Of a DNA stretch of 64,000 bases, positions 1 to 64,000 are shown one piece after another. Under the pieces are notes generated by a model, which had not been told where the DNA came from, ran no database searches, and was given only the letters and a program-made list of their open reading frames with translations. The translations under genes and the position numbers were made by a program. The stretch spans positions 3,160,001 through 3,224,000 of the forward strand of contig NZ_CP076135.1 of assembly GCF_018736105.1 (NCBI RefSeq). The letters run 5' to 3'. The DNA comes from Bradyrhizobium sediminis. Its GTDB lineage: Bacteria > Pseudomonadota > Alphaproteobacteria > Rhizobiales > Xanthobacteraceae. Positions within the stretch are counted from its first letter, which is position 1; each line of letters begins with the position of its first letter.

Positions 1-94
1 TGGCGATCTGTTGTTTTGCCCAAGCGAGGTTCTCCGCTGTAAACGTGAAGCTCGCGGGCTGAAGTTCCTTCGGTGCAAGGCGGCGGACGGACAT
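1..94 (-). CDS. nuoE: NADH-quinone oxidoreductase subunit E (NuoE), N-terminal fragment
   Basis: This is the first ~31 codons of NuoE, the 24-kDa [2Fe-2S] subunit of complex I; the rest lies beyond the window edge. Reading the minus strand from the ATG at 94 gives a start MSVRRLAPKEL followed by a segment ending AENLAWAKQQIA, which I recognise as the typical alphaproteobacterial NuoE N-terminus. It follows the FkbM gene by 14 bases, so it should belong to the same nuo transcript. The iron-sulfur ligands are outside the window, so the assignment rests on the N-terminus and the position. Confidence 0.85.
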   Translation of the reverse strand, partial: MSVRRLAPKELQPASFTFTAENLAWAKQQIA

Positions 95-108
95 GGTCTC
101 TCAGTCTC

Positions 109-1065
109 TCATTGCGCGCGGCGCTTAGCGTTCAGAGCGCTGATCCGGTCGAGCCAGAAAACGCTTGCGGTGCCGAACACGTTATAGCCAACGTGGGTTG
201 AAACCTTGATGCGATCGAGGATCGAAAGCTCGGTCACCGTCTCCATGCGACTTGAGCGGGGATCGTAGACGATCAGCTTGAGCGGCGTCTGTTCGAGGAT
301 GTAGCGCGACACGGTATGATGCGGATCGTTGCCGTGCTCCTCGCACAGCAGCACGCTGTCGCCCTGCAACAGCCGCGTGCCGCCCTTGATGGCCTCGATC
401 TCGACGCCCTCGACGTCGAGCTTGATCAGGAATTTTCCGCCGGCGGAAACCTTGCCGTCGTCGAGCAGGTTGTCGAGCGCGATCACCGGCACGTCCTCGC
501 CGCCGTCAGCGGCGGCGCCGGCGATGCTGAGCGCCTCGTGCTTGGTCCCGGACAGCCGCGCGGTGCCCCGCGCCGCGCCGATCGCGCATTTCATCGCTTC
601 GAAACGGTTGCCGTTGATCTCGGCGTTGTGCTTGAGCTTGGCGAAATTCTGCGACGACGGCTCGATCGCGATCGCCTTGTGCGAGCCGTAGGGCGCGCTC
701 GAGATCAGCACCGACCAGTAGCCGTAATTGGCGCCGCAATCGAGCAGCGTATAATCGACATCGGCGGAATCCCGAAACAGCAGTTCGAGTTCGTTTTCAT
801 ACGAGAACGAGCGGTTGAGCAGCTTGCTCCAGTAGCCGTCGCCATAGGGAAACGCGAAGGTCGCGTCCGCGTTGAGCCTGATGTCAATGTCGCGCTCGGG
901 CAGCGTCCTGCGCAGCATATTGGCGCACATGTTGTAGCCGCGATGCGAAAACGACGACGCCACCTTCGAACCCGCCGACAGAGCAACCGCAGCCAGACGC
1001 TCCCACGCATTTGCGCCCTGGAGCACGCCGGTAGCCCGGTCAAACTGGATGGGCGGCATCGCCAT
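109..1065 (-). CDS. FkbM family SAM-dependent methyltransferase inside the nuo operon
   Basis: The protein is 318 aa. A Rossmann methyltransferase core begins with the SAM-binding motif LLDCGANYGYWS (about residues 107-118), and a later KLDVEGVEIEAIKGG segment matches the acidic/glycine motif typical of the FkbM family. The start chosen is the ATG at 1065, which overlaps the nuoD stop codon (TGATG arrangement), so the gene looks translationally coupled to nuoD; nuoE starts only 14 bases downstream. FkbM enzymes are usually O-methyltransferases acting on sugars or secondary metabolites. The substrate here is unknown. The position suggests either a passenger gene or an accessory role in complex I assembly, and the sequence alone cannot tell which. 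Confidence 0.85.
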   Translation of the reverse strand: MAMPPIQFDRATGVLQGANAWERLAAVALSAGSKVASSFSHRGYNMCANMLRRTLPERDIDIRLNADATFAFPYGDGYWSKLLNRSFSYENELELLFRDSADVDYTLLDCGANYGYWSVLISSAPYGSHKAIAIEPSSQNFAKLKHNAEINGNRFEAMKCAIGAARGTARLSGTKHEALSIAGAAADGGEDVPVIALDNLLDDGKVSAGGKFLIKLDVEGVEIEAIKGGTRLLQGDSVLLCEEHGNDPHHTVSRYILEQTPLKLIVYDPRSSRMETVTELSILDRIKVSTHVGYNVFGTASVFWLDRISALNAKRRAQ

Positions 1066-2261
1066 CACCGATCGACCTCTCCGAACACGATATCGAGCGA
1101 GCCGAGGATGGCGGAGACGTCGGCCAAGAGATGGCCCTTGCAGATGAAATCCATCGCCTGCAGATGGGCAAAACCCGGCGCGCGGATCTTGCATTTGTAG
1201 GGCTTGTTGCCGCCGTCGGCGACCAGATAGACGCCGAACTCGCCCTTCGGCGCCTCGACCGCGGCATAGACCTCGCCGGCCGGCACGTGGAAGCCCTCGG
1301 TGTAGAGCTTGAAATGGTGGATCAGCGCTTCCATCGAGCGCTTCATCTCGCCGCGGCGCGGCGGCGCGATCTTGTTGTCTTCGACCACAACCGGCCCCTG
1401 CCCGTCCGGCGCGCGCAGCTTTGCGATACACTGCTTCATGATCCGCACCGACTGGCGCATCTCTTCCATGCGGATGCAGTAGCGGTCGTAGCAATCGCCG
1501 TTCTTGCCGATCGGAATATCGAAATCCATCTCGGCGTAGCACTCATAGGGCTGCGCCTTGCGCAGATCCCAGGCCGCGCCGGAGCCGCGCACCATCACGC
1601 CGGAGAAGCCCCATTCCCAGGCCTGCTTCAGCGTCACCACGCCGATGTCGACGTTGCGCTGCTTGAAGATGCGGTTGCCGGTGAGCAGCGTCTCGAGATC
1701 GGCGACCACCTGCAGGAACGGATCGCACCAGGCGTCGATATCGTCGATCAGTTTCGGCGGCAGGTCCTGGTGCACGCCGCCGATGCGGAAATAAGCCGCA
1801 TGCATGCGGCTGCCGGAGGCGCGCTCGTAGAATACCATCAGCTTCTCGCGCTCTTCGAAGCCCCACAGCGGCGGGGTCAGCGCGCCGACGTCCATCGCCT
1901 GCGTGGTGACGTTGAGCAGATGCGACAGGATGCGGCCGATCTCGCAATACAGCACCCGGATCAGCTGTCCGCGGCGCGGCACTGATATGCCGAGCAGCTT
2001 TTCCGCCGCGAGGCAGAACGCGTGCTCCTGGTTCATCGGCGCCACATAATCGAGCCGGTCGAAATATGGGATCGCCTGCAGATAGGTCTTGTGCTCGATC
2101 AGCTTTTCGGTGCCGCGATGCAACAGCCCGATATGCGGATCGACGCGGGCGACGACTTCGCCGTCAAGCTCCAGCACCAGACGCAGCACGCCGTGCGCCG
2201 CGGGATGCTGCGGGCCGAAATTGATGGTAAAATTGCGGAGGTTCTGGCTTTGCTCGTTCAT
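1065..2261 (-). CDS. nuoD: NADH-quinone oxidoreductase subunit D (49-kDa subunit)
   Basis: NuoD is the 49-kDa-type subunit of complex I that helps form the quinone-binding cavity in the peripheral arm. The protein is 398 aa, the usual length for a stand-alone NuoD. Family landmarks are present: [14 protein letters not shown] near the N-terminus, [32 protein letters not shown], and a C-terminus with VFGEVDR. The start at 2261 lies two bases after the nuoC stop. Its stop overlaps the start of the FkbM gene. It acts on the cytoplasmic side of the inner membrane, carrying electrons from NuoB cluster N2 to ubiquinone. Confidence 0.98.
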
Positions 2262-2263
2262 GG

Positions 2264-2884
2264 TCAGACCTTCGGCCCCGCCTTCTCATCGCCCGGCAGG
2301 ACCGGATAGTCCGCGCCTTCCCACGGCGAGAGGAAATCGAATTTGCGGAATTCCTGGTTGAGGCGGACGGGTTCGTAGACCACCCGCTTCTCCTGGTCGT
2401 CGTAGCGCACCTCGACAAAGCCGGTGAGCGGGAAATCCTTGCGCAGCGGATGGCCGTCGAAGCCGTAGTCGGTCAACAGCCGCCGCATATCCGGATGGCC
2501 GGTGAAGATCACGCCGTAGAGATCGTAGGTCTCGCGCTCGAACCAGTCGGCGCCAGGGAACTCCTCGATGATCGAAGGCACCTGGGTGGTCTCATCGGCT
2601 TCCGCGCGCAGGCGGATGCGCTCGTTCAGCGTCGGAGACAGGAAGTGATAGATCACGTCGAAGCGCTTTTCGCGGCCGGGATAGTCCACCGCGGTGACGT
2701 CGATCAGGCTGACGAAGCGGCAGCCGGGATCGTCGCGCAGGAACTTGACGACTTCCACGATCTTGCCGGCCTGCACCGTCACCGTGAGCTGATTGAACGC
2801 GATCCTGTGGTCGATCGCGGCACCCGCTAGTGCGCCAACGATCGTCTGCCCCAGGGCGTCGAGCCTGCCGTCGTCCATACCCAA
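2264..2884 (-). CDS. nuoC: NADH-quinone oxidoreductase subunit C (30-kDa subunit)
   Basis: NuoC is the 30-kDa subunit of the complex I hydrophilic arm. The 206-aa protein carries the family signature [20 protein letters not shown] and the following [20 protein letters not shown], and it ends with the [13 protein letters not shown] segment typical of the alphaproteobacterial form. An internal Met at codon 3 is an alternative start. It is separated from nuoB by four bases and from nuoD by two bases, consistent with one polycistronic nuo mRNA. It is a separate gene, not the NuoCD fusion of enterobacteria. Confidence 0.97.
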
Positions 2885-2888
2885 ACCC

Positions 2889-3485
2889 TTAGCGTTCGAT
2901 GGTTCCGGTGCGCCGGATCTTCTTCTGCAGCAGCATCACGCCGTAAAGCAGCGCTTCCGCCGTCGGCGGGCAGCCGGGCACGTAAATGTCGATGGGCACG
3001 ATGCGGTCGCAGCCGCGCACCACCGAATAGGAGTAGTGATAGTAGCCGCCGCCGTTGGCGCACGATCCCATCGAGATGACGTAGCGCGGCTCCGGCATCT
3101 GGTCGTAGACCTTGCGCAGCGCCGGGGCCATCTTGTTGGTCAGGGTGCCGGCGACGATCATCACGTCGGACTGCCGCGGCGAAGCGCGCGGCGCAAAGCC
3201 GAACCGTTCGGCATCGTAGCGCGGCATCGACATCTGCATCATCTCGACCGCGCAGCATGCGAGACCGAAGGTCATCCACATCAGCGATCCCGTGCGCGCC
3301 CAGGTGATCAGGTCATCGGTGGCGGTGACGAAGAAGCCCTTGTCGGACAGTTCGTGATTGACCTCGAGAAAATACGGGTCGTTGGCGCCGACCGGCCGGC
3401 CGGTGCGCGGGTCGAGGATGCCGGTGGCGGCAGGTGCTACCGCTGGTGCAAATCCCGGCGTTGCGGCGGTGGGGCTCAATCCCAT
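2889..3485 (-). CDS. nuoB: NADH-quinone oxidoreductase subunit B (20-kDa, cluster N2)
   Basis: NuoB holds the terminal [4Fe-4S] cluster N2 of complex I. With the start at 3485 the protein is 198 aa. The expected cysteines are visible: Cys77-Cys78 in LACCAVEMM, Cys142 in MGSCANGGG and Cys172 in [11 protein letters not shown]. This ATG sits in the stop region of nuoA, giving a 10-base overlap. An upstream in-frame ATG at 3506 would lie deeper inside nuoA and is less likely. The N-terminal ~40 residues are Ala/Pro rich and variable, which is normal in rhizobial homologues. Confidence 0.97.
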
Positions 3486-3841
3486 TCGAGCGCGCCTTTC
3501 TTCCATTCATAAGCAAAGCCGACGGTGAGGACGGCGAGGAAAACCACCATCGACCAGAAACCGGTGGCCCCGAGTTTCCCGAACGCCACCGCCCAAGGGA
3601 ACAGGAATGCCACTTCGAGGTCGAAGATGATGAAGAGGATGGCCACCAGATAGAACCGGACGTCGAACTTCATGCGGGCATCGTCAAAAGCGTTGAATCC
3701 GCATTCATAGGCGGACAGCTTTTCCGGGTCGGGCTGCTGGAAGGCCAGCAGGAAGGGAGCGATCAACAACGCCAAACCGATCAGGGCCGCGACCCCGATA
3801 AACACCACAAGGGGAAGGTAATTCTGCAGAATGCCGGTCAT
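3476..3841 (-). CDS. nuoA: NADH-quinone oxidoreductase subunit A
   Basis: NuoA is a small membrane subunit of the proton-pumping arm. With the ATG at 3841 it is 121 aa and shows three transmembrane segments: about residues 7-32, 62-84 and 90-112. The family motif [20 protein letters not shown] contains the conserved Cys region of the first loop. It is the first gene of the nuo operon here; upstream lies a non-coding stretch that must hold the promoter. A longer in-frame extension to 4114 exists but its sequence does not resemble the family. Confidence 0.97.
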
Positions 3842-4427
3842 CGGCGGTGCCCTTATTCCGCGGTTTCGGGGGACCGCAGATTCGTTAATTGGAATTGTTC
3901 TGAGCCTTAGCGCAGCGCAACAAGGGGCGCAAGACAAGCTATTTTTGAGGCTCCGTCCGGCCCCAGATGCGGCGGGATAACTCAGGAATGCCGGATGCGT
4001 TCGAGGGATAATTGCGGCCGATCGACGCCAACTTGAGCACCGACTGCTCCCCGGGTGACCGCAAGATTTGACCGGGATCAAAGACACAACAGCCAGGAAA
4101 GCTGCGGAATACATGACCCCGGTGCCATCGCGATTTTCGGAGGCCGCCGGCGGATGAGCCCGCCTGCCAGGCGGGCATCGGGCGAGATCCGCTGGCGGCG
4201 GTCACGACCACGCCGGGCGCCCTGCTGTTCGGGTGGGCGGCACGCTCCATCCGCAACGATATCCAGCGGGCGACCTGACCTTCCTGGCAGACCGGACCGG
4301 CGGGAGCCCGAAATAGCCCGGAAATACCCACGAAACCATTTTGGGGAACCCGCGAAACGATCCTGAAACAGAGCCGGCGTACTCCTGCAGCCAACGGCGA
4401 GGCGGCAGAAGTCGCCAGGAGGCTCAG
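3842..4427. other. Non-coding interval upstream of the nuo operon
   Basis: This 586-base stretch separates nuoA (minus) from the small membrane peptide gene (plus). Open frames on both strands have arginine- and proline-rich translations with no family resemblance, so I call no gene. A GC-rich inverted repeat with arms GCCCGCCT and AGGCGGGC lies at 4158-4176. The nuo promoter should lie near 3850-3960, where base composition becomes more AT-rich, but I cannot point to a convincing -35/-10 pair. Confidence 0.5.
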
Positions 4428-4625
4428 ATGAACCATTCAATTCACTCAGCGGACCGCTCCACCCACCTGAAGATCGTGGTCGTCGCCCTCGTGGCCGGTA
4501 TCGCGGTGGCAGCCTTCGGCATCTCCGCCCGCACCAGTTCGTCGGACTACACCCAGACCGCCCAGGTCGTTAAGGCCGGCAAGTTGATGACAGTGACCAG
4601 TTCCAACGCCTCGCTGGTCCGCTAG
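4428..4625 (+). CDS. Small single-pass membrane protein, unknown function
   Basis: The 65-aa peptide begins at the ATG at 4428, preceded by an AGGAGG Shine-Dalgarno sequence at 4417-4422. It has a polar N-terminus (about 17 residues), one hydrophobic helix (IVVVALVAGIAVAAFGI, about 18-34), then a Ser/Thr-rich tail ending TVTSSNASLVR. I recognise it as a type of short protein that recurs in Bradyrhizobium genomes, but no function is known to me. A good intrinsic terminator follows 33 bases after the stop, so it looks like an independently transcribed unit. Confidence 0.75.
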   Translation: MNHSIHSADRSTHLKIVVVALVAGIAVAAFGISARTSSSDYTQTAQVVKAGKLMTVTSSNASLVR

Positions 4626-4657
4626 GACAAAACCGGATATCCAGCGATTTGGCAGGT

Positions 4658-4682
4658 GGCCGCCCTTCGGGCGGCCTTTTGC
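4658..4682 (+). terminator. Rho-independent terminator of the small membrane protein gene
   Basis: A perfect 8-bp GC-rich stem (GGCCGCCC / GGGCGGCC, loop TTC) at 4658-4676 is followed directly by TTTTGC. It lies 33 bases past the stop at 4625. Confidence 0.85.
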
Positions 4683-4728
4683 TTTCCGGCCACGTTCCTC
4701 ACCCCTGGAATGGCCAAAAGGGCCGTCT

Positions 4729-6348
4729 TCACCGGCTCTGCATGGCGTCCTTGATCTTCGCGCAGGCGATTCCGACCGTGTAGACCTGAATGCCCTCGAC
4801 CACGCAATGCTCCGGCTTCAATTCCAGCAATCCAGCCGACGTCTTTGCGTTGAGCTTCTCGGAGGTCCGCACCACGATGCAGGGATATTCCGCGGCGAGC
4901 CTGGCATAGCTGTAGGGAAGCAGGTTCTTGAGCAGCAGGTGGCGGTAATAGCTGTGATCCAGCAGAGGCACATCGAAAACGCGGAGGTAGGCTTCGGAAA
5001 ACCTGTGTTCCATCTGCGGGGTGGCCAGCGTCATGTCCGCGCCGTGGTTCAGTTCATTCTCAGGGGCCCGCACGAACATGCCGGAGACGTTGGCGCATGA
5101 CGGACCGGCCGCCACCACGGCCTTCGACAGCCTTGCCCCGATATCGTTGAGGGCGCGCCAACCGAGCGCCCGGCTCCTGACCTCGAGCAACGTCGTCGCG
5201 ATCAATCCGACGCAAACCAGAGCGGCAGCGCCGAACGTCACCGACGGCGAAAGCCTGGGGATCAACCTTCTGACCTCGATCGAGGTCAGGACCAGAACGC
5301 CGCCGGTCAGCACCCACGAAGCGACCATGTAGTGCAGGTGGAAATGCTTCGAGGTCGCCACGAGTAGCGCGGCAAAGGCCATGAACGATGCCACCAGTGT
5401 CAGGCTGACCGGATCGAAAAGGCGGCGGCTGGTCAGCATCTGTGCCAGCGCGGCCAGTGCGCCGGTCACGAACACGGCGAACAGAAGCGGTCCGGACGAA
5501 ATGATTTGGGCCATGTTCGGCCAGAAAACGTTGAAGTCGATGAAGCCTGCTTCGCCTTCGCCGTAGACACCTTTGTGGGTCGCCAGATTGACGAGCCAGC
5601 GAAAGCCGCTCGTGAAAACGTAGGGATTGAGAACCCGGTTGAAGATGAAGAACGCGATCACGCCGACCAGCGTCGCTGTTGCGAACGCCCGTCGGTTTCG
5701 CAGCAGACTCACCCCCAGGATGGCCAGCGGGGCATACAAATATTTGGATGACAGGCCGAGCGCGAATACCAGTCCCTGGGCGAAGCCGAGGCGGACGCTC
5801 GGCGGCGTTTCGTCGAGCGCTGCCTTGAGCACCAGCGCCGTCCCGAAAATCGCCGAGGAAACCATCAGGCTTTCGGGAATCAGCAGTATCTCGAAATGCA
5901 TGGCTTCGAGATGCACGAACGGCGCGACCTGGAACAGCAAGGCCGCCAGCGCGCTCCGCGTCGCGTTCCTGACGATGATGCCGGATGCCAGCAGCGCGCC
6001 GGACAGGATCAATGCCTCGGCCGCACGCGAGGCGTAGATGATCGCGTCGTAGTTCTTCAGCCCGAATTCGACGACATCCGAACGGCCGGCAAGGAACGTC
6101 CACAGTTTGACGATCAACCCGATCAGCAGGATCGTGGTCGTTCCGGGATGATCGTTCTTGATCATGGGATAGCCTGCTGCCCAGGCGAGACCGTTCATCG
6201 CATAGGCGGATTCCGGGTCGACCTGCTGCCCCCACGGCGCCGACCAGGCCGAATAGAGCAGAGCCACCGCGAGATAGACGAGCGGGAGCGCGGCAACCGC
6301 GTATCTCGCCCAGATGCCGCTGGCCGGCTCATCCGGAAAATATTTCAT
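4729..6348 (-). CDS. Polytopic membrane glycosyltransferase-like protein (GT-C / GT39-like)
   Basis: The protein is 539 aa with about ten hydrophobic segments from residue ~17 to ~390, followed by a soluble C-terminal domain. The first extracytoplasmic loop contains QQVDPESAYAMNG and then KNDHPGTT, an arrangement of acidic and HPG residues like that of GT-C transferases that use polyprenyl-phosphate sugars (PMT/ArnT/GT39 type). By family analogy it would transfer a sugar on the periplasmic face. The acceptor is not evident. It stands alone on the minus strand between the small membrane protein and tRNA-Asp. The fold class is fairly clear; the substrate is not. Confidence 0.65.
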   Translation of the reverse strand: MKYFPDEPASGIWARYAVAALPLVYLAVALLYSAWSAPWGQQVDPESAYAMNGLAWAAGYPMIKNDHPGTTTILLIGLIVKLWTFLAGRSDVVEFGLKNYDAIIYASRAAEALILSGALLASGIIVRNATRSALAALLFQVAPFVHLEAMHFEILLIPESLMVSSAIFGTALVLKAALDETPPSVRLGFAQGLVFALGLSSKYLYAPLAILGVSLLRNRRAFATATLVGVIAFFIFNRVLNPYVFTSGFRWLVNLATHKGVYGEGEAGFIDFNVFWPNMAQIISSGPLLFAVFVTGALAALAQMLTSRRLFDPVSLTLVASFMAFAALLVATSKHFHLHYMVASWVLTGGVLVLTSIEVRRLIPRLSPSVTFGAAALVCVGLIATTLLEVRSRALGWRALNDIGARLSKAVVAAGPSCANVSGMFVRAPENELNHGADMTLATPQMEHRFSEAYLRVFDVPLLDHSYYRHLLLKNLLPYSYARLAAEYPCIVVRTSEKLNAKTSAGLLELKPEHCVVEGIQVYTVGIACAKIKDAMQSR

Positions 6349-6473
6349 GACCTGCCTGCCCCACCAAAGACGAGCCGAATTCGAGAGCCTGCAGAAGAAC
6401 AGCCGGGAAAGCGGGCGTCGGCGCCGGCGGACCGAAGGGGAACTCGCGGACCGGGGCTAAGCCATTGATTCAA

Positions 6474-6550
<77 letters not shown>

Positions 6551-6763
6551 GTGATTTCGAAACCGCGCGAGGTGGGACTTAAAGGCGGGACCAATCCAAG
6601 TCAAGGTTGTTGCGAATCCCCCTGTCACTCGGGCATTTTTGGGACGTCGATGCAAATAATGGCCTGTTTGCAGGCAAAACAGCGTAGTCATTCCGCCCCC
6701 GAATCATTTAAGGCCTGATACGCCTTACTTTCCGTAAGCCATCAACAACGAGGAGGGCCAAAC

Positions 6764-7063
6764 ATGGCGAAGAAAGCAGCGACCCCGACCACCGTGACGC
6801 TCAAGCATCTGGCGGCGGCGATCGCCGATGAGCAGGAATTGTCGAAGAAGCAGGCCGAATCGATCCTGAACGACCTGGTCACCCGGATCACCAAGCACCT
6901 GAAGAAGGGCGAACGCATCCGTATCGTCGGCCTCGGCATCCTGCAGGTGCGCAAGCGCGCCGCCCGTATGGGCCGCAATCCCGCCACCGGCGAAGCCATC
7001 CACATCAAGGCCAGCAAGAAGGTCGCCTTCCGCGCGGCCAAGGAACTCAAGGAAGCCGTCTGA
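6764..7063 (+). CDS. HU family DNA-binding protein
   Basis: The 99-aa protein belongs to the HU/IHF family of small nucleoid proteins that bind and bend DNA as dimers. The characteristic beta-arm is visible as GRNPATGEAIHIKASKKVAF, and the hydrophobic core GLGILQVRKRAARM precedes it. The N-terminus (MAKKAATPTTVTLKH) is extended by about 10 basic/Thr-rich residues relative to E. coli HU. A strong GAGGAGGG ribosome site lies just upstream of the ATG. It is monocistronic: tRNA-Asp is on the other strand and a palindrome follows the stop. Confidence 0.95.
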   Translation: MAKKAATPTTVTLKHLAAAIADEQELSKKQAESILNDLVTRITKHLKKGERIRIVGLGILQVRKRAARMGRNPATGEAIHIKASKKVAFRAAKELKEAV

Positions 7064-7088
7064 TAAGACAGGTTTCTGTCCCGACTTG

Positions 7089-7123
7089 GCGTCATTCCGG
7101 CGTAGCGGCCCCCGGAATGACGC
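7089..7123. repeat. 12-bp perfect inverted repeat downstream of the HU gene
   Basis: Arms GCGTCATTCCGG (7089-7100) and CCGGAATGACGC (7112-7123) flank an 11-base spacer. There is no T-run, so it is either a short dispersed palindrome or an imperfect transcription barrier after the HU gene. It covers the ATG at 7117 that could otherwise be taken as the pepT start. Confidence 0.7.
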
Positions 7124-7182
7124 CCGGTTATGACGCTTGGTTCCAGGTTCAGTCTCCCCCCTCCCTGTCGGCGGTTTTGATT

Positions 7183-8451
7183 GTGGTTTCGCCCTCTGCA
7201 GCTTCGCCGTTAGGGTTCACGCACACCGTGACCGAGCGCTTTCTGCGCTACGTCGTCATCGACACCCAGTCGGACCCGGCCTCCCCCAGCTGCCCTTCCA
7301 CCGAAAAACAGAAAGATCTAGGCCGCCTGCTCGCGAGCGAGTTGCAGGCGATGGGGCTGCGCGACGCCCATCTCGACGAACACGGCTATGTCTATGCGAC
7401 GATCCCGGCGAATACCGACAAGCGGGTTCCAGTGGTCTGCTTCTGCTCGCATATGGACACCTCGCCCGACTGCACCGGCAAGGACGTCAAACCGCAGATC
7501 GTCAGGAATTACCGCGGCGGCGACATCGTGCTGCCCGCCGACCCCACGCAGGTGATCCGCGCCGCCGACCATCCCGCGCTCGCGGATCAGATCGGCAACG
7601 ACATCATCACCACTGACGGCACCACTCTGTTAGGCGCCGACAACAAGGCCGGCCTCGCCGAAATCATGGATGCGGCGCATTTCTTGATCCACAATCCGCA
7701 GATCAAGCACGGCGCCATCAAGATCCTGTTCACGCCCGATGAAGAGATCGGACGCGGCGTCGACAAGGCCGACCTGAAAAAGCTCGGCGCCGATTTCGCC
7801 TACACCATCGACGGCGAAACCGCCGGGAATATCGAGGACGAAACGTTTTCCGCCGACAGCGCCACCATTTCAATCGAAGGCGTCAGCACCCATCCGGGCT
7901 TCGCCAAGGGCAAGATGGAGCACGCGATCAAGATCGCAGCTGCCATCGTCGAGCGCTTGCCCAAGACCACCTGTTCGCCGGAAACCACCGAAGGCGAGGA
8001 AGGATTCCTGCATCCGATCGGCATTTCAGGCGCTTTGGAGCAAGCCACGATCGGCTTCATCGTGCGCGACTTCACTGAAGCAGGCCTGAAAGAGAAGGAA
8101 GCCCTGCTGGAAGGCATCGTCAAGGACGTGATGAAGGGCTTTCCGCGCTCGACCTACCGGCTCGAGGTCAAGCAGCAGTACCGCAACATGAAGCAGGTGA
8201 TCGATCGTCACCCCGAAATCATCGACAATGCGATGGAAGCGATCCGCCGCACCGGGCTCACGCCGGTGAAGACGTCGATCCGCGGCGGCACCGACGGCTC
8301 GCGGCTGTCGTTCATGGGACTGCCCTGCCCCAACATTTTCGCCGGCGAGCACGCGTTTCATTCGCGGCTGGAATGGGTCAGCGTGCAGGACATGGAAAAA
8401 GCCATGCAGACCATCGTGCATCTGGCGATGATCTGGGAAGAGCGGGCCTGA
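7183..8451 (+). CDS. pepT: Peptidase T (tripeptide aminopeptidase), M20B family
   Basis: Peptidase T is a zinc-dependent cytosolic aminopeptidase that releases the N-terminal residue from tripeptides. Family features: FTHTVTERFLRYVVIDTQSDP at the N-terminus, metal-site segments CFCSHMDTSPD, LLGADNKAGLAEI and TPDEEIGRG, then YTIDGET, and RGGTDGSRLSFMGLPCPN near the C-terminus. I place the start at the GTG at 7183 (422 aa), because the upstream ATG at 7117 lies inside a perfect palindrome and the residues in between do not look like the family; a TTG at 7177 is also possible. The catalytic assignment is secure, the start is not. Confidence 0.9.
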   Translation: MVSPSAASPLGFTHTVTERFLRYVVIDTQSDPASPSCPSTEKQKDLGRLLASELQAMGLRDAHLDEHGYVYATIPANTDKRVPVVCFCSHMDTSPDCTGKDVKPQIVRNYRGGDIVLPADPTQVIRAADHPALADQIGNDIITTDGTTLLGADNKAGLAEIMDAAHFLIHNPQIKHGAIKILFTPDEEIGRGVDKADLKKLGADFAYTIDGETAGNIEDETFSADSATISIEGVSTHPGFAKGKMEHAIKIAAAIVERLPKTTCSPETTEGEEGFLHPIGISGALEQATIGFIVRDFTEAGLKEKEALLEGIVKDVMKGFPRSTYRLEVKQQYRNMKQVIDRHPEIIDNAMEAIRRTGLTPVKTSIRGGTDGSRLSFMGLPCPNIFAGEHAFHSRLEWVSVQDMEKAMQTIVHLAMIWEERA

Positions 8452-8463
8452 CGCGCGCTCGCC

Positions 8464-9321
8464 TTAGGCGCTTGCCGTCACGATCCAGATCGATCCGCCG
8501 AGCGGCACTGTTTGGCCCTGGACAAAGGGCGCCAGCGCCTCGCGTATCGACTGTTTGGCGGCCGTTCGCACCTCTGCCGGCTGCCCCTCCAGCGCGCGGT
8601 TGGACGGTCCGATTTCGAGCGCAGAATCGACCGCGGCGTCGAGACCGCGGCCGATCGCGATGTCGAGCGACAGATTGCACGGCTCCATGGCTATGTCAGA
8701 AAATCCGGCCTCGCTCAAAATCCTCGTCACGCGCTGCTCGGAGGCAAACGCGAACGGACCGGGGTCCTCGGGCCCTTGCTGCGGCAGCTTCGGCACGTGC
8801 TTATAGACCGCCTGCAGCGGCGCCATCATCCAGGGATTGTGGCGCGGCTCGCGCCAGCAGGCGAAGGCCAGTCGTCCCGACGGCCGCAACGCCTTGCGCA
8901 TATTGGCGAAGGAAAGCGCCGGTTCGGCGAAGAACATTACACCGAACCGCGAGACCAGGAGATCGAAGCTGGCGGGGTCGAACGGGTAGACGGTGGCATC
9001 CGCAAGCACAAAGTCGACCGGCAGGTCCGGCGGCGCGATCTGCCGGGCGCGCGCCAGCATCGGCGCCGAGATGTCGATGCCCAGCACATGGCCAGTCGGG
9101 CCGGTTCGCTGCGCCAGCGCGATGGTGATGGCGCCGCAGCCGCAGCCGACATCGATGATCCGCTCGCCTGCCCTGACTTTGGCGCGGTCGATCAGGATCT
9201 CGGAGACCGGCGCGAGCACGATGTCCTGCCCCGCCTGCCGGTCGGTCCAGCGCTGGCCGGCGGGGCCGTTCCAGTACGCAATCTGGTCGGCGTTTTGTTG
9301 GTGGCCTGTGGGAATATCCAT
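8464..9321 (-). CDS. Class I SAM-dependent methyltransferase
   Basis: The 285-aa protein has the methyltransferase-11 type core: motif I RIIDVGCGCGAITIALA (about residues 54-70), an acidic ribose-binding segment VLGIDISAPML, then VLADATVYPFDPASFDLLVSRFG and RPSGRLAFACW. The N-terminal IAYWNGPAGQRWTDRQ is typical of a family of small-molecule methyltransferases common in rhizobia. The substrate is unknown. It converges with pepT with only 12 bases between the stops. Confidence 0.85.
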   Translation of the reverse strand: MDIPTGHQQNADQIAYWNGPAGQRWTDRQAGQDIVLAPVSEILIDRAKVRAGERIIDVGCGCGAITIALAQRTGPTGHVLGIDISAPMLARARQIAPPDLPVDFVLADATVYPFDPASFDLLVSRFGVMFFAEPALSFANMRKALRPSGRLAFACWREPRHNPWMMAPLQAVYKHVPKLPQQGPEDPGPFAFASEQRVTRILSEAGFSDIAMEPCNLSLDIAIGRGLDAAVDSALEIGPSNRALEGQPAEVRTAAKQSIREALAPFVQGQTVPLGGSIWIVTASA

Positions 9322-9474
9322 CGCGCCTAATCCACCGCAGGCCCGGCCATAGCCGCGATCACGGCTGCAGCGGGGACGATTCTCATGCGTTTGCTCTTTG
9401 CCTGACGTTTAGCATGCCGACACCGATCGATCCATGAGGGAACCGGTGCTGTCGGCCACCGCCGCTCGAGCCGT

Positions 9475-12400
9475 TCAGGATGCCTTGGGCGATCTGTCGC
9501 GTAGCGCGATGTAGATCGCGGGAATGACCAGAACCGTCAGCAGGGTCGACGAAGCCAGGCCGAACAGCAGCGAAATCGCGAGCCCCTGAAAGATCGGATC
9601 GAGCAGGATGGTCGCGGCGCCGATCATGGCGGCCAGCGCGGTAAGCAGGATCGGCTTGAAGCGCACGGCGCCGGCTTCCAGCACGACATCGCGCATCGAC
9701 CTGTTCTCGCCCCCGCTGTGGCGGATGAAGTCGACCAGCAGGATCGAATTGCGGACGATGATGCCGGCAAGCGCGATGAAGCCGATCATGGAAGTCGCGG
9801 TGAACGGCGCGCCCAGCAGCCAGTGCCCGAGCAGAATGCCGATCAGGGTCAGCGGTATGGGCGTCAGGATCACCAGCGGCAGCCGGAAACTGCCGAACTG
9901 CGCCACCACCAGCACGTAGATCCCGAGGATCGCCGCGCCAAACGCCGCGCCCATGTCCCGGAAGGTGACATAGGTGATCTCCCATTCGCCGTCCCACAAC
10001 AGCGTCGGCCGGGACTCATCGGCCGGCTGTCCGTGTAGGCCGATGACGGGCTTCTGCAGCTTGCCCCAATCGTGCGCGTCGATCCGGTCGGAAACCGCGA
10101 GCATACCGTAAAGCGGCGCCTCGAAGCGGCCCGCCAGTTCTGCCATCACCATGTCGGCGAACCGGCCGTCGCGACGAAAGATCGTCGGCGATCCTTCTTC
10201 GACGGTCGCCTTGACCAGCTGCCCCAACTCGACGACGGTCTTGCTGCCGGGAAGCGTGTTGGCGGGCACCGGTGTGGAAGCCAGCGCTTCGGTCCAGGCG
10301 AGGTCGCGCTTCGGCAGCCGGACCGCGATCTCGATCGGATTGCGGTCCTCGCCGCGGTGCGAATAGCCCACGGAGACGCCGCCGAACAGCGTCTGGATGG
10401 TGTCGTAGACATCGCGCTGCTCGACGCCGAAGAATTCGAGCCGGTCCTGGTCGATCGAAAGCCGCAGCCGCGGCCGCTTCTCCCCGATCGAATCGTCGAT
10501 ATCGACGATGAACGGCACTTCGGCGAAGATCTTCTTCAGTTCGCCCGTCACCGCCCGGCGGGTCGCCGCATCGGGTCCGTAGACCTCGGCCAGCAACGTC
10601 GCCAGCACCGGCGGACCGGGCGGCACTTCGACGACCTTGATGCTGGTGCCGGGTGGGACACTGACGGCCTTGAGCCGCTGACGCAGATCGAGCGCAATGT
10701 CATGGCTCGCCCGCTTGCGATCGGATCGCGCGGCAAGATTGACCTGCAGTTCGCCCAGTTCCGGACGCGCGCGCAAATAATAGTGCCGGACCAGGCCGTT
10801 GAAATTGAACGGCGCGGCGGTGCCGGCATAGGACTGCACCGAGGTGATCTCGGGCAGGCCGCGGGCGACATCGGCGGCGGCAAACAGCGTTCGTTCGGTA
10901 TCCTCGAGGCTGGCGCCCTCGGGAAGATCGACCACCACCGCGATCTCGGATTTATTGTCGAACGGCAGCAATTTGACCGTCACCGACTTGGTGGCGAACA
11001 AGGTCATCGACAACAGCGTGGCGACCCCGACACCGATCAGGAATGTCCAGGCCGAACGCCTGTTGGCGACGATCGGGGTTGCGAAGCGACGATAGAGGCG
11101 CCCGAGCACGCCTTCGTCGTGTGCGTCATGCGCCGCGCCGGCAACACCCTCTTTCGGCGCCAGCCGCAGCATCAGCCACGGCGCCACCACCATCGCCACA
11201 AAGAACGAGAACAGCATCGCCGCGGACGCATTGGCCGGTATCGGCGCCATATACGGGCCCATCAGCCCCGACACGAACAGCATCGGCAGCAAAGCGGCAA
11301 CGACGGTCAGGGTCGCAACGATGGTCGGATTGCCGACTTCGGCGACGGCCTCGATGGTGGCCTGCAGCCGCGGCCGCCCATCGCGCATCGCCCAGTGGCG
11401 GGCGATATTCTCGACCACCACGATGGCGTCGTCGACCAGGATGCCGATCGAGAAGATCAATGCGAACAGGCTGACGCGGTTGATGGTGTAGCCCATCAAA
11501 TTCGCGGCAAACATCGTCAGCAGGATGGTCGTCGGGATCACGACCAGCGTCACCAGCGCCTCGCGCCAGCCGATCGCAATCGCGATCAGGACCACGATCG
11601 AGATCGTCGCCAGGCCGAGGTGAAACAGGAGTTCGTTGGCCTTTTCGTTCGCCGTCTCGCCATAGTCGCGGGTGACGGTGACCTCGACATCCTCCGGGAT
11701 GAGGCGCGATTTCAGCCCGGCAAGCCGGTGCGTAATTTCTTCGGAAACGACCACCGCATTGGCGCCCGCCCGCTTGGCAAGCGCCAGGCTGACCGCCGGA
11801 ACCCGCTCCCACTTACCCTTGCCGTCACGCGCATCGCTCCAGATGCGGTGCTCGATCGCATTGGGTCCGATGACCACGCTGGCGACGTCCTTGACGTAGA
11901 CCGGACGTCCGTCACGCGTCGAGATCAGCAGCAGGCCGATGTCGGGAATGCCGGTCAGCGTCTGGCCCGCCGACACGCTGCGCACCTTGCCGGCGTCGCG
12001 GACCTGTCCCGCCATGAACGACCGGTTGGCGTCCTTCACCTTGGCGACGAGCTGCTGCAGCGTCACGCCGAACAGCGACAGCTTTTCCGGATCGGGCTCC
12101 ACCCGGATCTGCTGGGCTCCGCCGCCGGAAATATAGGTCAGGCCGATGCTGTCGACCTTCATCAACTCCGCGCGCAGCTTGTCGGCGAGTTCGTAGAGAT
12201 CCTTGTCCGTCCACCGGCCGGCGGCCTCGGGCTTCGGCGAAAGCGTCAGCACGGTCACGGCGACGTCGTTGATGCCGCGGCCGACGATCGAGGGCTCGGA
12301 AATGCCCACGGGAATACGGTCCAGATTGGCGCGGATCTTCTCATGAACGCGAAGGATGGCGTCCTCGGACTTGGTCCCGACCAGAAAACGCGCGGTGACC

Positions 12401-12684
12401 ATGACGCGATCGTCTTCGGTCTGGCTGTAAACGTGTTCCACGCCATCGATGCCCTTGACGATGGCTTCAAGGGGCTTGGTGACCAGTTCAACCGCATCCG
12501 GGCCGCGCAATCCGTCCGCATTGATGCGGATGTCGACCATGGGGACGCTGATCTGAGGCTCTTCCTCGCGCGGAATGACCACCACGGCGATCATGCCGAC
12601 GACCAGCGAGGCGAGCAGGAACAATGGCGTCAGCGGCGATCCGATGGTGGCCCGGGTGAGCCGGCCCGAAAGTCCGAGATTCAC
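9475..12684 (-). CDS. RND efflux pump inner-membrane permease (AcrB/HAE-like)
   Basis: This 1069-aa protein is a full-length RND permease with two repeats of six transmembrane helices and large periplasmic loops. N-terminal landmarks are TPLFLLASLVVGMIAVVVIP and PREEEPQISVPMVDI. The transmembrane-4 proton relay carries the Asp pair in GILVDDAIVVVENI; the transmembrane-10 segment reads IIVRNSILLVDFI, with Arg where AcrB has its relay Lys. The start is a GTG at 12684 overlapping the adaptor stop (GTGA), so the two are translationally coupled. With the adaptor and an ArsR sulfide-type regulator upstream it forms a three-gene operon. No TolC-type gene lies nearby, so it must use an outer-membrane channel encoded elsewhere. 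The cargo is unknown. Confidence 0.93.
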   Translation of the reverse strand: MNLGLSGRLTRATIGSPLTPLFLLASLVVGMIAVVVIPREEEPQISVPMVDIRINADGLRGPDAVELVTKPLEAIVKGIDGVEHVYSQTEDDRVMVTARFLVGTKSEDAILRVHEKIRANLDRIPVGISEPSIVGRGINDVAVTVLTLSPKPEAAGRWTDKDLYELADKLRAELMKVDSIGLTYISGGGAQQIRVEPDPEKLSLFGVTLQQLVAKVKDANRSFMAGQVRDAGKVRSVSAGQTLTGIPDIGLLLISTRDGRPVYVKDVASVVIGPNAIEHRIWSDARDGKGKWERVPAVSLALAKRAGANAVVVSEEITHRLAGLKSRLIPEDVEVTVTRDYGETANEKANELLFHLGLATISIVVLIAIAIGWREALVTLVVIPTTILLTMFAANLMGYTINRVSLFALIFSIGILVDDAIVVVENIARHWAMRDGRPRLQATIEAVAEVGNPTIVATLTVVAALLPMLFVSGLMGPYMAPIPANASAAMLFSFFVAMVVAPWLMLRLAPKEGVAGAAHDAHDEGVLGRLYRRFATPIVANRRSAWTFLIGVGVATLLSMTLFATKSVTVKLLPFDNKSEIAVVVDLPEGASLEDTERTLFAAADVARGLPEITSVQSYAGTAAPFNFNGLVRHYYLRARPELGELQVNLAARSDRKRASHDIALDLRQRLKAVSVPPGTSIKVVEVPPGPPVLATLLAEVYGPDAATRRAVTGELKKIFAEVPFIVDIDDSIGEKRPRLRLSIDQDRLEFFGVEQRDVYDTIQTLFGGVSVGYSHRGEDRNPIEIAVRLPKRDLAWTEALASTPVPANTLPGSKTVVELGQLVKATVEEGSPTIFRRDGRFADMVMAELAGRFEAPLYGMLAVSDRIDAHDWGKLQKPVIGLHGQPADESRPTLLWDGEWEITYVTFRDMGAAFGAAILGIYVLVVAQFGSFRLPLVILTPIPLTLIGILLGHWLLGAPFTATSMIGFIALAGIIVRNSILLVDFIRHSGGENRSMRDVVLEAGAVRFKPILLTALAAMIGAATILLDPIFQGLAISLLFGLASSTLLTVLVIPAIYIALRDRSPKAS

Positions 12685-13676
12685 GGTTGCACCAACTGGT
12701 CGCCGGTACGAATACCGGACAGGATTTCGAGACCATTGGGCAGATCGGGGCTCGCCAGATTCCGCCCGCGCTGCACCGGCGCGCTGACGGTGCGATCGCC
12801 CTGGCGTATCTGGACGTAATCGATGCCGAAGCGCGTGGTGACGTAATCAGATGGAATCACGAACGCCATCCGCTCGCCGCCGGATATCCAGACCCGCAAA
12901 CGGTCGCCGACGAAATATTCCCCGAGGTTTTCGACGGTGGCGTCCGCGATCACGCGGCCGTCCTCGATCTGCGGATAAACCAGATCGATCACACCCGATT
13001 TCGGACTCTGGTCGCCGAACTCGGCGCCATCGACCCTGATCTTGTCACCGGTCTTCAGGAAGCGGGCATGCCGTTCCGGCACCCGCAGCCTCAACTTGAA
13101 ATTCTGTTGCGCAATCATCGCAACGGGGTCGCCGGGCAATACGACGGAGCCAACGGCCGCCAGTTTCTTCAGCACGCGCCCGCCGGCGGGCGCCAGCACC
13201 TGCCCTTCGTTGAATTGCTGCTGGACCACGGCACGTTCGGCGGTCTTCGCCCGCAGACCGTTCTCCGCCACGTTGAGCACGGTGCGCGCCTCGTCGAGCT
13301 TGACCCGGGGAAGCGTCCCGCGCTCCACCAGTCCCTCGATCCGGGAAAAATCGATCTGCGCCTGATTCGACTGCGCCTGCAGCGCGTCGATCTGCGCATC
13401 CAGCGATTTCATCTGAAGGCCAAGTTTTTCGTCGCCGATCGTGGCGATCGCCTGTCCGCGCGTTACCGGATCGCCTTCGCGAACGTTGAGCTGAACGATG
13501 GTGCCGCCGATACGCCCGCGGGCCGGAACCACGCTGATGCTCTCGACGGTTGCGAACACCGCCTTCTCGTCGGCGACCGGCCGCAGCGCCACGGTCAGGG
13601 TTTCGGCATCGGCGCTTTGGCCGCCCAATGCCGCTGCCGCAAGAACGCCGAATGCAATCAATCTACGCATGGTCAT
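12681..13676 (-). CDS. RND efflux periplasmic adaptor (membrane fusion protein)
   Basis: The protein is 331 aa from the ATG at 13676 (a second ATG two codons on is an alternative), with GGGAG upstream. A signal peptide ends near ADAETL; there is no lipobox Cys. Adaptor features follow: a barrel-sandwich half motif GGTIVQLNVREGDPVTRGQ, a coiled-coil hairpin around residues 85-150 (rich in Ala/Gln/Glu), the second half motif APAGGRVLKKLAAVGSVVLPG, then beta-barrel segments. It bridges the RND permease to an outer-membrane channel. It starts 90 bases after the ArsR gene and overlaps the permease start by four bases, so the three are probably co-transcribed. Confidence 0.92.
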   Translation of the reverse strand: MTMRRLIAFGVLAAAALGGQSADAETLTVALRPVADEKAVFATVESISVVPARGRIGGTIVQLNVREGDPVTRGQAIATIGDEKLGLQMKSLDAQIDALQAQSNQAQIDFSRIEGLVERGTLPRVKLDEARTVLNVAENGLRAKTAERAVVQQQFNEGQVLAPAGGRVLKKLAAVGSVVLPGDPVAMIAQQNFKLRLRVPERHARFLKTGDKIRVDGAEFGDQSPKSGVIDLVYPQIEDGRVIADATVENLGEYFVGDRLRVWISGGERMAFVIPSDYVTTRFGIDYVQIRQGDRTVSAPVQRGRNLASPDLPNGLEILSGIRTGDQLVQP

Positions 13677-13766
13677 TGCCTTTCCGCTCCCTGGCGGTTG
13701 TTCGGGCATCTCATTGAAGTTCGCCGCGACGACGTTGACCTGCCTCAAGGCGTCGCCTGCGCGCTC

Positions 13767-14096
13767 CTATAATTTAGTCTTGCTGGTTCTGGCTTTCGGC
13801 GCGCAATAGACCTGATAGAGCGTTTTCAGGATCTCGCGCGCGGGATCGCTGGCGATCGAGTAGTAGATCGTCTGGGCATCACGCCGCGCCGACACCAAGC
13901 CATCCTTGCGGAGCAAAGCAAGATGCTGGGACACCGTGGAATCGCGCAGGCTCAGGAACTCCGCGAGATCGCCAACCGAGCGCTCGCCGTCGATCAGCTG
14001 GCAGATGATCAGCAGCCGATGACGATTGGAAAGCGCCTTCAGGAGGTCGCTGGCCCGATCGGCCGCCGACTCCATTAACGTGCTATCTATTTTCAT
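13767..14096 (-). CDS. ArsR family repressor, likely persulfide/sulfide sensor (SqrR/BigR type)
   Basis: The 109-aa protein (start ATG 14096) is a winged-helix ArsR/SmtB regulator: LLKALSNRHRLLIICQL is helix 2-3, and LRDSTVSQHLALLRKDGLV is the recognition helix and turn. It has two cysteines, Cys32 and Cys98, 66 residues apart. The same 66-residue spacing occurs in the persulfide sensors SqrR (Cys41/Cys107) and BigR (Cys42/Cys108), which derepress on forming an intramolecular polysulfide link. The gene lies divergent from sulfide:quinone oxidoreductase and upstream of the RND pump on its own strand, so it probably controls both sides. The sensing role is inferred from cysteine spacing and context. 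Confidence 0.88.
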   Translation of the reverse strand: MKIDSTLMESAADRASDLLKALSNRHRLLIICQLIDGERSVGDLAEFLSLRDSTVSQHLALLRKDGLVSARRDAQTIYYSIASDPAREILKTLYQVYCAPKARTSKTKL

Positions 14097-14130
14097 ACTT
14101 GCGTATATACGATTATTCGAATATATAGTC
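14097..14130. promoter_or_regulatory. Candidate operator/promoter between the sulfide regulator and SQR
   Basis: The 106-base divergent spacer contains an AT-rich island in otherwise GC-rich sequence, with two perfect palindromes: CGTATATACG at 14102-14111 and TATTCGAATA at 14114-14123, 12 bases centre to centre. ArsR dimers bind such AT-rich dyads, and their place directly before the regulator start fits autoregulation plus control of SQR. Binding is inferred. Confidence 0.55.
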
Positions 14131-14202
14131 AAGGCAGGCGGTCGAACAAGCCAAGGCAAATTGGCGCAGCCGCAACAGGGAATGCAGCAAACGGAGGTTT
14201 TC

Positions 14203-15489
14203 ATGGCGGAAGTTGTCGTTATCGGAGCCGGTCTCAGCGGGACGCTGATGGCCTACGAATTGTTACCGCAACTGAGGAAGGGCGATCGTCTGACCGTTGT
14301 CTCCCAGGGGCCGGTCTATCATTTCGTCCCCTCCAATCCCTGGGTCGCGATCGGCTGGCGCAAGCGCGGCGATATCGAGATCGACCTTGTCGACATCATG
14401 AAGCGCAAGGGCATCCGGCTTCTGACGCAGGGCGCACAGCGCGTGCATCCGACCGAAAACCGCGTCGAACTCTCGGACGGCGCCTCGATCGATTACGACT
14501 ACCTGGTGGTCGCTACCGGGCCTGAACTCGCATTCGACGAAATCCCCGGGCTCGGGCCGGACGGCCACACCCAATCGGTCTGCCACGTCGATCACGCCGC
14601 CCACGCCAAGGACGCCTTCGAGAAGCTCGCCGCCAATCCGGGTCCGGTGGTGATCGGCGCCGTGCAAGGCGCCTCCTGCTTCGGGCCGGCCTACGAATTC
14701 CTGTTCATCCTGGAAACCGAGCTGCGCCGCCGCAAGCTTCGCGACCGCGTGCCCATGACCTTCGTCACCTCGGAGCCCTATATCGGGCATCTCGGTCTCG
14801 ACGGGGTCGGCGACACCAAGGGCCTGCTCGAAAGCGAGATGCGCGAGAAGCACGTCAAATGGATCACCAACGCCCGGGTCAAGGGCGTCGAGCAGGGCAA
14901 GATGACCGTCGAGGAGATCGCCGAAGACGGATCGATCCGCAAGACCCACGAACTGCCGTTCGCCTATTCGATGATGCTGCCGGCGTTCCGCGGCGTCGGC
15001 GCTGTCAGAGGCATCGAGAAGCTGACCAACCCGCGCGGTTTCGTGATCGTCGACAAGCATCAGCGCAATCCCGAATATCCCAACATCTTCGCGATCGGCG
15101 TCTGCGTGGCGATTGCGCCGGTCGGAGCCACCCCGGTCCCGGTCGGCGTGCCGAAGACCGGATTCATGATCGAGTCGATGGTGACGGCGACGGCGATGAA
15201 CATCGGCTCGCTGCTCAAGGGCCAGGCCCCCGCGGCGCAGCCGACCTGGAACGCGATCTGCCTTGCCGATTTCGGCGACTCCGGCGTCGCCTTCCTGGCG
15301 CAGCCGCAGATTCCTCCGCGCAACGTCAACTGGTCGTCGAAGGGCGAATGGGTTCATTTCGCCAAGGTCGCGTTCGAGAAATACTTCCTGCGCAAGATCC
15401 GGCGCGGCGAGAGCGAGCCGTTCTACGAGCGCTTCCTGCTCGACAAGCTCAACATCGCCAAAATCAAGGAGGTCAAGACCGGAACATGA
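14203..15489 (+). CDS. sqr: Sulfide:quinone oxidoreductase (FAD-dependent)
   Basis: SQR oxidises sulfide to sulfane sulfur at a cysteine pair and passes electrons through FAD to quinone. The protein is 428 aa from the ATG at 14203, behind GGAGG at 14193-14197. It has the N-terminal FAD motif VVVIGAGLSGTLMAYEL, an ATG dinucleotide-fold motif LVVATGPELAFDEIPG, and cysteines at 127 (SVCHVDH), 159 (GASCFGPAYEF) and 353 (AICLADFG), which match in position the three key cysteines described for Acidithiobacillus SQR (128, 160, 356). C-terminal amphipathic segments would attach it to the membrane. Its stop overlaps the start of the thioredoxin gene (ATGA). Subtype not assigned. Confidence 0.92.
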   Translation: MAEVVVIGAGLSGTLMAYELLPQLRKGDRLTVVSQGPVYHFVPSNPWVAIGWRKRGDIEIDLVDIMKRKGIRLLTQGAQRVHPTENRVELSDGASIDYDYLVVATGPELAFDEIPGLGPDGHTQSVCHVDHAAHAKDAFEKLAANPGPVVIGAVQGASCFGPAYEFLFILETELRRRKLRDRVPMTFVTSEPYIGHLGLDGVGDTKGLLESEMREKHVKWITNARVKGVEQGKMTVEEIAEDGSIRKTHELPFAYSMMLPAFRGVGAVRGIEKLTNPRGFVIVDKHQRNPEYPNIFAIGVCVAIAPVGATPVPVGVPKTGFMIESMVTATAMNIGSLLKGQAPAAQPTWNAICLADFGDSGVAFLAQPQIPPRNVNWSSKGEWVHFAKVAFEKYFLRKIRRGESEPFYERFLLDKLNIAKIKEVKTGT

Positions 15490-15929
15490 GTGCGAGTCAC
15501 CAGGTCGTCTGTGGACATTGCGGCAAGATCAACCGGCTGCCGGCCGAACGGACCGCAACGGACGCGCGTTGCGGGTCGTGTCACCAGCCGATCTTCAGCG
15601 GTCACCCCATCGAGGTGGACGAGGAGGCGTTCGGCCGCCACGTCGCCAGCAGCGACATCCCCGTCCTCGTCGATGTCTGGGCGCCCTGGTGCGGCCCCTG
15701 CCGCTCCATGGCGCCGATGTTCGAACGGGCCGCGCAGGAACTCGAGCCCAGGGTTCGGCTCTTGAAGCTGAACTCGGACAACGCGCCCTCCGTCTCCTCC
15801 CGCCTCGGCATCAGCGGCATCCCTACCCTGCTGCTGATGCACAAGGGCCGGGAGATCGCACGGAGCGCTGGCGCGATGGATACCAAGAGAATCGTTGCAT
15901 GGACGATGGCCGGGCTTGCCCGGTCCTGA
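15486..15929 (+). CDS. trxC: Thioredoxin 2-type protein (TrxC) with N-terminal zinc motif
   Basis: The 147-aa protein has a zinc-ribbon N-terminus with Cys9-x2-Cys12 and Cys29-x2-Cys32, then a thioredoxin domain with the WCGPC active site at residues 68-72 and the cis-proline segment GISGIPTLLLMHKG. TrxC proteins are cytosolic disulfide reductases linked to oxidative stress. The start overlaps the SQR stop by four bases, so translation is coupled and the protein probably works on the SQR product, for example by reducing persulfides. That role is inference from the operon. Confidence 0.93.
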   Translation: MSASHQVVCGHCGKINRLPAERTATDARCGSCHQPIFSGHPIEVDEEAFGRHVASSDIPVLVDVWAPWCGPCRSMAPMFERAAQELEPRVRLLKLNSDNAPSVSSRLGISGIPTLLLMHKGREIARSAGAMDTKRIVAWTMAGLARS

Positions 15930-15965
15930 TGACTTCAAACCCACCTGGAAGGAAAGAAATACGTC

Positions 15966-16169
15966 ATGAACATCGATAAGGCAGTGCTCGCTTTCGCAGG
16001 ATTTGTCGTGCTTCTCGGCCTCACGCTGGGCTGGCTGGTGCATCCCTACTGGTACCTGCTGACCGCCTTCGCCGGGCTGAACATGCTGCAGGCAGCCTTC
16101 ACCGGCTTCTGTCCCGCGGCGATGATCTTCAAGAAGCTCGGCCTGCGCGGCGGCAACGCGTTTTCGTAA
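15966..16169 (+). CDS. DUF2892 (YgaP-type transmembrane) protein
   Basis: The 67-aa protein has two hydrophobic helices (about residues 7-25 and 30-48) and ends with FCPAAMIFKKLGL, the hallmark of the DUF2892 family, which is the membrane part of the YgaP rhodanese and often occurs beside sulfide/persulfide genes. The single Cys lies in this motif. It is 36 bases after trxC with AAGGAAAG upstream, and completes the SQR operon. Exact function is unknown; thiosulfate or sulfur handling at the membrane is a reasonable guess. Confidence 0.88.
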   Translation: MNIDKAVLAFAGFVVLLGLTLGWLVHPYWYLLTAFAGLNMLQAAFTGFCPAAMIFKKLGLRGGNAFS

Positions 16170-16271
16170 ACGCGCTCGGATCGGTTCGCCGCCGTCGCTT
16201 CGCGACTTCAGCGCGACGGCCTTCGCTACGCGGGGGCTTGCCGAGCCTGATCTCGCGCAGCGAGCGAAGGC

Positions 16272-16348
16272 TGGTAGGCGGCGAGAGATTCGAACTCCCG
16301 ACCCTCTCGGTGTAAACGAGATGCTCTAACCAGCTGAGCTAGCCGCCC
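16272..16348 (-). tRNA. tRNA-Val (TAC)
   Basis: The minus-strand 77-nt sequence has acceptor GGGCGGC paired with GCCGCCT (G-U at the end pair), D-arm AGCTCAGCTGGTTAGAGC, T-loop AGTTCGAATC and encoded CCA. The anticodon loop TTTACAC gives TAC (Val). Confidence 0.97.
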
Positions 16349-16404
16349 TCGCCTGCCTGTTTACCGCTGCCCCGCCCCCGGGCGCAAGCCGTGTATCGCC
16401 TCAC

Positions 16405-16432
16405 AAAAAAGCGGCGCCCCGAAGGACGCCGC
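16405..16432 (-). terminator. Rho-independent terminator of lon
   Basis: Read on the minus strand, GCGGCGTCC - TTCG - GGGCGCCGC forms a strong stem (one wobble/mismatch) followed by TTTTTT. It begins 25 bases after the lon stop codon. Confidence 0.85.
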
Positions 16433-16457
16433 TCGTGTATCATTGGAAGCCGGACGC

Positions 16458-18884
<2,427 letters not shown>

Positions 18885-19194
18885 GGCCTGTTCCTTTTGT
18901 TTTGCCCCCCTGCACGCAGCCCGCAATTTTGCGCAACCGCCACAAGGTGCCTGTAAGTTCCGGGTCGGATGGCCACCTCTCGGCCACCTCTCCGGATCGT
19001 TGGAGCGGCGAATCTCACGGTTAGGCTTTCATCACCGATAGCATTAGGTGGCTATCGACGATGGGGGTGTCAAGTCACTGAAAAGAGCCCGCCAATCGGG
19101 GCTGAATGCGGAATCGAACCGACGCCACCACGGCCGCCGGAGGCCCGGCAGCCGCTCTCGTTGGTCGCTCAATCCGTCCGCCGCGAAGGCGCGA
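18885..19194. other. Non-coding interval between clpX and lon
   Basis: This 310-base stretch has no gene-like frame. It should carry the lon promoter; on the minus strand a CCTTG element around 18940-18947 could be part of a heat-shock (RpoH) -35 but I see no clear -10. An 11-base sequence GGCCACCTCTC occurs twice in tandem at 18971-18992, and a short dyad CGATAG/CTATCG is seen near 19036-19057. Confidence 0.45.
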
Positions 19195-20469
19195 TCAGGC
19201 GCTGGCGCTGCTTTCCACGGCGCGATCGGAACGATCGGCGTAGATGTACAGGGGACGCGCGGTTCCTTCGACCACCTCGCGCGAGATTACCACCTCTTCC
19301 ACGCCTTCCAGGCCCGGAAGGTCGAACATGGTCTCGAGCAGGATGCTCTCGAGGATCGAACGCAGGCCCCGCGCGCCGGTCTTGCGCTCGATCGCCTTGC
19401 GGGCGACCGCGCCAAGCGCCTCGTCGGCGAAGGTCAGCTCGATGTTCTCCATCTCGAACAGCCGCTGGTACTGCTTCACCAGCGCGTTCTTCGGATCGGT
19501 CAGAATCTTCTTGAGCGAAGTCTCGTCGAGATCCTCGAGCGTGGCGACCACCGGCAGACGTCCGACGAATTCCGGGATCAGGCCGTACTTGAGGAGATCC
19601 TCAGGCTCGACGTGACGGAAGATTTCGCCGGTGCGGCGGTCTTCCGGCGCCAGCACCTGGGCTGCGAAGCCGATCGAGGTCGAGCGGCCGCGCGCGGAGA
19701 TGATCTTCTCCAACCCTGAAAACGCGCCGCCGCAGATGAAGAGGATGTTCGTGGTGTCGACCTGCAGGAACTCCTGCTGCGGATGCTTGCGGCCGCCCTG
19801 CGGAGGAACCGAGGCAACGGTGCCTTCCATGATCTTCAGCAGCGCCTGCTGCACGCCCTCGCCGGACACGTCGCGGGTGATTGATGGATTGTCGGACTTG
19901 CGGCTGATCTTGTCGATCTCGTCGATATAGACGATGCCGCGCTGCGCGCGCTCGACATTATAGTCGGCCGACTGCAGCAGCTTCAGGATGATGTTTTCGA
20001 CGTCCTCGCCGACGTAACCGGCTTCGGTCAGCGTCGTCGCGTCCGCCATCGTGAACGGCACGTCGAGAATCCGCGCCAGCGTCTGGGCCAGCAGCGTCTT
20101 GCCCGAACCGGTCGGACCGATCAGCAGGATGTTCGACTTCGCGAGTTCGACGTCGTTGTGCTTGGTCTGGTGATTGAGCCGCTTGTAGTGATTGTGCACG
20201 GCGACCGAGAGCACCTTCTTGGCATGGCTCTGGCCGATCACGTAGTCGTCGAGAACCTTGCAGATTTCCTTCGGCGTCGGAATGCCGTCGCGCGACTTCA
20301 CCAGCGAGGACTTGTTCTCCTCACGGATAATGTCCATGCAGAGTTCCACGCATTCGTCGCAGATGAATACAGTGGGACCCGCAATCAATTTGCGGACTTC
20401 ATGCTGGCTCTTGCCGCAGAACGAGCAATACAGCGTGTTCTTGGAGTCGCTCGTGCCGACCTTACTCAT
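19195..20469 (-). CDS. clpX: ATP-dependent Clp protease ATP-binding subunit ClpX
   Basis: ClpX is the AAA+ unfoldase that feeds substrates to ClpP. The 424-aa protein has the N-terminal zinc-binding domain (Cys15, Cys18, Cys37, Cys40), Walker A in [17 protein letters not shown], Walker B in [10 protein letters not shown], and the ClpP-docking IGF-type loop seen as STSIGFAA. Length is standard. It is followed by lon on the same strand, and clpP lies upstream on the same strand after an unusually long 421-base gap. Confidence 0.98.
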
Positions 20470-20890
20470 TCTTATCTCCGTCCGCCGTTCGATCCCGTCT
20501 GCTCAATCGCCCCATTCCGGCACTAAACCGGGGTAGAGATTTAGATAGAGCAAAATCCGTACCAAAAAAGACCCTACGCTTCAGATACCGCACGAATCGC
20601 GGCTAACTCGAATCCCCCGCCAAGCTCCCCTAGCCAATCATGGTCGCACCCGACTATCAAGAATTCGCTAATTGGCGGGGCTTCCGATACCCGTGACAAT
20701 ACCGTGATTTGTGCCGTTCGCACGAGGCGAACCTGTCGAAATCGGGGGAGCGTTGCGCGATTGCCACGCCGCCAAACCAGCACGAATGCGGAACTTCCTG
20801 CCCATAAGGGGGCATAGTTGTCCCGCCGGAGGCCCGAAATGGCCGCCGACGACCCATGTTAAGCTCAATGCGTGCTTACGGCCGGGATTA
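20470..20890. other. Non-coding interval between clpP and clpX
   Basis: No open frame in these 421 bases looks like a gene on either strand. The stretch is less GC-rich than its neighbours and probably contains the clpX promoter and possibly an untranslated leader. I see no strong terminator for clpP and no recognisable riboswitch or small-RNA structure. Confidence 0.45.
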
Positions 20891-21526
20891 TTACGGGGTT
20901 TTCGGCGGCGTCGGGTCTTCCTGGCGCTTGTCGATCACCTTGTCGACAATGCCGAAGTCACGGGCCATTTCGGCGGTGAGGAATTTGTCGCGTTCCAGCG
21001 CATCCTCGATCGCCTTGTAGGTCTGGCCGGTGTGCCTCACGTAGATCTCGTTGAGCCGCTTCTTCAGGTTCAGGATTTCCTGGGCGTGCAGCATGATGTC
21101 GGTGGCCTGGCCCTGGAAGCCGCCGGAAGGCTGGTGGACCATGATGCGCGAATTCGGCAGCGAGAAGCGCATGTCCTTATGGCCGGCGGCCAGGAGCAGC
21201 GATCCCATCGATGCCGCCTGCCCGGTGCAAAGCGTCGACACCGGCGGGCGGATGAACTGCATGGTGTCGTAAATCGCAAGGCCCGACGTCACCACGCCGC
21301 CCGGCGAGTTGATGTACATCGAGATTTCCTTCTTCGGATTCTCGGCTTCGAGGAACAGCAGCTGCGCGACCGTCAGCGTCGACATGCCATCCTCGACCGG
21401 TCCGGTCACGAAGATGATGCGCTCTTTCAGGAGACGCGAGAAAATGTCGTAGGCGCGTTCGCCGCGGTTGGTCTGCTCGACCACCATCGGCACAAGTTGC
21501 ATGTAGGTTTCGACCGGATCGCGCAT
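20891..21526 (-). CDS. clpP: ATP-dependent Clp protease proteolytic subunit ClpP
   Basis: ClpP is the barrel-shaped serine peptidase that works with ClpX/ClpA. The 211-aa protein has the catalytic triad in the expected contexts: Ser106 in [11 protein letters not shown], His131 in [10 protein letters not shown], and Asp180 in LERDKFL. The [17 protein letters not shown] handle segment is also present. The C-terminal ~10 residues (EDPTPPKTP) are a variable tail. It lies between tig and clpX on the same strand, the conserved tig-clpP-clpX-lon order of proteobacteria, although the long spacers suggest several promoters. Confidence 0.98.
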
Positions 21527-21804
21527 TAGTCACCCAAGGGTTAGTAGACAGGTTGGCGGAGGCGGACATCCATCGGCAAGACAGAAGGGCTGGATTTGCC
21601 GGGCGCGGACGAACGTCCCGTGATGCAGGACTTCAAGGACAGTTCACAGATATGGGCCAATTCCCCGGTGACAAGACCGGGTCGATAGCGTGCGGAATTC
21701 GTTGCAGTTGAAGCTGATTCGCGCCGCCGGGCATAGCGACGGATACCGTCGCCACGCCCCTTTCGCTTCTCAACCTTAACGCCCGACTGACAAGATTGTC
21801 GGAA

Positions 21805-23166
21805 TCAGGCCGCGCTCTTTTCCGCCTCGTCGTCCTTGTAGAGGTCCTCACGGGTGACCTTCTTTTCGGTCACATTGGCCAATTCCAGGATGAAGTCGAC
21901 GACCTTGTCCTCGTAGATCGGTGCACGAAGCTGGGCCAGCGCATTTGCGTTGCTGCGATAGTAGTCCCAGACTTCCTTCTCGCGGCCCGGCATCTGGCGC
22001 GCGCGCTCGATCACCGCGCGGCTGACTTCGTCGTCGGTAACCGTGATCTTGTTCTTCTCGCCGATCTCGGACAGCACCAGGCCGAGCCGCACCCGGCGGT
22101 CGGCGATCTTCTGGTACTCTTCCTTAGCGGCTTCTTCCGTGGTGTCCTCGTCGGCGAAGGTCTTGCCGCTGGATTCCATCTCGGCCTTGATCGAATTCCA
22201 CATCAGGTTGAATTCTTCCTCGACCAGCGACGGCGGCGCTTCGAAGCGATGGGCTTCGTCGAGGCGGTCCAGCAGCATGCGCTTGACCCGCTGGCGGGTG
22301 GCGCCGGCGAATTCAGCCACCAGCCGCTCGCGCGCGGCTTCCTTCAGCTTGTCGAGCGATTCGAGGCCGAGCGTCTTGGCAAACTCGTCATCGATCTTGG
22401 TATCCTGCGGCGCCTCGATCGCGGTGGCCGTGGTTTCGAACTCGGCCGGCTGGCCGGCGAGCTTCTCGCTGGCGTAATTCTTCGGGAAGGAAACCTTCAG
22501 GGTGCGGGTTTCGCCCGCGCCGATGCCGATCAGCTGCTCTTCGAAGCCCGGGATGAACTGTCCGGTGCCGATCACGACCTGGATGCCCTCGCCGGTGCCG
22601 CCGTCGAACGGGGTGCCGTCGATGGTGCCCTTGAACGAGATCGTCACCCGGTCGCCGGTCTCGGCCTTGGCGCCCTCGCTCTTCGCGGCGTAGGAGCGGT
22701 TCTGGTCCGCGATACGCTTGATGGCCTCGTCGACATCGGCGTCAGTCACGTCCACGACCGGCTTCTCGACGCTAAAGCTCTTGAAATCGGCGAGCTGGAT
22801 CGAGGGCACGACCTCGATTGCGACCGTGTAGGTGAGATCGGATTTGCCGGTGAGGATATCCTCGACCGCTTTTTCCTCGGTCGGCATGGTGACCTTGGGC
22901 TCGGTCGCAAGACGGAATCCGCGCTCGGTGAAGATCTGCGTGTTGGTATCGCGGATGGTCTGGTCGATGGTCTCCGCCATCACCGAACGGCCATACACCT
23001 TCTTGAGGTGGCTCACCGGCACCTTGCCGGGACGGAAGCCGTTGAGACGGACCTTGTCCTTGAGGTCGACGAGGCGCGCGTCCGCCTTGGCATCGAGATC
23101 CGATGCGGGAACGCTGATCTGGAATTCGTGCTTCAATCCCTCAACGAGGGTTTCGGTGACCTGCAT
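21805..23166 (-). CDS. tig: Trigger factor (ribosome-associated peptidyl-prolyl isomerase)
   Basis: Trigger factor binds the ribosome exit tunnel and shields nascent chains. The 453-aa protein has the ribosome-binding signature [14 protein letters not shown] (about residues 44-57), the FKBP-type PPIase domain ([19 protein letters not shown]), and a long helical C-terminal chaperone domain ending in an acidic tail. Length is typical for rhizobia. It is the first of the tig, clpP, clpX, lon group on the minus strand, with tRNA-Leu 175 bases upstream. Confidence 0.98.
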
Positions 23167-23340
23167 GGCGTCAATCTTCTTCCGCTTTCGTCCGGCCCAA
23201 ACGGCGCGAACATTGTCAATCTAGTCGACGCGCGGCCCGAAAGCCTGCGCCGGTGGATCGGCGAACCCATTTCTTCAGGGGGCATCGCCCTTTCGGAAAC
23301 CGGTCCCCCCGTAATTCGTCTCGCAAACGCTATCGGCGCT

Positions 23341-23425
23341 TGGTGCGGGCGGAGGGACTCGAACCCCCACAACTTTCGTCACTGGAACCTAAATCCAGCG
23401 CGTCTACCAGTTCCGCCACGCCCGC
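23341..23425 (-). tRNA. tRNA-Leu (TAG)
   Basis: An 85-nt class II tRNA on the minus strand: acceptor GCGGGCG pairs with CGCCCGC, there is a long variable arm, T-loop GGTTCGAGTC and encoded CCA. The anticodon stem CTGGA/TCCAG encloses TTTAGGT, giving anticodon TAG (Leu). Confidence 0.97.
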
Positions 23426-23692
23426 TGATAGCATCATGTCCGGCCGCGATGCCCGCGCATGACTGCCGAAAAGTGTGAAGCGGTTTTCGGGCGGCCAATC
23501 ATGCTCCAAGTTAATGGAATCAATCGTGTTTATGGCTTGCATGCCATCATCTAAGTCATCAACGCGATTGTTGCGGCGGGCTTATAACATGAGCGAACCT
23601 GTTCGCAGCAAAAAAATGGCCGTCCGGGAGCCCCTCCCGGCCGACCTGCGGCAACTGGACATCTCCGGCGGAAAATGGTCCGCATCGAGGCC

Positions 23693-25006
23693 ATGGCAGA
23701 TCGCATTCTCCGGCTGGACCGACGCGCGCTTTTGGCCGGATTGGGTGCCACCGCCCTCGCCCCGGTCATGTCTCCCGTCGCGGCCGCCCAGGGACGGCCG
23801 TCGCTGGCGCTGCAGACCAGGGATGGTGCCATCGCCTTGCGGCCGGGAGGGCCGGATACGCCGATCTGGACGCTCGCCGGACCCGATCTTCGGTTCAAGC
23901 GCGGCGAAACCGTCGAAATCGCGCTCGGAAACGGGCTCCCGATCGCTGCGGCAGCGAGCTGGCGCGGCATCGATGGCGTTCCGTCCGCCGAACCGCTGGC
24001 CGGGCGCGCAGCATTGGCGCCCGGGGCAAGCAAGACCATCACTATTCCCTTGCGCCACGCCGGCACATTCCTTTGCGACCTCCGCCTGCTCGGCGATGGC
24101 CAGGCGCGCCCATCGCCGGTTCGGGCGCTGATCGTTGGGGAGAGCGAACCGGTCGCCGTCGACCGCGACGAGGTATTCCTGATCGAAGACTGGCGTCTGC
24201 GTCCGGACGGGACCGCCATTGCCCCTGGCACCGACCCCAGGGACACGACGCCGCAATTCACCATCAATGGGCTGACGACGCTCGACATCCCTGCCCGCGT
24301 CAACGAACGGCTGCGATTCCGCTTCATCAATGGTAGCCAACGCAATGTCATTGCAGTCAAAATTGAGGGCCACGAGGTCCGCTTGATGGCCTTCGACGGT
24401 CAGCCGGCCGAACCTTTCCTGGCCCGCGGCGACGGGTTCGTGCTGGCGCCGGGAAGCCGGGTCGACGCCTTCGTCGACGCATCGGCGCCGCCGGGCTCGG
24501 TCTCATCGATCCTGCTCCATGACGGCCGAGAGGCCCGCCCGATCGCCCGGCTGGTCACCTCCGGGGAGCCCGCGATCAGGAGCGCGCCGTTGCCGATCGC
24601 CGCCGCGCTGCCCCCCAATGACCTGCCGGCCCAGCTCGACCTCAAGAACGCCCTGCGCATCGACCTGACACTCGGCGGCCCTCAGGGCGATTGGGTGACG
24701 CCGGCGAAGTTCGCTGCCACTGCCGCCCCCGCCTTCCGCGCCAAGACGGGCCGCACCGTGGTGCTGGCCCTGACCAATCGCGGCGACATCCCCGAAGTCT
24801 TCCACTTGCACGGCCATCATTTCAGGCTGCTGGACCGGCTCGACGACGGCTGGAAGCCGTTCTGGCTGGATACGCTGGCGATTGATCCCGGCCAGACCCA
24901 GCGGATCGCATTCGCCGCGGATTTCGCCGGACGCTGGCTGATCGAGACCGTCGCGACCGACTGGGCGGCGGCGCGCCTCGTGCGGTGGTACGCAATCGAG
25001 AGCTGA
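23693..25006 (+). CDS. Multicopper oxidase-fold protein with most copper ligands lost
   Basis: The 437-aa protein (start ATG 23693; 23675 also possible) begins with a twin-arginine-like leader (LDRRALLAGLGA) and three cupredoxin-like domains. In the last domain VFHLHGHHFRLL keeps the HxHG pair (His371, His373). The other copper motifs are substituted: the HWHG site reads SWRG (about 89-92), the second HxH site reads CDLR after GTF (about 128-131), and the C-terminal HCHxxxH site reads ETVATDW (about 418-424). So it cannot form the usual T1 plus trinuclear centre. Multicopper oxidase folds without copper exist (FtsP/SufI), so a periplasmic structural role is an alternative to oxidase activity. 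Confidence 0.8.
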   Translation: MADRILRLDRRALLAGLGATALAPVMSPVAAAQGRPSLALQTRDGAIALRPGGPDTPIWTLAGPDLRFKRGETVEIALGNGLPIAAAASWRGIDGVPSAEPLAGRAALAPGASKTITIPLRHAGTFLCDLRLLGDGQARPSPVRALIVGESEPVAVDRDEVFLIEDWRLRPDGTAIAPGTDPRDTTPQFTINGLTTLDIPARVNERLRFRFINGSQRNVIAVKIEGHEVRLMAFDGQPAEPFLARGDGFVLAPGSRVDAFVDASAPPGSVSSILLHDGREARPIARLVTSGEPAIRSAPLPIAAALPPNDLPAQLDLKNALRIDLTLGGPQGDWVTPAKFAATAAPAFRAKTGRTVVLALTNRGDIPEVFHLHGHHFRLLDRLDDGWKPFWLDTLAIDPGQTQRIAFAADFAGRWLIETVATDWAAARLVRWYAIES

Positions 25007-25011
25007 ATGGC

Positions 25012-25311
25012 TCAAAGCGGCGACGGCAGTCCCTTCACGAGCAGCGACAACACCTCGGCGCCGGCGATGCGGTCTTTTGAAATCTCCTGATAGGCCGGCG
25101 AGTCCAGAAAGCGCATCGCTTCCGGCTCATCGGGAAATTGCATGACGACCACCTTGTCGCGCGTCCACTCGCCATCGAGAACTTTCGGCTTCTCGTCGGC
25201 GACCAGGAGCCGCGCCGTGAACTGTTTGAAAACATCGGCGAACCGCGATTGGTAGCGCCGATAGCATTCTTCCCTGGTGAATTTTACTTGAGCGATCACA
25301 TAGACGGTCAT
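25012..25311 (-). CDS. DUF1330 domain protein
   Basis: The 99-aa protein is a single ferredoxin-like alpha/beta domain of the DUF1330 family: MTVYVIAQVKFTREECYRRY at the start and the central VVVMQFPDEPEAMRFLDSPAYQEI segment typical of the family. No catalytic role is established for it. It converges with the multicopper-oxidase-like gene, stops six bases apart, and is followed upstream by the Crp-type regulator gene on the same strand after a short gap. Confidence 0.85.
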   Translation of the reverse strand: MTVYVIAQVKFTREECYRRYQSRFADVFKQFTARLLVADEKPKVLDGEWTRDKVVVMQFPDEPEAMRFLDSPAYQEISKDRIAGAEVLSLLVKGLPSPL

Positions 25312-25347
25312 GGCTGTTCTCGCAGTTTCCTGAAAGTTGCGGCGCGA

Positions 25348-26088
25348 TCAGCGCCGGAGGGGCGAACGGTTACGGCTTGCCGCAACGAAATCGGCCAGCC
25401 GGTCGGGTTGCTCGATCGTGATCCGGCTGCGTCGCTTCGAAATCAGCGACAGGCGTTCGAATTCGGCGAGCGCGGCGCCGACCCAGGCGCGGCTCACGCC
25501 GACCATCTTGGCCAGATCCTCCTGAGTCAGCCCCGAGATCGTCGGGCAGGAATTCCGGCTATCGTTGCGCGCCAGCGACACCAGGATAGAGCCGAGCCTG
25601 ACCCAGGCGTCATCGAGTGCGAGCGGACCGCTGCGCTCGATGCTCTCGACCGAAAGCAACGCCAGCAGCCGCGTGATGTTGTCGAGAAAGCCCGGCACAT
25701 TCCGCGTGCAGGCCACGAAGTCGCTCCGCGGCATTACCGAGATCACGACCTGGTCGATGGCCTCTGCCGTCAGAATGCGCGGCCGGTCGAGGACGAGCGC
25801 CGCAAGGCCAAGCACGGTCCCCCCTACAAACACGCCGAACGCAAATTGCTCGCCGTTGCGCTGGGTTTGAAGCAGCCTGACCCGGCCATCTTCCAGTACG
25901 ACCAGCGTGTCGCTGGGGGCACCCTGCCGGAACAAAATCGACCGCGGCGGCAGGATCTGCGTCCGCATGCGCTTTCTGATGTCGTTGCGCTGCGCCGCGG
26001 ACAATCCGGACAGCGCGAGGCTCCACTTGGGCGACAGGCCGTTTTCCGCCATGGCGACGGGCGCAGCAATGATGGCCGCGCGGCTCAT
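25348..26088 (-). CDS. Crp/Fnr family transcriptional regulator
   Basis: The 246-aa protein (ATG 26088, overlapping the upstream stop as ATGA) has a cyclic-nucleotide-binding fold (residues ~35-150, with LFRQGAPSDTLVVLEDGRVRLL) and a C-terminal winged helix, LTQEDLAKMVGVSRAWVGAAL. There is no N-terminal cysteine cluster, so it is not an oxygen-sensing FNR. The signal is unknown. As the last gene of the RidA/iron-sulfur operon and divergent to the mandelate racemase homologue, it is the likely local regulator. The gene could also start at Met 26052. Confidence 0.88.
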   Translation of the reverse strand: MSRAAIIAAPVAMAENGLSPKWSLALSGLSAAQRNDIRKRMRTQILPPRSILFRQGAPSDTLVVLEDGRVRLLQTQRNGEQFAFGVFVGGTVLGLAALVLDRPRILTAEAIDQVVISVMPRSDFVACTRNVPGFLDNITRLLALLSVESIERSGPLALDDAWVRLGSILVSLARNDSRNSCPTISGLTQEDLAKMVGVSRAWVGAALAEFERLSLISKRRSRITIEQPDRLADFVAASRNRSPLRR

Positions 26089-27425
26089 GGTCGTTGGGCT
26101 CTTGCCGCGGCGACGCCGAGACAATCGAGGCCTCCCTTGAATTCGGCTGATGCCAGGATATCCGGCCCATGCCGCTTTAGCCAATCGTCGTCGATCTCGA
26201 TCCCGTTGGCCCTGAGATAGGGCTGGGCTTCGGTGACGATCATCTCCCAATCATCCAGCAGCCTGTACCTTTTCAGCATGTCCTGGTGCGGAATGCCGCC
26301 CATGGCCTCGACCAGAATGTCGGTGAAGTTGAGGACTTCAAACGTCCCCTCGCTTTCCGCGCCGGCAAAGATCGCGTGGCATCCGTGATAGAGCGTCACC
26401 AGCGTATCGGCGCCGTTCTCCCGCACGCGATCGAGCAAGGCTGCATGCTCGATGGCCGCCAGTTCCGGCGACCTGCTGCAGCCTGATCCTCCGCAGGTAT
26501 AGCCCGACTCCACCACCATATCGGCAAGGTCCAGGCCCGGGACAGCCCGGAGCAGCCGCTCCACGGCATGGCCGACGTCGATACAACCGGCATGGATATG
26601 CAGTACCGCCCGGCGCGCGACCGGACGGACAATCCGGCGCTTCACATCGTCGAACCGGGAAACCAGATAGGCCGTTACGTGATCGAACGAAAACGACGTC
26701 TTCCGATAACCGTCCAGCGTTTCGCCAAGATGTAGTTGGCAGGTCGGACACCAGCTGAGGACCTTCTCGGGGTTGAACCCTTCGAATTGGGATATGGTGT
26801 TGTTGGTCACGCGCTGACCCGTCGATATCGCCCCCTCCCACTTGGTGCTGATCACGCCGCAGCACGATGAAGGTCCGCCGACGACTTCGTAATCGACATC
26901 CAGCGCGTCGAGCACAAACATGGTGTTGAACAGCAGATGCGGCGTGCGCAACGCGTTGCAGCCGAGATAGAACACCATGGCGGCCTCGCGCGGACGCGCC
27001 GGCACGAACAATTTTGCGAATTCCTGCGGCACAAGCTGCATCGCGATCATGATCTTGATGGAGCGCGACATCCTGCGAAACAGCTCCGGCGTCTTTGACG
27101 ATATCCGGGATTGCTTCGCGGCCGCGAGCATCAGCATCTTTCGCGGATTGATGGCTTCAGGACATGCCGGCAGGCATGCACCGCAGCCATTGCAGGCCGC
27201 CGTCCAGGCGCCTGCGGCCTCGGACATCGGCCGCCCCTCCGCCAGAAAGGCAGCCACGGGCTCCACCACATCCTGCGGCGGCACCGAGGCCATCGGACCG
27301 AACGGAACCACCGGACAAACCTCGACGCACTTGCCGCACCGGGTACAGGCCTCAGCAAGCTGCGCAGCTTCGGCGTTGAGGAAGTCCGCGAGCGGACGCT
27401 CCGGGAGCAACGGCTCGCCCCTCAT
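26085..27425 (-). CDS. (Fe-S)-binding oxidoreductase subunit with CCG domains (GlcF/HdrD-like)
   Basis: The 446-aa protein has two [4Fe-4S] ferredoxin motifs, Cys27-x2-Cys30-x2-Cys33-x3-Cys37-Pro and Cys78-x2-Cys81-x2-Cys84-x3-Cys88-Pro, followed by two cysteine-rich CCG-type domains (GGPSSCCG and WCPTCQLH; then GYTCGGSGC and YHGCHA). This is the architecture of GlcF, GlpC and HdrD, which move electrons between a flavin dehydrogenase and quinone or disulfide. No flavoprotein partner is encoded next door. It is translationally coupled to RidA upstream and to the Crp-type regulator downstream by ATGA overlaps. Confidence 0.88.
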   Translation of the reverse strand: MRGEPLLPERPLADFLNAEAAQLAEACTRCGKCVEVCPVVPFGPMASVPPQDVVEPVAAFLAEGRPMSEAAGAWTAACNGCGACLPACPEAINPRKMLMLAAAKQSRISSKTPELFRRMSRSIKIMIAMQLVPQEFAKLFVPARPREAAMVFYLGCNALRTPHLLFNTMFVLDALDVDYEVVGGPSSCCGVISTKWEGAISTGQRVTNNTISQFEGFNPEKVLSWCPTCQLHLGETLDGYRKTSFSFDHVTAYLVSRFDDVKRRIVRPVARRAVLHIHAGCIDVGHAVERLLRAVPGLDLADMVVESGYTCGGSGCSRSPELAAIEHAALLDRVRENGADTLVTLYHGCHAIFAGAESEGTFEVLNFTDILVEAMGGIPHQDMLKRYRLLDDWEMIVTEAQPYLRANGIEIDDDWLKRHGPDILASAEFKGGLDCLGVAAARAQRP

Positions 27426-27817
27426 GACTCACCGAGACAGGCGATCGCTTCGATCTCAACCAGCATCCCGGGATCGATGAGCCGGCTCACCTCGATCAGC
27501 GTCGAGGCCGGCCGGTCGACGAAAAAAGGGAAACGAATGTCGCGTGTCGTGCTGTCGAACAGGGCGATGTCGGTGGTATAGATCGTATACTTCACGACGT
27601 CGCCGAAACTCGCATTCGCGGCTTCCAGCACATCCCCCAGATTGCTGAAGCACTGCTCGACCTGCGCCCGCATATCGCCAGCGCCCACCAGATCGCCATT
27701 GGCGTCCCGGGCGGTAATGCCGGCAGTGTGAAGCATCCGGCCTGACGAGACGACGCCGAGCGAAAACAACACCTTCTTTTCGAATGGCTTTCCAAGCGTC
27801 AAAGGTTCGCGCGACAT
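27422..27817 (-). CDS. RidA (YjgF/YER057c/UK114) family protein
   Basis: The 131-aa protein matches the RidA fold: FSLGVVSSGRMLHTAGITARD near the start, a central EQCFSNLGDVLEAANASFGDVV segment and a C-terminal RPASTLIEVSRLIDPGMLVEIEAIA. The Arg of the R-P-A-S-T motif, which binds carboxylates in deaminating RidA members, is present. RidA proteins hydrolyse reactive enamine/imine intermediates; others act in specific catabolic pathways. It is the first gene of the three-gene operon, divergent from the mandelate racemase homologue by 168 bases. Confidence 0.92.
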   Translation of the reverse strand: MSREPLTLGKPFEKKVLFSLGVVSSGRMLHTAGITARDANGDLVGAGDMRAQVEQCFSNLGDVLEAANASFGDVVKYTIYTTDIALFDSTTRDIRFPFFVDRPASTLIEVSRLIDPGMLVEIEAIACLGES

Positions 27818-27985
27818 GCCGGTTCCTCACACATAAGGGGAATTCTGACATAGCCTGGAAAGCGGAGGTTTCTGTGCCAACAACTCGACATTGGCCGGGC
27901 GCTGTCGATCGAAGAGACCGCGAGCCAGCGGCGGCGCACCTCCCAAGATGGTCAATATGGTAGAGTATCGAGTGAGGAAACCACC

Positions 27986-29068
27986 ATGAGCACAGCTACG
28001 CCGACCATTCGCAGCGTCAGGGCCCGCGCCGTCGTCGCCCCGATCGCGCGGCCCGTGAAAACCGCCTTCGGCGTGATCGAGGCAGCCCCCTTGGTGCTGA
28101 TCGATGTCACGACCGATCAAGGCGTTACCGGACGCTCCTACATCTTTGCCTACACGAAGATGACGCTAAAGCCGCTGGTGCATCTGGTCGAAGAGATCGG
28201 CCGCGAACTGACCGGCAGGCCGATCGCGCCGTTCGACCTGATGGCTGCGATGGATGCCAGGTTCAGGTTGCTCGGCTGGCAGGGCCTGGTCGGCATGGCG
28301 GTGTCCGGCCTCGATATGGCGTTCTGGGATGCGCTGGGCCAGACGGCGGGCCAGCCGTTGGTCACCCTGCTCGGCGGCTCGGCGCGGCCGATCCGGGCCT
28401 ATGACAGTTACGGCGTGGTCGACCCCGTTGCCGACGCCAACGACCTGAAACGTTCGCTCGAACAGGGATTCAAGGGCATCAAGATCAAGGGCGGCGACGG
28501 CGACGCCGCCAATGACGAGCGGGTGGTCAAGGGCGTCCGCGCCCTGATCGGCCCGGATATCGCGCTCATGATCGACTTCAACCAATCGCTCGATCCGGCT
28601 GAAGCGACACGCCGTATCGAACGTCTGGCGCCCTACGACCTGCACTGGATCGAAGAACCGGTGCCGCAGGAAGACCTGCTCGGTCACGCCAAGGTCCGGG
28701 AAACCTCTCCGACCCCGATTCAGGCCGGCGAGAACTGGTGGTTTCCGCGCGGCTTTGCCGAGGCCATCGCGGCCGGCGCCAGCGATTTCATCATGCCCGA
28801 TCTGATGAAATGCGGCGGCGTCACCGGCTGGATGCGCGTCGCGGCGCAAGCGGAGGCGGCATCGATCCCGATGTCGAGCCACCTGTTCGCCGAGGCGAGC
28901 GCGCATATGCTGGCGGTGACGCCGACCGCACACTGGCTGGAGGTCCTCGACATCGCTCGCGCCATCCTCGCCGAGCCCGTCGCGATCGTCGACGGGGCGG
29001 TCACCGCCCGCGGGCCCGGCCTCGGGCTTGTCTGGGACGAAGCGGCAGTCGCCAGATACCTGGTTTGA
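27986..29068 (+). CDS. Mandelate racemase homologue (enolase superfamily)
   Basis: The 360-aa protein contains every catalytic residue of Pseudomonas mandelate racemase at a constant offset of +2: Lys166 and Lys168 (KIK), Asp197, Glu223 and Glu249 as metal ligands, Asp272 paired with His299 (SSHLF), and Glu319 (HWLEV). From memory the whole protein lines up with the Pseudomonas enzyme without large gaps, including the C-terminal YLV. So it probably acts on mandelate or a near relative, catalysing alpha-proton abstraction. It is divergent from the RidA/iron-sulfur/Crp operon, which may form the rest of a 2-hydroxyacid pathway. The true substrate is not shown by sequence. Confidence 0.9.
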   Translation: MSTATPTIRSVRARAVVAPIARPVKTAFGVIEAAPLVLIDVTTDQGVTGRSYIFAYTKMTLKPLVHLVEEIGRELTGRPIAPFDLMAAMDARFRLLGWQGLVGMAVSGLDMAFWDALGQTAGQPLVTLLGGSARPIRAYDSYGVVDPVADANDLKRSLEQGFKGIKIKGGDGDAANDERVVKGVRALIGPDIALMIDFNQSLDPAEATRRIERLAPYDLHWIEEPVPQEDLLGHAKVRETSPTPIQAGENWWFPRGFAEAIAAGASDFIMPDLMKCGGVTGWMRVAAQAEAASIPMSSHLFAEASAHMLAVTPTAHWLEVLDIARAILAEPVAIVDGAVTARGPGLGLVWDEAAVARYLV

Positions 29069-29135
29069 ACGGCTCGCTACAAAAAATCGCTAAAACAACC
29101 CCATGCAAAGTAGAATGCTCGGCTCGCAGCCCTTC

Positions 29136-30638
29136 TCAATAGTCGATGCCGAACTCGTCATAGAGCCGCCGAAACACCGCGGGCAGCACCTCCGTCAAAT
29201 CCTCCGCGATCAGGCCGGGACCCGCCTCGCGCGCGCCCTCGCCGTGCATCCAGGCGCCGATAGAGGCGGCCTCATACGCCGGCACGCCCTGCGCCAGGAA
29301 CCCTGCGACGATCCCCGCCAGCACGTCGCCGGCGCCGGCGGTGGCCAGCCAGGGCGGCGCATTGGCGGCGATGGAGGCCCGGCCGTCCGGCGAGGCCACC
29401 ACGGTATCCGGCCCCTTGAGCAGGACGACGGCGCCGCTGCGTTCGGCGGCGGCCCGTACCCGTTCAAGTTTCGAGCGAAGCGGATGCTTGTTGCTGATGT
29501 CGCTGAACAGCCGCGGAAATTCGCCTTCATGCGGGGTGAGGACGACCTGCGGATCGTGCGAAGCCTTGATCGCCTCGAACAGGCGATCGGGCGCTTCTGC
29601 AAAGCTCGTCAGCGCATCCGCGTCGAGCACCAGGCCGCGCTTCGCCGACAGCGCCGTGAGGACGAGATCGCGGGTGCGGTCGCCGAGGCCGGCGCCCGGG
29701 CCGATCACGAGGGCGTTGAGGCGCTTGTCGGCCAACAGCTCGCCGAACTCCACCACGGTGTCGATGGCGCGAACCATCACCGCGGTCAGCGCCGCGGCGT
29801 TGACCGCCAGCGCGCCAAGGGGCGATGCCAGCGTCACCAGCCCGGCGCCGGCCCGCAAGGCGCCCCGCGCCGCCAGCCGCGCGGCACCGGTCGCCGCCAT
29901 ATCGCCGGAGACGATGACCGCATGGCCCCGGGCGTATTTATGGCCGTCGATCCGCGGCACCGGAAACGACTTGTGCCAGGCCGAAGCAACGTTCTCGAAG
30001 GTCTGCGGCTGGATTTCCTCGAGCACGCTCGCATCGATGCCGATATCGGCAACGCGCACCCGGCGTCCGCAATGCATCCTGCCCGGAAGCAGCAGATGCG
30101 CCGGCTTCTTCCGGAAGAACGTCACCGTTTCGGTGGCACGGATCGCAACGCCCATGACGGCGCCGGTGGTACCGTTGATACCGCTCGGCAGATCGACGCT
30201 GAGAACCGGTGCGCCGTTGGCGTTGATGGCCTCGATCATGTCGAAGGGGGCGCCCTCCACCGGCCGGTTGAGGCCGGCGCCGAACAGCGCGTCGATGATC
30301 AGCGCGGGCCTGCCGATCGCCTGCGGATTGAACGGCAGCACCGGATATTTCCACCCCTTCGCAGCGGACGCCGCATCGCCCTGCAGGCTGTCCCGCTCGC
30401 ACAGCAGGATGACCGAGACTTCGCGGCCGCGCGCGGCGAGTTCGGCTGCCGCCACGAAGCCGTCGCCGCCATTGTTGCCGCTGCCGGCGACCACCAGGAT
30501 GGGTCCCTCCTCCACCAGGTCCATCGCAGCCTCCGCAACAGCCTGGCCGGCGCTGAGCATCAGCGCGAATCCGGGGGTGCCCGCCGCGATGGTCAGACGG
30601 TCAGCGCGCTCCATCTCAGCGGTCGTGAGAACTTCCAT
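29136..30638 (-). CDS. nnr: Bifunctional NAD(P)H-hydrate epimerase / ADP-dependent dehydratase
   Basis: The 500-aa protein repairs hydrated NAD(P)H. The N-terminal YjeF_N epimerase domain has VVAGSGNNGGDGFVAA and VSVDLPSGINGTTG. The C-terminal ribokinase-like dehydratase domain has GHAVIVSGDMAATGAARLAA, LTPHEGEF and the nucleotide-site TAGAGDVLAGIVAGF. I chose the ATG at 30638, which gives the family N-terminus (MEVLTTAEMERADR); upstream in-frame sequence is not family-like. It is convergent with the mandelate racemase homologue and divergent from the glnB promoter region. Confidence 0.95.
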   Translation of the reverse strand: MEVLTTAEMERADRLTIAAGTPGFALMLSAGQAVAEAAMDLVEEGPILVVAGSGNNGGDGFVAAAELAARGREVSVILLCERDSLQGDAASAAKGWKYPVLPFNPQAIGRPALIIDALFGAGLNRPVEGAPFDMIEAINANGAPVLSVDLPSGINGTTGAVMGVAIRATETVTFFRKKPAHLLLPGRMHCGRRVRVADIGIDASVLEEIQPQTFENVASAWHKSFPVPRIDGHKYARGHAVIVSGDMAATGAARLAARGALRAGAGLVTLASPLGALAVNAAALTAVMVRAIDTVVEFGELLADKRLNALVIGPGAGLGDRTRDLVLTALSAKRGLVLDADALTSFAEAPDRLFEAIKASHDPQVVLTPHEGEFPRLFSDISNKHPLRSKLERVRAAAERSGAVVLLKGPDTVVASPDGRASIAANAPPWLATAGAGDVLAGIVAGFLAQGVPAYEAASIGAWMHGEGAREAGPGLIAEDLTEVLPAVFRRLYDEFGIDY

Positions 30639-30832
30639 GCCGAATTCCCGATCCACGCGCCTCATCCTGAGGCATTTCCGGTCTCTCACACATCCCAGAG
30701 CTTCGACGACTGCATGACAATTGAGCTGTTTGCCTATTTTGTGTGCTTCAGTATCATAGGCCGGTCGCTCTAACCGCTGGTCAATGCCCGTCAAAAGTCT
30801 GATAACATTTCAAAATCAGGCACCTTAACAAC

Positions 30833-30851
30833 TTGGCATAGACCCTGCTTT
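30833..30851 (+). promoter_or_regulatory. Sigma-54 (RpoN) promoter for glnB-glnA
   Basis: Within the 391-base non-coding interval 30639-31029, TTGGCA at 30833-30838 and CTGCTTTT from 30845 have the invariant GG (30835-30836) and GC (30847-30848) exactly 10 bases apart, the -24/-12 spacing of RpoN promoters. It lies about 180 bases before the glnB start. An NtrC-activated sigma-54 promoter upstream of glnB is known in rhizobia, which supports it. I did not find a clear NtrC dyad, and I see nothing else gene-like in the interval. Confidence 0.7.
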
Positions 30852-31002
30852 TGAGGAAGCCGGCTCTGGACCATCGTGTTGACCGTCAATTGTATGAGGT
30901 TGCCCGCTCGCCGGGCCGGCGGGACATCGTCGCACGAGGGTCCAGGACGAACGATCGATCACCTGCGCAACGTGCGTCGGGTGGAAACCAACCGCAGTCT
31001 GA

Positions 31003-31368
<366 letters not shown>

Positions 31369-31487
31369 ATCGCCGGTTTCGGCGGCACTCTGATATTGTG
31401 TTGGGCTTGGCCCAATTGTATTGACCATGCCTGACGGTCGCCGCCCGCGGCCCGATCGCGATGACCTGTAAGCCAAAAGGGGTATTC

Positions 31488-32897
31488 ATGAAGACCGCCA
31501 AAGACGTCCTGAAATCGATCAAGGACAACGACGTCAAATACGTCGACCTGCGTTTCACCGATCCGCGCGGCAAGTGGCAGCATGTGACCTTCGACATCGG
31601 CATGATCGACGAGGAGATCTTCGCCGAAGGCACGATGTTCGACGGCTCCTCGATCGCCGGCTGGAAGGCGATCAACGAATCCGACATGTGCCTGATGCCC
31701 GATCCCGTCACCGCGACGATCGATCCCTTCTTCGCCGAAACCACCATGGTCATCACCTGCGACGTGCTGGAGCCGACCACCGGCGAGCCCTATAACCGCG
31801 ACCCGCGCGGCATCGCCAGGAAGGCCGAGGCGATGGTCAAGTCGATGGGGATCGGCGACACCGTTTTCGTCGGACCGGAAGCCGAATTCTTCGTGTTCGA
31901 CGACGTCCGCTACCAGACCACGCCCTACAACACCGGCTTCAAGCTGGATTCCTCGGAACTGCCGATCAACTCGGACACCGAATATGAGGGCGGCAACCTC
32001 GGCCACCGCATCCGCACCAAGGGCGGCTACTTCCCGGTTCCGCCGCAGGACTCGGTGCAGGACATGCGCTCGGAAATGCTCGGCGCGATGGCCAAGATGG
32101 GCGTCAAGGTCGAGAAGCATCACCACGAAGTCGCTTCCGCCCAGCACGAGCTCGGCATGAAGTTCGACACCCTGACGCTGATGGCCGACCAGATGCAGAT
32201 CTACAAATACTGCATCCATCAGGTCGCCCACATCTACGGCAAGACCGCCACCTTCATGCCGAAGCCGGTCTATGGCGACAACGGCTCGGGCATGCATGTC
32301 CACCAGTCGATCTGGAAGGACGGCAAGCCGGTGTTCGCCGGCAACAAATACGCCGACCTCTCGGAGACCTGCCTGCATTACATCGGCGGCATCATCAAGC
32401 ACGCCAAGGCGATCAACGCCTTCACCAACCCGTCGACCAACTCCTACAAGCGCCTGGTGCCCGGCTATGAGGCGCCGGTGCTGCTCGCCTACTCCGCGCG
32501 CAACCGCTCGGCCTCCTGCCGCATCCCCTACACCACCAATCCGAAGGCCAAGCGCGTCGAGGTGCGTTTCCCCGATCCGATGGCCAATCCGTATCTCGGC
32601 TTCGCCGCGATGCTGATGGCCGGCCTCGACGGCATCAAGAACAAGATCGATCCGGGTCCGGCGATGGACAAGGACCTCTACGACCTGCCGAAGGAAGAGC
32701 TGAAGTCGATTCCGACGGTGTGCGGTTCGCTGCGCGAGGCGCTGGAGAATCTCGACAAGGACCGCGCCTTCCTCAAGAACGGCGGCGTGTTCGACGACGA
32801 CTTCATCGACAGCTTCATCGAGCTGAAGATGACCGAAGTCGAGCGTTTCGAGATGACCCCGCATCCGGTCGAATTCGACATGTACTATTCGCAGTGA
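31488..32897 (+). CDS. glnA: Glutamine synthetase type I
   Basis: GlnA condenses glutamate and ammonia with ATP; type I enzymes are dodecamers. The 469-aa protein has the beta-grasp segment ([18 protein letters not shown]), metal-site glutamates in [11 protein letters not shown], the [10 protein letters not shown] motif, the ATP-site [11 protein letters not shown], and Tyr398 in KDLYDLP, the residue adenylylated by GlnE. The ATG at 31488 is chosen over 31461 because [11 protein letters not shown] is the family N-terminus and AAAAGGGG precedes it. It follows glnB by 119 bases and is probably co-transcribed, with possibly its own promoter in the gap; a terminator follows. Confidence 0.98.
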
Positions 32898-32944
32898 TGT
32901 TGCCGGCGGGTTTTCCCGCCGACGCCACCGCCTGAGAATGCAGG

Positions 32945-32974
32945 AGGCGCTCCGAGAGGGGCGCCTTTTGTTTT
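32945..32974 (+). terminator. Rho-independent terminator of glnA
   Basis: Stem AGGCGC (32945-32950) / GCGCCT (32961-32966), with inner CTC/GAG pairing possible, is followed by TTTTGTTTT. It starts 48 bases after the glnA stop. Confidence 0.8.
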
Positions 32975-33128
32975 GCGGCGGCGCCTTCCCGGCGGACTGG
33001 GAAGCCACGGCGGCTTGGTCGCGCTCCCAATGATGCGGTGCACGGTTACAGGGCCGGGCATGAGGACTAGAATAAGCAACGGCCGCGCTTTCAAACGACG
33101 CTGGCTGTACCGCACCGGGAGGTCGCAT

Positions 33129-34958
33129 ATGGCAAAGTGGATCCGCTTCGAGCAGGACGGAAAGACCGGTTTCGGCACGCTGGATGGCGATACCATCGCG
33201 GTTCATACCGGCGACCTGTTCGCCGGCGCGAAGCCGAGCGGCCAGACGCTGAAGCTCTCGGCCGTTCAGGTTTTGACGCCGTGCGATCCTTCGAAAATGA
33301 TCTGTCTGTGGAACAATTTCCACCAGCTCGCGGCCAAGAACGATTTCACGGAGCCGAAAGAACCGCTGTGGTTTCTCAAGGCGCCGAATGCGTATTGGCC
33401 CGCGAACAAGCCGATCGAGCGTCCCGCCACCTATGCCGGAAAAATCATTTACGAGGGCGAACTCGGAGTCGTCATTGGCAAGAAATGCTTCAACATCAGC
33501 GAAGCCGAAGCCGGCGACTATATCTTCGGCTATACCTGCGTGAACGACGTCACCGCCGTCGACCTGCTGCGCAAGGATAAGTCGTTCGAACAATGGGCGC
33601 GCGCGAAGAGTTTTGACACGTTCGGTGTGTTCGGCCCTGTGATCGCCACCGGCCTCGATCCGCTAAAACTGTCAGTCAAGACCATCCTGAACGGCAAGGA
33701 GCGGCAGAACTATCCCGTCGCCGACATGTTCTTTCCGCCGCACAAGCTCGTCGCCGCGATTTCCAGGGACGTGACGCTGATGCCGGGCGACATCATCGCC
33801 TGCGGCACCTCGCTCGGCGCCGGCACGATGGCCGACGCCCACAACGTCGTCGATATCGTGATCGACGGCGTCGGCAGCCTCAGCAATGTCTTCGACCAGG
33901 TGCTGCCCAGTCCGTATCTGTTGGGCGCCCCACCCAGGCAGAAGAAGATTTGCGTGGTAGGCGCCGGCGCCATCGGCGGCCTGCTGGCGGCAAAGTTTGC
34001 GCTGGCGGGCGAGGATGTCACGGTCATCGACCAGGGCGCGCATCTCGCCGCGATCCAGAAGAACGGACTCAAGCTGGAGTGGCACGACGGCAAGGTCCAG
34101 ACCGCCAAGATGAAGGCCGTCAACAAGCCGGCCGAGGCCGGCAAGCAGGATATCGTCGTGCTGGCGGTGAAGGCGCATTTCCTCGATCAGGTGGTGCGCG
34201 ACATCGATGCGCTGCTTGGTCCCGACACCGTCGTTCTGACGGTGCAGAACGGCCTGCCATGGTGGTATTTCCAGAGGCTCGGCGGCGAGTACGACAATCA
34301 CCGGCTGGAGAGCCTCGATCCCTCGGGCGTCCTCACCGGGAATATCGACCCGAAACGCATTATCGGCTGCGTGGTTTATCCCGCGGCGGCGGCAACGGCG
34401 CCGGGCGTGATCCACCACGTCGAGGGCGATCGCTTCCCGATCGGGGAACTCGACGGCAAGGCGACCGAACGCGTCAAGGAATTGCACGACGTCTTCATCA
34501 AGGCCGGGCTGAAATCGCTGGTGCTGCCGGATATCCGCTCGGAGATCTGGCTCAAGGCATGGGGCAATCTCTCGTTCAACCCGATCTCGGCGCTCACCCA
34601 CGCCACGCTGGTGGACATTTGCCAGTTCGCCGAGACGCGCGCTTTGGCGGCGACCATGATGAAGGAAGCGCAGGACATCGCCCGGAAGCTCGGCGTGAGC
34701 TTCCGCGTCAGCATCGACAAGCGCATCGCCGGCGCGGAAGCGGTCGGCGCGCACAAGACGTCGATGCTGCAGGATGTGGAAGCCGGCCGCTCGCTCGAAA
34801 CCGAGGCACTGATCGGTTCGATCCTGGAAATGGCAAAGCTGACCAATACGGCGGCGCCCGCGATAGAGGCCGTCTATGCGCTGGTGAAGCTCCTCAACAA
34901 GGTCATGTTGCTGGAGGGCGGCGGCGTGAGGGTGGAGAAAGCGAACAAGGCGGCTTGA
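33129..34958 (+). CDS. Fusion protein: fumarylacetoacetate hydrolase domain + ketopantoate reductase-like domain
   Basis: The 609-aa protein joins two enzymes. Residues ~1-265 are an FAH-family domain with metal-ligand region YEGELGVVIGKK (Glu109, Glu111) and CVNDVTAVD (Asp140), ending GDIIACGTSLGAGTM. Residues ~272-600 are a PanE/ApbA-type reductase with the NAD(P) motif VVGAGAIGGLLAAKF (278-284 glycines), VQNGLPWW, and a C-terminal domain with the catalytic-type Lys/Asn segment EIWLKAWGNLSFNPIS. The start MAKWIRFEQ at 33129 follows GGGAGGTCGC. A fusion suggests consecutive steps on one acyl-pyruvate or keto-acid substrate, but the reaction is unknown; the true pantothenate PanE is probably elsewhere. 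Confidence 0.88.
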   Translation: MAKWIRFEQDGKTGFGTLDGDTIAVHTGDLFAGAKPSGQTLKLSAVQVLTPCDPSKMICLWNNFHQLAAKNDFTEPKEPLWFLKAPNAYWPANKPIERPATYAGKIIYEGELGVVIGKKCFNISEAEAGDYIFGYTCVNDVTAVDLLRKDKSFEQWARAKSFDTFGVFGPVIATGLDPLKLSVKTILNGKERQNYPVADMFFPPHKLVAAISRDVTLMPGDIIACGTSLGAGTMADAHNVVDIVIDGVGSLSNVFDQVLPSPYLLGAPPRQKKICVVGAGAIGGLLAAKFALAGEDVTVIDQGAHLAAIQKNGLKLEWHDGKVQTAKMKAVNKPAEAGKQDIVVLAVKAHFLDQVVRDIDALLGPDTVVLTVQNGLPWWYFQRLGGEYDNHRLESLDPSGVLTGNIDPKRIIGCVVYPAAAATAPGVIHHVEGDRFPIGELDGKATERVKELHDVFIKAGLKSLVLPDIRSEIWLKAWGNLSFNPISALTHATLVDICQFAETRALAATMMKEAQDIARKLGVSFRVSIDKRIAGAEAVGAHKTSMLQDVEAGRSLETEALIGSILEMAKLTNTAAPAIEAVYALVKLLNKVMLLEGGGVRVEKANKAA

Positions 34959-35035
34959 GGAGATTTGGGCCCTTCCGGATGGATGCTGCCCACTCATCAT
35001 ATCGGAGAGATGCCCAGCGCGCGCGGCGCGGACGG

Positions 35036-35806
35036 CTAGGTGGGGCGCTTGCGCGCCACCAGCGCCTCGCCGAACGCCTGAAACAAGGCGCGGTTGATCG
35101 GATTGCGTTGCGGATCGTATTCCGCATGCCATTGCACCCCGAGTGCAAAGCCGGGCGCGTCCGCGATCCGGATCGCCTCGATGGTGCCGTCTTCCGCCAC
35201 CCCCTCGACCACGACGCGTTCGCCGGGTTCGAGGATGCCCTGGCCGTGGAGCGAATTGACGCGAATGGTCTCGCGCCCCAGAATTTTCGCAAAAGTACCG
35301 CCGGGAACGAGATTGACGTCATGCCGGTCGGCAAAGACGACCAGCGGGTCGGGGTGGATTTCGCCGTTCTCGAGCCGCGGCATCCGATGGTTCATGCGAC
35401 CGGGCAATTCCCGGATTTCCGGGTGCAGCGAGCCGCCGAAGGCGACGTTCATCTCCTGCAGGCCGCGGCAGATGCCGAACAGCGGTACGCCGCGTTCGAC
35501 ACAGGCTCGCGACAATGCCAGCGCCATGTCGTCGCGATGCAGGTCGTAGGGCTCGTGTTTGGGGTCCGGTTCGGCGCGAAAATGCGCGGGGTGGACATTG
35601 GCGCGGGCGCCGGTCAGCACCACGCCGTCAACGGTATCCAGCAGCGCGCCGATATCGGTGATTTCGGGGGAGCCGGCAAACATCAGCGGCAGCGCGCCCG
35701 CGACCTCGGCGACCGCGCGCAGATTTCGCTCGCCGGACATCTGTGTCGCAAATCGATCCTCGATGCGATACGCGTTTGCGATCACACCGACCACCGGCCT
35801 CCTCAT
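35036..35806 (-). CDS. Class I glutamine amidotransferase-like hydrolase (PuuD family)
   Basis: The 256-aa protein resembles gamma-glutamyl-gamma-aminobutyrate hydrolases. The nucleophile Cys lies in PLFGICRGLQEMNVAFGG, the His-Glu pair in GVQWHAEY, and VVLTGARANVHP and GGSLHPEIRELPG match the family. It would hydrolyse gamma-glutamyl-amides in the polyamine or a related pathway. No puu genes are nearby; the neighbour on the other strand is the FAH/reductase fusion, 77 bases away and convergent. Confidence 0.88.
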   Translation of the reverse strand: MRRPVVGVIANAYRIEDRFATQMSGERNLRAVAEVAGALPLMFAGSPEITDIGALLDTVDGVVLTGARANVHPAHFRAEPDPKHEPYDLHRDDMALALSRACVERGVPLFGICRGLQEMNVAFGGSLHPEIRELPGRMNHRMPRLENGEIHPDPLVVFADRHDVNLVPGGTFAKILGRETIRVNSLHGQGILEPGERVVVEGVAEDGTIEAIRIADAPGFALGVQWHAEYDPQRNPINRALFQAFGEALVARKRPT

Positions 35807-35915
35807 CGCTGATTATCCAATCTCAGATCACGAATTTGGGCGGATCATGCCCGCCAATAGACGCCGGATCAATATCTTACGCCCCCTTCCAGGACCTCGC
35901 TGCTCTGCAGGAATC

Positions 35916-36566
35916 TCAACCCACAGCCGCCAGCTTGGCGTCGAGATAGGCGCAAAGGATGATCTTGAGTTCTTCAAGCAGCTTGCCGCGCTCGCCCGGC
36001 CTGCTCCGGTCGAGGCTCGAGATCATTGCGCCGGTGATTTCCGACCATGCGGCAAGCATCCGGCTCCGGTCGTCCCTGGGCAGGCGCGGAAACGCTTCGG
36101 CGAAGACCCGGTCGAGGTGGCTCATCAGCGTGCCGCGAAGCTCGCGCGCCAGACTATCGAACCGCGGGTGCGATGGGCTGCCGGAAAATACGCATACGAA
36201 AGCCGACGCCTCCGCCTGAATGCCGGCGACCCCGTCGACAAGCTTCGCGATGAAAGCGCGGCGGTCTCGTCTGGCGCCGGCTGCATCGAGCTGTTCGCTC
36301 GCAAGCCTCAGGATACTGTCCTGGAACTGCTCGACCAACGCCGCGACGATGTCGTCCTTGCCCTCGAAGAACTGATAGATCGAGCCTACCGGGACCTTCG
36401 CGCGCTCGGCGACCAGATTGGTTGAAAGGCCATCGTAGCCGACCTCGCTCAGCAGTGCTGCGGCCGCCTTCAGAATATCAGCCACACGCGCCCGGCTGCG
36501 CGCCTGGGTGGGCAGCTTGCGCAGCCCGGCTGGTTTGCCAATCGCCTTCTTGGCCATGTCGCGCAC
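35916..36566 (-). CDS. TetR/AcrR family transcriptional regulator
   Basis: The 216-aa protein has a TetR N-terminal helix-turn-helix: ARVADILKAAAALLSEVGYDGLSTNLVAERAKVPVGSIYQFFEGKDD spans about residues 26-73 (key helix VPVGSIYQFF). The C-terminal ligand domain is variable and gives no clue to the effector. The ATG at 36566 may be replaced by the Met four codons in. It is divergent from the amidohydrolase gene, with a palindrome in the shared spacer, so it probably represses itself and that gene. Confidence 0.92.
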   Translation of the reverse strand: MRDMAKKAIGKPAGLRKLPTQARSRARVADILKAAAALLSEVGYDGLSTNLVAERAKVPVGSIYQFFEGKDDIVAALVEQFQDSILRLASEQLDAAGARRDRRAFIAKLVDGVAGIQAEASAFVCVFSGSPSHPRFDSLARELRGTLMSHLDRVFAEAFPRLPRDDRSRMLAAWSEITGAMISSLDRSRPGERGKLLEELKIILCAYLDAKLAAVG

Positions 36567-36581
36567 AACTCCGTTGACATT

Positions 36582-36603
36582 ATGAATATATGCTCATATT
36601 CAT
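36582..36603. promoter_or_regulatory. Candidate TetR operator palindrome
   Basis: Perfect 8-bp inverted repeat ATGAATAT - ATGCTC - ATATTCAT, AT-rich in a GC-rich setting, 16 bases before the TetR start and 44 bases before the amidohydrolase start. Size, symmetry and position fit a TetR-family operator in the divergent promoter. Binding is inferred. Confidence 0.65.
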
Positions 36604-36646
36604 GATTATCGCTGCGGACGTTGTGGCATATCGGGCGGGTCTTGCA

Positions 36647-38062
36647 ATGAATTTTCTCAACCGTCTTGGGCTTCGGCGGCCGGGTCCACCGCGGCGGGCC
36701 GCCGAGGGACGATTCCAGATCGATGGCGTCACCGTCATCAACCCGACGCGCGATCGGCGCACGGACGCGACGATTGCCGTCTCCGACGGGGCGATCTCGG
36801 GAATTTCCGATACGCGGACCGAGCCGCCGTCCGAGTTCGCAGGATGTTTCGCCCTGCCCGGGCTGGTCGACATGCACGTCCATTTGCCGCCGGACAATGC
36901 CTTGAAACTTACGCAGGCAGCGGCACTTCTCTATCTGCTGCACGGCGTGACCAGCGTACGCGAAGCCGGCGACCTCGACGGAACCGCCGTCGCCGCGGCA
37001 CGGAGATTGAGCGACGAAGGCGTTCATCCAGTGCCGCGCGTGTTCTCCTGCGGGCCCTTCGTCGGCGCCGGCAAGGCGACCTTCAAGAATACGATCCTGC
37101 TGGCGGACGCCAGCGCGGCTGCGGCCGACGCGGCCGCAGCCCGCGTCAAGGCAACCGGGGCGAGCTTCCTCAAATTCTACGAAGGCCTGACCGAGCTGAT
37201 GATCCGCTCGCTGGAGCGCTCCTGCGAAAAGCACGGCCTCAAGATGATGGGCCACGTGCCGGCCGGAATAACCTACGAAGAGGCGCGCATTGCGGAAGTC
37301 CAGCATTTCTTTGGCGTTCCGGAGCCAGGTACGCTGGAGCGCGACGCGCTGGTCAATCGCTCCTGCGACTGGCACGCCGTCGACGAGCGACGGATGGATC
37401 GCATCGTCGAAACGACGCTGAAGTACGGCATCGCCAACACTCCGACCATCGTCACCAACCAGCGGATGCTGTGTTACCGGGATTTCGAAGCTGCCCGCCG
37501 GCATCCCGATATGCTGAGAGTCCCCCCGTTCTATCTCGACGTGATCTGGCACCCCGACCGCGCGAGTAACCGGATGGCGCGCGACTATCTGGAGCGGCAG
37601 GTGGCCCCGGCGGTCGCAAAAAAACAGCGGCTGGCAAGGAAGCTGTTCGACGCCGGTGCGCAGCTATATCTCGGAACCGACGTCGCGCAGCCGTTCGTCA
37701 TTCCGGGCGCCAGCCTGCTTGAGGAGATGGCGCTGTTTGCCGACGCCGGAATCAATGCCGAGCAGGTCTGGAAGCTCGCGACATCAGATGCCGGCGACCG
37801 GCTCGGCGTGCGCGGGTTGGGCCGCATCGAAACCGATGCGCCGGCCGACATTCTGTTGTTTCGGCGCGATCCGACCCAAGCCATCGGCAACCTTTCCAGC
37901 CTCGAAGCCGTGGTCGCGGCGGGCAGGCTGTATCGCATCGCAGATCTCGATCGCGCGCTTCGATCGAGCCAGGCCTGGTTCAACTCCCCCTTGATCAGGC
38001 CGCTGGCCCGCCGCGGCGCCGAACAAGCGCTGGATCGCGCATTCGGGCGGGGCCAGAGATAG
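36647..38062 (+). CDS. Amidohydrolase family protein
   Basis: The 471-aa protein is a metal-dependent amidohydrolase (imidazolonepropionase-like). The first metal motif is LVDMHVHLPP, a candidate carbamylated Lys lies in FLKFYEGL, further His ligands in MMGHVPAG and VQHFFG, and the catalytic Asp in LYLGTDVAQPF. I start it at the ATG at 36647 because upstream frames run into the palindromic operator. It is divergent from the TetR gene, which likely controls it. The substrate is unknown; cyclic amides, lactones or organophosphates are all handled by this family. Confidence 0.85.
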   Translation: MNFLNRLGLRRPGPPRRAAEGRFQIDGVTVINPTRDRRTDATIAVSDGAISGISDTRTEPPSEFAGCFALPGLVDMHVHLPPDNALKLTQAAALLYLLHGVTSVREAGDLDGTAVAAARRLSDEGVHPVPRVFSCGPFVGAGKATFKNTILLADASAAAADAAAARVKATGASFLKFYEGLTELMIRSLERSCEKHGLKMMGHVPAGITYEEARIAEVQHFFGVPEPGTLERDALVNRSCDWHAVDERRMDRIVETTLKYGIANTPTIVTNQRMLCYRDFEAARRHPDMLRVPPFYLDVIWHPDRASNRMARDYLERQVAPAVAKKQRLARKLFDAGAQLYLGTDVAQPFVIPGASLLEEMALFADAGINAEQVWKLATSDAGDRLGVRGLGRIETDAPADILLFRRDPTQAIGNLSSLEAVVAAGRLYRIADLDRALRSSQAWFNSPLIRPLARRGAEQALDRAFGRGQR

Positions 38063-38073
38063 TTTTGCGGCCG

Positions 38074-38766
38074 CTACTTCCGGGTGAAGGCCTGTCTGGC
38101 ATCGATCCCATCGGCCGTCTGCAATCCCGCCGCCTTCAGCGCCCTGCCCGCGGCGTTGTCCGCACCGCCCAGCCACGGCAATCTTGCTTCGATGCCACGT
38201 GTCACGGGCTCGCCGAGCGGCCCGCCGAAATCGAGCGGCCACACCCCGTTCGGCACCACCTCGGCCGAAATGCCGCGGAGCCGGATGCCCTTCCCCAAAG
38301 CCGTTTCCATTTCATCGGGCGGCACCACGCGCGCCGTCCCGGGATCGGCGGGGTCGGTGAAGCTCACCAGCACCGGCATCACCGTGCCCTTGACCGGTAC
38401 CGTGCCGGTCATTTGGGTCATCTGATTGAAGGATACATTGCGGCCCGCGGCCTTGTAGGCGCGCAGCGCCACATAGTTGATGTCGTCGAAGTCGACCGAT
38501 TTGTCGATATGGGCCAGCAATGCGACCAGGTTCTTGCCGCCGCCGAGTTCGACATAGACGGCATCGCCCTTGGCGGTGGTCTTGCCGCCGCGGCTGTAGC
38601 TTCGATCGGGGTGAACCGCCATCATGCCCGAGGCCGACCTGACCCCTTCGGGGGTCTCCACCTCGACCGTCAGCCGGAATTTATGACCGGGCCGGTTGAT
38701 CCTGATCTGGTCGCCGATCACCAGCGCGGCCAGCAGCGCCAGCGGCCCGAACCATTTGAAGTTCAT
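38074..38766 (-). CDS. Conserved membrane-anchored protein of unknown function
   Basis: The 230-aa protein starts with an uncleaved-type hydrophobic segment (FGPLALLAALVIG, residues ~6-18) and then a soluble domain rich in beta structure (FRLTVEVETPEGVRSASGMM; GDAVYVELGGGKNLVALLAH). I do not recognise a named domain; similar proteins are familiar to me only as hypothetical proteins of Bradyrhizobium. It probably faces the periplasm. It converges with the amidohydrolase gene, with 11 bases between stops, and is divergent from the AI-2E permease gene. Confidence 0.7.
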   Translation of the reverse strand: MNFKWFGPLALLAALVIGDQIRINRPGHKFRLTVEVETPEGVRSASGMMAVHPDRSYSRGGKTTAKGDAVYVELGGGKNLVALLAHIDKSVDFDDINYVALRAYKAAGRNVSFNQMTQMTGTVPVKGTVMPVLVSFTDPADPGTARVVPPDEMETALGKGIRLRGISAEVVPNGVWPLDFGGPLGEPVTRGIEARLPWLGGADNAAGRALKAAGLQTADGIDARQAFTRK

Positions 38767-38919
38767 ACAATCAGCCCCTCGTCTCCCCCGCGATTCTTAT
38801 TCCGCTCCCCGCTTTGCACAACGAATCCGCCAGCGTCAAACCGGCGCGTGTTCGGCGCTTGATCCCGGCTTCATTTGGCGAAAGAGTGCCGGCCGAACCG
38901 GTTTTGAAGGGGAATCACC

Positions 38920-40047
38920 TTGGCAGTCTCGGCTGACGATCGACTTCGGGCCCGCAACGATCTGGCATGGGCGATATCGGTCGGCGGCATCGGCGTGGTC
39001 GCCTTTGCCGCCCTGCTGCTGTTCACCTGGCATTTCGCCGCGACGCTGTTTCTGATCTTCGCCGGCATGCTGCTCGGCGTCGCTCTCAACGCCATGAGCG
39101 ATCTGCTCGGCCGTGCGGTCAAGCTGCCGCAGTCGGTGCGGCTGACCATCGTGTGCCTCGTGCTCGCCGGAATGTTGTCGGGCGTCGTGTTCCTCGGCGG
39201 CAGCACCATCGCGCAACAGGCGGCGGTGCTGAGCGATACGATGAAGTCGCAACTGGTCAACGTCAAAGCCTTCCTCGAGAAGAACGGCATCGACACCAGC
39301 TATCTCGACTTCATCAATCAGGAAGCGGCGCCATCGGCGGCTTCGACTCCGGCCGCGCCGGGGGCCGCGGCGACGCATAATCTGCCGAGCGCCAGTACGA
39401 TCGCCTCGAGCGGCGGCGCGATCATGGGCCAGACGCTCAAACTCCTGCTGGGTACTGTGAGCGCGGTGGGACACTTCTTCATCGTGCTGTTTCTCGGGCT
39501 GGCCTTTGCGGCGCAGCCGAGCGTCTATCGAAACGGATTGCTGTTCCTGGCGCCGGCAAGACACCGCGCCCGCGCCACCGTCATCATCGATCGCATCGGA
39601 TGGACGCTGGAGCGCTGGCTGATCGCGCAGATCATCACCATGGCCGCCGTCTTCTTCGTCACCTGGATCGGCCTCAAGCTCATCGGCATCCAGAGTTCGT
39701 TCATCCTGGGCATCCAGGCGGGACTGCTGGCCTTCATTCCGACCGTCGGCGCCATCCTCGGCGGACTGATCGTGGTGCTGGCAAGCCTCGCCTCCGGATG
39801 GGTCGCCGCGCTCAGCGCATTTATCCTGTTTCTCGGCGTCCACGCGCTGGAGAGCTACATCCTCACGCCGATCGTCCAGCGTCAGGCCCTCGACATCCCG
39901 CCGGCCACGCTATTCGCCTTCCAGATCCTGCTCGGCGTGGTGTTCGGGATCTGGGGCCTGGCGCTGGCCTTGCCCCTGATGGCGATCGCGAAAGTCATGA
40001 TCGATCATTTCAAGGCGGGCAGACAGCCAGAAGCGGTGGCGGCCTGA
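38920..40047 (+). CDS. AI-2E family transporter (PerM-like)
   Basis: The 375-aa protein has two N-terminal helices, a soluble periplasmic insert (about residues 95-165, Ala/Ser/Pro rich near AAPSAASTPAAPGAA), and then five to six helices ending with QRQALDIPPATLFAFQILLG and VFGIWGLALALPL, which is the AI-2E/PerM family C-terminal signature. The family includes autoinducer exporters and ion transporters; specificity cannot be read from sequence. The start is a TTG at 38920 behind GAAGGGGA, giving MAVSADDRLR. Confidence 0.88.
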   Translation: MAVSADDRLRARNDLAWAISVGGIGVVAFAALLLFTWHFAATLFLIFAGMLLGVALNAMSDLLGRAVKLPQSVRLTIVCLVLAGMLSGVVFLGGSTIAQQAAVLSDTMKSQLVNVKAFLEKNGIDTSYLDFINQEAAPSAASTPAAPGAAATHNLPSASTIASSGGAIMGQTLKLLLGTVSAVGHFFIVLFLGLAFAAQPSVYRNGLLFLAPARHRARATVIIDRIGWTLERWLIAQIITMAAVFFVTWIGLKLIGIQSSFILGIQAGLLAFIPTVGAILGGLIVVLASLASGWVAALSAFILFLGVHALESYILTPIVQRQALDIPPATLFAFQILLGVVFGIWGLALALPLMAIAKVMIDHFKAGRQPEAVAA

Positions 40048-40063
40048 GAGGGCGCGTCGCCGT

Positions 40064-40344
40064 TCAGCTCGCCGAGGTCAGCACCGTCTCGGTGTTCGAC
40101 CTCGGGGGGCGAAGCAAAATACGGCCCGACCAGCCCGCGCCATTCCGTGAAACTCTCCGAGCCGCGGAAGGGTTTCCCATTTGACCATCAGACGATAGCG
40201 CTGCGGCTTCTCGATCGAGCGATGCAGCTCAAACCCGTGAAACCCCTTGGAGCGGCCGAAAGCTGCGCGCGCCTTGGCGACGGCGGCTTCGAAGTCCTTC
40301 TCGGAGCCGGGCTTGATGTCGATCTGTGCGATTTCGGTGATCAT
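40064..40344 (-). pseudogene. Antibiotic biosynthesis monooxygenase (ABM) domain gene, frameshifted
   Basis: From ATG 40344 the frame gives an ABM-type start (MITEIAQIDIKPGSEKDF ... RYRLMVKWETL). After about 40170 this frame turns into unrelated residues and stops at 40078. In another frame the same DNA encodes SFTEWRGLVGPYFASPPEVEH, which is how these small proteins normally continue, and near 40090 a further shift would be needed to reach the expected ETVLTSAS end with its TGA at 40064-40066. So there appear to be two indels: a deletion of 3n+2 bases at ~40170 and a 2-base loss at ~40090. The family reading comes from memory. It is probably a recent pseudogene, or a protein with a replaced tail. 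Confidence 0.7.
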
Positions 40345-40501
40345 CGGGGTTGCGGCCTTTCGCTGGAGCGTTTTCAAGCGAAGTGGATACCGGTTCGCGT
40401 GAAGAAAACGCGTCAAAACAAAAAAAGATAGAGCCCCGTTCCGATTCAATCGGAACGGAAAAGGCTCTGGAGCGTTCACGTCTCTAGCCCAGCCGGTTGC
40501 A

Positions 40502-40527
40502 AAGCAAAAGGGCGCCCTGCGGCGCCC
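40502..40527 (-). terminator. Rho-independent terminator of the small membrane protein gene
   Basis: On the minus strand the stem GGGCGCC - GCAG - GGCGCCC (40510-40527) is followed by TTTTGCTTT. It lies 24 bases beyond the stop of the 78-aa protein gene. Confidence 0.8.
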
Positions 40528-40551
40528 CCGGCATTCCCCGTTCGCGCAAGC

Positions 40552-40788
40552 CTAGCTGAAGAGCAGCACCGTGACGGCGACCACCAGCGTGCAGCCGGCG
40601 AACGTCGCCAGCGGCAAGCGGCTGCGCGGCGTCGCATAGCGGCCCTGCGCGCGTCGTTCCATGATCAGCGCCGTTTCATATTCGTCGGAGTTGGAGAACA
40701 TGCAGGCAAACCCGCCGCGCGCCGATACGGCTGCGGCTTCGAGCGACATCAGGGCGGCTTGGGCGTTGTGACTGCGGATCGTTTCCAT
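40552..40788 (-). CDS. Small membrane-anchored protein, unknown function
   Basis: The 78-aa protein has a soluble N-terminal part (MFSNSDEYETALIMERRAQGRY in the middle) and one C-terminal hydrophobic helix (LATFAGCTLVVAVTVLLFS, residues ~60-78), as in tail-anchored proteins. I know no function. The downstream terminator and good codon use support it as real. The diguanylate cyclase gene ends 55 bases upstream on the same strand. Confidence 0.65.
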   Translation of the reverse strand: METIRSHNAQAALMSLEAAAVSARGGFACMFSNSDEYETALIMERRAQGRYATPRSRLPLATFAGCTLVVAVTVLLFS

Positions 40789-40843
40789 GACACCGATGAT
40801 ATCGATCGAATGGTAAACGGCAGGTTACCGCGGCCAGCCCCGC

Positions 40844-42070
40844 TCACGCGAGGCCCATGAGTCCCGCCCGCGGCTGAGGCTGGCGCGCGATTCCAGCGGT
40901 TTTGCGCCGCCAGTTTTCCAGCGACAGCGGCAACTCCTCCGCGGCCTCGACGCGATTGCGGCCGCCGCGCTTGGCCTGATAGAGCGCGGTATCGGCCGCG
41001 GCCAGCAGCACTTCGAGCTCGGTACCGGCGGGCCCGCCGGCCACGCCGATGCTGACGGTGGTATCGACCGGCCCGTCCTCGACCACGATTCCCGAATTGG
41101 CGAAGGCCGCGCGAACGCGTTCGGCCGCCATCACGCCCTCCTCCAGCGAACAGGGCAGCAAGGCCGCGAACTCCTCGCCGCCGATTCGCCCGGACAGGTC
41201 GGTGATGCGCACGGTGTTGACAACGACGGTGGCGAACAGCTTCAGGATCTCGTCGCCAGCGGGATGACCGAAGCGGTCGTTGATCGACTTGAAATGGTCG
41301 ATGTCGAAGATCAGCGCCGTCACCGGTCGGCCGGCGCTGGCTTCGCGCTCGATCACCCGCGCGCACGCCTCCGCGAAACCGCGGCGGTTGAACATGCCGG
41401 TCAGGGGATCCATCGACGCTGCGGTCTTGTGCGCGCGCACCGCACGCTCCGATACCAGCATGAAGATCACGAATACGGTTCCAACCGCATAGAGCACGAG
41501 TTCGATGGCGAACATCGTGACCCAGATGCTGCCGGAGAATGCTCCGTCGCGCGCGTGCAGGAGGTCGCCGAGCAGGATCGGCAGCATCAGCACGAAACCG
41601 TGCAGCATCGGCACCACGATCGCCGGCCAGCGCCTTTGCAGCGTCCTGCGCCGCTCGGACCACAGCTCGGTGGCGGTCAGCGCCGCGTAGATCGCGACGA
41701 TGCCGGCGCCGATGGTCATGCGCAGCGCGGAGGACTCGGGCGCCAGCGTCGTGACGGCCGCGATCCAGGCGACCGCGCCCAGAACCAGCCCCGGCAGGTT
41801 CGGCTTGCGGCCGTGGAACACGCGCGAGGCGTTCCAGACCATGCCGCAGGCCACGAAGCCGACGGCGTTGAGCGCCAGCGAAAGCACTTCGCCGAGCGTA
41901 TTGGCGGCGAGCGTCCAGAGCGCGACCGAGGCGGCGCCGAGCAGATAGGCGGTGCCCCACCATTTCAATGCCGGGATATTCTCCTGCTTGCCGAAAAACA
42001 GCAGCATGGCTCCGAGCATTGCCGCAACCATCGTAGCAACGAGATAAAGCGTGGAGGTGTCGAGGGACAT
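40844..42070 (-). CDS. Membrane-bound diguanylate cyclase (GGDEF)
   Basis: The 408-aa protein (start ATG 42070) has about six transmembrane helices (residues 8-205) as a sensory input region, and a C-terminal GGDEF domain. The active site reads GGEEF (297-301), the metal/nucleotide segment is DIDHFKSINDRFGHPAGDE, and an intact inhibitory I-site RxxD (Arg288-Asp291) lies five residues before it. So it should make cyclic di-GMP and be subject to product inhibition. An in-frame extension upstream to 42130 lacks family features. There is no EAL domain. Confidence 0.92.
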   Translation of the reverse strand: MSLDTSTLYLVATMVAAMLGAMLLFFGKQENIPALKWWGTAYLLGAASVALWTLAANTLGEVLSLALNAVGFVACGMVWNASRVFHGRKPNLPGLVLGAVAWIAAVTTLAPESSALRMTIGAGIVAIYAALTATELWSERRRTLQRRWPAIVVPMLHGFVLMLPILLGDLLHARDGAFSGSIWVTMFAIELVLYAVGTVFVIFMLVSERAVRAHKTAASMDPLTGMFNRRGFAEACARVIEREASAGRPVTALIFDIDHFKSINDRFGHPAGDEILKLFATVVVNTVRITDLSGRIGGEEFAALLPCSLEEGVMAAERVRAAFANSGIVVEDGPVDTTVSIGVAGGPAGTELEVLLAAADTALYQAKRGGRNRVEAAEELPLSLENWRRKTAGIARQPQPRAGLMGLA

Positions 42071-42225
42071 GGGCCACCTGGCGATTTGTGATGCAGCGTT
42101 TCGGCGCGCCCGAAACGAAATACGCGCCATCGCTGTGAACGCTAGGGTCGCCGCCTTGGAAATTCGTTTGCGCGCGCAGGCAAGTTTTCAGGAAAAACTG
42201 CGTCAACTCGTCGGCAAATACTCAG

Positions 42226-42256
42226 CAAAAAGGGCGCCGATGAAGCGCCCTTTTCG
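42226..42256 (-). terminator. Rho-independent terminator of rplM-rpsI
   Basis: On the minus strand AAGGGCGC (42252-42245) and GCGCCCTT (42237-42230) form an 8-bp stem with a 7-base loop, followed by TTTGCTG. It lies about 48 bases after the rpsI stop. Confidence 0.8.
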
Positions 42257-42299
42257 AAGTTCTTTAATGCCGCATTCGCGGCAAATTTGCAGGAAGCAA

Positions 42300-42776
42300 T
42301 TAGCGCTTCGAGAACTGGAACGACCTGCGCGCCTTGGCGCGGCCGTACTTCTTGCGCTCGACCACGCGGGAGTCGCGGGTCAGGAAGCCGCCCTTCTTCA
42401 GGACGCCGCGCAAATCCGGCTCGAAATAGGTCAGCGCCTTCGATATGCCGTGACGCACGGCACCGGCCTGGCCCGACAGACCGCCACCGGCGACGGTGCA
42501 GATCACGTCGTACTGGCCGGCGCGGGCGGCGGCGACCAGCGGCTGCTGGATCATCATGCGCAGCACCGGACGGGCGAAATAGACTTCGACCTCGCGGGTG
42601 TTGACCACGATCTTGCCGGCGCCGGGCTTGATCCAGACGCGGGCGACCGCGTCCTTGCGCTTGCCGGTGGCGTAGGCGCGGCCCTGCTTGTCGACTTTCT
42701 TGACGTATTTCGGCGCTTCCGGCGTCGCCGGCTTCAGCGCCGACAGCTGATCGAGCGACTGCATGGTATCGGACAT
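42300..42776 (-). CDS. rpsI: 30S ribosomal protein S9
   Basis: The 158-aa protein is ribosomal protein S9, with the conserved [39 protein letters not shown] and the C-terminal [17 protein letters not shown] that reaches the P-site tRNA. The N-terminus is about 28 residues longer than in E. coli, common in alphaproteobacteria. It follows rplM by one base, the universal rplM-rpsI operon. Confidence 0.99.
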
Positions 42777-42777
42777 C

Positions 42778-43242
42778 TTATGCGGCCCTCATGTTCTTGC
42801 GGTTCATCGAAGCGATATCGAGCGTCTCGGGTTGCTGGGCTTCATGCGGATGCTCAGGTCCGGGGTAAACCCGCAAGTTGCCGAGTTGCACCCGGCCGAG
42901 CGGTCCGCGCGGGATCATGCGCTCGATCGCCTTCTCGACCACGCGCTCGGGGAAACGGCCCTCGAGGATCGACTTGGCGGTGCGTTCCTTGATGCCGCCG
43001 ATGAAGCCGGTGTGGTTGTAATAGACCTTGTTGTCGCGCTTGCGACCGGTCAGCACCACATGCGCCGCGTTGATGATGATGACGTGGTCACCGCAATCGA
43101 CGTGGGGGGTGTAGGTCGGGAGGTGTTTGCCGCGAAGGCGCATCGCGACCAGAGTGGCGAGCCGGCCGACCACCAGACCTTTGGCGTCGATCAACACCCA
43201 CTTCTTCGTCACCTCGGCGGGCTTTGCCGAAAACGTTTTCAT
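42778..43242 (-). CDS. rplM: 50S ribosomal protein L13
   Basis: The 154-aa protein is ribosomal protein L13: [46 protein letters not shown] and the [28 protein letters not shown] region are diagnostic. It is the first gene of the rplM-rpsI operon, with a clear promoter 54 bases upstream of the ATG. It is essential and assembles early into the large subunit. Confidence 0.99.
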
Positions 43243-43295
43243 GTGAGGAAATCCGTGAAAGGGGATATCGGACGCGACTGCGCCGAACTGCGCGG

Positions 43296-43324
43296 TTTCT
43301 AGATAGGTCCCGCGCGCGCGTCAA
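43296..43324 (-). promoter_or_regulatory. Housekeeping promoter of rplM-rpsI
   Basis: On the minus strand TTGACG (43324-43319), a 17-base spacer and TAGAAA (43301-43296) resemble an alphaproteobacterial sigma-70 promoter. It is 54 bases from the rplM start, leaving room for a short leader. Confidence 0.6.
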
Positions 43325-43396
43325 TCCCAAAAGGCGATATTTAGCCCTTCAAAAACAATGGCTTACAAATATGGTGCTATAATACCACGAAAAACA

Positions 43397-43825
43397 CTAA
43401 GTATTTGGAATGGAATAGGTCGACGTCACATGGGCGATCGGATCGGGCGAGGTCCCCGACAGCAGGTTGACCTCGCCGACCGCGAGCCGCTTGCCCAGCT
43501 TCAACAGCCTGGCTTCGGCAAGGACATCCTGCCCCGCCTGCCCCTTGCGCAGGAAATTGATGTTGAGGTTGGTCGTCACGGCAAGGCCGATCGGGCCGAT
43601 CGCCGACAGCAGCACCACATACATGGCGCAATCGGCCAGCGCCATCAGCGTCGGCCCCGACACCGTCCCGCCCGGCCGCAGCATCCGCTCGTTGTAGCGC
43701 TGGCGCAGCAGGCAGGTGGTACCGTCGGCGCTTTCGATTGACGTGTCACCGCTGCCGAACGACTGCGGAAATTCGGCACGGAGGAACTCCTCCAGTTCGG
43801 CCACGCTCATTTTCACAATTGCCAT
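43397..43825 (-). CDS. PaaI family hotdog-fold thioesterase
   Basis: The 142-aa protein is a single hotdog domain: RPGGTVSGPTLMALADCAMY holds the catalytic-type Asp/Gly helix of PaaI thioesterases, followed by AVTTNLNINFLRKGQAGQDVLAEARLLKLGKRLAVGEV. It would hydrolyse a small acyl-CoA in the cytosol. It is divergent from the crotonase gene by 74 bases, suggesting linked roles in acyl-CoA metabolism. Confidence 0.9.
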   Translation of the reverse strand: MAIVKMSVAELEEFLRAEFPQSFGSGDTSIESADGTTCLLRQRYNERMLRPGGTVSGPTLMALADCAMYVVLLSAIGPIGLAVTTNLNINFLRKGQAGQDVLAEARLLKLGKRLAVGEVNLLSGTSPDPIAHVTSTYSIPNT

Positions 43826-43899
43826 GTCGCTTTGCCTGCCCTCGCCTCGCGAGGCTTGTTACAATAAGGTGATGTATCTGCCCTAGTGGAAATTTTTCG

Positions 43900-44724
43900 A
43901 TGTCCGCCCAAACCGCCCGAGCCCCGTCGCCGCCATCGCCGATCCTGCTGCGGGAGACGCAGGGCTACGTCGCCGTGCTCACGCTCAACCGTTCCCAGGC
44001 CCGCAACAGCCTGTCGGAAGGCCTGATCGCCGAACTGCACGCGGCGCTGAAGCAAATTCACGACGACAAAAGCGTGCGCGCGGTGGTGATTGCGGCCAAC
44101 GGCCCGGCCTTTTCCGCCGGCCACGACATGAAGGAACTCACCGCCCGCCGCTCCGACGCCGATCGCGGCCGCGCCTATTTCGCGCAGATCATGACGTCCT
44201 GCAGCGCGATGATGCAGGCGGTCGTGCAATTGCCGAAGCCGGTCGTCGCCGCGGTCCAGGGGATCGCCACCGCCGCCGGTTGCCAGCTGGTGGCGAGCTG
44301 CGATCTCGCGGTGGCCTCGGAAGCCGCCACCTTCGCCACGCCGGGCGTCGATATCGGGCTGTTCTGCTCGACGCCGATGGTGGCGCTGTCGCGCAACGTG
44401 ACGCGCAAGCAGGCGATGGAAATGCTGCTGACCGGCGAGCCGGTCTCCGCCACGCGGGCGCGCGAACTCGGCCTCGTCAACCGCGTCGTCGCCGCCGGCA
44501 CCGAGCGCGACGCCGCCATCGCGCTGGCGCAAAAGGTCGCGCTGAAATCCGCCTACACGATCAAGCTCGGCAAGGAAGCGTTCTACCGTCAGGCCGAAAT
44601 GAGCCTCACCGAGGCCTATCGCTATGCGGCCGAGGTGATGACCGAGAACATGATGGCCCGCGACGCCGAGGAAGGCATCGGCGCCTTCATCGAGAAGCGC
44701 GAGCCGAAATGGCAGGACAAATAA
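43900..44724 (+). CDS. Enoyl-CoA hydratase/isomerase (crotonase) family protein
   Basis: The 274-aa protein has the crotonase oxyanion-hole segment GPAFSAGHDMKELTAR and the second glycine-rich segment VQGIATAAGCQLVASCDLAVAS. Where enoyl-CoA hydratase 1 has its second catalytic Glu, the segment ATPGVDIGLF has Asp, resembling the ECHDC3-like subgroup, so hydratase activity is likely but not certain. A repeat pair lies just downstream, followed by a CoA-binding protein gene. Confidence 0.9.
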   Translation: MSAQTARAPSPPSPILLRETQGYVAVLTLNRSQARNSLSEGLIAELHAALKQIHDDKSVRAVVIAANGPAFSAGHDMKELTARRSDADRGRAYFAQIMTSCSAMMQAVVQLPKPVVAAVQGIATAAGCQLVASCDLAVASEAATFATPGVDIGLFCSTPMVALSRNVTRKQAMEMLLTGEPVSATRARELGLVNRVVAAGTERDAAIALAQKVALKSAYTIKLGKEAFYRQAEMSLTEAYRYAAEVMTENMMARDAEEGIGAFIEKREPKWQDK

Positions 44725-44733
44725 ATCGGATTT

Positions 44734-44833
44734 CCTCATCCTGAGGAGCGGCCCTCTTGGCCGCGTCTCGAAGGATGAGGCCCGCCCTGTGGCCTCATGG
44801 TTCGAGACGCGCTTCGCGCTCCTCACCATGAGG
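44734..44833. repeat. Pair of Bradyrhizobium-type palindromic repeat units
   Basis: Two stem-loop units lie side by side in opposite orientation. Unit one (44734-44780) has ends CCTCATCCT / AGGATGAGG and contains CTGAGGAGCGG and TCTCGAAGGATGAGG. Unit two (44793-44833) has ends CCTCATGGT / ACCATGAGG and contains the reverse-complement core TTCGAGACGCG...GCTCCTCA. The same pair recurs at 50273-50382. Confidence 0.85.
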
Positions 44834-44853
44834 GTTTGAGGACTGTACGTAAA

Positions 44854-45438
44854 ATGAACCACGACGCCTACCCCGACAGCTACATCCGCGAAATTCTCAA
44901 CAGCGTGAAATCGATCGCGATGGTGGGGGCCTCGCCGGTCAATGTGCGGCCGAGCTACTTCGCCTTCAAATACCTCGCCCAGCGCGGCTACGACATGATC
45001 CCGGTCAATCCCGGCCACGTCGGCAAGAGCCTGCTCGGAAAACCCTTCGTCGCCTCGCTCGCGGATATCGGCCGCCCCGTCGACATGATCGACATCTTCC
45101 GCAATTCGAGCCACATCATGCCTGTGGTGGATGAGGCGCTGAAGCTCGTCCCGTTGCCGAAGGTGATCTGGATGCAGCTCGGCGCACGCGACGACGCCGC
45201 AGCCGCCAAGGCGGAAGCCGCCGGCCTCAAAGTGGTGATGAACCGCTGCCCGAAGATCGAATATGGCCGGCTGTCGTCGGAGATTTCGTGGATGGGCGTC
45301 AATTCGCGCACCCTGAGTTCGAAGCGCGCGCCGATACCGACCCAGGGCATGCGGCTGTCGCTCAATCGCATGAGCGTCGGCGGCGGCGAGACCGCCGCGT
45401 CCGATCGCGCCGCGAAAAACAAAACCGATCCGGCGTGA
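44854..45438 (+). CDS. CoA-binding domain protein (YccU-like)
   Basis: The 194-aa protein (start ATG 44854, MNHDAYPDSYIREIL) is a Rossmann CoA-binding domain: SIAMVGASPVNVRPSYFAFKYL carries the nucleotide-binding glycine, followed by YDMIPVNPGHVGKSLLGKP, PVDMIDIFRNSSHIMPVV and VIWMQLGARDDAAAAKAEAAG. The family resembles the CoA-binding part of acyl-CoA synthetases, but its role is unknown. The C-terminal ~50 residues are polar and look disordered. It lies 152 bases upstream of metY on the same strand. Confidence 0.88.
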   Translation: MNHDAYPDSYIREILNSVKSIAMVGASPVNVRPSYFAFKYLAQRGYDMIPVNPGHVGKSLLGKPFVASLADIGRPVDMIDIFRNSSHIMPVVDEALKLVPLPKVIWMQLGARDDAAAAKAEAAGLKVVMNRCPKIEYGRLSSEISWMGVNSRTLSSKRAPIPTQGMRLSLNRMSVGGGETAASDRAAKNKTDPA

Positions 45439-45590
45439 TGCAAATGCGAAGCGATTGTTCCGGAAATGCGACGAACCGCAGCACGGCCGTTTCGAACATG
45501 TGGTAGAGCGCCGATCCGGCTTGACGGCGAACGCCTCGACCACCAGCATGCCGCGCGATTTCAAATAAGCCAAGAAACAGGACGCATAGA

Positions 45591-46871
45591 ATGACCGACC
45601 GTCTTCCCGGTTTCGCCACCCTCGCCGTACATGCCGGCGCGCAGCCCGATCCCACCACCGGCGCGCGGGTGACGCCGATCTATCAGACCACGTCATTCGT
45701 TTTCAATGACAGCGATCACGCTGCCTCCCTGTTCGGACTGCAGGCGTTCGGCAACATCTATACCCGCATCACCAATCCGACCACGGCGGTGCTGGAAGAG
45801 CGCGTCGCCGCTCTCGAGGGCGGCACCGCGGCGACGGCGGTTGCCTCCGGACACGCCGCGCAGGTGGTCGTGCTGCATCAACTGCTGATGCCCGGGGACG
45901 AATTCATCGCCGCGCGAAAACTCTATGGCGGCTCGATCAACCAGTTCACCCACGCCTTCAAGAGCTTCGGCTGGAACGTGGCGTGGGCCGATCCCGACGA
46001 TATCGGCAGCTTCGAGCGCGCCGTCACCCCGCGCACCAAGGCGATCTTCATCGAATCGATCGCCAACCCGGCCGGCTCCATCACCGACATCGAGGCAATC
46101 GCCGCGGTCGCCCGCAAGGCCGGCGTGCCGCTGATCGTCGACAACACGCTGGCGACGCCCTATCTGATCCGCCCGATCGACCACGGCGCCGACATCGTCG
46201 TGCATTCGCTGACCAAATTTCTGGGTGGCCACGGCAATTCGCTCGGCGGCATCATCGTCGACGCCGGCACCTTCGACTGGTCGAAGGACAACAAATACCC
46301 CATGCTGAGCGAGCCGCGTCCGGAATATCACGGCATCAAGATCCAGGAGACGTTCGGCAATTTCGCGTTCGCGATCGCCTGCCGCGTGCTCGGCCTGCGC
46401 GACCTCGGGCCGGCGATCTCGCCGTTCAACGCTTTCCTGATTTTGACCGGCATCGAGACGCTGCCGCTGCGCATGCAAAAGCATTGCGAGAATGCGAAAG
46501 CAGTCGCCGAATTCCTCGCGGGCCATCCGGCGGTGGCGGCGGTGAATTACTCGGGGCTGGCGGGCAACCAATACAACAACCTCGCGCGCAAATATGCGCC
46601 GAAGGGCGCCGGCGCGGTGTTCACCTTCAGCCTCAAGGGCGGCTACGAGGCCGGCGTCAACCTGGTGTCGAACCTGAAATTGTTCTCGCATCTCGCCAAT
46701 GTCGGCGACACCCGTTCGCTGGTGATCCATCCGGCCTCGACCACGCACAGCCAGCTCGACGACGCCGCCAAGATCAAGTCGGGCGCCGGCCCCGACGTGG
46801 TGCGGCTGTCGATCGGTATCGAGGACAAGGAAGATCTGATCGCCGACCTCGAGCAGGCGCTGAGCGCGTAG
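45591..46871 (+). CDS. metY: O-acetylhomoserine sulfhydrylase (aminocarboxypropyltransferase)
   Basis: The 426-aa protein is a PLP-dependent Cys/Met-metabolism enzyme that makes homocysteine from O-acetylhomoserine and sulfide. The PLP lysine lies in [18 protein letters not shown]; other motifs are [42 protein letters not shown] and [14 protein letters not shown]. The length (about 430, longer than cystathionine synthases near 400) favours MetY. The MetZ (O-succinylhomoserine) alternative is less likely. I looked for a SAM-II riboswitch upstream and did not find a convincing one. Confidence 0.93.
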
Positions 46872-46963
46872 ACCTTTCGTCATTCGGGGCCTGCGCTTCG
46901 CTTTGACACAGATCAATGGCAGCGCGGGCCTTCATGACACAAAGGCCAAAAAAGGAAGCTGAG

Positions 46964-47179
46964 ATGTCCGCAACCGAGATCGCGAAGCGTCATTTCCTGG
47001 CGGCTGTTGAAGAGGCGGAAGCGGCCGGGCTGGGTCACGACAGCGTCTGCCGCTCGCTGCTCGGCCTCGTCGTCTCCAAATACCTCGAGAGCAGGAACGT
47101 CTCCGACGTCCAGTCGGAGCTTCACTTCGTCGCCGAGAATTGCGATCCCGGCACCGACTTCATGTTCATGCGCCCCTAG
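46964..47179 (+). CDS. Small conserved protein of unknown function
   Basis: The 71-aa protein (ATG 46964, with AAGGAAGC upstream) starts MSATEIAKRHFLAAVEEAEAAG and is predicted mostly helical and acidic, with the C-terminal HFVAENCDPGTDFMFMRP. I do not recognise a named domain. It is on the same strand as metY, 92 bases after it, and is followed by a secreted Tyr/Gly-rich protein gene. Confidence 0.65.
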   Translation: MSATEIAKRHFLAAVEEAEAAGLGHDSVCRSLLGLVVSKYLESRNVSDVQSELHFVAENCDPGTDFMFMRP

Positions 47180-47284
47180 AAAATCCGGCATTTTGCCGGT
47201 GCCGCGTTAACCCTCGTTCCGCAAATTGATCCCCCGTCCCCCGATAAGATGGCATGCTGCCGGCGTCTGAAACCGGAGCTGACG

Positions 47285-47716
47285 ATGCTGCGCTGGATGA
47301 TGCCGATTGTGGTCGCGACCTTCGCGCTCTCCTCCACTGCGGAGGCCGTCGGCCCCGCCGGCAAGTCGGCCGCGCGGCGCGCCGCCAGCCAATTGCCCGC
47401 CGGCCTTCCCCGCGCAAACTATAAATTCAGGACGACGATCACGCGCGCCACGCCAGCGCCCTACCTGGTCCCGGTCTATGTCACCGACGGGCCCGAGGTG
47501 CCGTTCACGCCGTCGGATGGATACGTGCCGTACCTCCCGCCTGCGGTCGGAGTCGCATGGTGGCCGGGCTACCCGGCGTGGTCAGGCGATTGGGGGCTGC
47601 CCTTCGGCTACGATTATCAGAGCCCCTGGTACACCGGCCCGGAGAGCCGCGAATCGAATCTCCAGTCCTACGGTTACGGCTGCGGCTACGGCTTCTACGG
47701 CTACAGCTATTGCTAG
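47285..47716 (+). CDS. Secreted Gly/Tyr-rich small protein, unknown function
   Basis: The 143-aa protein (ATG 47285) has a signal peptide (MPIVVATFALSSTAEAVG) and a mature part rich in Pro, Tyr and Gly, ending in repeated Tyr-Gly steps with three Cys (SYGYGCGYGFYGYSYC). An ATG at 47249 would add 12 residues with no family support. It resembles short exported proteins seen in Bradyrhizobium; no function is known to me. Low-complexity aromatic tails of this kind often occur in envelope-associated proteins. Confidence 0.65.
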   Translation: MLRWMMPIVVATFALSSTAEAVGPAGKSAARRAASQLPAGLPRANYKFRTTITRATPAPYLVPVYVTDGPEVPFTPSDGYVPYLPPAVGVAWWPGYPAWSGDWGLPFGYDYQSPWYTGPESRESNLQSYGYGCGYGFYGYSYC

Positions 47717-47817
47717 GGCATGTTCCAGTACGTGGCTCATACCCGCGCAGTAACGTGCGGACCGCAAAAAAAGCCGCGGACAATGCCGGGGCTCGAATTG
47801 CCAGAATTCAACAGAAC

Positions 47818-48639
47818 TCAGTACCTGGCCACGACGGGGCCACCGAATTTGTAGTTCAAGCCGACACGGCCGATGTTCTCGGTATATTTGTGCGTAACCG
47901 AGATTTCGCTCCCGACCCCGCAAAGGGCGCAGTTCGGAATGGTTTGAGTGTAGTTGCCGAAGTCCGCATAGAGATACTCCGCCTTCACGGACCAATTGTT
48001 GGTAAATGCGTACTCCACGCCGACGCCCGCCGTCCAACCCACGCGCGTGGTATCGCTGCTGACCGTTGCCACCGAGAAATTTCCGAAAGAGCCGAACGAG
48101 TCGGTGAATTTGGCATTGGTCACCGCCAGACCGCCAGTCACGTAGAACAACGCACGGTCCGCGGCGAAGCCGACTCGCGGGCGCAAGGTGGCGAAGAAAC
48201 GACTCTCGGCAGATGTCCTGAACACGTCCGCCGGATTGATGACCGCGAAACCGGTAACGGCGCGGCTAGCCGTCCCGCCCATGTAACTCGCGTCGGCTTC
48301 GATGCCCGCCACGAAATTGTTCATCTGCCAATTGTAACCGATTTGGCCGCCGCCCATGAATCCACTGGGGTGAACAGTGCCCCGATTGAACGCATCGATG
48401 TCCGCGGCGCCTGCCACCGACCACCCGACAGGATTGGTTGCCGTGGAGACGCGGTCGCTACCCCAGTGATAGCCGGCATGGGCGCCGATGTAGAAGCCGG
48501 TCCAGCTGAACGGCGGAGCGACATACACGGGCGCCTTGGCGGGCAAGCGCGCGGGCAGATCGGCCGCGGAAGCCGATTGGAAAACAAACAGCGCCGATGC
48601 GAGCGCAACGCCCGAAAGGAGAAGCTTGGTTGCAGACAT
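47818..48639 (-). CDS. Outer-membrane beta-barrel protein (Omp25/RopB-like)
   Basis: The 273-aa protein has a signal peptide (LLLSGVALASALFVFQSASA) and then PFSWTGFYIGAHAGYHWG, the common N-terminus of the small rhizobial/Brucella Omp25-Omp31 barrels. Repeated amphipathic strands follow (GGGQIGYNWQMNNFVAGIEADASYMGG; GWTAGVGVEYAFTNNWSVKAEYLYADFG), and the protein ends with Tyr at the last barrel strand (VGLNYKFGGPVVARY). It probably serves as a structural outer-membrane protein. It is monocistronic. Confidence 0.92.
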   Translation of the reverse strand: MSATKLLLSGVALASALFVFQSASAADLPARLPAKAPVYVAPPFSWTGFYIGAHAGYHWGSDRVSTATNPVGWSVAGAADIDAFNRGTVHPSGFMGGGQIGYNWQMNNFVAGIEADASYMGGTASRAVTGFAVINPADVFRTSAESRFFATLRPRVGFAADRALFYVTGGLAVTNAKFTDSFGSFGNFSVATVSSDTTRVGWTAGVGVEYAFTNNWSVKAEYLYADFGNYTQTIPNCALCGVGSEISVTHKYTENIGRVGLNYKFGGPVVARY

Positions 48640-48827
48640 GGCAGTCCCCCTAGCCGGTGTTCTCTATCTGAAGGGGAAACCTACACTCGCTGCAGGCCAG
48701 ACATAGTGCGAATTTGCAACACCTAAGATGAATGCGAATGATCCTCCTGCAAATTGCTCGCAAAAAGCGGCCAACCTGATGGCGGGTCAGATGGACCAGA
48801 CGTCCGGGCTAAGCCAGCGCAAAGCCA

Positions 48828-49937
48828 TCACGCTCTTGCAGAGGGTTCGTTCAGCCGGGGCTGCCCCGCGGGCACACCCACCTTCGGCTGCGCCCGTTCC
48901 GGCTGCGCGGCCAATCGCTCGACCTGAACCACGGCCAATGTCAGCACCGCGATCGCCACGGCCTGATGCAATAGCGCGAGATCGATCGGGACCTGATGGA
49001 GCAGCGTGAAGATGCCCAGCGTCGCCTGCAGGATCATCGTCGCCGCCAGCCACACCGCGCCGCTGACCGCGGATGTCCCGGCGCGCGAGCGGATGGCGTC
49101 GATCGCATGCAGGATCGCCAGCGCCAATAGCGCATAGGCCGTCATCCGGTGCTCGAACTGCACCGTCAGCGTGTTGTCGAACAGATTGCGCCACCACGGC
49201 TCTTCGAAGAACAGCCTTGAGGCCTGCGGAATGAAGGCGCCATCGATCTCCGGCCAGGTGTTGTAGATCCTGCCGGCGCGCAGCCCCGCGACCAGTGCGC
49301 CGAAATAGAGCTGCACGAAGGTCAGCACCAACAGCGCCACGGCGGTGACCCTGAGCCGCGCCGAGACGATCGCAGGCGGCCGCCCGGCCAGCCGGCGCAG
49401 CGTCCAGACGATCGCGGCGAAAATCAGCAGCGCCAGCACCAGATGGCTGGCGAGGCGATACTGTGAGACCTCGGTTCGCTGCGTCAGCCCCGACGCCACC
49501 ATCCACCAGCCGACCGCGCCCTGCAGCGCGCCGAGGCCGAAGATCAGCCACAACCGCCGCTTCAGATCCGCGCCGAGGATGCCGCGCCACAGAAACCAGA
49601 GGAACGGCAACAGATAGGCCGCCCCGATCGCGCGCCCGAGCAGCCGGTGGCTCCATTCCCACCAGAAGATGGTCTTGAACTGGTCGAGGCTCATGCCGGC
49701 GTTGAGTTCACGGTATTGCGGAATGGTCTTGTAGGCCTCGAAGGCCTGCGCCCACTGCGCCTCGCCGAGCGGCGGCAGCGTGCCGGTGACCGGTTTCCAC
49801 TCGACGATCGAAAGCCCCGACTCGGTCAGCCGGGTGGCGCCGCCGACCAGCACCATGATTGCGATCAGCGCCGCGATCGAGAATAGCCACCATCTGACAG
49901 CGGCTCTCGGGGCTTGCTGTGCGGGATTACCGATCAT
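48828..49937 (-). CDS. ctaA: Heme A synthase (CtaA/Cox15)
   Basis: Heme A synthase oxidises the methyl group of heme O to make heme A for aa3-type cytochrome oxidase. The 369-aa protein (start [12 protein letters not shown] at 49937) has eight hydrophobic helices. Heme-ligand His residues lie in [37 protein letters not shown] and LLHQAVAIA. The [21 protein letters not shown] segment is the family signature. The longer in-frame upstream sequence is Arg/His rich and not family-like. It is divergent from the DUF2842 gene by 84 bases. Confidence 0.95.
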
Positions 49938-50021
49938 CGAGGCCACGCTTGAATGAATTGGCGCGCCCCTTATAGTCCGCCCCTCCCCGCGCGCAAGTTG
50001 CGCTACCGCAAAGAATTGCAC

Positions 50022-50237
50022 ATGTCCGCCATGACCATACGCACCCGCAAATTGTTCGGAACCATCGCGCTCCTGGTGCTCGTGGTGGTGTGGTCGCTGC
50101 TGGGAATGACGGTGGCGCAGACGCCGTGGCTGGCGAGTTCCGGACTGCTGCAAGCGATCTTCTATGTCGTGGCCGGCATCGGATGGGTGCTGCCGGCGAT
50201 GCCGATCATCAGCTGGATGGCGCGGCCGGACGCGTAG
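50022..50237 (+). CDS. DUF2842 domain membrane protein
   Basis: The 71-aa protein has two hydrophobic helices ([16 protein letters not shown] and [21 protein letters not shown]) and ends SWMARPDA, as in the alphaproteobacterial DUF2842 family that is often found next to ctaA. No function is established; the constant neighbourhood hints at a link to cytochrome oxidase biogenesis. A second Met ([10 protein letters not shown]) three codons in is an alternative start. Confidence 0.85.
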
Positions 50238-50272
50238 TACTCACTATTGATGGTCAGTGAGTCGCTTGTTGC

Positions 50273-50382
50273 CCATGCTTCGAGACGCTCGCGATGCTCG
50301 CTCCTCAGCATGAGGTTGTTGTGTATCAACAAGTTAGACCTCATCCTGAGGAGGCCGCGAAGCGGCCGTCTCGAAGGATGGC
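50273..50382. repeat. Second copy of the palindromic repeat pair
   Basis: Unit one (50273-50316) has ends CCCATGCT / AGCATGAGG around TTCGAGACGCTCG...GCTCCTC; unit two (50340-50382) has ends CCTCATCCT / AGGATGG around GAGGAGGCCGCGAAGCGGCCGTCTCGA. The cores are those of the pair at 44734-44833 but in the opposite order. Confidence 0.85.
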
Positions 50383-50409
50383 TGCATTACCGATTTACGA
50401 TTCCAGGTA

Positions 50410-51456
50410 CTAGGACCTTCGGGCCGGCTTGACCGGAGCGAAGGGAATCCCCGAAAGCATCACCCGCATGATGCGCAGCGAACGCTGCCGTCCGTCCCAG
50501 GCGATGCGCGGCAGCGCGTGCAGGTTGGTGCCGCCCTCCGCCTGAACGATGCCCGGTATCGTCGACGCGGCGCTGGCGAAGCCGGCCTGCTCGGCCATCA
50601 CCACATGCTTGCGGGCAAACGCGGTACGACCGCCGAACGGATAGGCGAAATGCCTGACGTCGCGGCGGAACGCGGCTTCGGCGACCGCCCTCCCCATCGT
50701 CATCTCGCGTTCCGCCTCGGCGTCTTTCAGGTTCGACAGCGCGAGATAGTTTACCGTGGCGCTTCCGATCGTGACATTGGGATCGGCGGCGAGCTTTGCG
50801 AGGTCGCCCCAGTCCATCGTCGCCTCGCGCGTCAGCGCCGCGAGGTTGACGGAGTATCGCCTGCAGAGATCGTTGATCGCGTTCGAAAGATCGGCCGGCG
50901 CCAGCGAGCGCATCCAGCCCCAGAGAAATTCGTAGAGCTGATATTTTTCGGACCTGGCTCCGATGTCGAAGCGCAGCTCCTTGCGATCGATCACCAGGCT
51001 GATCCTGCTCTCGCGCGCGATGATTTCCTCGAGCGCGAGCCACCATGCCTCGCCGAGGCGGTCCGGGAACGCGGTCGGCAGGTAAATCGTGAAGGGCACG
51101 CCGTGCCGCGACAACACCGGATAGGCCGACGCGATCAGATCCTTGTAGCCGCCGTCGAAGGTCAGGCACACGAACCGCCGCGGCGTGGGGGACGTCACCG
51201 CCCGGTGGCAGACCTCGTCCATCGAAACGATGTCAAACTTCCAGCGCTTCAGCGCCCGGATCGTCCGGTCGAGGAATTTGGGGGTGATCTCGTATTCCCT
51301 GCGCGGCTGGAAGCGGACGGCGCGCCGCGGGCGCACCCGCTCGAAGCGCAGAACCGCGCCGGCGCCGCCGGCCTTACGGCCGCTCAGCCACGGCTGCCCG
51401 GTGAAATAGGCGAGTTCCAGCCTGAGGCTCGTCAGCAATCGGTTTTCGGATGACAA
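50410..51456 (-). CDS. Polysaccharide deacetylase (CE4/NodB)-fold protein lacking metal ligands
   Basis: With the TTG start at 51456 (behind GGGGAA; ATG 51504 is the alternative) the protein is 348 aa. It has a NodB-like fold, with motif 1 CLTFDGGYKDL, the equivalent of motif 2 TIGSATVNYLALSNL, HFAYPFGG for motif 3, and ALPRIAWD near the C-terminus. In active deacetylases motif 1 is TFDDG and motif 2 SHTxxH; here the metal-binding Asp is Gly102 and both His are Ala233 and Tyr237. The catalytic-base Asp101 remains. So the standard metal-dependent reaction seems impossible and a binding or structural role in polysaccharide handling is more likely. It starts the exopolysaccharide locus. Confidence 0.82.
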   Translation of the reverse strand: MSSENRLLTSLRLELAYFTGQPWLSGRKAGGAGAVLRFERVRPRRAVRFQPRREYEITPKFLDRTIRALKRWKFDIVSMDEVCHRAVTSPTPRRFVCLTFDGGYKDLIASAYPVLSRHGVPFTIYLPTAFPDRLGEAWWLALEEIIARESRISLVIDRKELRFDIGARSEKYQLYEFLWGWMRSLAPADLSNAINDLCRRYSVNLAALTREATMDWGDLAKLAADPNVTIGSATVNYLALSNLKDAEAEREMTMGRAVAEAAFRRDVRHFAYPFGGRTAFARKHVVMAEQAGFASAASTIPGIVQAEGGTNLHALPRIAWDGRQRSLRIMRVMLSGIPFAPVKPARRS

Positions 51457-51588
51457 ATTCGCGTTCCCCAGATGCAGCCGATCCCGCCCCCGCCGCAGCT
51501 GCATTGTCCTTACTCTTTGTTGACATTTCTTTGCAAAGGTCGGCCCAAGCCGAAAAGTGTAAATAATCCCCTACAAACAGGTTTTACG

Positions 51589-52782
51589 ATGACCATGGCC
51601 GCCGCGATCGAAAGCCGAACGGCGGAAGCGCCGGCATCAATGCAAACGAACCGCATCGCCAGCGTGGATATTCTCGGCGACCTCGGCCAGGCCGAAGCCG
51701 TCTGGCGCGGCCTCGAAGATGCGCGGCAATTCTCGACGTCCTATCAGCGCTTCGATTTCCTCGCGCCCTGGCAACGCCAGGTCGGCGCGCGCGAGGGGCT
51801 TCGCCCGTTCATCGTGATCGCCTATGACGCCGAACGCCGGCCGCTGCTGCTGCTTCCGCTCGCGCTCGGCCACGAGCACGGCGTCCGCACCGCCTGCTTC
51901 ATGGGCGGCAAGCACTCAACCTTCAACATGGCGCTGTGGGACCGAGACTTTGCCGCCGGCGCCACATCGGCCGATCTCGACGCGCTGATATCGGCGATCC
52001 GCGCCCGCGCCGAGGCCGATGTCCTGGCGTTGACCCAGCAGCCCCTGAACTGGCGGGATCTGCCGAACCCGATGGCGCTGTTGCCGCGCCAGTCCTCCGC
52101 CAATGACTGCCCGCTGATGACGATCGTCCCCGAGGAGCCGCCGACGGCGCGGATCTCGAATTCGTTCCGCCGCAGGCTCAAGGGCAAGGAACGCAAGCTG
52201 CAGGCGCTTGCCGGCTATCGCTATCACGTCGCGGCCGCGGATACCGACGTCAGGCGGCTGCTCGACTGGTTCTTCCAGATCAAGCCGCTCCGGATGGCGG
52301 AGCAGAAGCTGCCCAACGTGTTCGCCGACCCCGGCGTCGAGGATTTCATCCGCGACGCCTGCATGGCGAAGCTTGCCGGCGACGGTCACGTCATCGACAT
52401 CCACGCGCTGGAATGCGACGACGAGGTCATCGCGATCTTCGCCGGCGTCGCCGACGGCCATCGCTTTTCGATGATGTTCAATACCTACACGCTGTCGGCC
52501 AATTCCAAATACAGCCCCGGCCTGATCCTTATGCGCGAAATCGTCGACCATTACGCCGGGCGCGGCTATCGCGCGCTCGATCTCGGCATCGGATCGGATG
52601 AATACAAGAGGCTGTTCTGCAAGGGCGACGAGCCGATCTTCGACAGCTTCATCCCGCTCAGCCTGCGCGGCAAGCTGGCGGCGACCGCGATGTCGGGCGT
52701 CAACCGCGCCAAGCATCTGGTGAAGCACAATCCGGCACTGTTCGAGCTGGCGCAAAAGCTGCGCGGCGCGTTTCAGCGCTGA
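51589..52782 (+). CDS. CelD/BcsL-type GNAT acetyltransferase
   Basis: The 397-aa protein (ATG 51589) matches the CelD family of GNAT-like proteins in cellulose and exopolysaccharide gene clusters. The C-terminal half contains HALECDDEVIAIFAGVADGHRFSMMF, NSKYSPGLILMREIVDHYAGRGY and DLGIGSDEYKRLFCKGDEP, the typical FemAB/GNAT fold end. It probably acylates sugars of the polymer or their lipid-linked precursors. It is divergent from the deacetylase-like gene by about 132 bases and converges with the GumC-like gene. Confidence 0.88.
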   Translation: MTMAAAIESRTAEAPASMQTNRIASVDILGDLGQAEAVWRGLEDARQFSTSYQRFDFLAPWQRQVGAREGLRPFIVIAYDAERRPLLLLPLALGHEHGVRTACFMGGKHSTFNMALWDRDFAAGATSADLDALISAIRARAEADVLALTQQPLNWRDLPNPMALLPRQSSANDCPLMTIVPEEPPTARISNSFRRRLKGKERKLQALAGYRYHVAAADTDVRRLLDWFFQIKPLRMAEQKLPNVFADPGVEDFIRDACMAKLAGDGHVIDIHALECDDEVIAIFAGVADGHRFSMMFNTYTLSANSKYSPGLILMREIVDHYAGRGYRALDLGIGSDEYKRLFCKGDEPIFDSFIPLSLRGKLAATAMSGVNRAKHLVKHNPALFELAQKLRGAFQR

Positions 52783-52815
52783 TTGAAAACTGGCTTTCCT
52801 TCGTTCGTCGTTTTT

Positions 52816-52870
52816 CGTCATGGCCGGCAAAAGCGCGAAGCGCGTCTTCGCGCTTTTGCCGAGCATGACG
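52816..52870. repeat. Palindrome between convergent polysaccharide genes
   Basis: CGTCATGGCCGGC at 52816 and GCCGAGCATGACG at the other end flank a strong inner hairpin AAAAGCGCGAAG...CTTCGCGCTTTT. It lies between the convergent stops of the acetyltransferase (52782) and GumC-like (52917) genes, where it could act as a two-way terminator; the outer ends resemble a common Bradyrhizobium repeat. Confidence 0.75.
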
Positions 52871-52916
52871 AGTTTGCCGTGAAGTGCCGCTTCGTTGACT
52901 GTCTCGAATGTGCCGC

Positions 52917-55196
52917 TCAGGCGGCGACCACCCGCGGGCCGGGTGCGACGGCGTCCGTAGACGGCACCGGCGCGCTCAGCATCGCCACCTCGGAGAAGCC
53001 CACGGCCTTGAGCTGATCGCACATCAGGGTGCGGGCGTCGGCGGCCATCGATGCATCCGGCACCACCACGGCGCGCGCCTGCGCCGTCAGCAGTTCCGCC
53101 GGCAGGTCGGAAGCGGTGCCGGCATCCAGCAACACATGGTCGTAGACCCGCAGCAGGGCGTCGATCGCCAGCGTCAGCCGCGGCGATTGCAACAGGGCGC
53201 GGTCCGAGCCCGGACGCCCCGAGGTCACCAGATGCGCGCGCGACCTCTGGTCCCTGGTGATGACCTGCGCGAACGACGCCTCGCCCAGCATCAGTTCCGC
53301 CAGCCCCGGCGCGGCCGGATCGACGGATACCGTCGAAAGCACCGGCGACGACGCCGACAGATCGACCACCACGACCCTTGCGTCGCGCGCGATCAGGCGC
53401 GCCAGCGCCAGCGCGGTCCAGGTGATGCTTTCGTTCGAGGCGGTGCCGAGCACGGTCACCTTGCGCGCCGCGTCGCCGGCGCGGCACAGATCCGCGGCCA
53501 GTTGCTCCATTTCGGAAAGTCTGGTTTCAGAAAGCCTCGTTTCGGATGGTCCCGACACTGCCTCGGGATCGAGCGCGCGGAACGCCGGAGCCGGCTCGGG
53601 CGCGGGTTCGAACACAGGCTCGGCGGCAGCGATCGGGGCAACGGCTGCGGCCGGCGCGCGGATCGCGGCGGCCGAGGACGCGAAGGCCGCCACCGCACGG
53701 GGCGCCGTAATGCGCAGCAACTCGCCGGTTGCGATCGCGCCGGCGCTGAGCATCAGCGTCGCCAGCGTCGCGATCAGCACGATCGGCAGCTTCTTCGGAT
53801 AGGCCGGGGTGTTGGAGACGCTGGCGCGCGAGATGATCCGGCTGTCCGCAGGCGCAGTGTCGATATTCTCGCGGGTGTTGGCCTCGCGGTATTTCGCCAG
53901 ATAGGATTCGAGAAGATCGCGCTGCGACTTGGCTTCGCGCTCGAGCGCGCGCAGTTGCACGTCCTGGGTGTTGGTCGAGCTCGCCTGCTTCTTCAATTGC
54001 TCGAGGCTGGCGCTCAGGCCATCGACCCTGCCGCCGGCGATGCGGGCGTCGTTGTCGAACGAACGCGACAGCTTGCTGGCTTCCTCGCGAAGCTGGTGGT
54101 CGATATCTGCCAGTTGCGCCTTCAGTTCCTTGATGCGCGGATGGTTGTTGAGCAGCGTCGACGACTGCTCGGCCAATTGCGCGCGCAGCGTGACGCGCTG
54201 TTCGGACAGCCGCCGGGTTAGTTCGGAATTGAGCACTTCCGAAGCCTCGATCGGCTTGCCGCTCTGGAGCATTTCGCGGATCAGCCGCGCCTTCGATTCC
54301 GCGTCCGACTTCAGCGCGCGCGCGTTGTTCAATTGGGTGTTCAGCTCGCCCATCTGCTGGTTGGAGAGCGTGGTGTTGTTGGTGCCGACGAACAGGCTCG
54401 ATTTCGAGCGAAAGTCCTCGACCCGGGATTCCGCCTCGGCGACCTTCTTGCGCAGGCTGTCGATCTCGCCCGACAGCCACAGGCTGGCCGACTTGGCCTG
54501 CTCCTGCCGCGCATTCTGCTGCAGCACCAGATAGCCTTCGGCGATCGAATTGGCGACGCGCGCGGCGAGCTCCGGATCGCGCGACTGGAATTCGACGACG
54601 ATGACGCGCGACTTGTCTACCGCATACGCCGTGAGCCGGTCGTAATAGGCGTCCAGCACGCGCTCTTCCGGCGTCAGCGAGAACGGATCGCGGCCGATCC
54701 CGAACAAGGGCAGCAGCGATTTCAGGGGCGACACCCCCTGCAGCACCGGATCGAATTCCGGGCGCTCGCCGAGCTTGTTCTTTCTGATGATCTCGCGCGC
54801 GAGATCGCGCGACAGCACCAGTTGCACCTGGCTGGTCACCGCCTCGGCGTCGAGCGAGGTGCGCTCCTCGTTGCGCTCGCCGCTCGGCCGCAGGAACACG
54901 TTCTCGCGTCCGTCGACCAGGATGCGGGCTTCGGACTTGAAGCGGGGGGTCACCACGTTGACGGCGGCAACCGAGAGCACGGCGGCCAGCACTGTCGGAA
55001 CGATGATCCAGCCCTTCTTGCGCGACAGCGCCTGGCCCAGCGCGCGCAGGTCGAGATCGCCTGACATCGGCGCCGCAGCGACGGACGCGGCGGCCGGACC
55101 GTAAGCCGAGGGTGCAGGCTTCGAGACGGCCTTCTGGACCAGCGCCCTGGCCCTGCCCGCTCCGTCCTTGCCTGCACGCCAGAACGCTAAACGCAT
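52917..55196 (-). CDS. GumC/Wzc-type exopolysaccharide co-polymerase with degenerate kinase domain
   Basis: The 759-aa protein (ATG 55196) has a Wzz-type domain between two transmembrane helices (about residues 62-82 and 478-500), with a long periplasmic coiled coil (~205-430; QSRDPELAARVANSIAEGY and ALEREAKSQRDLLESYLAKYREAN) and a C-terminal P-loop-like region. In the latter the Walker A position reads GTASNESIT (584-592) with no GKT/S, and Walker A' reads VVVDLSASS instead of the usual DxDxR pattern; only the Walker B Asp (LLDAG, ~691) remains. There is no C-terminal Tyr cluster. It therefore likely controls chain length and export without tyrosine kinase activity. Confidence 0.88.
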   Translation of the reverse strand: MRLAFWRAGKDGAGRARALVQKAVSKPAPSAYGPAAASVAAAPMSGDLDLRALGQALSRKKGWIIVPTVLAAVLSVAAVNVVTPRFKSEARILVDGRENVFLRPSGERNEERTSLDAEAVTSQVQLVLSRDLAREIIRKNKLGERPEFDPVLQGVSPLKSLLPLFGIGRDPFSLTPEERVLDAYYDRLTAYAVDKSRVIVVEFQSRDPELAARVANSIAEGYLVLQQNARQEQAKSASLWLSGEIDSLRKKVAEAESRVEDFRSKSSLFVGTNNTTLSNQQMGELNTQLNNARALKSDAESKARLIREMLQSGKPIEASEVLNSELTRRLSEQRVTLRAQLAEQSSTLLNNHPRIKELKAQLADIDHQLREEASKLSRSFDNDARIAGGRVDGLSASLEQLKKQASSTNTQDVQLRALEREAKSQRDLLESYLAKYREANTRENIDTAPADSRIISRASVSNTPAYPKKLPIVLIATLATLMLSAGAIATGELLRITAPRAVAAFASSAAAIRAPAAAVAPIAAAEPVFEPAPEPAPAFRALDPEAVSGPSETRLSETRLSEMEQLAADLCRAGDAARKVTVLGTASNESITWTALALARLIARDARVVVVDLSASSPVLSTVSVDPAAPGLAELMLGEASFAQVITRDQRSRAHLVTSGRPGSDRALLQSPRLTLAIDALLRVYDHVLLDAGTASDLPAELLTAQARAVVVPDASMAADARTLMCDQLKAVGFSEVAMLSAPVPSTDAVAPGPRVVAA

Positions 55197-55377
55197 CGCA
55201 CACTCCCGCAGACGCCACTCATCCACTCAACTGGGGCGATTACACTCCATTAAGGTTGCCGCTGGGTTAATTCACCCGATTTGATGATGGGAACATGCCC
55301 GCCGGGGCCGCAGCGGTCATGCTTTGTTAACCATGAAAGCCCTTAATCGGAATCAACAAATTCCTGTGGGTTGTCCG

Positions 55378-56061
55378 ATGCGAGGCGTGCGCGCCGTCCT
55401 TGTCTGTCTGCTGACTGCGCTCGCTCTGTCGGGCTGCATGCGCAGAGCCGCGCCGGTCGCCGTCGTCCAGCCGCAAGCCGATCTCGACACCATCGCCTAT
55501 GGGCAGTCCTATGCCGCGGCCTCCGCCCCGATCCCGGAGGCCTATGCGGCGGCACCCATGCCGGTGGTCTATGCCGCCGCGCCCGCGCCGGTGGCCTATG
55601 ACGCGGCCTATCATCTCGATGCCGGCGACAAATTGCGGGTCGTGGTCTACGGCCAGGAAGGTCTCACCAACACTTATGCGATCGACGCCGGCGGCTCGAT
55701 CACCATGCCGCTGATCGGCGCGGTGCCGGCGCGCGGGCGGACGCCGGCGGGCCTCGCCGCCGAGATCGCCGCCAGGCTGCGCAACGGCTATATCCGCGAG
55801 CCCTCGGTGGCGGTGGAGATCGAGGCCTACCGGCCGTTCTTCATCCTCGGCGAGGTCGCGGCCCCCGGCCAATATCCCTACGTCCCCAATATGAGCGTCG
55901 AAAGCGCGGTGGCGATCGCCGGCGGCTTCTCGCCGCGCGCCCGCCGCGACCGTGTCACCCTCACCCACACCGACGCTTCGGGATCGATGCGCACCGTGGT
56001 GCCGCTCGGCACCGCGGTTGCGCCCGGCGATACCGTTCTGGTCGGCGAGCGCTGGTTCTGA
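55378..56061 (+). CDS. Polysaccharide export lipoprotein (Wza/GumB-type)
   Basis: From ATG 55378 the protein is 227 aa (ATG 55333 is an alternative). The lipobox LALSGC marks a lipoprotein signal peptide. An Ala/Pro/Tyr-rich linker follows (AYAAAPMPVVYAAAPAPVAY), and then a poly-export domain (YHLDAGDKLRVVVYGQEGLTNTY) and a SLBB-like domain (FFILGEVAAPGQYPYVPNMSVESAVAIAGGF). It would form the outer-membrane exit channel for the exopolysaccharide. It is divergent from the co-polymerase gene and two bases upstream of the GT4 gene. Confidence 0.92.
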   Translation: MRGVRAVLVCLLTALALSGCMRRAAPVAVVQPQADLDTIAYGQSYAAASAPIPEAYAAAPMPVVYAAAPAPVAYDAAYHLDAGDKLRVVVYGQEGLTNTYAIDAGGSITMPLIGAVPARGRTPAGLAAEIAARLRNGYIREPSVAVEIEAYRPFFILGEVAAPGQYPYVPNMSVESAVAIAGGFSPRARRDRVTLTHTDASGSMRTVVPLGTAVAPGDTVLVGERWF

Positions 56062-56063
56062 CG

Positions 56064-57197
56064 ATGCCCATGATCGAAGGTCAGCCGCTTCGTATCCTGC
56101 ACGCCGTGCGCGCGCCGGTCGGCGGCATTTTCCGGCACATCATGGATCTCGCCAACGGCCAGGCCGACCGCGGCCACCATGTCGGCATCATCGCCGACAG
56201 CCTCACCGGCGGCGAACGCGCCGAAACCGCCCTCAACGAAATCGCGCCGCGCCTCAAACTCGGCGTTCACCGCATCGCCATTCACCGCGAGCCGTTTCCC
56301 ACCGACTTCCTGGTCTGGGCGCAAATCATGCGCCTGATCAAGCGGCTGAAACCGGACGTGCTGCACGGCCACGGCGCCAAGGCCGGCGCCTTCATCCGCC
56401 TGCGATCCCGTTCGAAGGAGACCATCCGCGTCTACACGCCGCATGGCGGCTCGCTACACTACCCCCTCAACACGCTGAAGGGCGCGCTCTACAGCCGCCT
56501 CGAACGCGCCCTGATGAACTCGACCGACCTGTTCCTGTTCGAGAGCGCGTTTGCCCGCGACACCTATCAGCGCACCATCGGCGTGCCCTCCGGCCTCGTG
56601 CGTTGCGTGTTCAACGGCGTCACCGCCGACGAATTCGACCCCGTCGTTACCGCGGCCGACGCCACCGACGTCGCCTATGTCGGCGAGTTCCGGCACATCA
56701 AGGGCGCGGACCTCCTGATCGACGCCGTGGCGCGGCTACGCGCCGACGGCAAGCCGGTGACGCTGACGCTGGCCGGCGACGGCGAGGAACTGGAAAACCT
56801 GAAAGCCCAGATCCAGCGGCTCGGCCTCGGCGACGCCGTGCGTTTCATCGGCCACGTCAAGGCGCGCTACGGCTTCTCCAAGGGCAAACTGCTGGTGGTT
56901 CCCTCGCGCGGGGATTCGATGCCCTATGTGGTGATCGAGGCCGCCGCGGCGGGAATTCCGATGGTGGCCGCCAATGTCGGCGGCATCCCCGAAATCTTCG
57001 GCGAGCACACCGATGCGCTGTTCGCCCCCAACATCGTCGGCGCCATGGCGGACGCGATCGAGATCGCGCTGGAGGACCCCGAAGCCGCGCTGGCGCGCGC
57101 CAGATCGCTGCGCGAACGAATTTTCCTGCACTTCTCGCAGAAGGCGATGGTCGAAGGCGTATTGGCCGGTTACCGCGACGCGTTTGCCGACCGTTAA
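56064..57197 (+). CDS. Glycosyltransferase family 4 protein
   Basis: The 377-aa protein has the GT-B fold of GT4 enzymes: N-terminal RILHAVRAPVGGIFRHIMDLANG, donor-site VVPSRGDSMPYVVIEAAAAGIPMVAANVGGIPEIF, in which the E-x7-E motif is seen as SMPYVVIEAA. It probably adds a sugar to the growing lipid-linked repeat unit in the cytoplasm. It starts two bases after the exporter gene, so both are in one operon, followed 107 bases later by the WbaP-type gene. Confidence 0.92.
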   Translation: MPMIEGQPLRILHAVRAPVGGIFRHIMDLANGQADRGHHVGIIADSLTGGERAETALNEIAPRLKLGVHRIAIHREPFPTDFLVWAQIMRLIKRLKPDVLHGHGAKAGAFIRLRSRSKETIRVYTPHGGSLHYPLNTLKGALYSRLERALMNSTDLFLFESAFARDTYQRTIGVPSGLVRCVFNGVTADEFDPVVTAADATDVAYVGEFRHIKGADLLIDAVARLRADGKPVTLTLAGDGEELENLKAQIQRLGLGDAVRFIGHVKARYGFSKGKLLVVPSRGDSMPYVVIEAAAAGIPMVAANVGGIPEIFGEHTDALFAPNIVGAMADAIEIALEDPEAALARARSLRERIFLHFSQKAMVEGVLAGYRDAFADR

Positions 57198-57304
57198 CCA
57201 TTCCTTACCAGCGCTAACCGTTTCTTCCGATTTGTCCTCTAAGCCGTGAGGCGGGGAATTCCGCCTCGGCGCGCGCATGCCTAGATGCCTGTGCAAGAAC
57301 GGAT

Positions 57305-58864
57305 GTGGACAAAGTGGAACCGATCAACGCTCGCTCGATGTTAGATGCCGCGGCTGCGGCCGCAGCAACCGCCACCGCGGACCGCCCTCCGGTCGAAAGG
57401 CGCCGCCGGCTGTCGCAGGCCGCCCTTGCCGTCACCAACCAGAAGGTGCGCCGTGCCTATTCGCCGATCGTGATCGCGGGCGCGGTGCGGCTTGCCGACT
57501 TCCTGCTGCTCAGCGTCGTCGGCATCGCGCTCTATTTCGGATATGTGGTGCGCCTCTCCGGCTTCCACTGGGAATATATCGCGGCGATCTTCGGCATGAC
57601 CGCGCTCGCCGTGGTGTGCTTTCAGGCCGCCGATATCTATGAAGTCCAGGTATTCCGCGGCCAGCTCCGGCAGATGACGCGGATGGTCTCGGCCTGGGCC
57701 TTCGTGTTCCTGCTGTTCATCGGCGCTTCCTTCTTCGCCAAGCTCGGCGGCGAGGTGTCGCGGCTCTGGCTCTCGGCATTCTTCTTCGTCGGCCTCGCCG
57801 CACTGATCGGCGAACGCCTGTTTTTGCGGGCGATGGTCCGCGGCTGGGCGCGCGACGGCCGGCTCGACCGCCGCACCATCATCGTCGGCTCCGACCAGAA
57901 CGGCGAGAAGCTGGTCGAAGCGCTCAAGTCCCAGGACGATTCGGACATCGACATTCTCGGCGTGTTCGACGACCGCAACGACAATCGCGCGCTCGCGACC
58001 TGCGCCGGCAGCCCGAAGCTCGGCAAGGTCGACGACATCGTCGAATTCGCCCGCCGCACCCGCGTCGACCTCGTGCTGTTCGCGCTGCCGATTTCGGCCG
58101 AGACGCGGATTCTCGAAATGCTGAAGAAGCTGTGGGTGCTGCCGGTCGACATCCGGCTGTCCGCGCACACCAACAAGCTGCGCTTCCGCCCGCGCTCCTA
58201 TTCCTATCTCGGCAAGGTGCCGACGCTGGACGTGTTCGAGGCGCCGATCACCGATTGGGACATGGTGATGAAGAGCCTGTTCGACCATGTGGTCGGGGCC
58301 GTCATCCTGCTGTTCGCGCTGCCTGTCATGGCGCTGGTCGCACTCGCGATCAAGCTCGACAGCCCGGGGCCGGTGCTGTTCCGCCAGAAGCGCTTCGGCT
58401 TCAACAACGAGCGCATCGACGTCTTCAAGTTCCGCTCGCTGTACCACCATCAGGCCGATCCGACCGCCTCGAAGGTCGTCACCAAGGATGATCCCCGCGT
58501 CACCCGGGTCGGGCGCTTCATCCGCAAGACCAGCCTCGACGAACTGCCGCAGCTCTTCAACGTCGTGTTCAAGAGCAACCTCTCGCTGGTCGGCCCGCGG
58601 CCGCACGCGGTGCAGGGCAAGCTGCAGAGCCGGCTGTTCGATGAGGCGGTGGACGGCTATTTCGCCCGCCACCGGGTCAAGCCGGGCATCACCGGCTGGG
58701 CCCAGATCAACGGCTGGCGCGGCGAGATCGACAACGAAGAGAAGATCCAGAAGCGCGTCGAATTCGATCTCTACTACATCGAGAACTGGTCGGTGCTGTT
58801 CGACCTCTACATCCTGCTCAAGACGCCGCTGGCGCTGATGACCAAGAGCGAGAACGCCTACTAG
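57305..58864 (+). CDS. Undecaprenyl-phosphate glucose phosphotransferase (WbaP/ExoY-type)
   Basis: This enzyme starts the repeat unit by loading a sugar-1-phosphate on undecaprenyl phosphate. The 519-aa protein has an N-terminal membrane block of four to five helices, a CoA-binding-like Rossmann middle domain ([18 protein letters not shown]), a fifth helix ([21 protein letters not shown]), and the catalytic C-terminal domain with [41 protein letters not shown] and LVGPRPHA, plus the final [13 protein letters not shown]. The start is GTG 57305; another GTG at 57314 is possible. It continues the export/GT4 operon. Confidence 0.93.
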
Positions 58865-58914
58865 ACTGCTGTTTCGTTTGTTGCGTACGTGTTGCGTGAG
58901 TTTGCGAGTTTGTA

Positions 58915-60189
58915 ATGGCGTATGCGGCGACAGCCGGGAACTCCCTCCCGTCGATGACGGCAGCGCCCGGCGTGCTGGCGCTGCAGCGCGCGCTGGTATG
59001 GCTGGTCGGCGCCTCGGGCGCGATCGTGTTCATCGAGCCCAGCCCCTATGAGCTGGCGACGCTGACGGCGATCGTCCTGTTCTTTGCCACTGGGTTGCGG
59101 CTGCGGCTGGTCTTCATACCGCTGTTGTTGCTGCTGTTCCTGCTCAATGTCGGCTACTCGATCGGCGCCATCGCCGTGATGGACCGGCCGGGCGTCCCCA
59201 ACTGGATCGCGACCTCCTGGTACATGGCGGTCACCGTGATCTTCTTCGCGATGGTGGTGTCCGAAGACACCGAAGCCCGGCTCGACATGCTGCGCCGCGG
59301 CCTGATCTTGGGCGGAATGATCGCGGCGATCGCGGGCGTCGCCGGCTATTTCAACCTCGTCCCCGGCGGCTACGACCTGCTGACGCTCTATGGCCGCGCG
59401 CGCGGCACCTTCAAGGACCCGAACGTGCTCGGCGCGTTCCTGGTGCTGCCGGCGCTGTTCGCGCTGCAGAGCGTGGTGTCGGATCATCTCGGAAAATCCC
59501 TCCGCAGCACCGTCGCGCTCGGCATCATGACGCTTGCCATCCTGCTGGCGTTTTCGCGCGCGGCGTGGGGCGGGCTCGTCATCACCGCGGCCTTTATGCT
59601 GGTGCTGATGGTGCTGACCAGCCAGTCGTACGCGCAGCGCTCGCGCATCATCGTCATGGCCCTGGTCGCCGTCGTCATCGTGGTGGCGCTGGTCGGCGTA
59701 TTGCTGTCGTTCGAGTCCATCGGCGAAATGTTCAAGCAGCGGGCGAGCCTGGGCCAAAGCTACGACTCCGGCCGCTTCGGCCGGTTCGGGCGGCATATCC
59801 TCGGCGCCGAGATGGCGCTCGACCTGCCGTTCGGCATCGGTCCGCTGCAATTCAACCGCTACTTTCCCGAGGACACCCACAATTCCTATCTGAACGCCTT
59901 CATGTCCGGCGGCTGGATCTCGGGTATCTGCTATCCGACGCTGGTGTTCGTCACCGTGATCATGGGGTTCCGGCACATCTTCGTCCGGGTGCCCTGGCAG
60001 CGCGCCTATCTCGCGGTATTCGCGGCCTTCCTGGGCACGGTCGGCGAGAGCTTCATCATCGACACCGACCACTGGCGGCATTTCTGGATGATGCTGGGGG
60101 CGATGTGGGGCTTGTTCGCCGCCGCGCACCGCTACAGGGCGGCCGGAGATCAGGCGCTCCCGGCGCCCGATCCGCGCGTGGCCGCGTAG
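58915..60189 (+). CDS. O-antigen ligase/polymerase family protein (Wzy-like)
   Basis: The 424-aa protein has about ten transmembrane helices and the Wzy_C-type periplasmic segment with RGTFKDPNVLGAFLVLPALF, LLAFSRAAWGGLVI, and later FPEDTHNSYLNAFMSGGW, the conserved His-containing loop. It probably polymerises the lipid-linked repeat units of the exopolysaccharide in the periplasm. It follows the WbaP-type gene by 50 bases on the same strand and ends the plus-strand export operon. Confidence 0.88.
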   Translation: MAYAATAGNSLPSMTAAPGVLALQRALVWLVGASGAIVFIEPSPYELATLTAIVLFFATGLRLRLVFIPLLLLLFLLNVGYSIGAIAVMDRPGVPNWIATSWYMAVTVIFFAMVVSEDTEARLDMLRRGLILGGMIAAIAGVAGYFNLVPGGYDLLTLYGRARGTFKDPNVLGAFLVLPALFALQSVVSDHLGKSLRSTVALGIMTLAILLAFSRAAWGGLVITAAFMLVLMVLTSQSYAQRSRIIVMALVAVVIVVALVGVLLSFESIGEMFKQRASLGQSYDSGRFGRFGRHILGAEMALDLPFGIGPLQFNRYFPEDTHNSYLNAFMSGGWISGICYPTLVFVTVIMGFRHIFVRVPWQRAYLAVFAAFLGTVGESFIIDTDHWRHFWMMLGAMWGLFAAAHRYRAAGDQALPAPDPRVAA

Positions 60190-60191
60190 GC

Positions 60192-61376
60192 TTACTTCTC
60201 GACCGTGAACGTCAGCCCGGCGTGATCGACCAGCCGCTTGATCAGCTTGTGGCCCATGGCGGCGCCGGGGGTCCAGATCCCGGCGGGAACGTCCGGCGTG
60301 TCGCGCAGCAGGCAGATCGCGCATTCCGAGATCATCTTGGAAGTCGAGCCATAGCCGGGATCGCGGTCGCCCTTGACCGCAGCACGCGCCTGACGCCCGT
60401 CGGGTGCAAAGGCGACGAACAAGAGATCATAGTAGCCGTTCTCGCGCTCCTCCTTCGAGGGTCCCTCGCCCGGCTTCGGCCCGCTGGAGGGCCCCATCTT
60501 CTCGGCATTGATGGCGGCAGCGGCCCGCTTGGCGGTCTCCTCGCCCTTCTCGCCGGGCCCCGTCAGCACCATCTCGTCGTAGACAAAATCCCTGCCGTAG
60601 GGAAAGCCCATCAAGACGTTGGAGCGGTGCACGTTGCGGGTGTTGATGGTCGCCATCACGAACGGCGCAGTCCAGGAGTTGAGCTCCTCATCGAAGATCG
60701 GCTTGTTGCCCGGCGGCTGCTTCGGGCCTTCAAAGCCCGGCGTCAGCGCGAACGGATTCCTCAAAAGCGCGACCAGGCTGAGATCTCGCGCCGTCGCCAC
60801 GAAGGTCGCCTTCATGCTCGCCGCGGTGCCGCCGGACAACGTCCCCTTCATGGCGCGGACGCGGCCCTTGACGCGATTGGCCGGGGCGCCGAACATTTTC
60901 TTCGCTTCCTCCTGCGCATAGAACACGCCAAGCTCGAACGGCACCGAATCGTAGCCGCAGGAAAACACGATTCGCGCACCGCTCGCTTTGGCCGCCGCCT
61001 CATGCGTTTCGATCATCTGCCGCATCCACAAGGGCTCGCCGCAGAGATCGAAATAGTCGACGCCCGCTTCCACGCAGGCCGCAAGCAGGTCGGAGCCATA
61101 GAGCTGATACGGTCCGACGGTCGAGATCACGGACTTGGCCTGGCCGACCATGGCTTTCAGCGAAGCCGGATCGCCGGCGTCGGCGACGATCAAGGGCGTA
61201 TCGGCCGGCGCGCCGATGGCGTCGCGCACTGAGGCGAGCTTGTCCTTGCTGCGTCCGGCCATCGCCCATTTCAGGTTGGCGTCGCCCTTGTAATGCGCGG
61301 CGAGATATTCGGCGACGAGCTGGCCGGTGAAACCGGTGGCGCCATAGACAACAATGTCGAATTTCGACGAAGCCAT
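60192..61376 (-). CDS. Saccharopine dehydrogenase-like NAD(P)-binding oxidoreductase
   Basis: The 394-aa protein starts FDIVVYGATGFTGQLVAEYLAAHY, the NADP motif of the saccharopine dehydrogenase-like / trans-acting enoyl reductase family, and continues with LKWAMAGRSKDKLASV, VISTVGPYQLYG, VDYFDLCGEPLWMRQMIE and FSCGYDSVPFELGVFYAQEE, all typical of that family. In mycobacteria related proteins reduce enoyl lipids; in Bradyrhizobium the substrate is not known to me. It is convergent with the O-antigen ligase-like gene, two bases apart. Confidence 0.88.
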   Translation of the reverse strand: MASSKFDIVVYGATGFTGQLVAEYLAAHYKGDANLKWAMAGRSKDKLASVRDAIGAPADTPLIVADAGDPASLKAMVGQAKSVISTVGPYQLYGSDLLAACVEAGVDYFDLCGEPLWMRQMIETHEAAAKASGARIVFSCGYDSVPFELGVFYAQEEAKKMFGAPANRVKGRVRAMKGTLSGGTAASMKATFVATARDLSLVALLRNPFALTPGFEGPKQPPGNKPIFDEELNSWTAPFVMATINTRNVHRSNVLMGFPYGRDFVYDEMVLTGPGEKGEETAKRAAAAINAEKMGPSSGPKPGEGPSKEERENGYYDLLFVAFAPDGRQARAAVKGDRDPGYGSTSKMISECAICLLRDTPDVPAGIWTPGAAMGHKLIKRLVDHAGLTFTVEK

Positions 61377-61408
61377 AATTGAGTTCCCTGGTGACTGCCG
61401 GTGTTTCT

Positions 61409-61493
61409 GTCATTGCGAGCGAAGCGAAGCAATCCATAGCGCCAAAAAAGAAAGTGTGTGGATTGCTTCGTCGCAAGTGCTCCTCGCAATGAC
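61409..61493. repeat. Dispersed palindromic repeat, GTCATTGCGAG family
   Basis: Left end GTCATTGCGAGCGAAGCGAA continues to GCAATCCA (61409-61436); right end TGGATTGC...CTCGCAATGAC (61459-61493) is the partial inverse complement. This motif type is abundant in Bradyrhizobium genomes. It lies upstream of the reductase gene start. Confidence 0.8.
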
Positions 61494-61502
61494 GGTTGAG
61501 GC

Positions 61503-62288
61503 TTATTTCCTGGCGTAGGACACGCCCATACCGGCGCGTACGTCGTTCTGGATGCCATAGGGCGCGATCGGATAGCGCAGGCCGTTTTTGGCGAGCTGCT
61601 TCATACCCGTGATCGCCTTGGCGAGATGCGAAGGCTGCAGCGCCATTAGCATCTCCTCATCCGGCACGCCACCATAGCGCCGTTCGGCAAAGCACGGCAG
61701 CGACAGGCTGGGCTCGCCGGTCTTGAGCGCGCGGCCCCATGAATCGGCGCAGGCGGTCTCGCCGACCACGCCCCATTCGAACTTCTTGTAGCCGGTATAT
61801 TGCAGGCCGTTGATCAGGATGATCATCTGGCCGGGCGTGGCGTAGACCAGGCAAATGTCCGGCGGGTTGAGCCGGCCGCTAGACAGCGGGCTCACGGCCA
61901 GCGCCTGGAATTTTCCGAACGCGACGACATCGAGCGCTTCCTGGCGCTTGCGCGCGTCCTCGGCCGTGCCATGCCAGACGCCGACGTAAGCTTGCCCCTC
62001 CAGCCACTGCTCGTCCTGCGGCGCCAGCCCGATCACGGCGCGGCACTGCGCGCCGACGAGGTCGTCGCCGGTGATGCCGACGGTCCAGCCCAGCCGCGAG
62101 GCCATGCTGACAATCTGGTCGGTGGTGTGCACGGCTGATGGACGCCGGATCTTCGGAATCGCCGCCATCTCTTCGACGGTTGCGAACATCTTCATGCCGA
62201 TCACGGTGGTCTTGAGCCTGAGCAGGCTGTTCAGATCGGCCACCATGCCGGCCAAATCGAACTGTTCCGGCGGCGTCTGCTGTTGCAT
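61503..62288 (-). CDS. DUF169 domain protein
   Basis: With the ATG at 62288 the protein is 261 aa. It matches the DUF169 family: LNSLLRLKTTVIGMKMFATVEEM near the start, VGAQCRAVIGLAP, LDVVAFGKFQALAVSPLSSGRLNPPDICLVYATPGQM, and the C-terminal GGVPDEEMLMALQPSHLAKAI. Two Cys (in AQCRA and PCFAERR) and another in DSWGRAL's neighbour ACADSW could bind metal or take part in redox. The function is unknown. Upstream in-frame sequence up to 62639 lies in the next gene and is not part of it. Confidence 0.85.
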   Translation of the reverse strand: MQQQTPPEQFDLAGMVADLNSLLRLKTTVIGMKMFATVEEMAAIPKIRRPSAVHTTDQIVSMASRLGWTVGITGDDLVGAQCRAVIGLAPQDEQWLEGQAYVGVWHGTAEDARKRQEALDVVAFGKFQALAVSPLSSGRLNPPDICLVYATPGQMIILINGLQYTGYKKFEWGVVGETACADSWGRALKTGEPSLSLPCFAERRYGGVPDEEMLMALQPSHLAKAITGMKQLAKNGLRYPIAPYGIQNDVRAGMGVSYARK

Positions 62289-62340
62289 CGCATAAACTCC
62301 CAAATCGGCGGGCCGGGCTTGCGCGCCTGCTGCGGCGATC

Positions 62341-63168
62341 CTAGCCCGATTGTTTCGATGTTGCGACAGGGCCGCCCGGCCCCGGCAACAACGCATCGAT
62401 CTTGCCGGTGAGCCAGTAGGCGGCGAGCCCCAGCCATTCGCGGACACCGACGTTGACACGGTCGAGCCCGTCCAGCGACAGCGCCGAGAACCGCACCACA
62501 TCCCCGCGGCCGCCGACCCGCCAATCGACCGGATAAGCCTCCACGGCAAATCCGGCCTTTCGAAACAGCCCGATGGAGCGCGGCATATGGAAGGCGGATG
62601 TGACCAGCAACCACCGCTCGCCGTCTTTCGGCGCGGCAATCGCCCTGGAGAATTCGGCGTTCTCTTGGGTGTTGCGCGAGCGCCGCTCCATGATCAGGCG
62701 TTCTCTGGAGATGCCGAGGCTTTCGAACAGCGAAGCGGCGTAATCGGCTTCCCTGGCATCGTTCGAGATCAGATGCCCGCTGCCGCCGGTAAACAGGATG
62801 CGGCTGTTGGGATAGCGATGGGCCAGCGCCGCCGACGCGATGATGCGGTCCGCGGCGCCACCGACGACGACGACGCCATGCGCGGTCGAAACATCCGCGT
62901 AGATCGACCCGCCGAGCACGACGATGCCGTCGGGCGCGCCGCGCGAGGCATCCCATGCCGGAAATCGCTGCTCCAGCGGATAAAGCAGCATATACCCCAG
63001 CGGCGAAAATCCGCAGATCGCCAGCAATGCGACCGAAACAATCAGGAGCCTGCGTCCGGCGGAGGCAAATCGCGTGGCCAGCAGGGCCATGCCTGCCAGA
63101 CCGATGCCGATCAGGAAATTGGTCGGCAGCAGCATGATGCCGACGGTCTTGGAGAGCAGAAAAAACAA
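62341..63168 (-). CDS. YdcF/DUF218 family protein
   Basis: The 275-aa protein has two N-terminal hydrophobic helices (LPTNFLIGIGLAGMALLA and LLIVSVALLAICGFS), followed by the DUF218 domain: DGIVVLGGSIYADVS, RIIASAALAHRYPNSRILFTGGSG, ERRSRNTQENAEF and LLVTSAFHMPRSIGLF. Relatives (ElyC/SanA) work in envelope polysaccharide and peptidoglycan metabolism. It is upstream of the DUF169 gene on the same strand by 52 bases. The role here is unknown. Confidence 0.9.
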   Translation of the reverse strand: MFFLLSKTVGIMLLPTNFLIGIGLAGMALLATRFASAGRRLLIVSVALLAICGFSPLGYMLLYPLEQRFPAWDASRGAPDGIVVLGGSIYADVSTAHGVVVVGGAADRIIASAALAHRYPNSRILFTGGSGHLISNDAREADYAASLFESLGISRERLIMERRSRNTQENAEFSRAIAAPKDGERWLLVTSAFHMPRSIGLFRKAGFAVEAYPVDWRVGGRGDVVRFSALSLDGLDRVNVGVREWLGLAAYWLTGKIDALLPGPGGPVATSKQSG

Positions 63169-63214
63169 TGCGAATTCTCTATCCGATGGATGCCAGGCCG
63201 AACCTCGTACTCAG

Positions 63215-63346
63215 TGTCATACGCGGGCTTGACCCGCGTATCCATCTAACTTCGTAATACGCATTCTTCAAACGAAGATGGATTGCCGGGAACGCAGGCA
63301 AGTTTACGTAGTCTGCGCAAGCAGACTACTATGCCCGGCAATGACA
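63215..63346. repeat. Dispersed palindromic repeat, TGTCATACGCGGGCTTGACC family
   Basis: Left end TGTCATACGCGGGCTTGACC...ATCCATCT (63215-63247) and right end AGATGGATTGCCGGG...CCCGGCAATGACA (63277-63346) resemble the CGGGCTTGACCCG repeats common in Bradyrhizobium. An inner hairpin GTAGTCTGC / GCAGACTAC is at 63308-63328. The element fills most of the spacer between ydcF-like and formamidase genes. Confidence 0.8.
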
Positions 63347-63371
63347 AATAGTCCGGAACGAGGCCCCCGTC

Positions 63372-64000
63372 ATGACGCATCATCATCTGCATTCCAGTCC
63401 CGAGACCTGCCACTGGGGCTTCTTCGAAGCAAAACTGAAGCCCGTGCTCACCATCGCCAGCGGCGATGAAGTGACCATCGACACCATCAGCGGCGGCCCG
63501 GACGTGGTGCCCGACCGCAGCAAATTTCACGTTCCGCCCGAACTCGACGCCGTGCATGCCAACAACGAGCGGATGGTGCCCGGTCATATCCTGACCGGAC
63601 CGGTCGCGGTCGCGGGCGCCGAACCCGGCGACGTGCTGGAGGTCGATATTCTCGATGTGCAGCTGCGGCAGGACTGGGGCTACAATTTGATCCGGCCGCT
63701 GGCCGGCACCCTGCCCGACGACTTCCATGAAACCCGGCTGCTCAACATCCCGCTCGACCGCAAGCGCATGGTCGGGCGGCTGCCCTGGGGCCTCGACCTG
63801 CCGCTAAGACCGTTCTTCGGGGTAATGGGCGTGGCGCCGCCGCCGGCCTGGGGCCGCATCACCTCGCTGATCCCGCGCGCGATGGGCGGCAATCTCGACA
63901 ACAAGGAACTGGTGCCGGGCGCCAAGCTCTATCTGCCGGTGTTCGTGCCGGGCGCGCTGTTTTCCTGCGGCGACGGCCATGGCGTGCAGGGCGACGGCGA
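63372..64000 (+). CDS. Acetamidase/formamidase family protein, N-terminal part
   Basis: The gene runs off the window edge after 209 codons. It starts MTHHHLHSSPETCHWGFFEA, with VLTIASGDEVTIDTISGGPD, NERMVPGHILTGPVAVAGAEPGDVLEVDIL and VFVPGALFSCGDGHGVQGDGE, all characteristic of FmdA-type acetamidases/formamidases, zinc-containing enzymes that hydrolyse short amides to ammonia. The His of the DGH segment in GDGHGVQGDGE belongs to the expected metal site. The C-terminus is not available. Confidence 0.9.
   Translation, partial: MTHHHLHSSPETCHWGFFEAKLKPVLTIASGDEVTIDTISGGPDVVPDRSKFHVPPELDAVHANNERMVPGHILTGPVAVAGAEPGDVLEVDILDVQLRQDWGYNLIRPLAGTLPDDFHETRLLNIPLDRKRMVGRLPWGLDLPLRPFFGVMGVAPPPAWGRITSLIPRAMGGNLDNKELVPGAKLYLPVFVPGALFSCGDGHGVQGDG

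Follow-up and report, generated by a model that had tools for sequence, protein, structure and literature searches.

Why an RND efflux pump is encoded back to back with a sulfide:quinone oxidoreductase (SQR), whether one sulfur-responsive repressor could control both, and what the pump would export are the questions raised by a locus in the 64,000-nt stretch of Bradyrhizobium sediminis DNA analysed here (the window). RND pumps are mostly treated as drug or metal pumps and, to our knowledge, the cellular disposal of the hydrophobic sulfur made by SQR is poorly understood.

The ORFs and their coordinates (Table 1) match the two divergent operons described in an earlier note on this DNA, ArsR-adaptor-RND on the minus strand and SQR-TrxC-DUF2892 on the plus strand, including the 90 bases from the ArsR gene to the adaptor start, the GTGA overlap of the adaptor stop with the permease start, the ATGA overlap of the SQR and TrxC genes and the 106-base spacer. 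The longest ORF of the adaptor extends to 13748. The spacer, described as AT-rich, does have a lower GC content than the window (48.1% vs 63.8%), but its AT richness lies chiefly at the ArsR end, as the first 40 bases are 32.5% GC. The note was also right that no TolC-type gene is present: PF02321 is absent from the window, and the genome carries four such genes elsewhere. The cluster is thus not a complete tripartite one, the outer-membrane factor (OEP) being missing from it; in some relatives (e.g. L179, L169 and L196), an outer-membrane channel gene lies within the same cluster.

Table 1. Features of the divergent pump and SQR operons (window positions).
Feature	Position	Strand	Details
RND permease	9475-12684	-	GTG start; 1069 aa; PF00873 478 bits
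RND periplasmic adaptor (MFP)	12681-13676	-	ATG at 13676; TIGR01730 109.6 bits, cut-off 94.9
SqrR-like ArsR, putative repressor	13767-14096	-	Cys32 and Cys98; PDB matches, SqrR cysteine alignment
Shared divergent promoter region (predicted)	14097-14202	none	106 bases between the ArsR and SQR genes
Type I SQR	14203-15489	+	485.9 bits to 3sz0; cysteines aligned
Thioredoxin TrxC, N-terminal zinc ribbon	15486-15929	+	NF008229 133.1 bits, cut-off 125; PF21352
DUF2892 / YgaP-like TM protein	15966-16169	+	67 aa; Cys49; PF11127 41.6 bits, cut-off 25.3; 2mpn E 2.1e-5
Operator-like palindrome, 20 bp	14105-14124	none	ATATACG-N6-CGAATAT; sole perfect match in the 5.45 Mb genome
ArsR-side promoter-like sequence	14104-14132	-	TTGACT-N17-TATATA; 7 bases ahead of the ArsR ATG; predicted leaderless transcript
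SQR-side promoter-like sequence	14099-14127	+	TTGCGT-N17-TATATA; 24-base overlap with the opposite promoter-like sequence

The PDB matches of the ArsR protein are HlyU, SqrR, BigR, NolR and YgaV, and its Cys32 and Cys98 align with two cysteines of the SqrR structure (13ct/6o8l). Among 111 ArsR proteins neighbouring the permease in relatives, Cys32 is kept in all and Cys98 in 100, the second cysteine being missing from the other 11. The protein passes the NF033788 cut-off and scores 85.8 bits against the BigR equivalog NF040642, below the curated cut-off of 155; we therefore name it SqrR-like and not BigR. It belongs to the same subfamily as SqrR of Rhodobacter capsulatus, BigR of Xylella and Acinetobacter and YgaV of E. 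coli, with the same cysteine pair and a possibly related operator, and by analogy with these characterised relatives it would sense sulfane sulfur and act as a repressor. The possibility that it is the sox regulator was set aside, because the genome has a separate ArsR gene adjoining soxC. In the available text of PMC9774250, YgaV represses the gene of YgaP, a likeness to the present locus with its YgaP-like DUF2892 gene. The BigR system differs: the bigR operon encodes a dioxygenase-sulfurtransferase and a TauE-related transporter, and neither RND nor efflux is mentioned in the available text of PMC5823870.

SQR matches the A. ferrooxidans enzyme (3sz0) over residues 2-426, and Cys127, Cys159 and Cys353 align with cysteines of that structure; we take the protein to be type I and these three cysteines to be its redox residues. 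The DUF2892 protein is a relative of the YgaP membrane domain (PDB 2mpn), from which it differs in lacking the rhodanese domain of YgaP and in carrying a cysteine, Cys49 in the motif TGFCP, where YgaP has none in the alignment. This sole cysteine is invariant in the 119 aligned copies. The permease has no cysteine at all. It carries the GILVDDAIVVVEN motif, with D418 kept in 159/159 and D419 in 158/159 aligned rows; an Asp-Asp pair in TM4 is the mark of HAE-type RND permeases. Its scores lie below the cut-off of every named NCBIfam multidrug RND subfamily (best 420.1 bits vs 1250) and below that of the HME CusA/CzcA model TIGR00914 (265.4 bits vs 701). On these sequence criteria and by its place in the tree, the permease is a member of a distinct HAE-type RND group.

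The palindrome in the spacer contains ATAC-N8-GAAT (14107-14122), which deviates from the published SqrR/BigR-type operator, ATTC-N8-GAAT (PMC9774250, available text); the reversed-pattern control gave no perfect match in the 5.45 Mb genome. A relaxed SqrR-type box occurs upstream of the ArsR gene in 29 of 81 non-redundant regions from relatives (shuffle mean 0.84, maximum 4) and is missing from the other 52; these numbers supersede an earlier count of 57/136 (at most one mismatch; 7.4% in shuffles) that included duplicate loci. Upstream of one-Cys ArsR genes we found 0/10 boxes, but these genes sit directly behind the permease and so do not serve as a proper control. The palindrome lies inside both of the overlapping, oppositely facing promoter-like sequences, so that one bound dimer could silence both operons. 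A pattern similar to the ArsR-side one occurs in 46/81 non-redundant relatives, and both patterns with an overlap of at least 20 bases in 27/81 (shuffle mean 0.02, maximum 1). The latter count supersedes one of 37/81 for the SQR side, which accepted matches wherever they fell within 180 bases, including at least one in another register, and had no shuffle control. Note that the overlapping promoters rest on family-specific patterns: a generic scan of the spacer gave zero promoters, since its -10 element must end in T.

Elsewhere in the genome, an operator-like site with one mismatch lies ahead of a rhodanese gene (G000:C1:5230151). Of 60 genomes of the genus, 48 have one or more sites with no more than one mismatch, the reversed control also giving sites in 14/60 (12 times in one), and among the 30 loci listed, one site per genome, none is beside that rhodanese gene. 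As a candidate second target, the site is a weak lead.

We surveyed 80 named permease relatives, of which 68 have at least 5 kb upstream, counting partners within 7.5 kb of the permease. An SqrR-like ArsR gene is present in 68/68, a DUF2892/YgaP-like gene in 66/68 and a type I SQR gene in 44/68, as compared with 0/20 for any of these partners beside control RND pumps (22-26% identical). The linkage is therefore more than chance and extends beyond a single strain; its absence outside this strain was what the earlier note had said would refute the idea. It is thus the regulator and DUF2892 that stay constant, SQR being frequent yet replaceable; apart from the regulator, no partner accompanies the pump as constantly as DUF2892, which had been treated as a minor operon member. 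The linkage persists despite altered gene order and strand. On the tree, SQR linkage changes at least 31 times and DUF2892 linkage at least 21 times; among 25 independent pairs with unlike SQR status, DUF2892 differs in the same way in 11.4, in the opposite way in 0.5 and not at all in 13.1 (averages). Further sulfur genes found at relatives encode rhodanese, YeeE-type and DUF6691 proteins and a CoA-disulfide-reductase-like protein with a rhodanese domain, and sulfur genes also accompany the permease in a Paracoccus denitrificans cluster and on a cyanobacterial plasmid. The link of the pump to SQR or DUF2892 does not extend to every member of the wider permease group: neither gene is nearby in 10/35 relatives at ≥60% identity, 19/38 at 40-60% and 2/6 below, nor in any member of one 12-member subclade, nor at the relatives on Shinella, Flammeovirga and Alloyangia plasmids.

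Parts of this arrangement are already in print. Two-Cys ArsR genes related to sHdrR/SoxR of Hyphomicrobium denitrificans have sqr, pdo, rhodanese, TauE, YeeE and RND pump genes as neighbours, a pump neighbourhood common to them and the present locus, and the same 2025 paper calls these pumps likely sulfur-compound transporters (PMC12423496, available text); its section 2.1 gives RND pumps one clause, in which the permease group, DUF2892 and a shared operator are absent. In Azospira suillum PS, the operon Dsui_3440-3443 encodes an RND-type pump, an adaptor and SQR, is highly expressed under H2S-oxidising conditions and is also flagged by transposon fitness data, and deletion of the whole operon left the H2S oxidation rate unchanged (PMC5358917, available text). 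There the genes form one operon and not two divergent ones, and ArsR is never mentioned in that text, unlike here. The system is rightly called under-described, but RND pumps beside two-Cys ArsR genes and a sulfide-induced pump-SQR operon had been seen before. DUF2892 as a pump partner was not found in the open-licence literature, nor was any paper that treats sulfide, SQR and efflux in Bradyrhizobium. Three elements are apparently new: the permease group, the constant partnership of the pump with DUF2892, and the putative shared operator.

A single sulfide/persulfide sensor for both operons, as proposed in the earlier note, is supported by the ArsR cysteine pair, the spacer palindrome and the neighbourhood survey. 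Starting from the observed gene content, cysteine conservation, conserved palindrome and recurrent linkage, we consider that the locus is probably a sulfane-sulfur stress module in which the SqrR-like repressor co-controls sulfide oxidation and a pump exporting lipophilic sulfane sulfur, the pump substrate and the role of DUF2892 being the parts that we only infer. An SqrR-like ArsR dimer would sit on the single palindrome within the two opposed promoters; incoming sulfide would be oxidised to sulfane sulfur inside the cell, which would link Cys32 and Cys98 by a polysulfide bridge and release the repressor, turning on both operons together. SQR would then produce sulfane sulfur and pass electrons to quinone, TrxC would reduce persulfides and disulfides, and DUF2892 may accept or handle sulfur in the membrane. 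The pump would export a lipophilic sulfane-sulfur species (an organic polysulfane, an S8-like form or a small thiol in persulfidated form), using an outer-membrane channel whose gene lies elsewhere. The H2S-induced operon of A. suillum and the outer-membrane channel genes in some related clusters speak for this reading. Against it weigh the unchanged H2S oxidation rate of the A. suillum deletion, the relatives with neither DUF2892 nor SQR nearby, the ArsR neighbours that lack the second cysteine, and the inexact match to the published box, even the relaxed form of which is missing from most upstream regions.

The pump could instead export a wide range of lipophilic toxicants or redox metabolites, e.g. 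quinone-like ones, carrying no sulfur and answering a sulfide signal as part of a general response to membrane and respiratory stress. The HAE-type motif, best NCBIfam scores that fall to multidrug RND models (all below cut-off) and the permease relatives that stand apart from DUF2892 and SQR are consistent with such a role, which we regard as quite possible though unlikely. A sulfur-linked substrate fits better because the DUF2892 partner is constant and the pump has repeatedly re-associated with a variety of sulfur genes, in varying gene orders. A stricter version of sulfur export, in which SQR loads sulfane sulfur onto the DUF2892 cysteine and DUF2892 is either the carrier for, or an accessory subunit of, a cysteine-free pump that moves polysulfane or S8-like sulfur from the membrane across the outer membrane, making it a dedicated zero-valent-sulfur exporter, is a tentative and, as it stands, unlikely extension.

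Export of metal ions or of metal-sulfide complexes formed under sulfide stress is what the A. suillum authors proposed for their own RND pumps (PMC5358917, available text). A cation P-type ATPase and a gene of the VIT family close to one Shinella relative, and feoA/feoB close to a Pseudanabaena relative, point the same way; the nearly invariant Asp-Asp pair, the low CusA/CzcA score and a regulator with the SqrR cysteine pair argue against it, and we judge it distinctly improbable here. That the adjacent operons are functionally unrelated and neighbours by coincidence is hardly credible: some relatives lack SQR, which is nothing direct, and against it stand the recurrence of DUF2892 beside these pumps and not beside the controls, and the placing of the genome's one perfect palindrome in the shared spacer.

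For the preferred reading, a repressor-controlled module coupling sulfide oxidation to export of sulfane sulfur, the recurrence of the pump-sensor pairing in many other bacteria hints at a route of reactive sulfur export. The combination of a widespread permease group, a sulfane-sulfur-type regulator and a one-Cys small membrane protein offers a testable candidate for sulfur disposal, and Paracoccus denitrificans PD1222 and Bradyrhizobium are among the tractable hosts that have it. A further prediction is that an efflux pump could be inducible by sulfide, so that exposure to sulfide would be tied to tolerance of other compounds. A dedicated sulfur exporter, if true, would explain how sulfide oxidisers expel insoluble sulfur.

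The RND pump and the sulfide:quinone oxidoreductase (type I SQR) belong to two divergent operons of six genes, which we checked on the window sequence, assigning families by Pfam, NCBIfam and PDB sequence searches. The earlier note, which had proposed that a sulfide- or persulfide-sensing ArsR is common to both operons, was correct on this anatomy in the points tested. A tRNA-Val gene (anticodon tac) lies directly past the DUF2892 gene.

Features of the pump-SQR locus (window coordinates) and a second palindrome (genome coordinates)
Feature	Position	Strand	Remark
permease	9475-12684	-	GTGA overlap with adaptor
adaptor	12681-13676	-	GTGA overlap with permease
ArsR	13767-14096	-	90-base gap to adaptor
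spacer between operons	14097-14202		
palindrome	14105-14124		ATATACG-N6-CGAATAT
SQR	14203-15489	+	ATGA overlap with TrxC
TrxC	15486-15929	+	ATGA overlap with SQR
DUF2892	15966-16169	+	last gene of operon
tRNA-Val	16272-16348	-	anticodon tac
second palindrome	G000:C1:5230151-5230170		L227 1501-1520; one mismatch

Searches at E 1e-100 found permease relatives in 142 of 397 genomes sampled from the phylum and in 70 of 198 sampled from the family. We counted partner genes within 7.5 kb of the permease in two samples. From 579 confirmed related loci in named genomes, the named sample takes the best 80, all Pseudomonadota (72 with the class Alphaproteobacteria, 8 without a class name). The fetched sample comprises 79 places from the phylum search: 35 of the 40 listed at at least 61% identity (excluding the source genome of the window, three congeners and a further one, a short locus) and 44 listed below 50%, hand-picked and non-random. 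Among the 80 named loci, ArsR was present at 77, DUF2892 at 72, SQR at 45, TrxC at 31 and rhodanese at 20. At the 68 whose upstream flank is 5 kb or longer, ArsR was found at all 68, DUF2892 at 66, TrxC at 29 and SQR at 44, against 0 for every partner gene at 20 control RND loci (11 in this genome, 8 and 1 in genomes G385 and G446), paralogues with 22-26% identity to the window permease over the best segment. The pump-SQR linkage claimed earlier thus extends beyond the window strain. In the fetched sample, ArsR, DUF2892 and SQR were counted at 23, 24 and 22 of 35 loci at at least 60% identity, at 8, 19 and 3 of 38 at 40-60%, and at 2, 3 and 3 of 6 below 40%. Nine of 13 DUF2892 genes lay within 4 kb of a permease of the group in 9 of ten genomes, a biased rate since these genomes were chosen after the gene orders had been seen; by eye, the coordinates listed for the same ten genomes placed no DUF2892 within 7 kb of any other RND place. 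Overall, the finding is real and recurrent, and its core (ArsR, adaptor, permease and DUF2892, with SQR common) is better defined than in the earlier note.

Gene order changes among loci, and SQR can be divergent, lie upstream with the same orientation, or follow downstream. A FastTree tree built from 159 relatives, counting the window, plus 20 paralogues gave minimum presence changes of 31 for SQR, 21 for DUF2892 and 19 for ArsR, counts that are somewhat too high owing to the tree's long branches to the outgroup, its open forks, and short upstream flanks. Of the 80 named and 79 fetched loci together (159), 16 have less than 5 kb upstream, where absence (scored for SQR at 14 and DUF2892 at 8) may reflect a cut contig. 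Across 25 independent pairs differing in SQR, DUF2892 differed on average the same way in 11.4, the opposite way in 0.5 and not at all in 13.1 (median p 0.002, range 0.0001-0.04). The sulfur link belongs to large parts of the permease group and not to all of it, because fetched loci with neither DUF2892 nor SQR occur in three identity bands (10/35 at at least 60%, 19/38 at 40-60%, 2/6 below 40%) and a 12-member permease subclade (L159-L167, L171, L173, L174; 43-45% identity) lacks all sulfur query genes in its vicinity.

Other sulfur genes can replace an absent type I SQR. At locus L009, a protein matches the type III SQR model below cut-off (199.5 vs 525 bits), and L169 carries rhodanese, YeeE-type and DUF6691 genes with a CoA-disulfide-reductase-like protein bearing a rhodanese domain. 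Plasmid gene contents were taken from 7 of the 53 matching plasmid records. The Paracoccus denitrificans PD1222 plasmid encodes an MBL-fold protein, DUF2892, YeeE/YedE, DUF6691, a sulfurtransferase and ArsR, together with two cytochromes, a second DUF2892, adaptor and permease. The Asticcacaulis plasmid has ArsR, DUF2892, an FAD-dependent oxidoreductase, rhodanese, adaptor, permease and a second ArsR, and that of the cyanobacterium Pseudanabaena two ArsR, DUF2892, an FAD/NAD(P)-binding oxidoreductase, rhodanese, adaptor and permease. DUF2892 is the sole partner on the Vibrio sp. HDW18 plasmid, and the Shinella, Flammeovirga and Alloyangia plasmids were negative for DUF2892 and SQR. CcoG-like (FixG) and carboxymuconolactone decarboxylase genes repeatedly adjoin the pump cluster (L062, L078, L013, L009, L032).

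By PDB sequence search, the solved structures closest to the window ArsR are HlyU, SqrR, BigR, NolR and YgaV, and both its cysteines align with those of SqrR; it scores 85.8 bits against the NCBIfam BigR model, below the cut-off of 155, and we therefore term it SqrR-like. Characterised relatives sense by tetrasulfide formation, according to PMC12423496. Cys32 is present in 111/111 aligned ArsR proteins and Cys98 in 100/111 (window included). The 11 lacking the second cysteine (R, G or H there; L119, L123, L125, L126, L128-L130, L133, L134, L136, L139) are all from genomes of the same class, with the ArsR gene directly downstream of the permease, and may sense differently. Since another ArsR of the genome (46% identity) adjoins soxC (662 bits against a cut-off of 420) and a cytochrome-c-like gene, the window ArsR is probably not the sox regulator.

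The spacer palindrome occurs just once as a perfect copy in this genome of 5.45 Mb, where the reversed control pattern gave 0. The sample of perfect copies, 16 fetched loci (the own site and 15 of 30 genus loci), places 11 in the ArsR-SQR gap, 1 adjoining a distant ArsR (37%) and 4 beside no query gene (genus members L235, L238, L242, L251). Of 81 non-redundant regions upstream of two-Cys ArsR genes, 29 contain a relaxed SqrR-type box, vs 0.84 in shuffled sequences (maximum 4), and 24 boxes stop exactly 10 bases ahead of ATG. The palindrome block also reads as TTGACT-N17-TATATA facing ArsR and TTGCGT-N17-TATATA facing SQR; a generic promoter scan of the spacer returned no promoter. An ArsR-facing pattern of similar form was found in 46/81 regions vs a mean of 1.82 in mononucleotide shuffles, with 7 bases to ATG in 33, and a leaderless ArsR transcript is therefore predicted. 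Both facing patterns overlap by at least 20 bases in 27/81 regions vs 0.02 in shuffles. With palindrome and overlapping promoter patterns in the same block, one ArsR dimer could block both putative promoters. The second operator-like palindrome, 78 bases ahead of the longest ORF for a single-domain rhodanese, is a possible second target of the regulator; among the 30 genus loci listed, one site per genome, no site adjoins that rhodanese gene. Genus member L248 has a one-mismatch site with a 49% ArsR, CcoG-like and carboxymuconolactone-decarboxylase-like genes, and no pump query match within its 3 kb.

The 67-residue DUF2892 protein matches the YgaP membrane domain. Cys49, whose position lacks a cysteine in YgaP, is present in 119/119 aligned copies (window included), and A11, F35, N39, Q42 and G59 likewise reach 100% after rounding, some conservation being expected because the rows were collected by similarity to the window's protein. 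That a membrane protein this small keeps one invariant cysteine would fit sulfur handling. For the named RND subfamilies of NCBIfam, multidrug and metal alike, the permease scores far under cut-off. Its Asp-Asp pair, a mark of hydrophobe/amphiphile pumps, is conserved in 158-159 of the 159 relatives aligned. Neither the permease nor the adaptor of the window has a cysteine; 96/159 permeases of the group likewise have none, the remainder 1 to 7.

The RND link and the general idea are already in print, as PMC12423496 states that such ArsR regulators adjoin RND pump genes, counted among likely sulfur-compound transporters. In Azospira, PMC5358917 describes an operon of an unknown protein, efflux pump, SQR and adaptor that is highly expressed with H2S and was a Bar-seq hit; its deletion left the oxidation rate unchanged, and the authors proposed metal-sulfide export. 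A DUF2892 gene located elsewhere was induced about tenfold, and its deletion slightly delayed oxidation onset (same paper). In our reading, the pump would clear the SQR product and have no part in oxidation itself, a role that accords with the unchanged rate. Our search of open-licence papers returned none on DUF2892 as a pump partner and no demonstration of an RND pump exporting sulfur. The substrate question is the reason that the system merits testing, and the 12-member subclade without sulfur genes is the natural comparison group for it.
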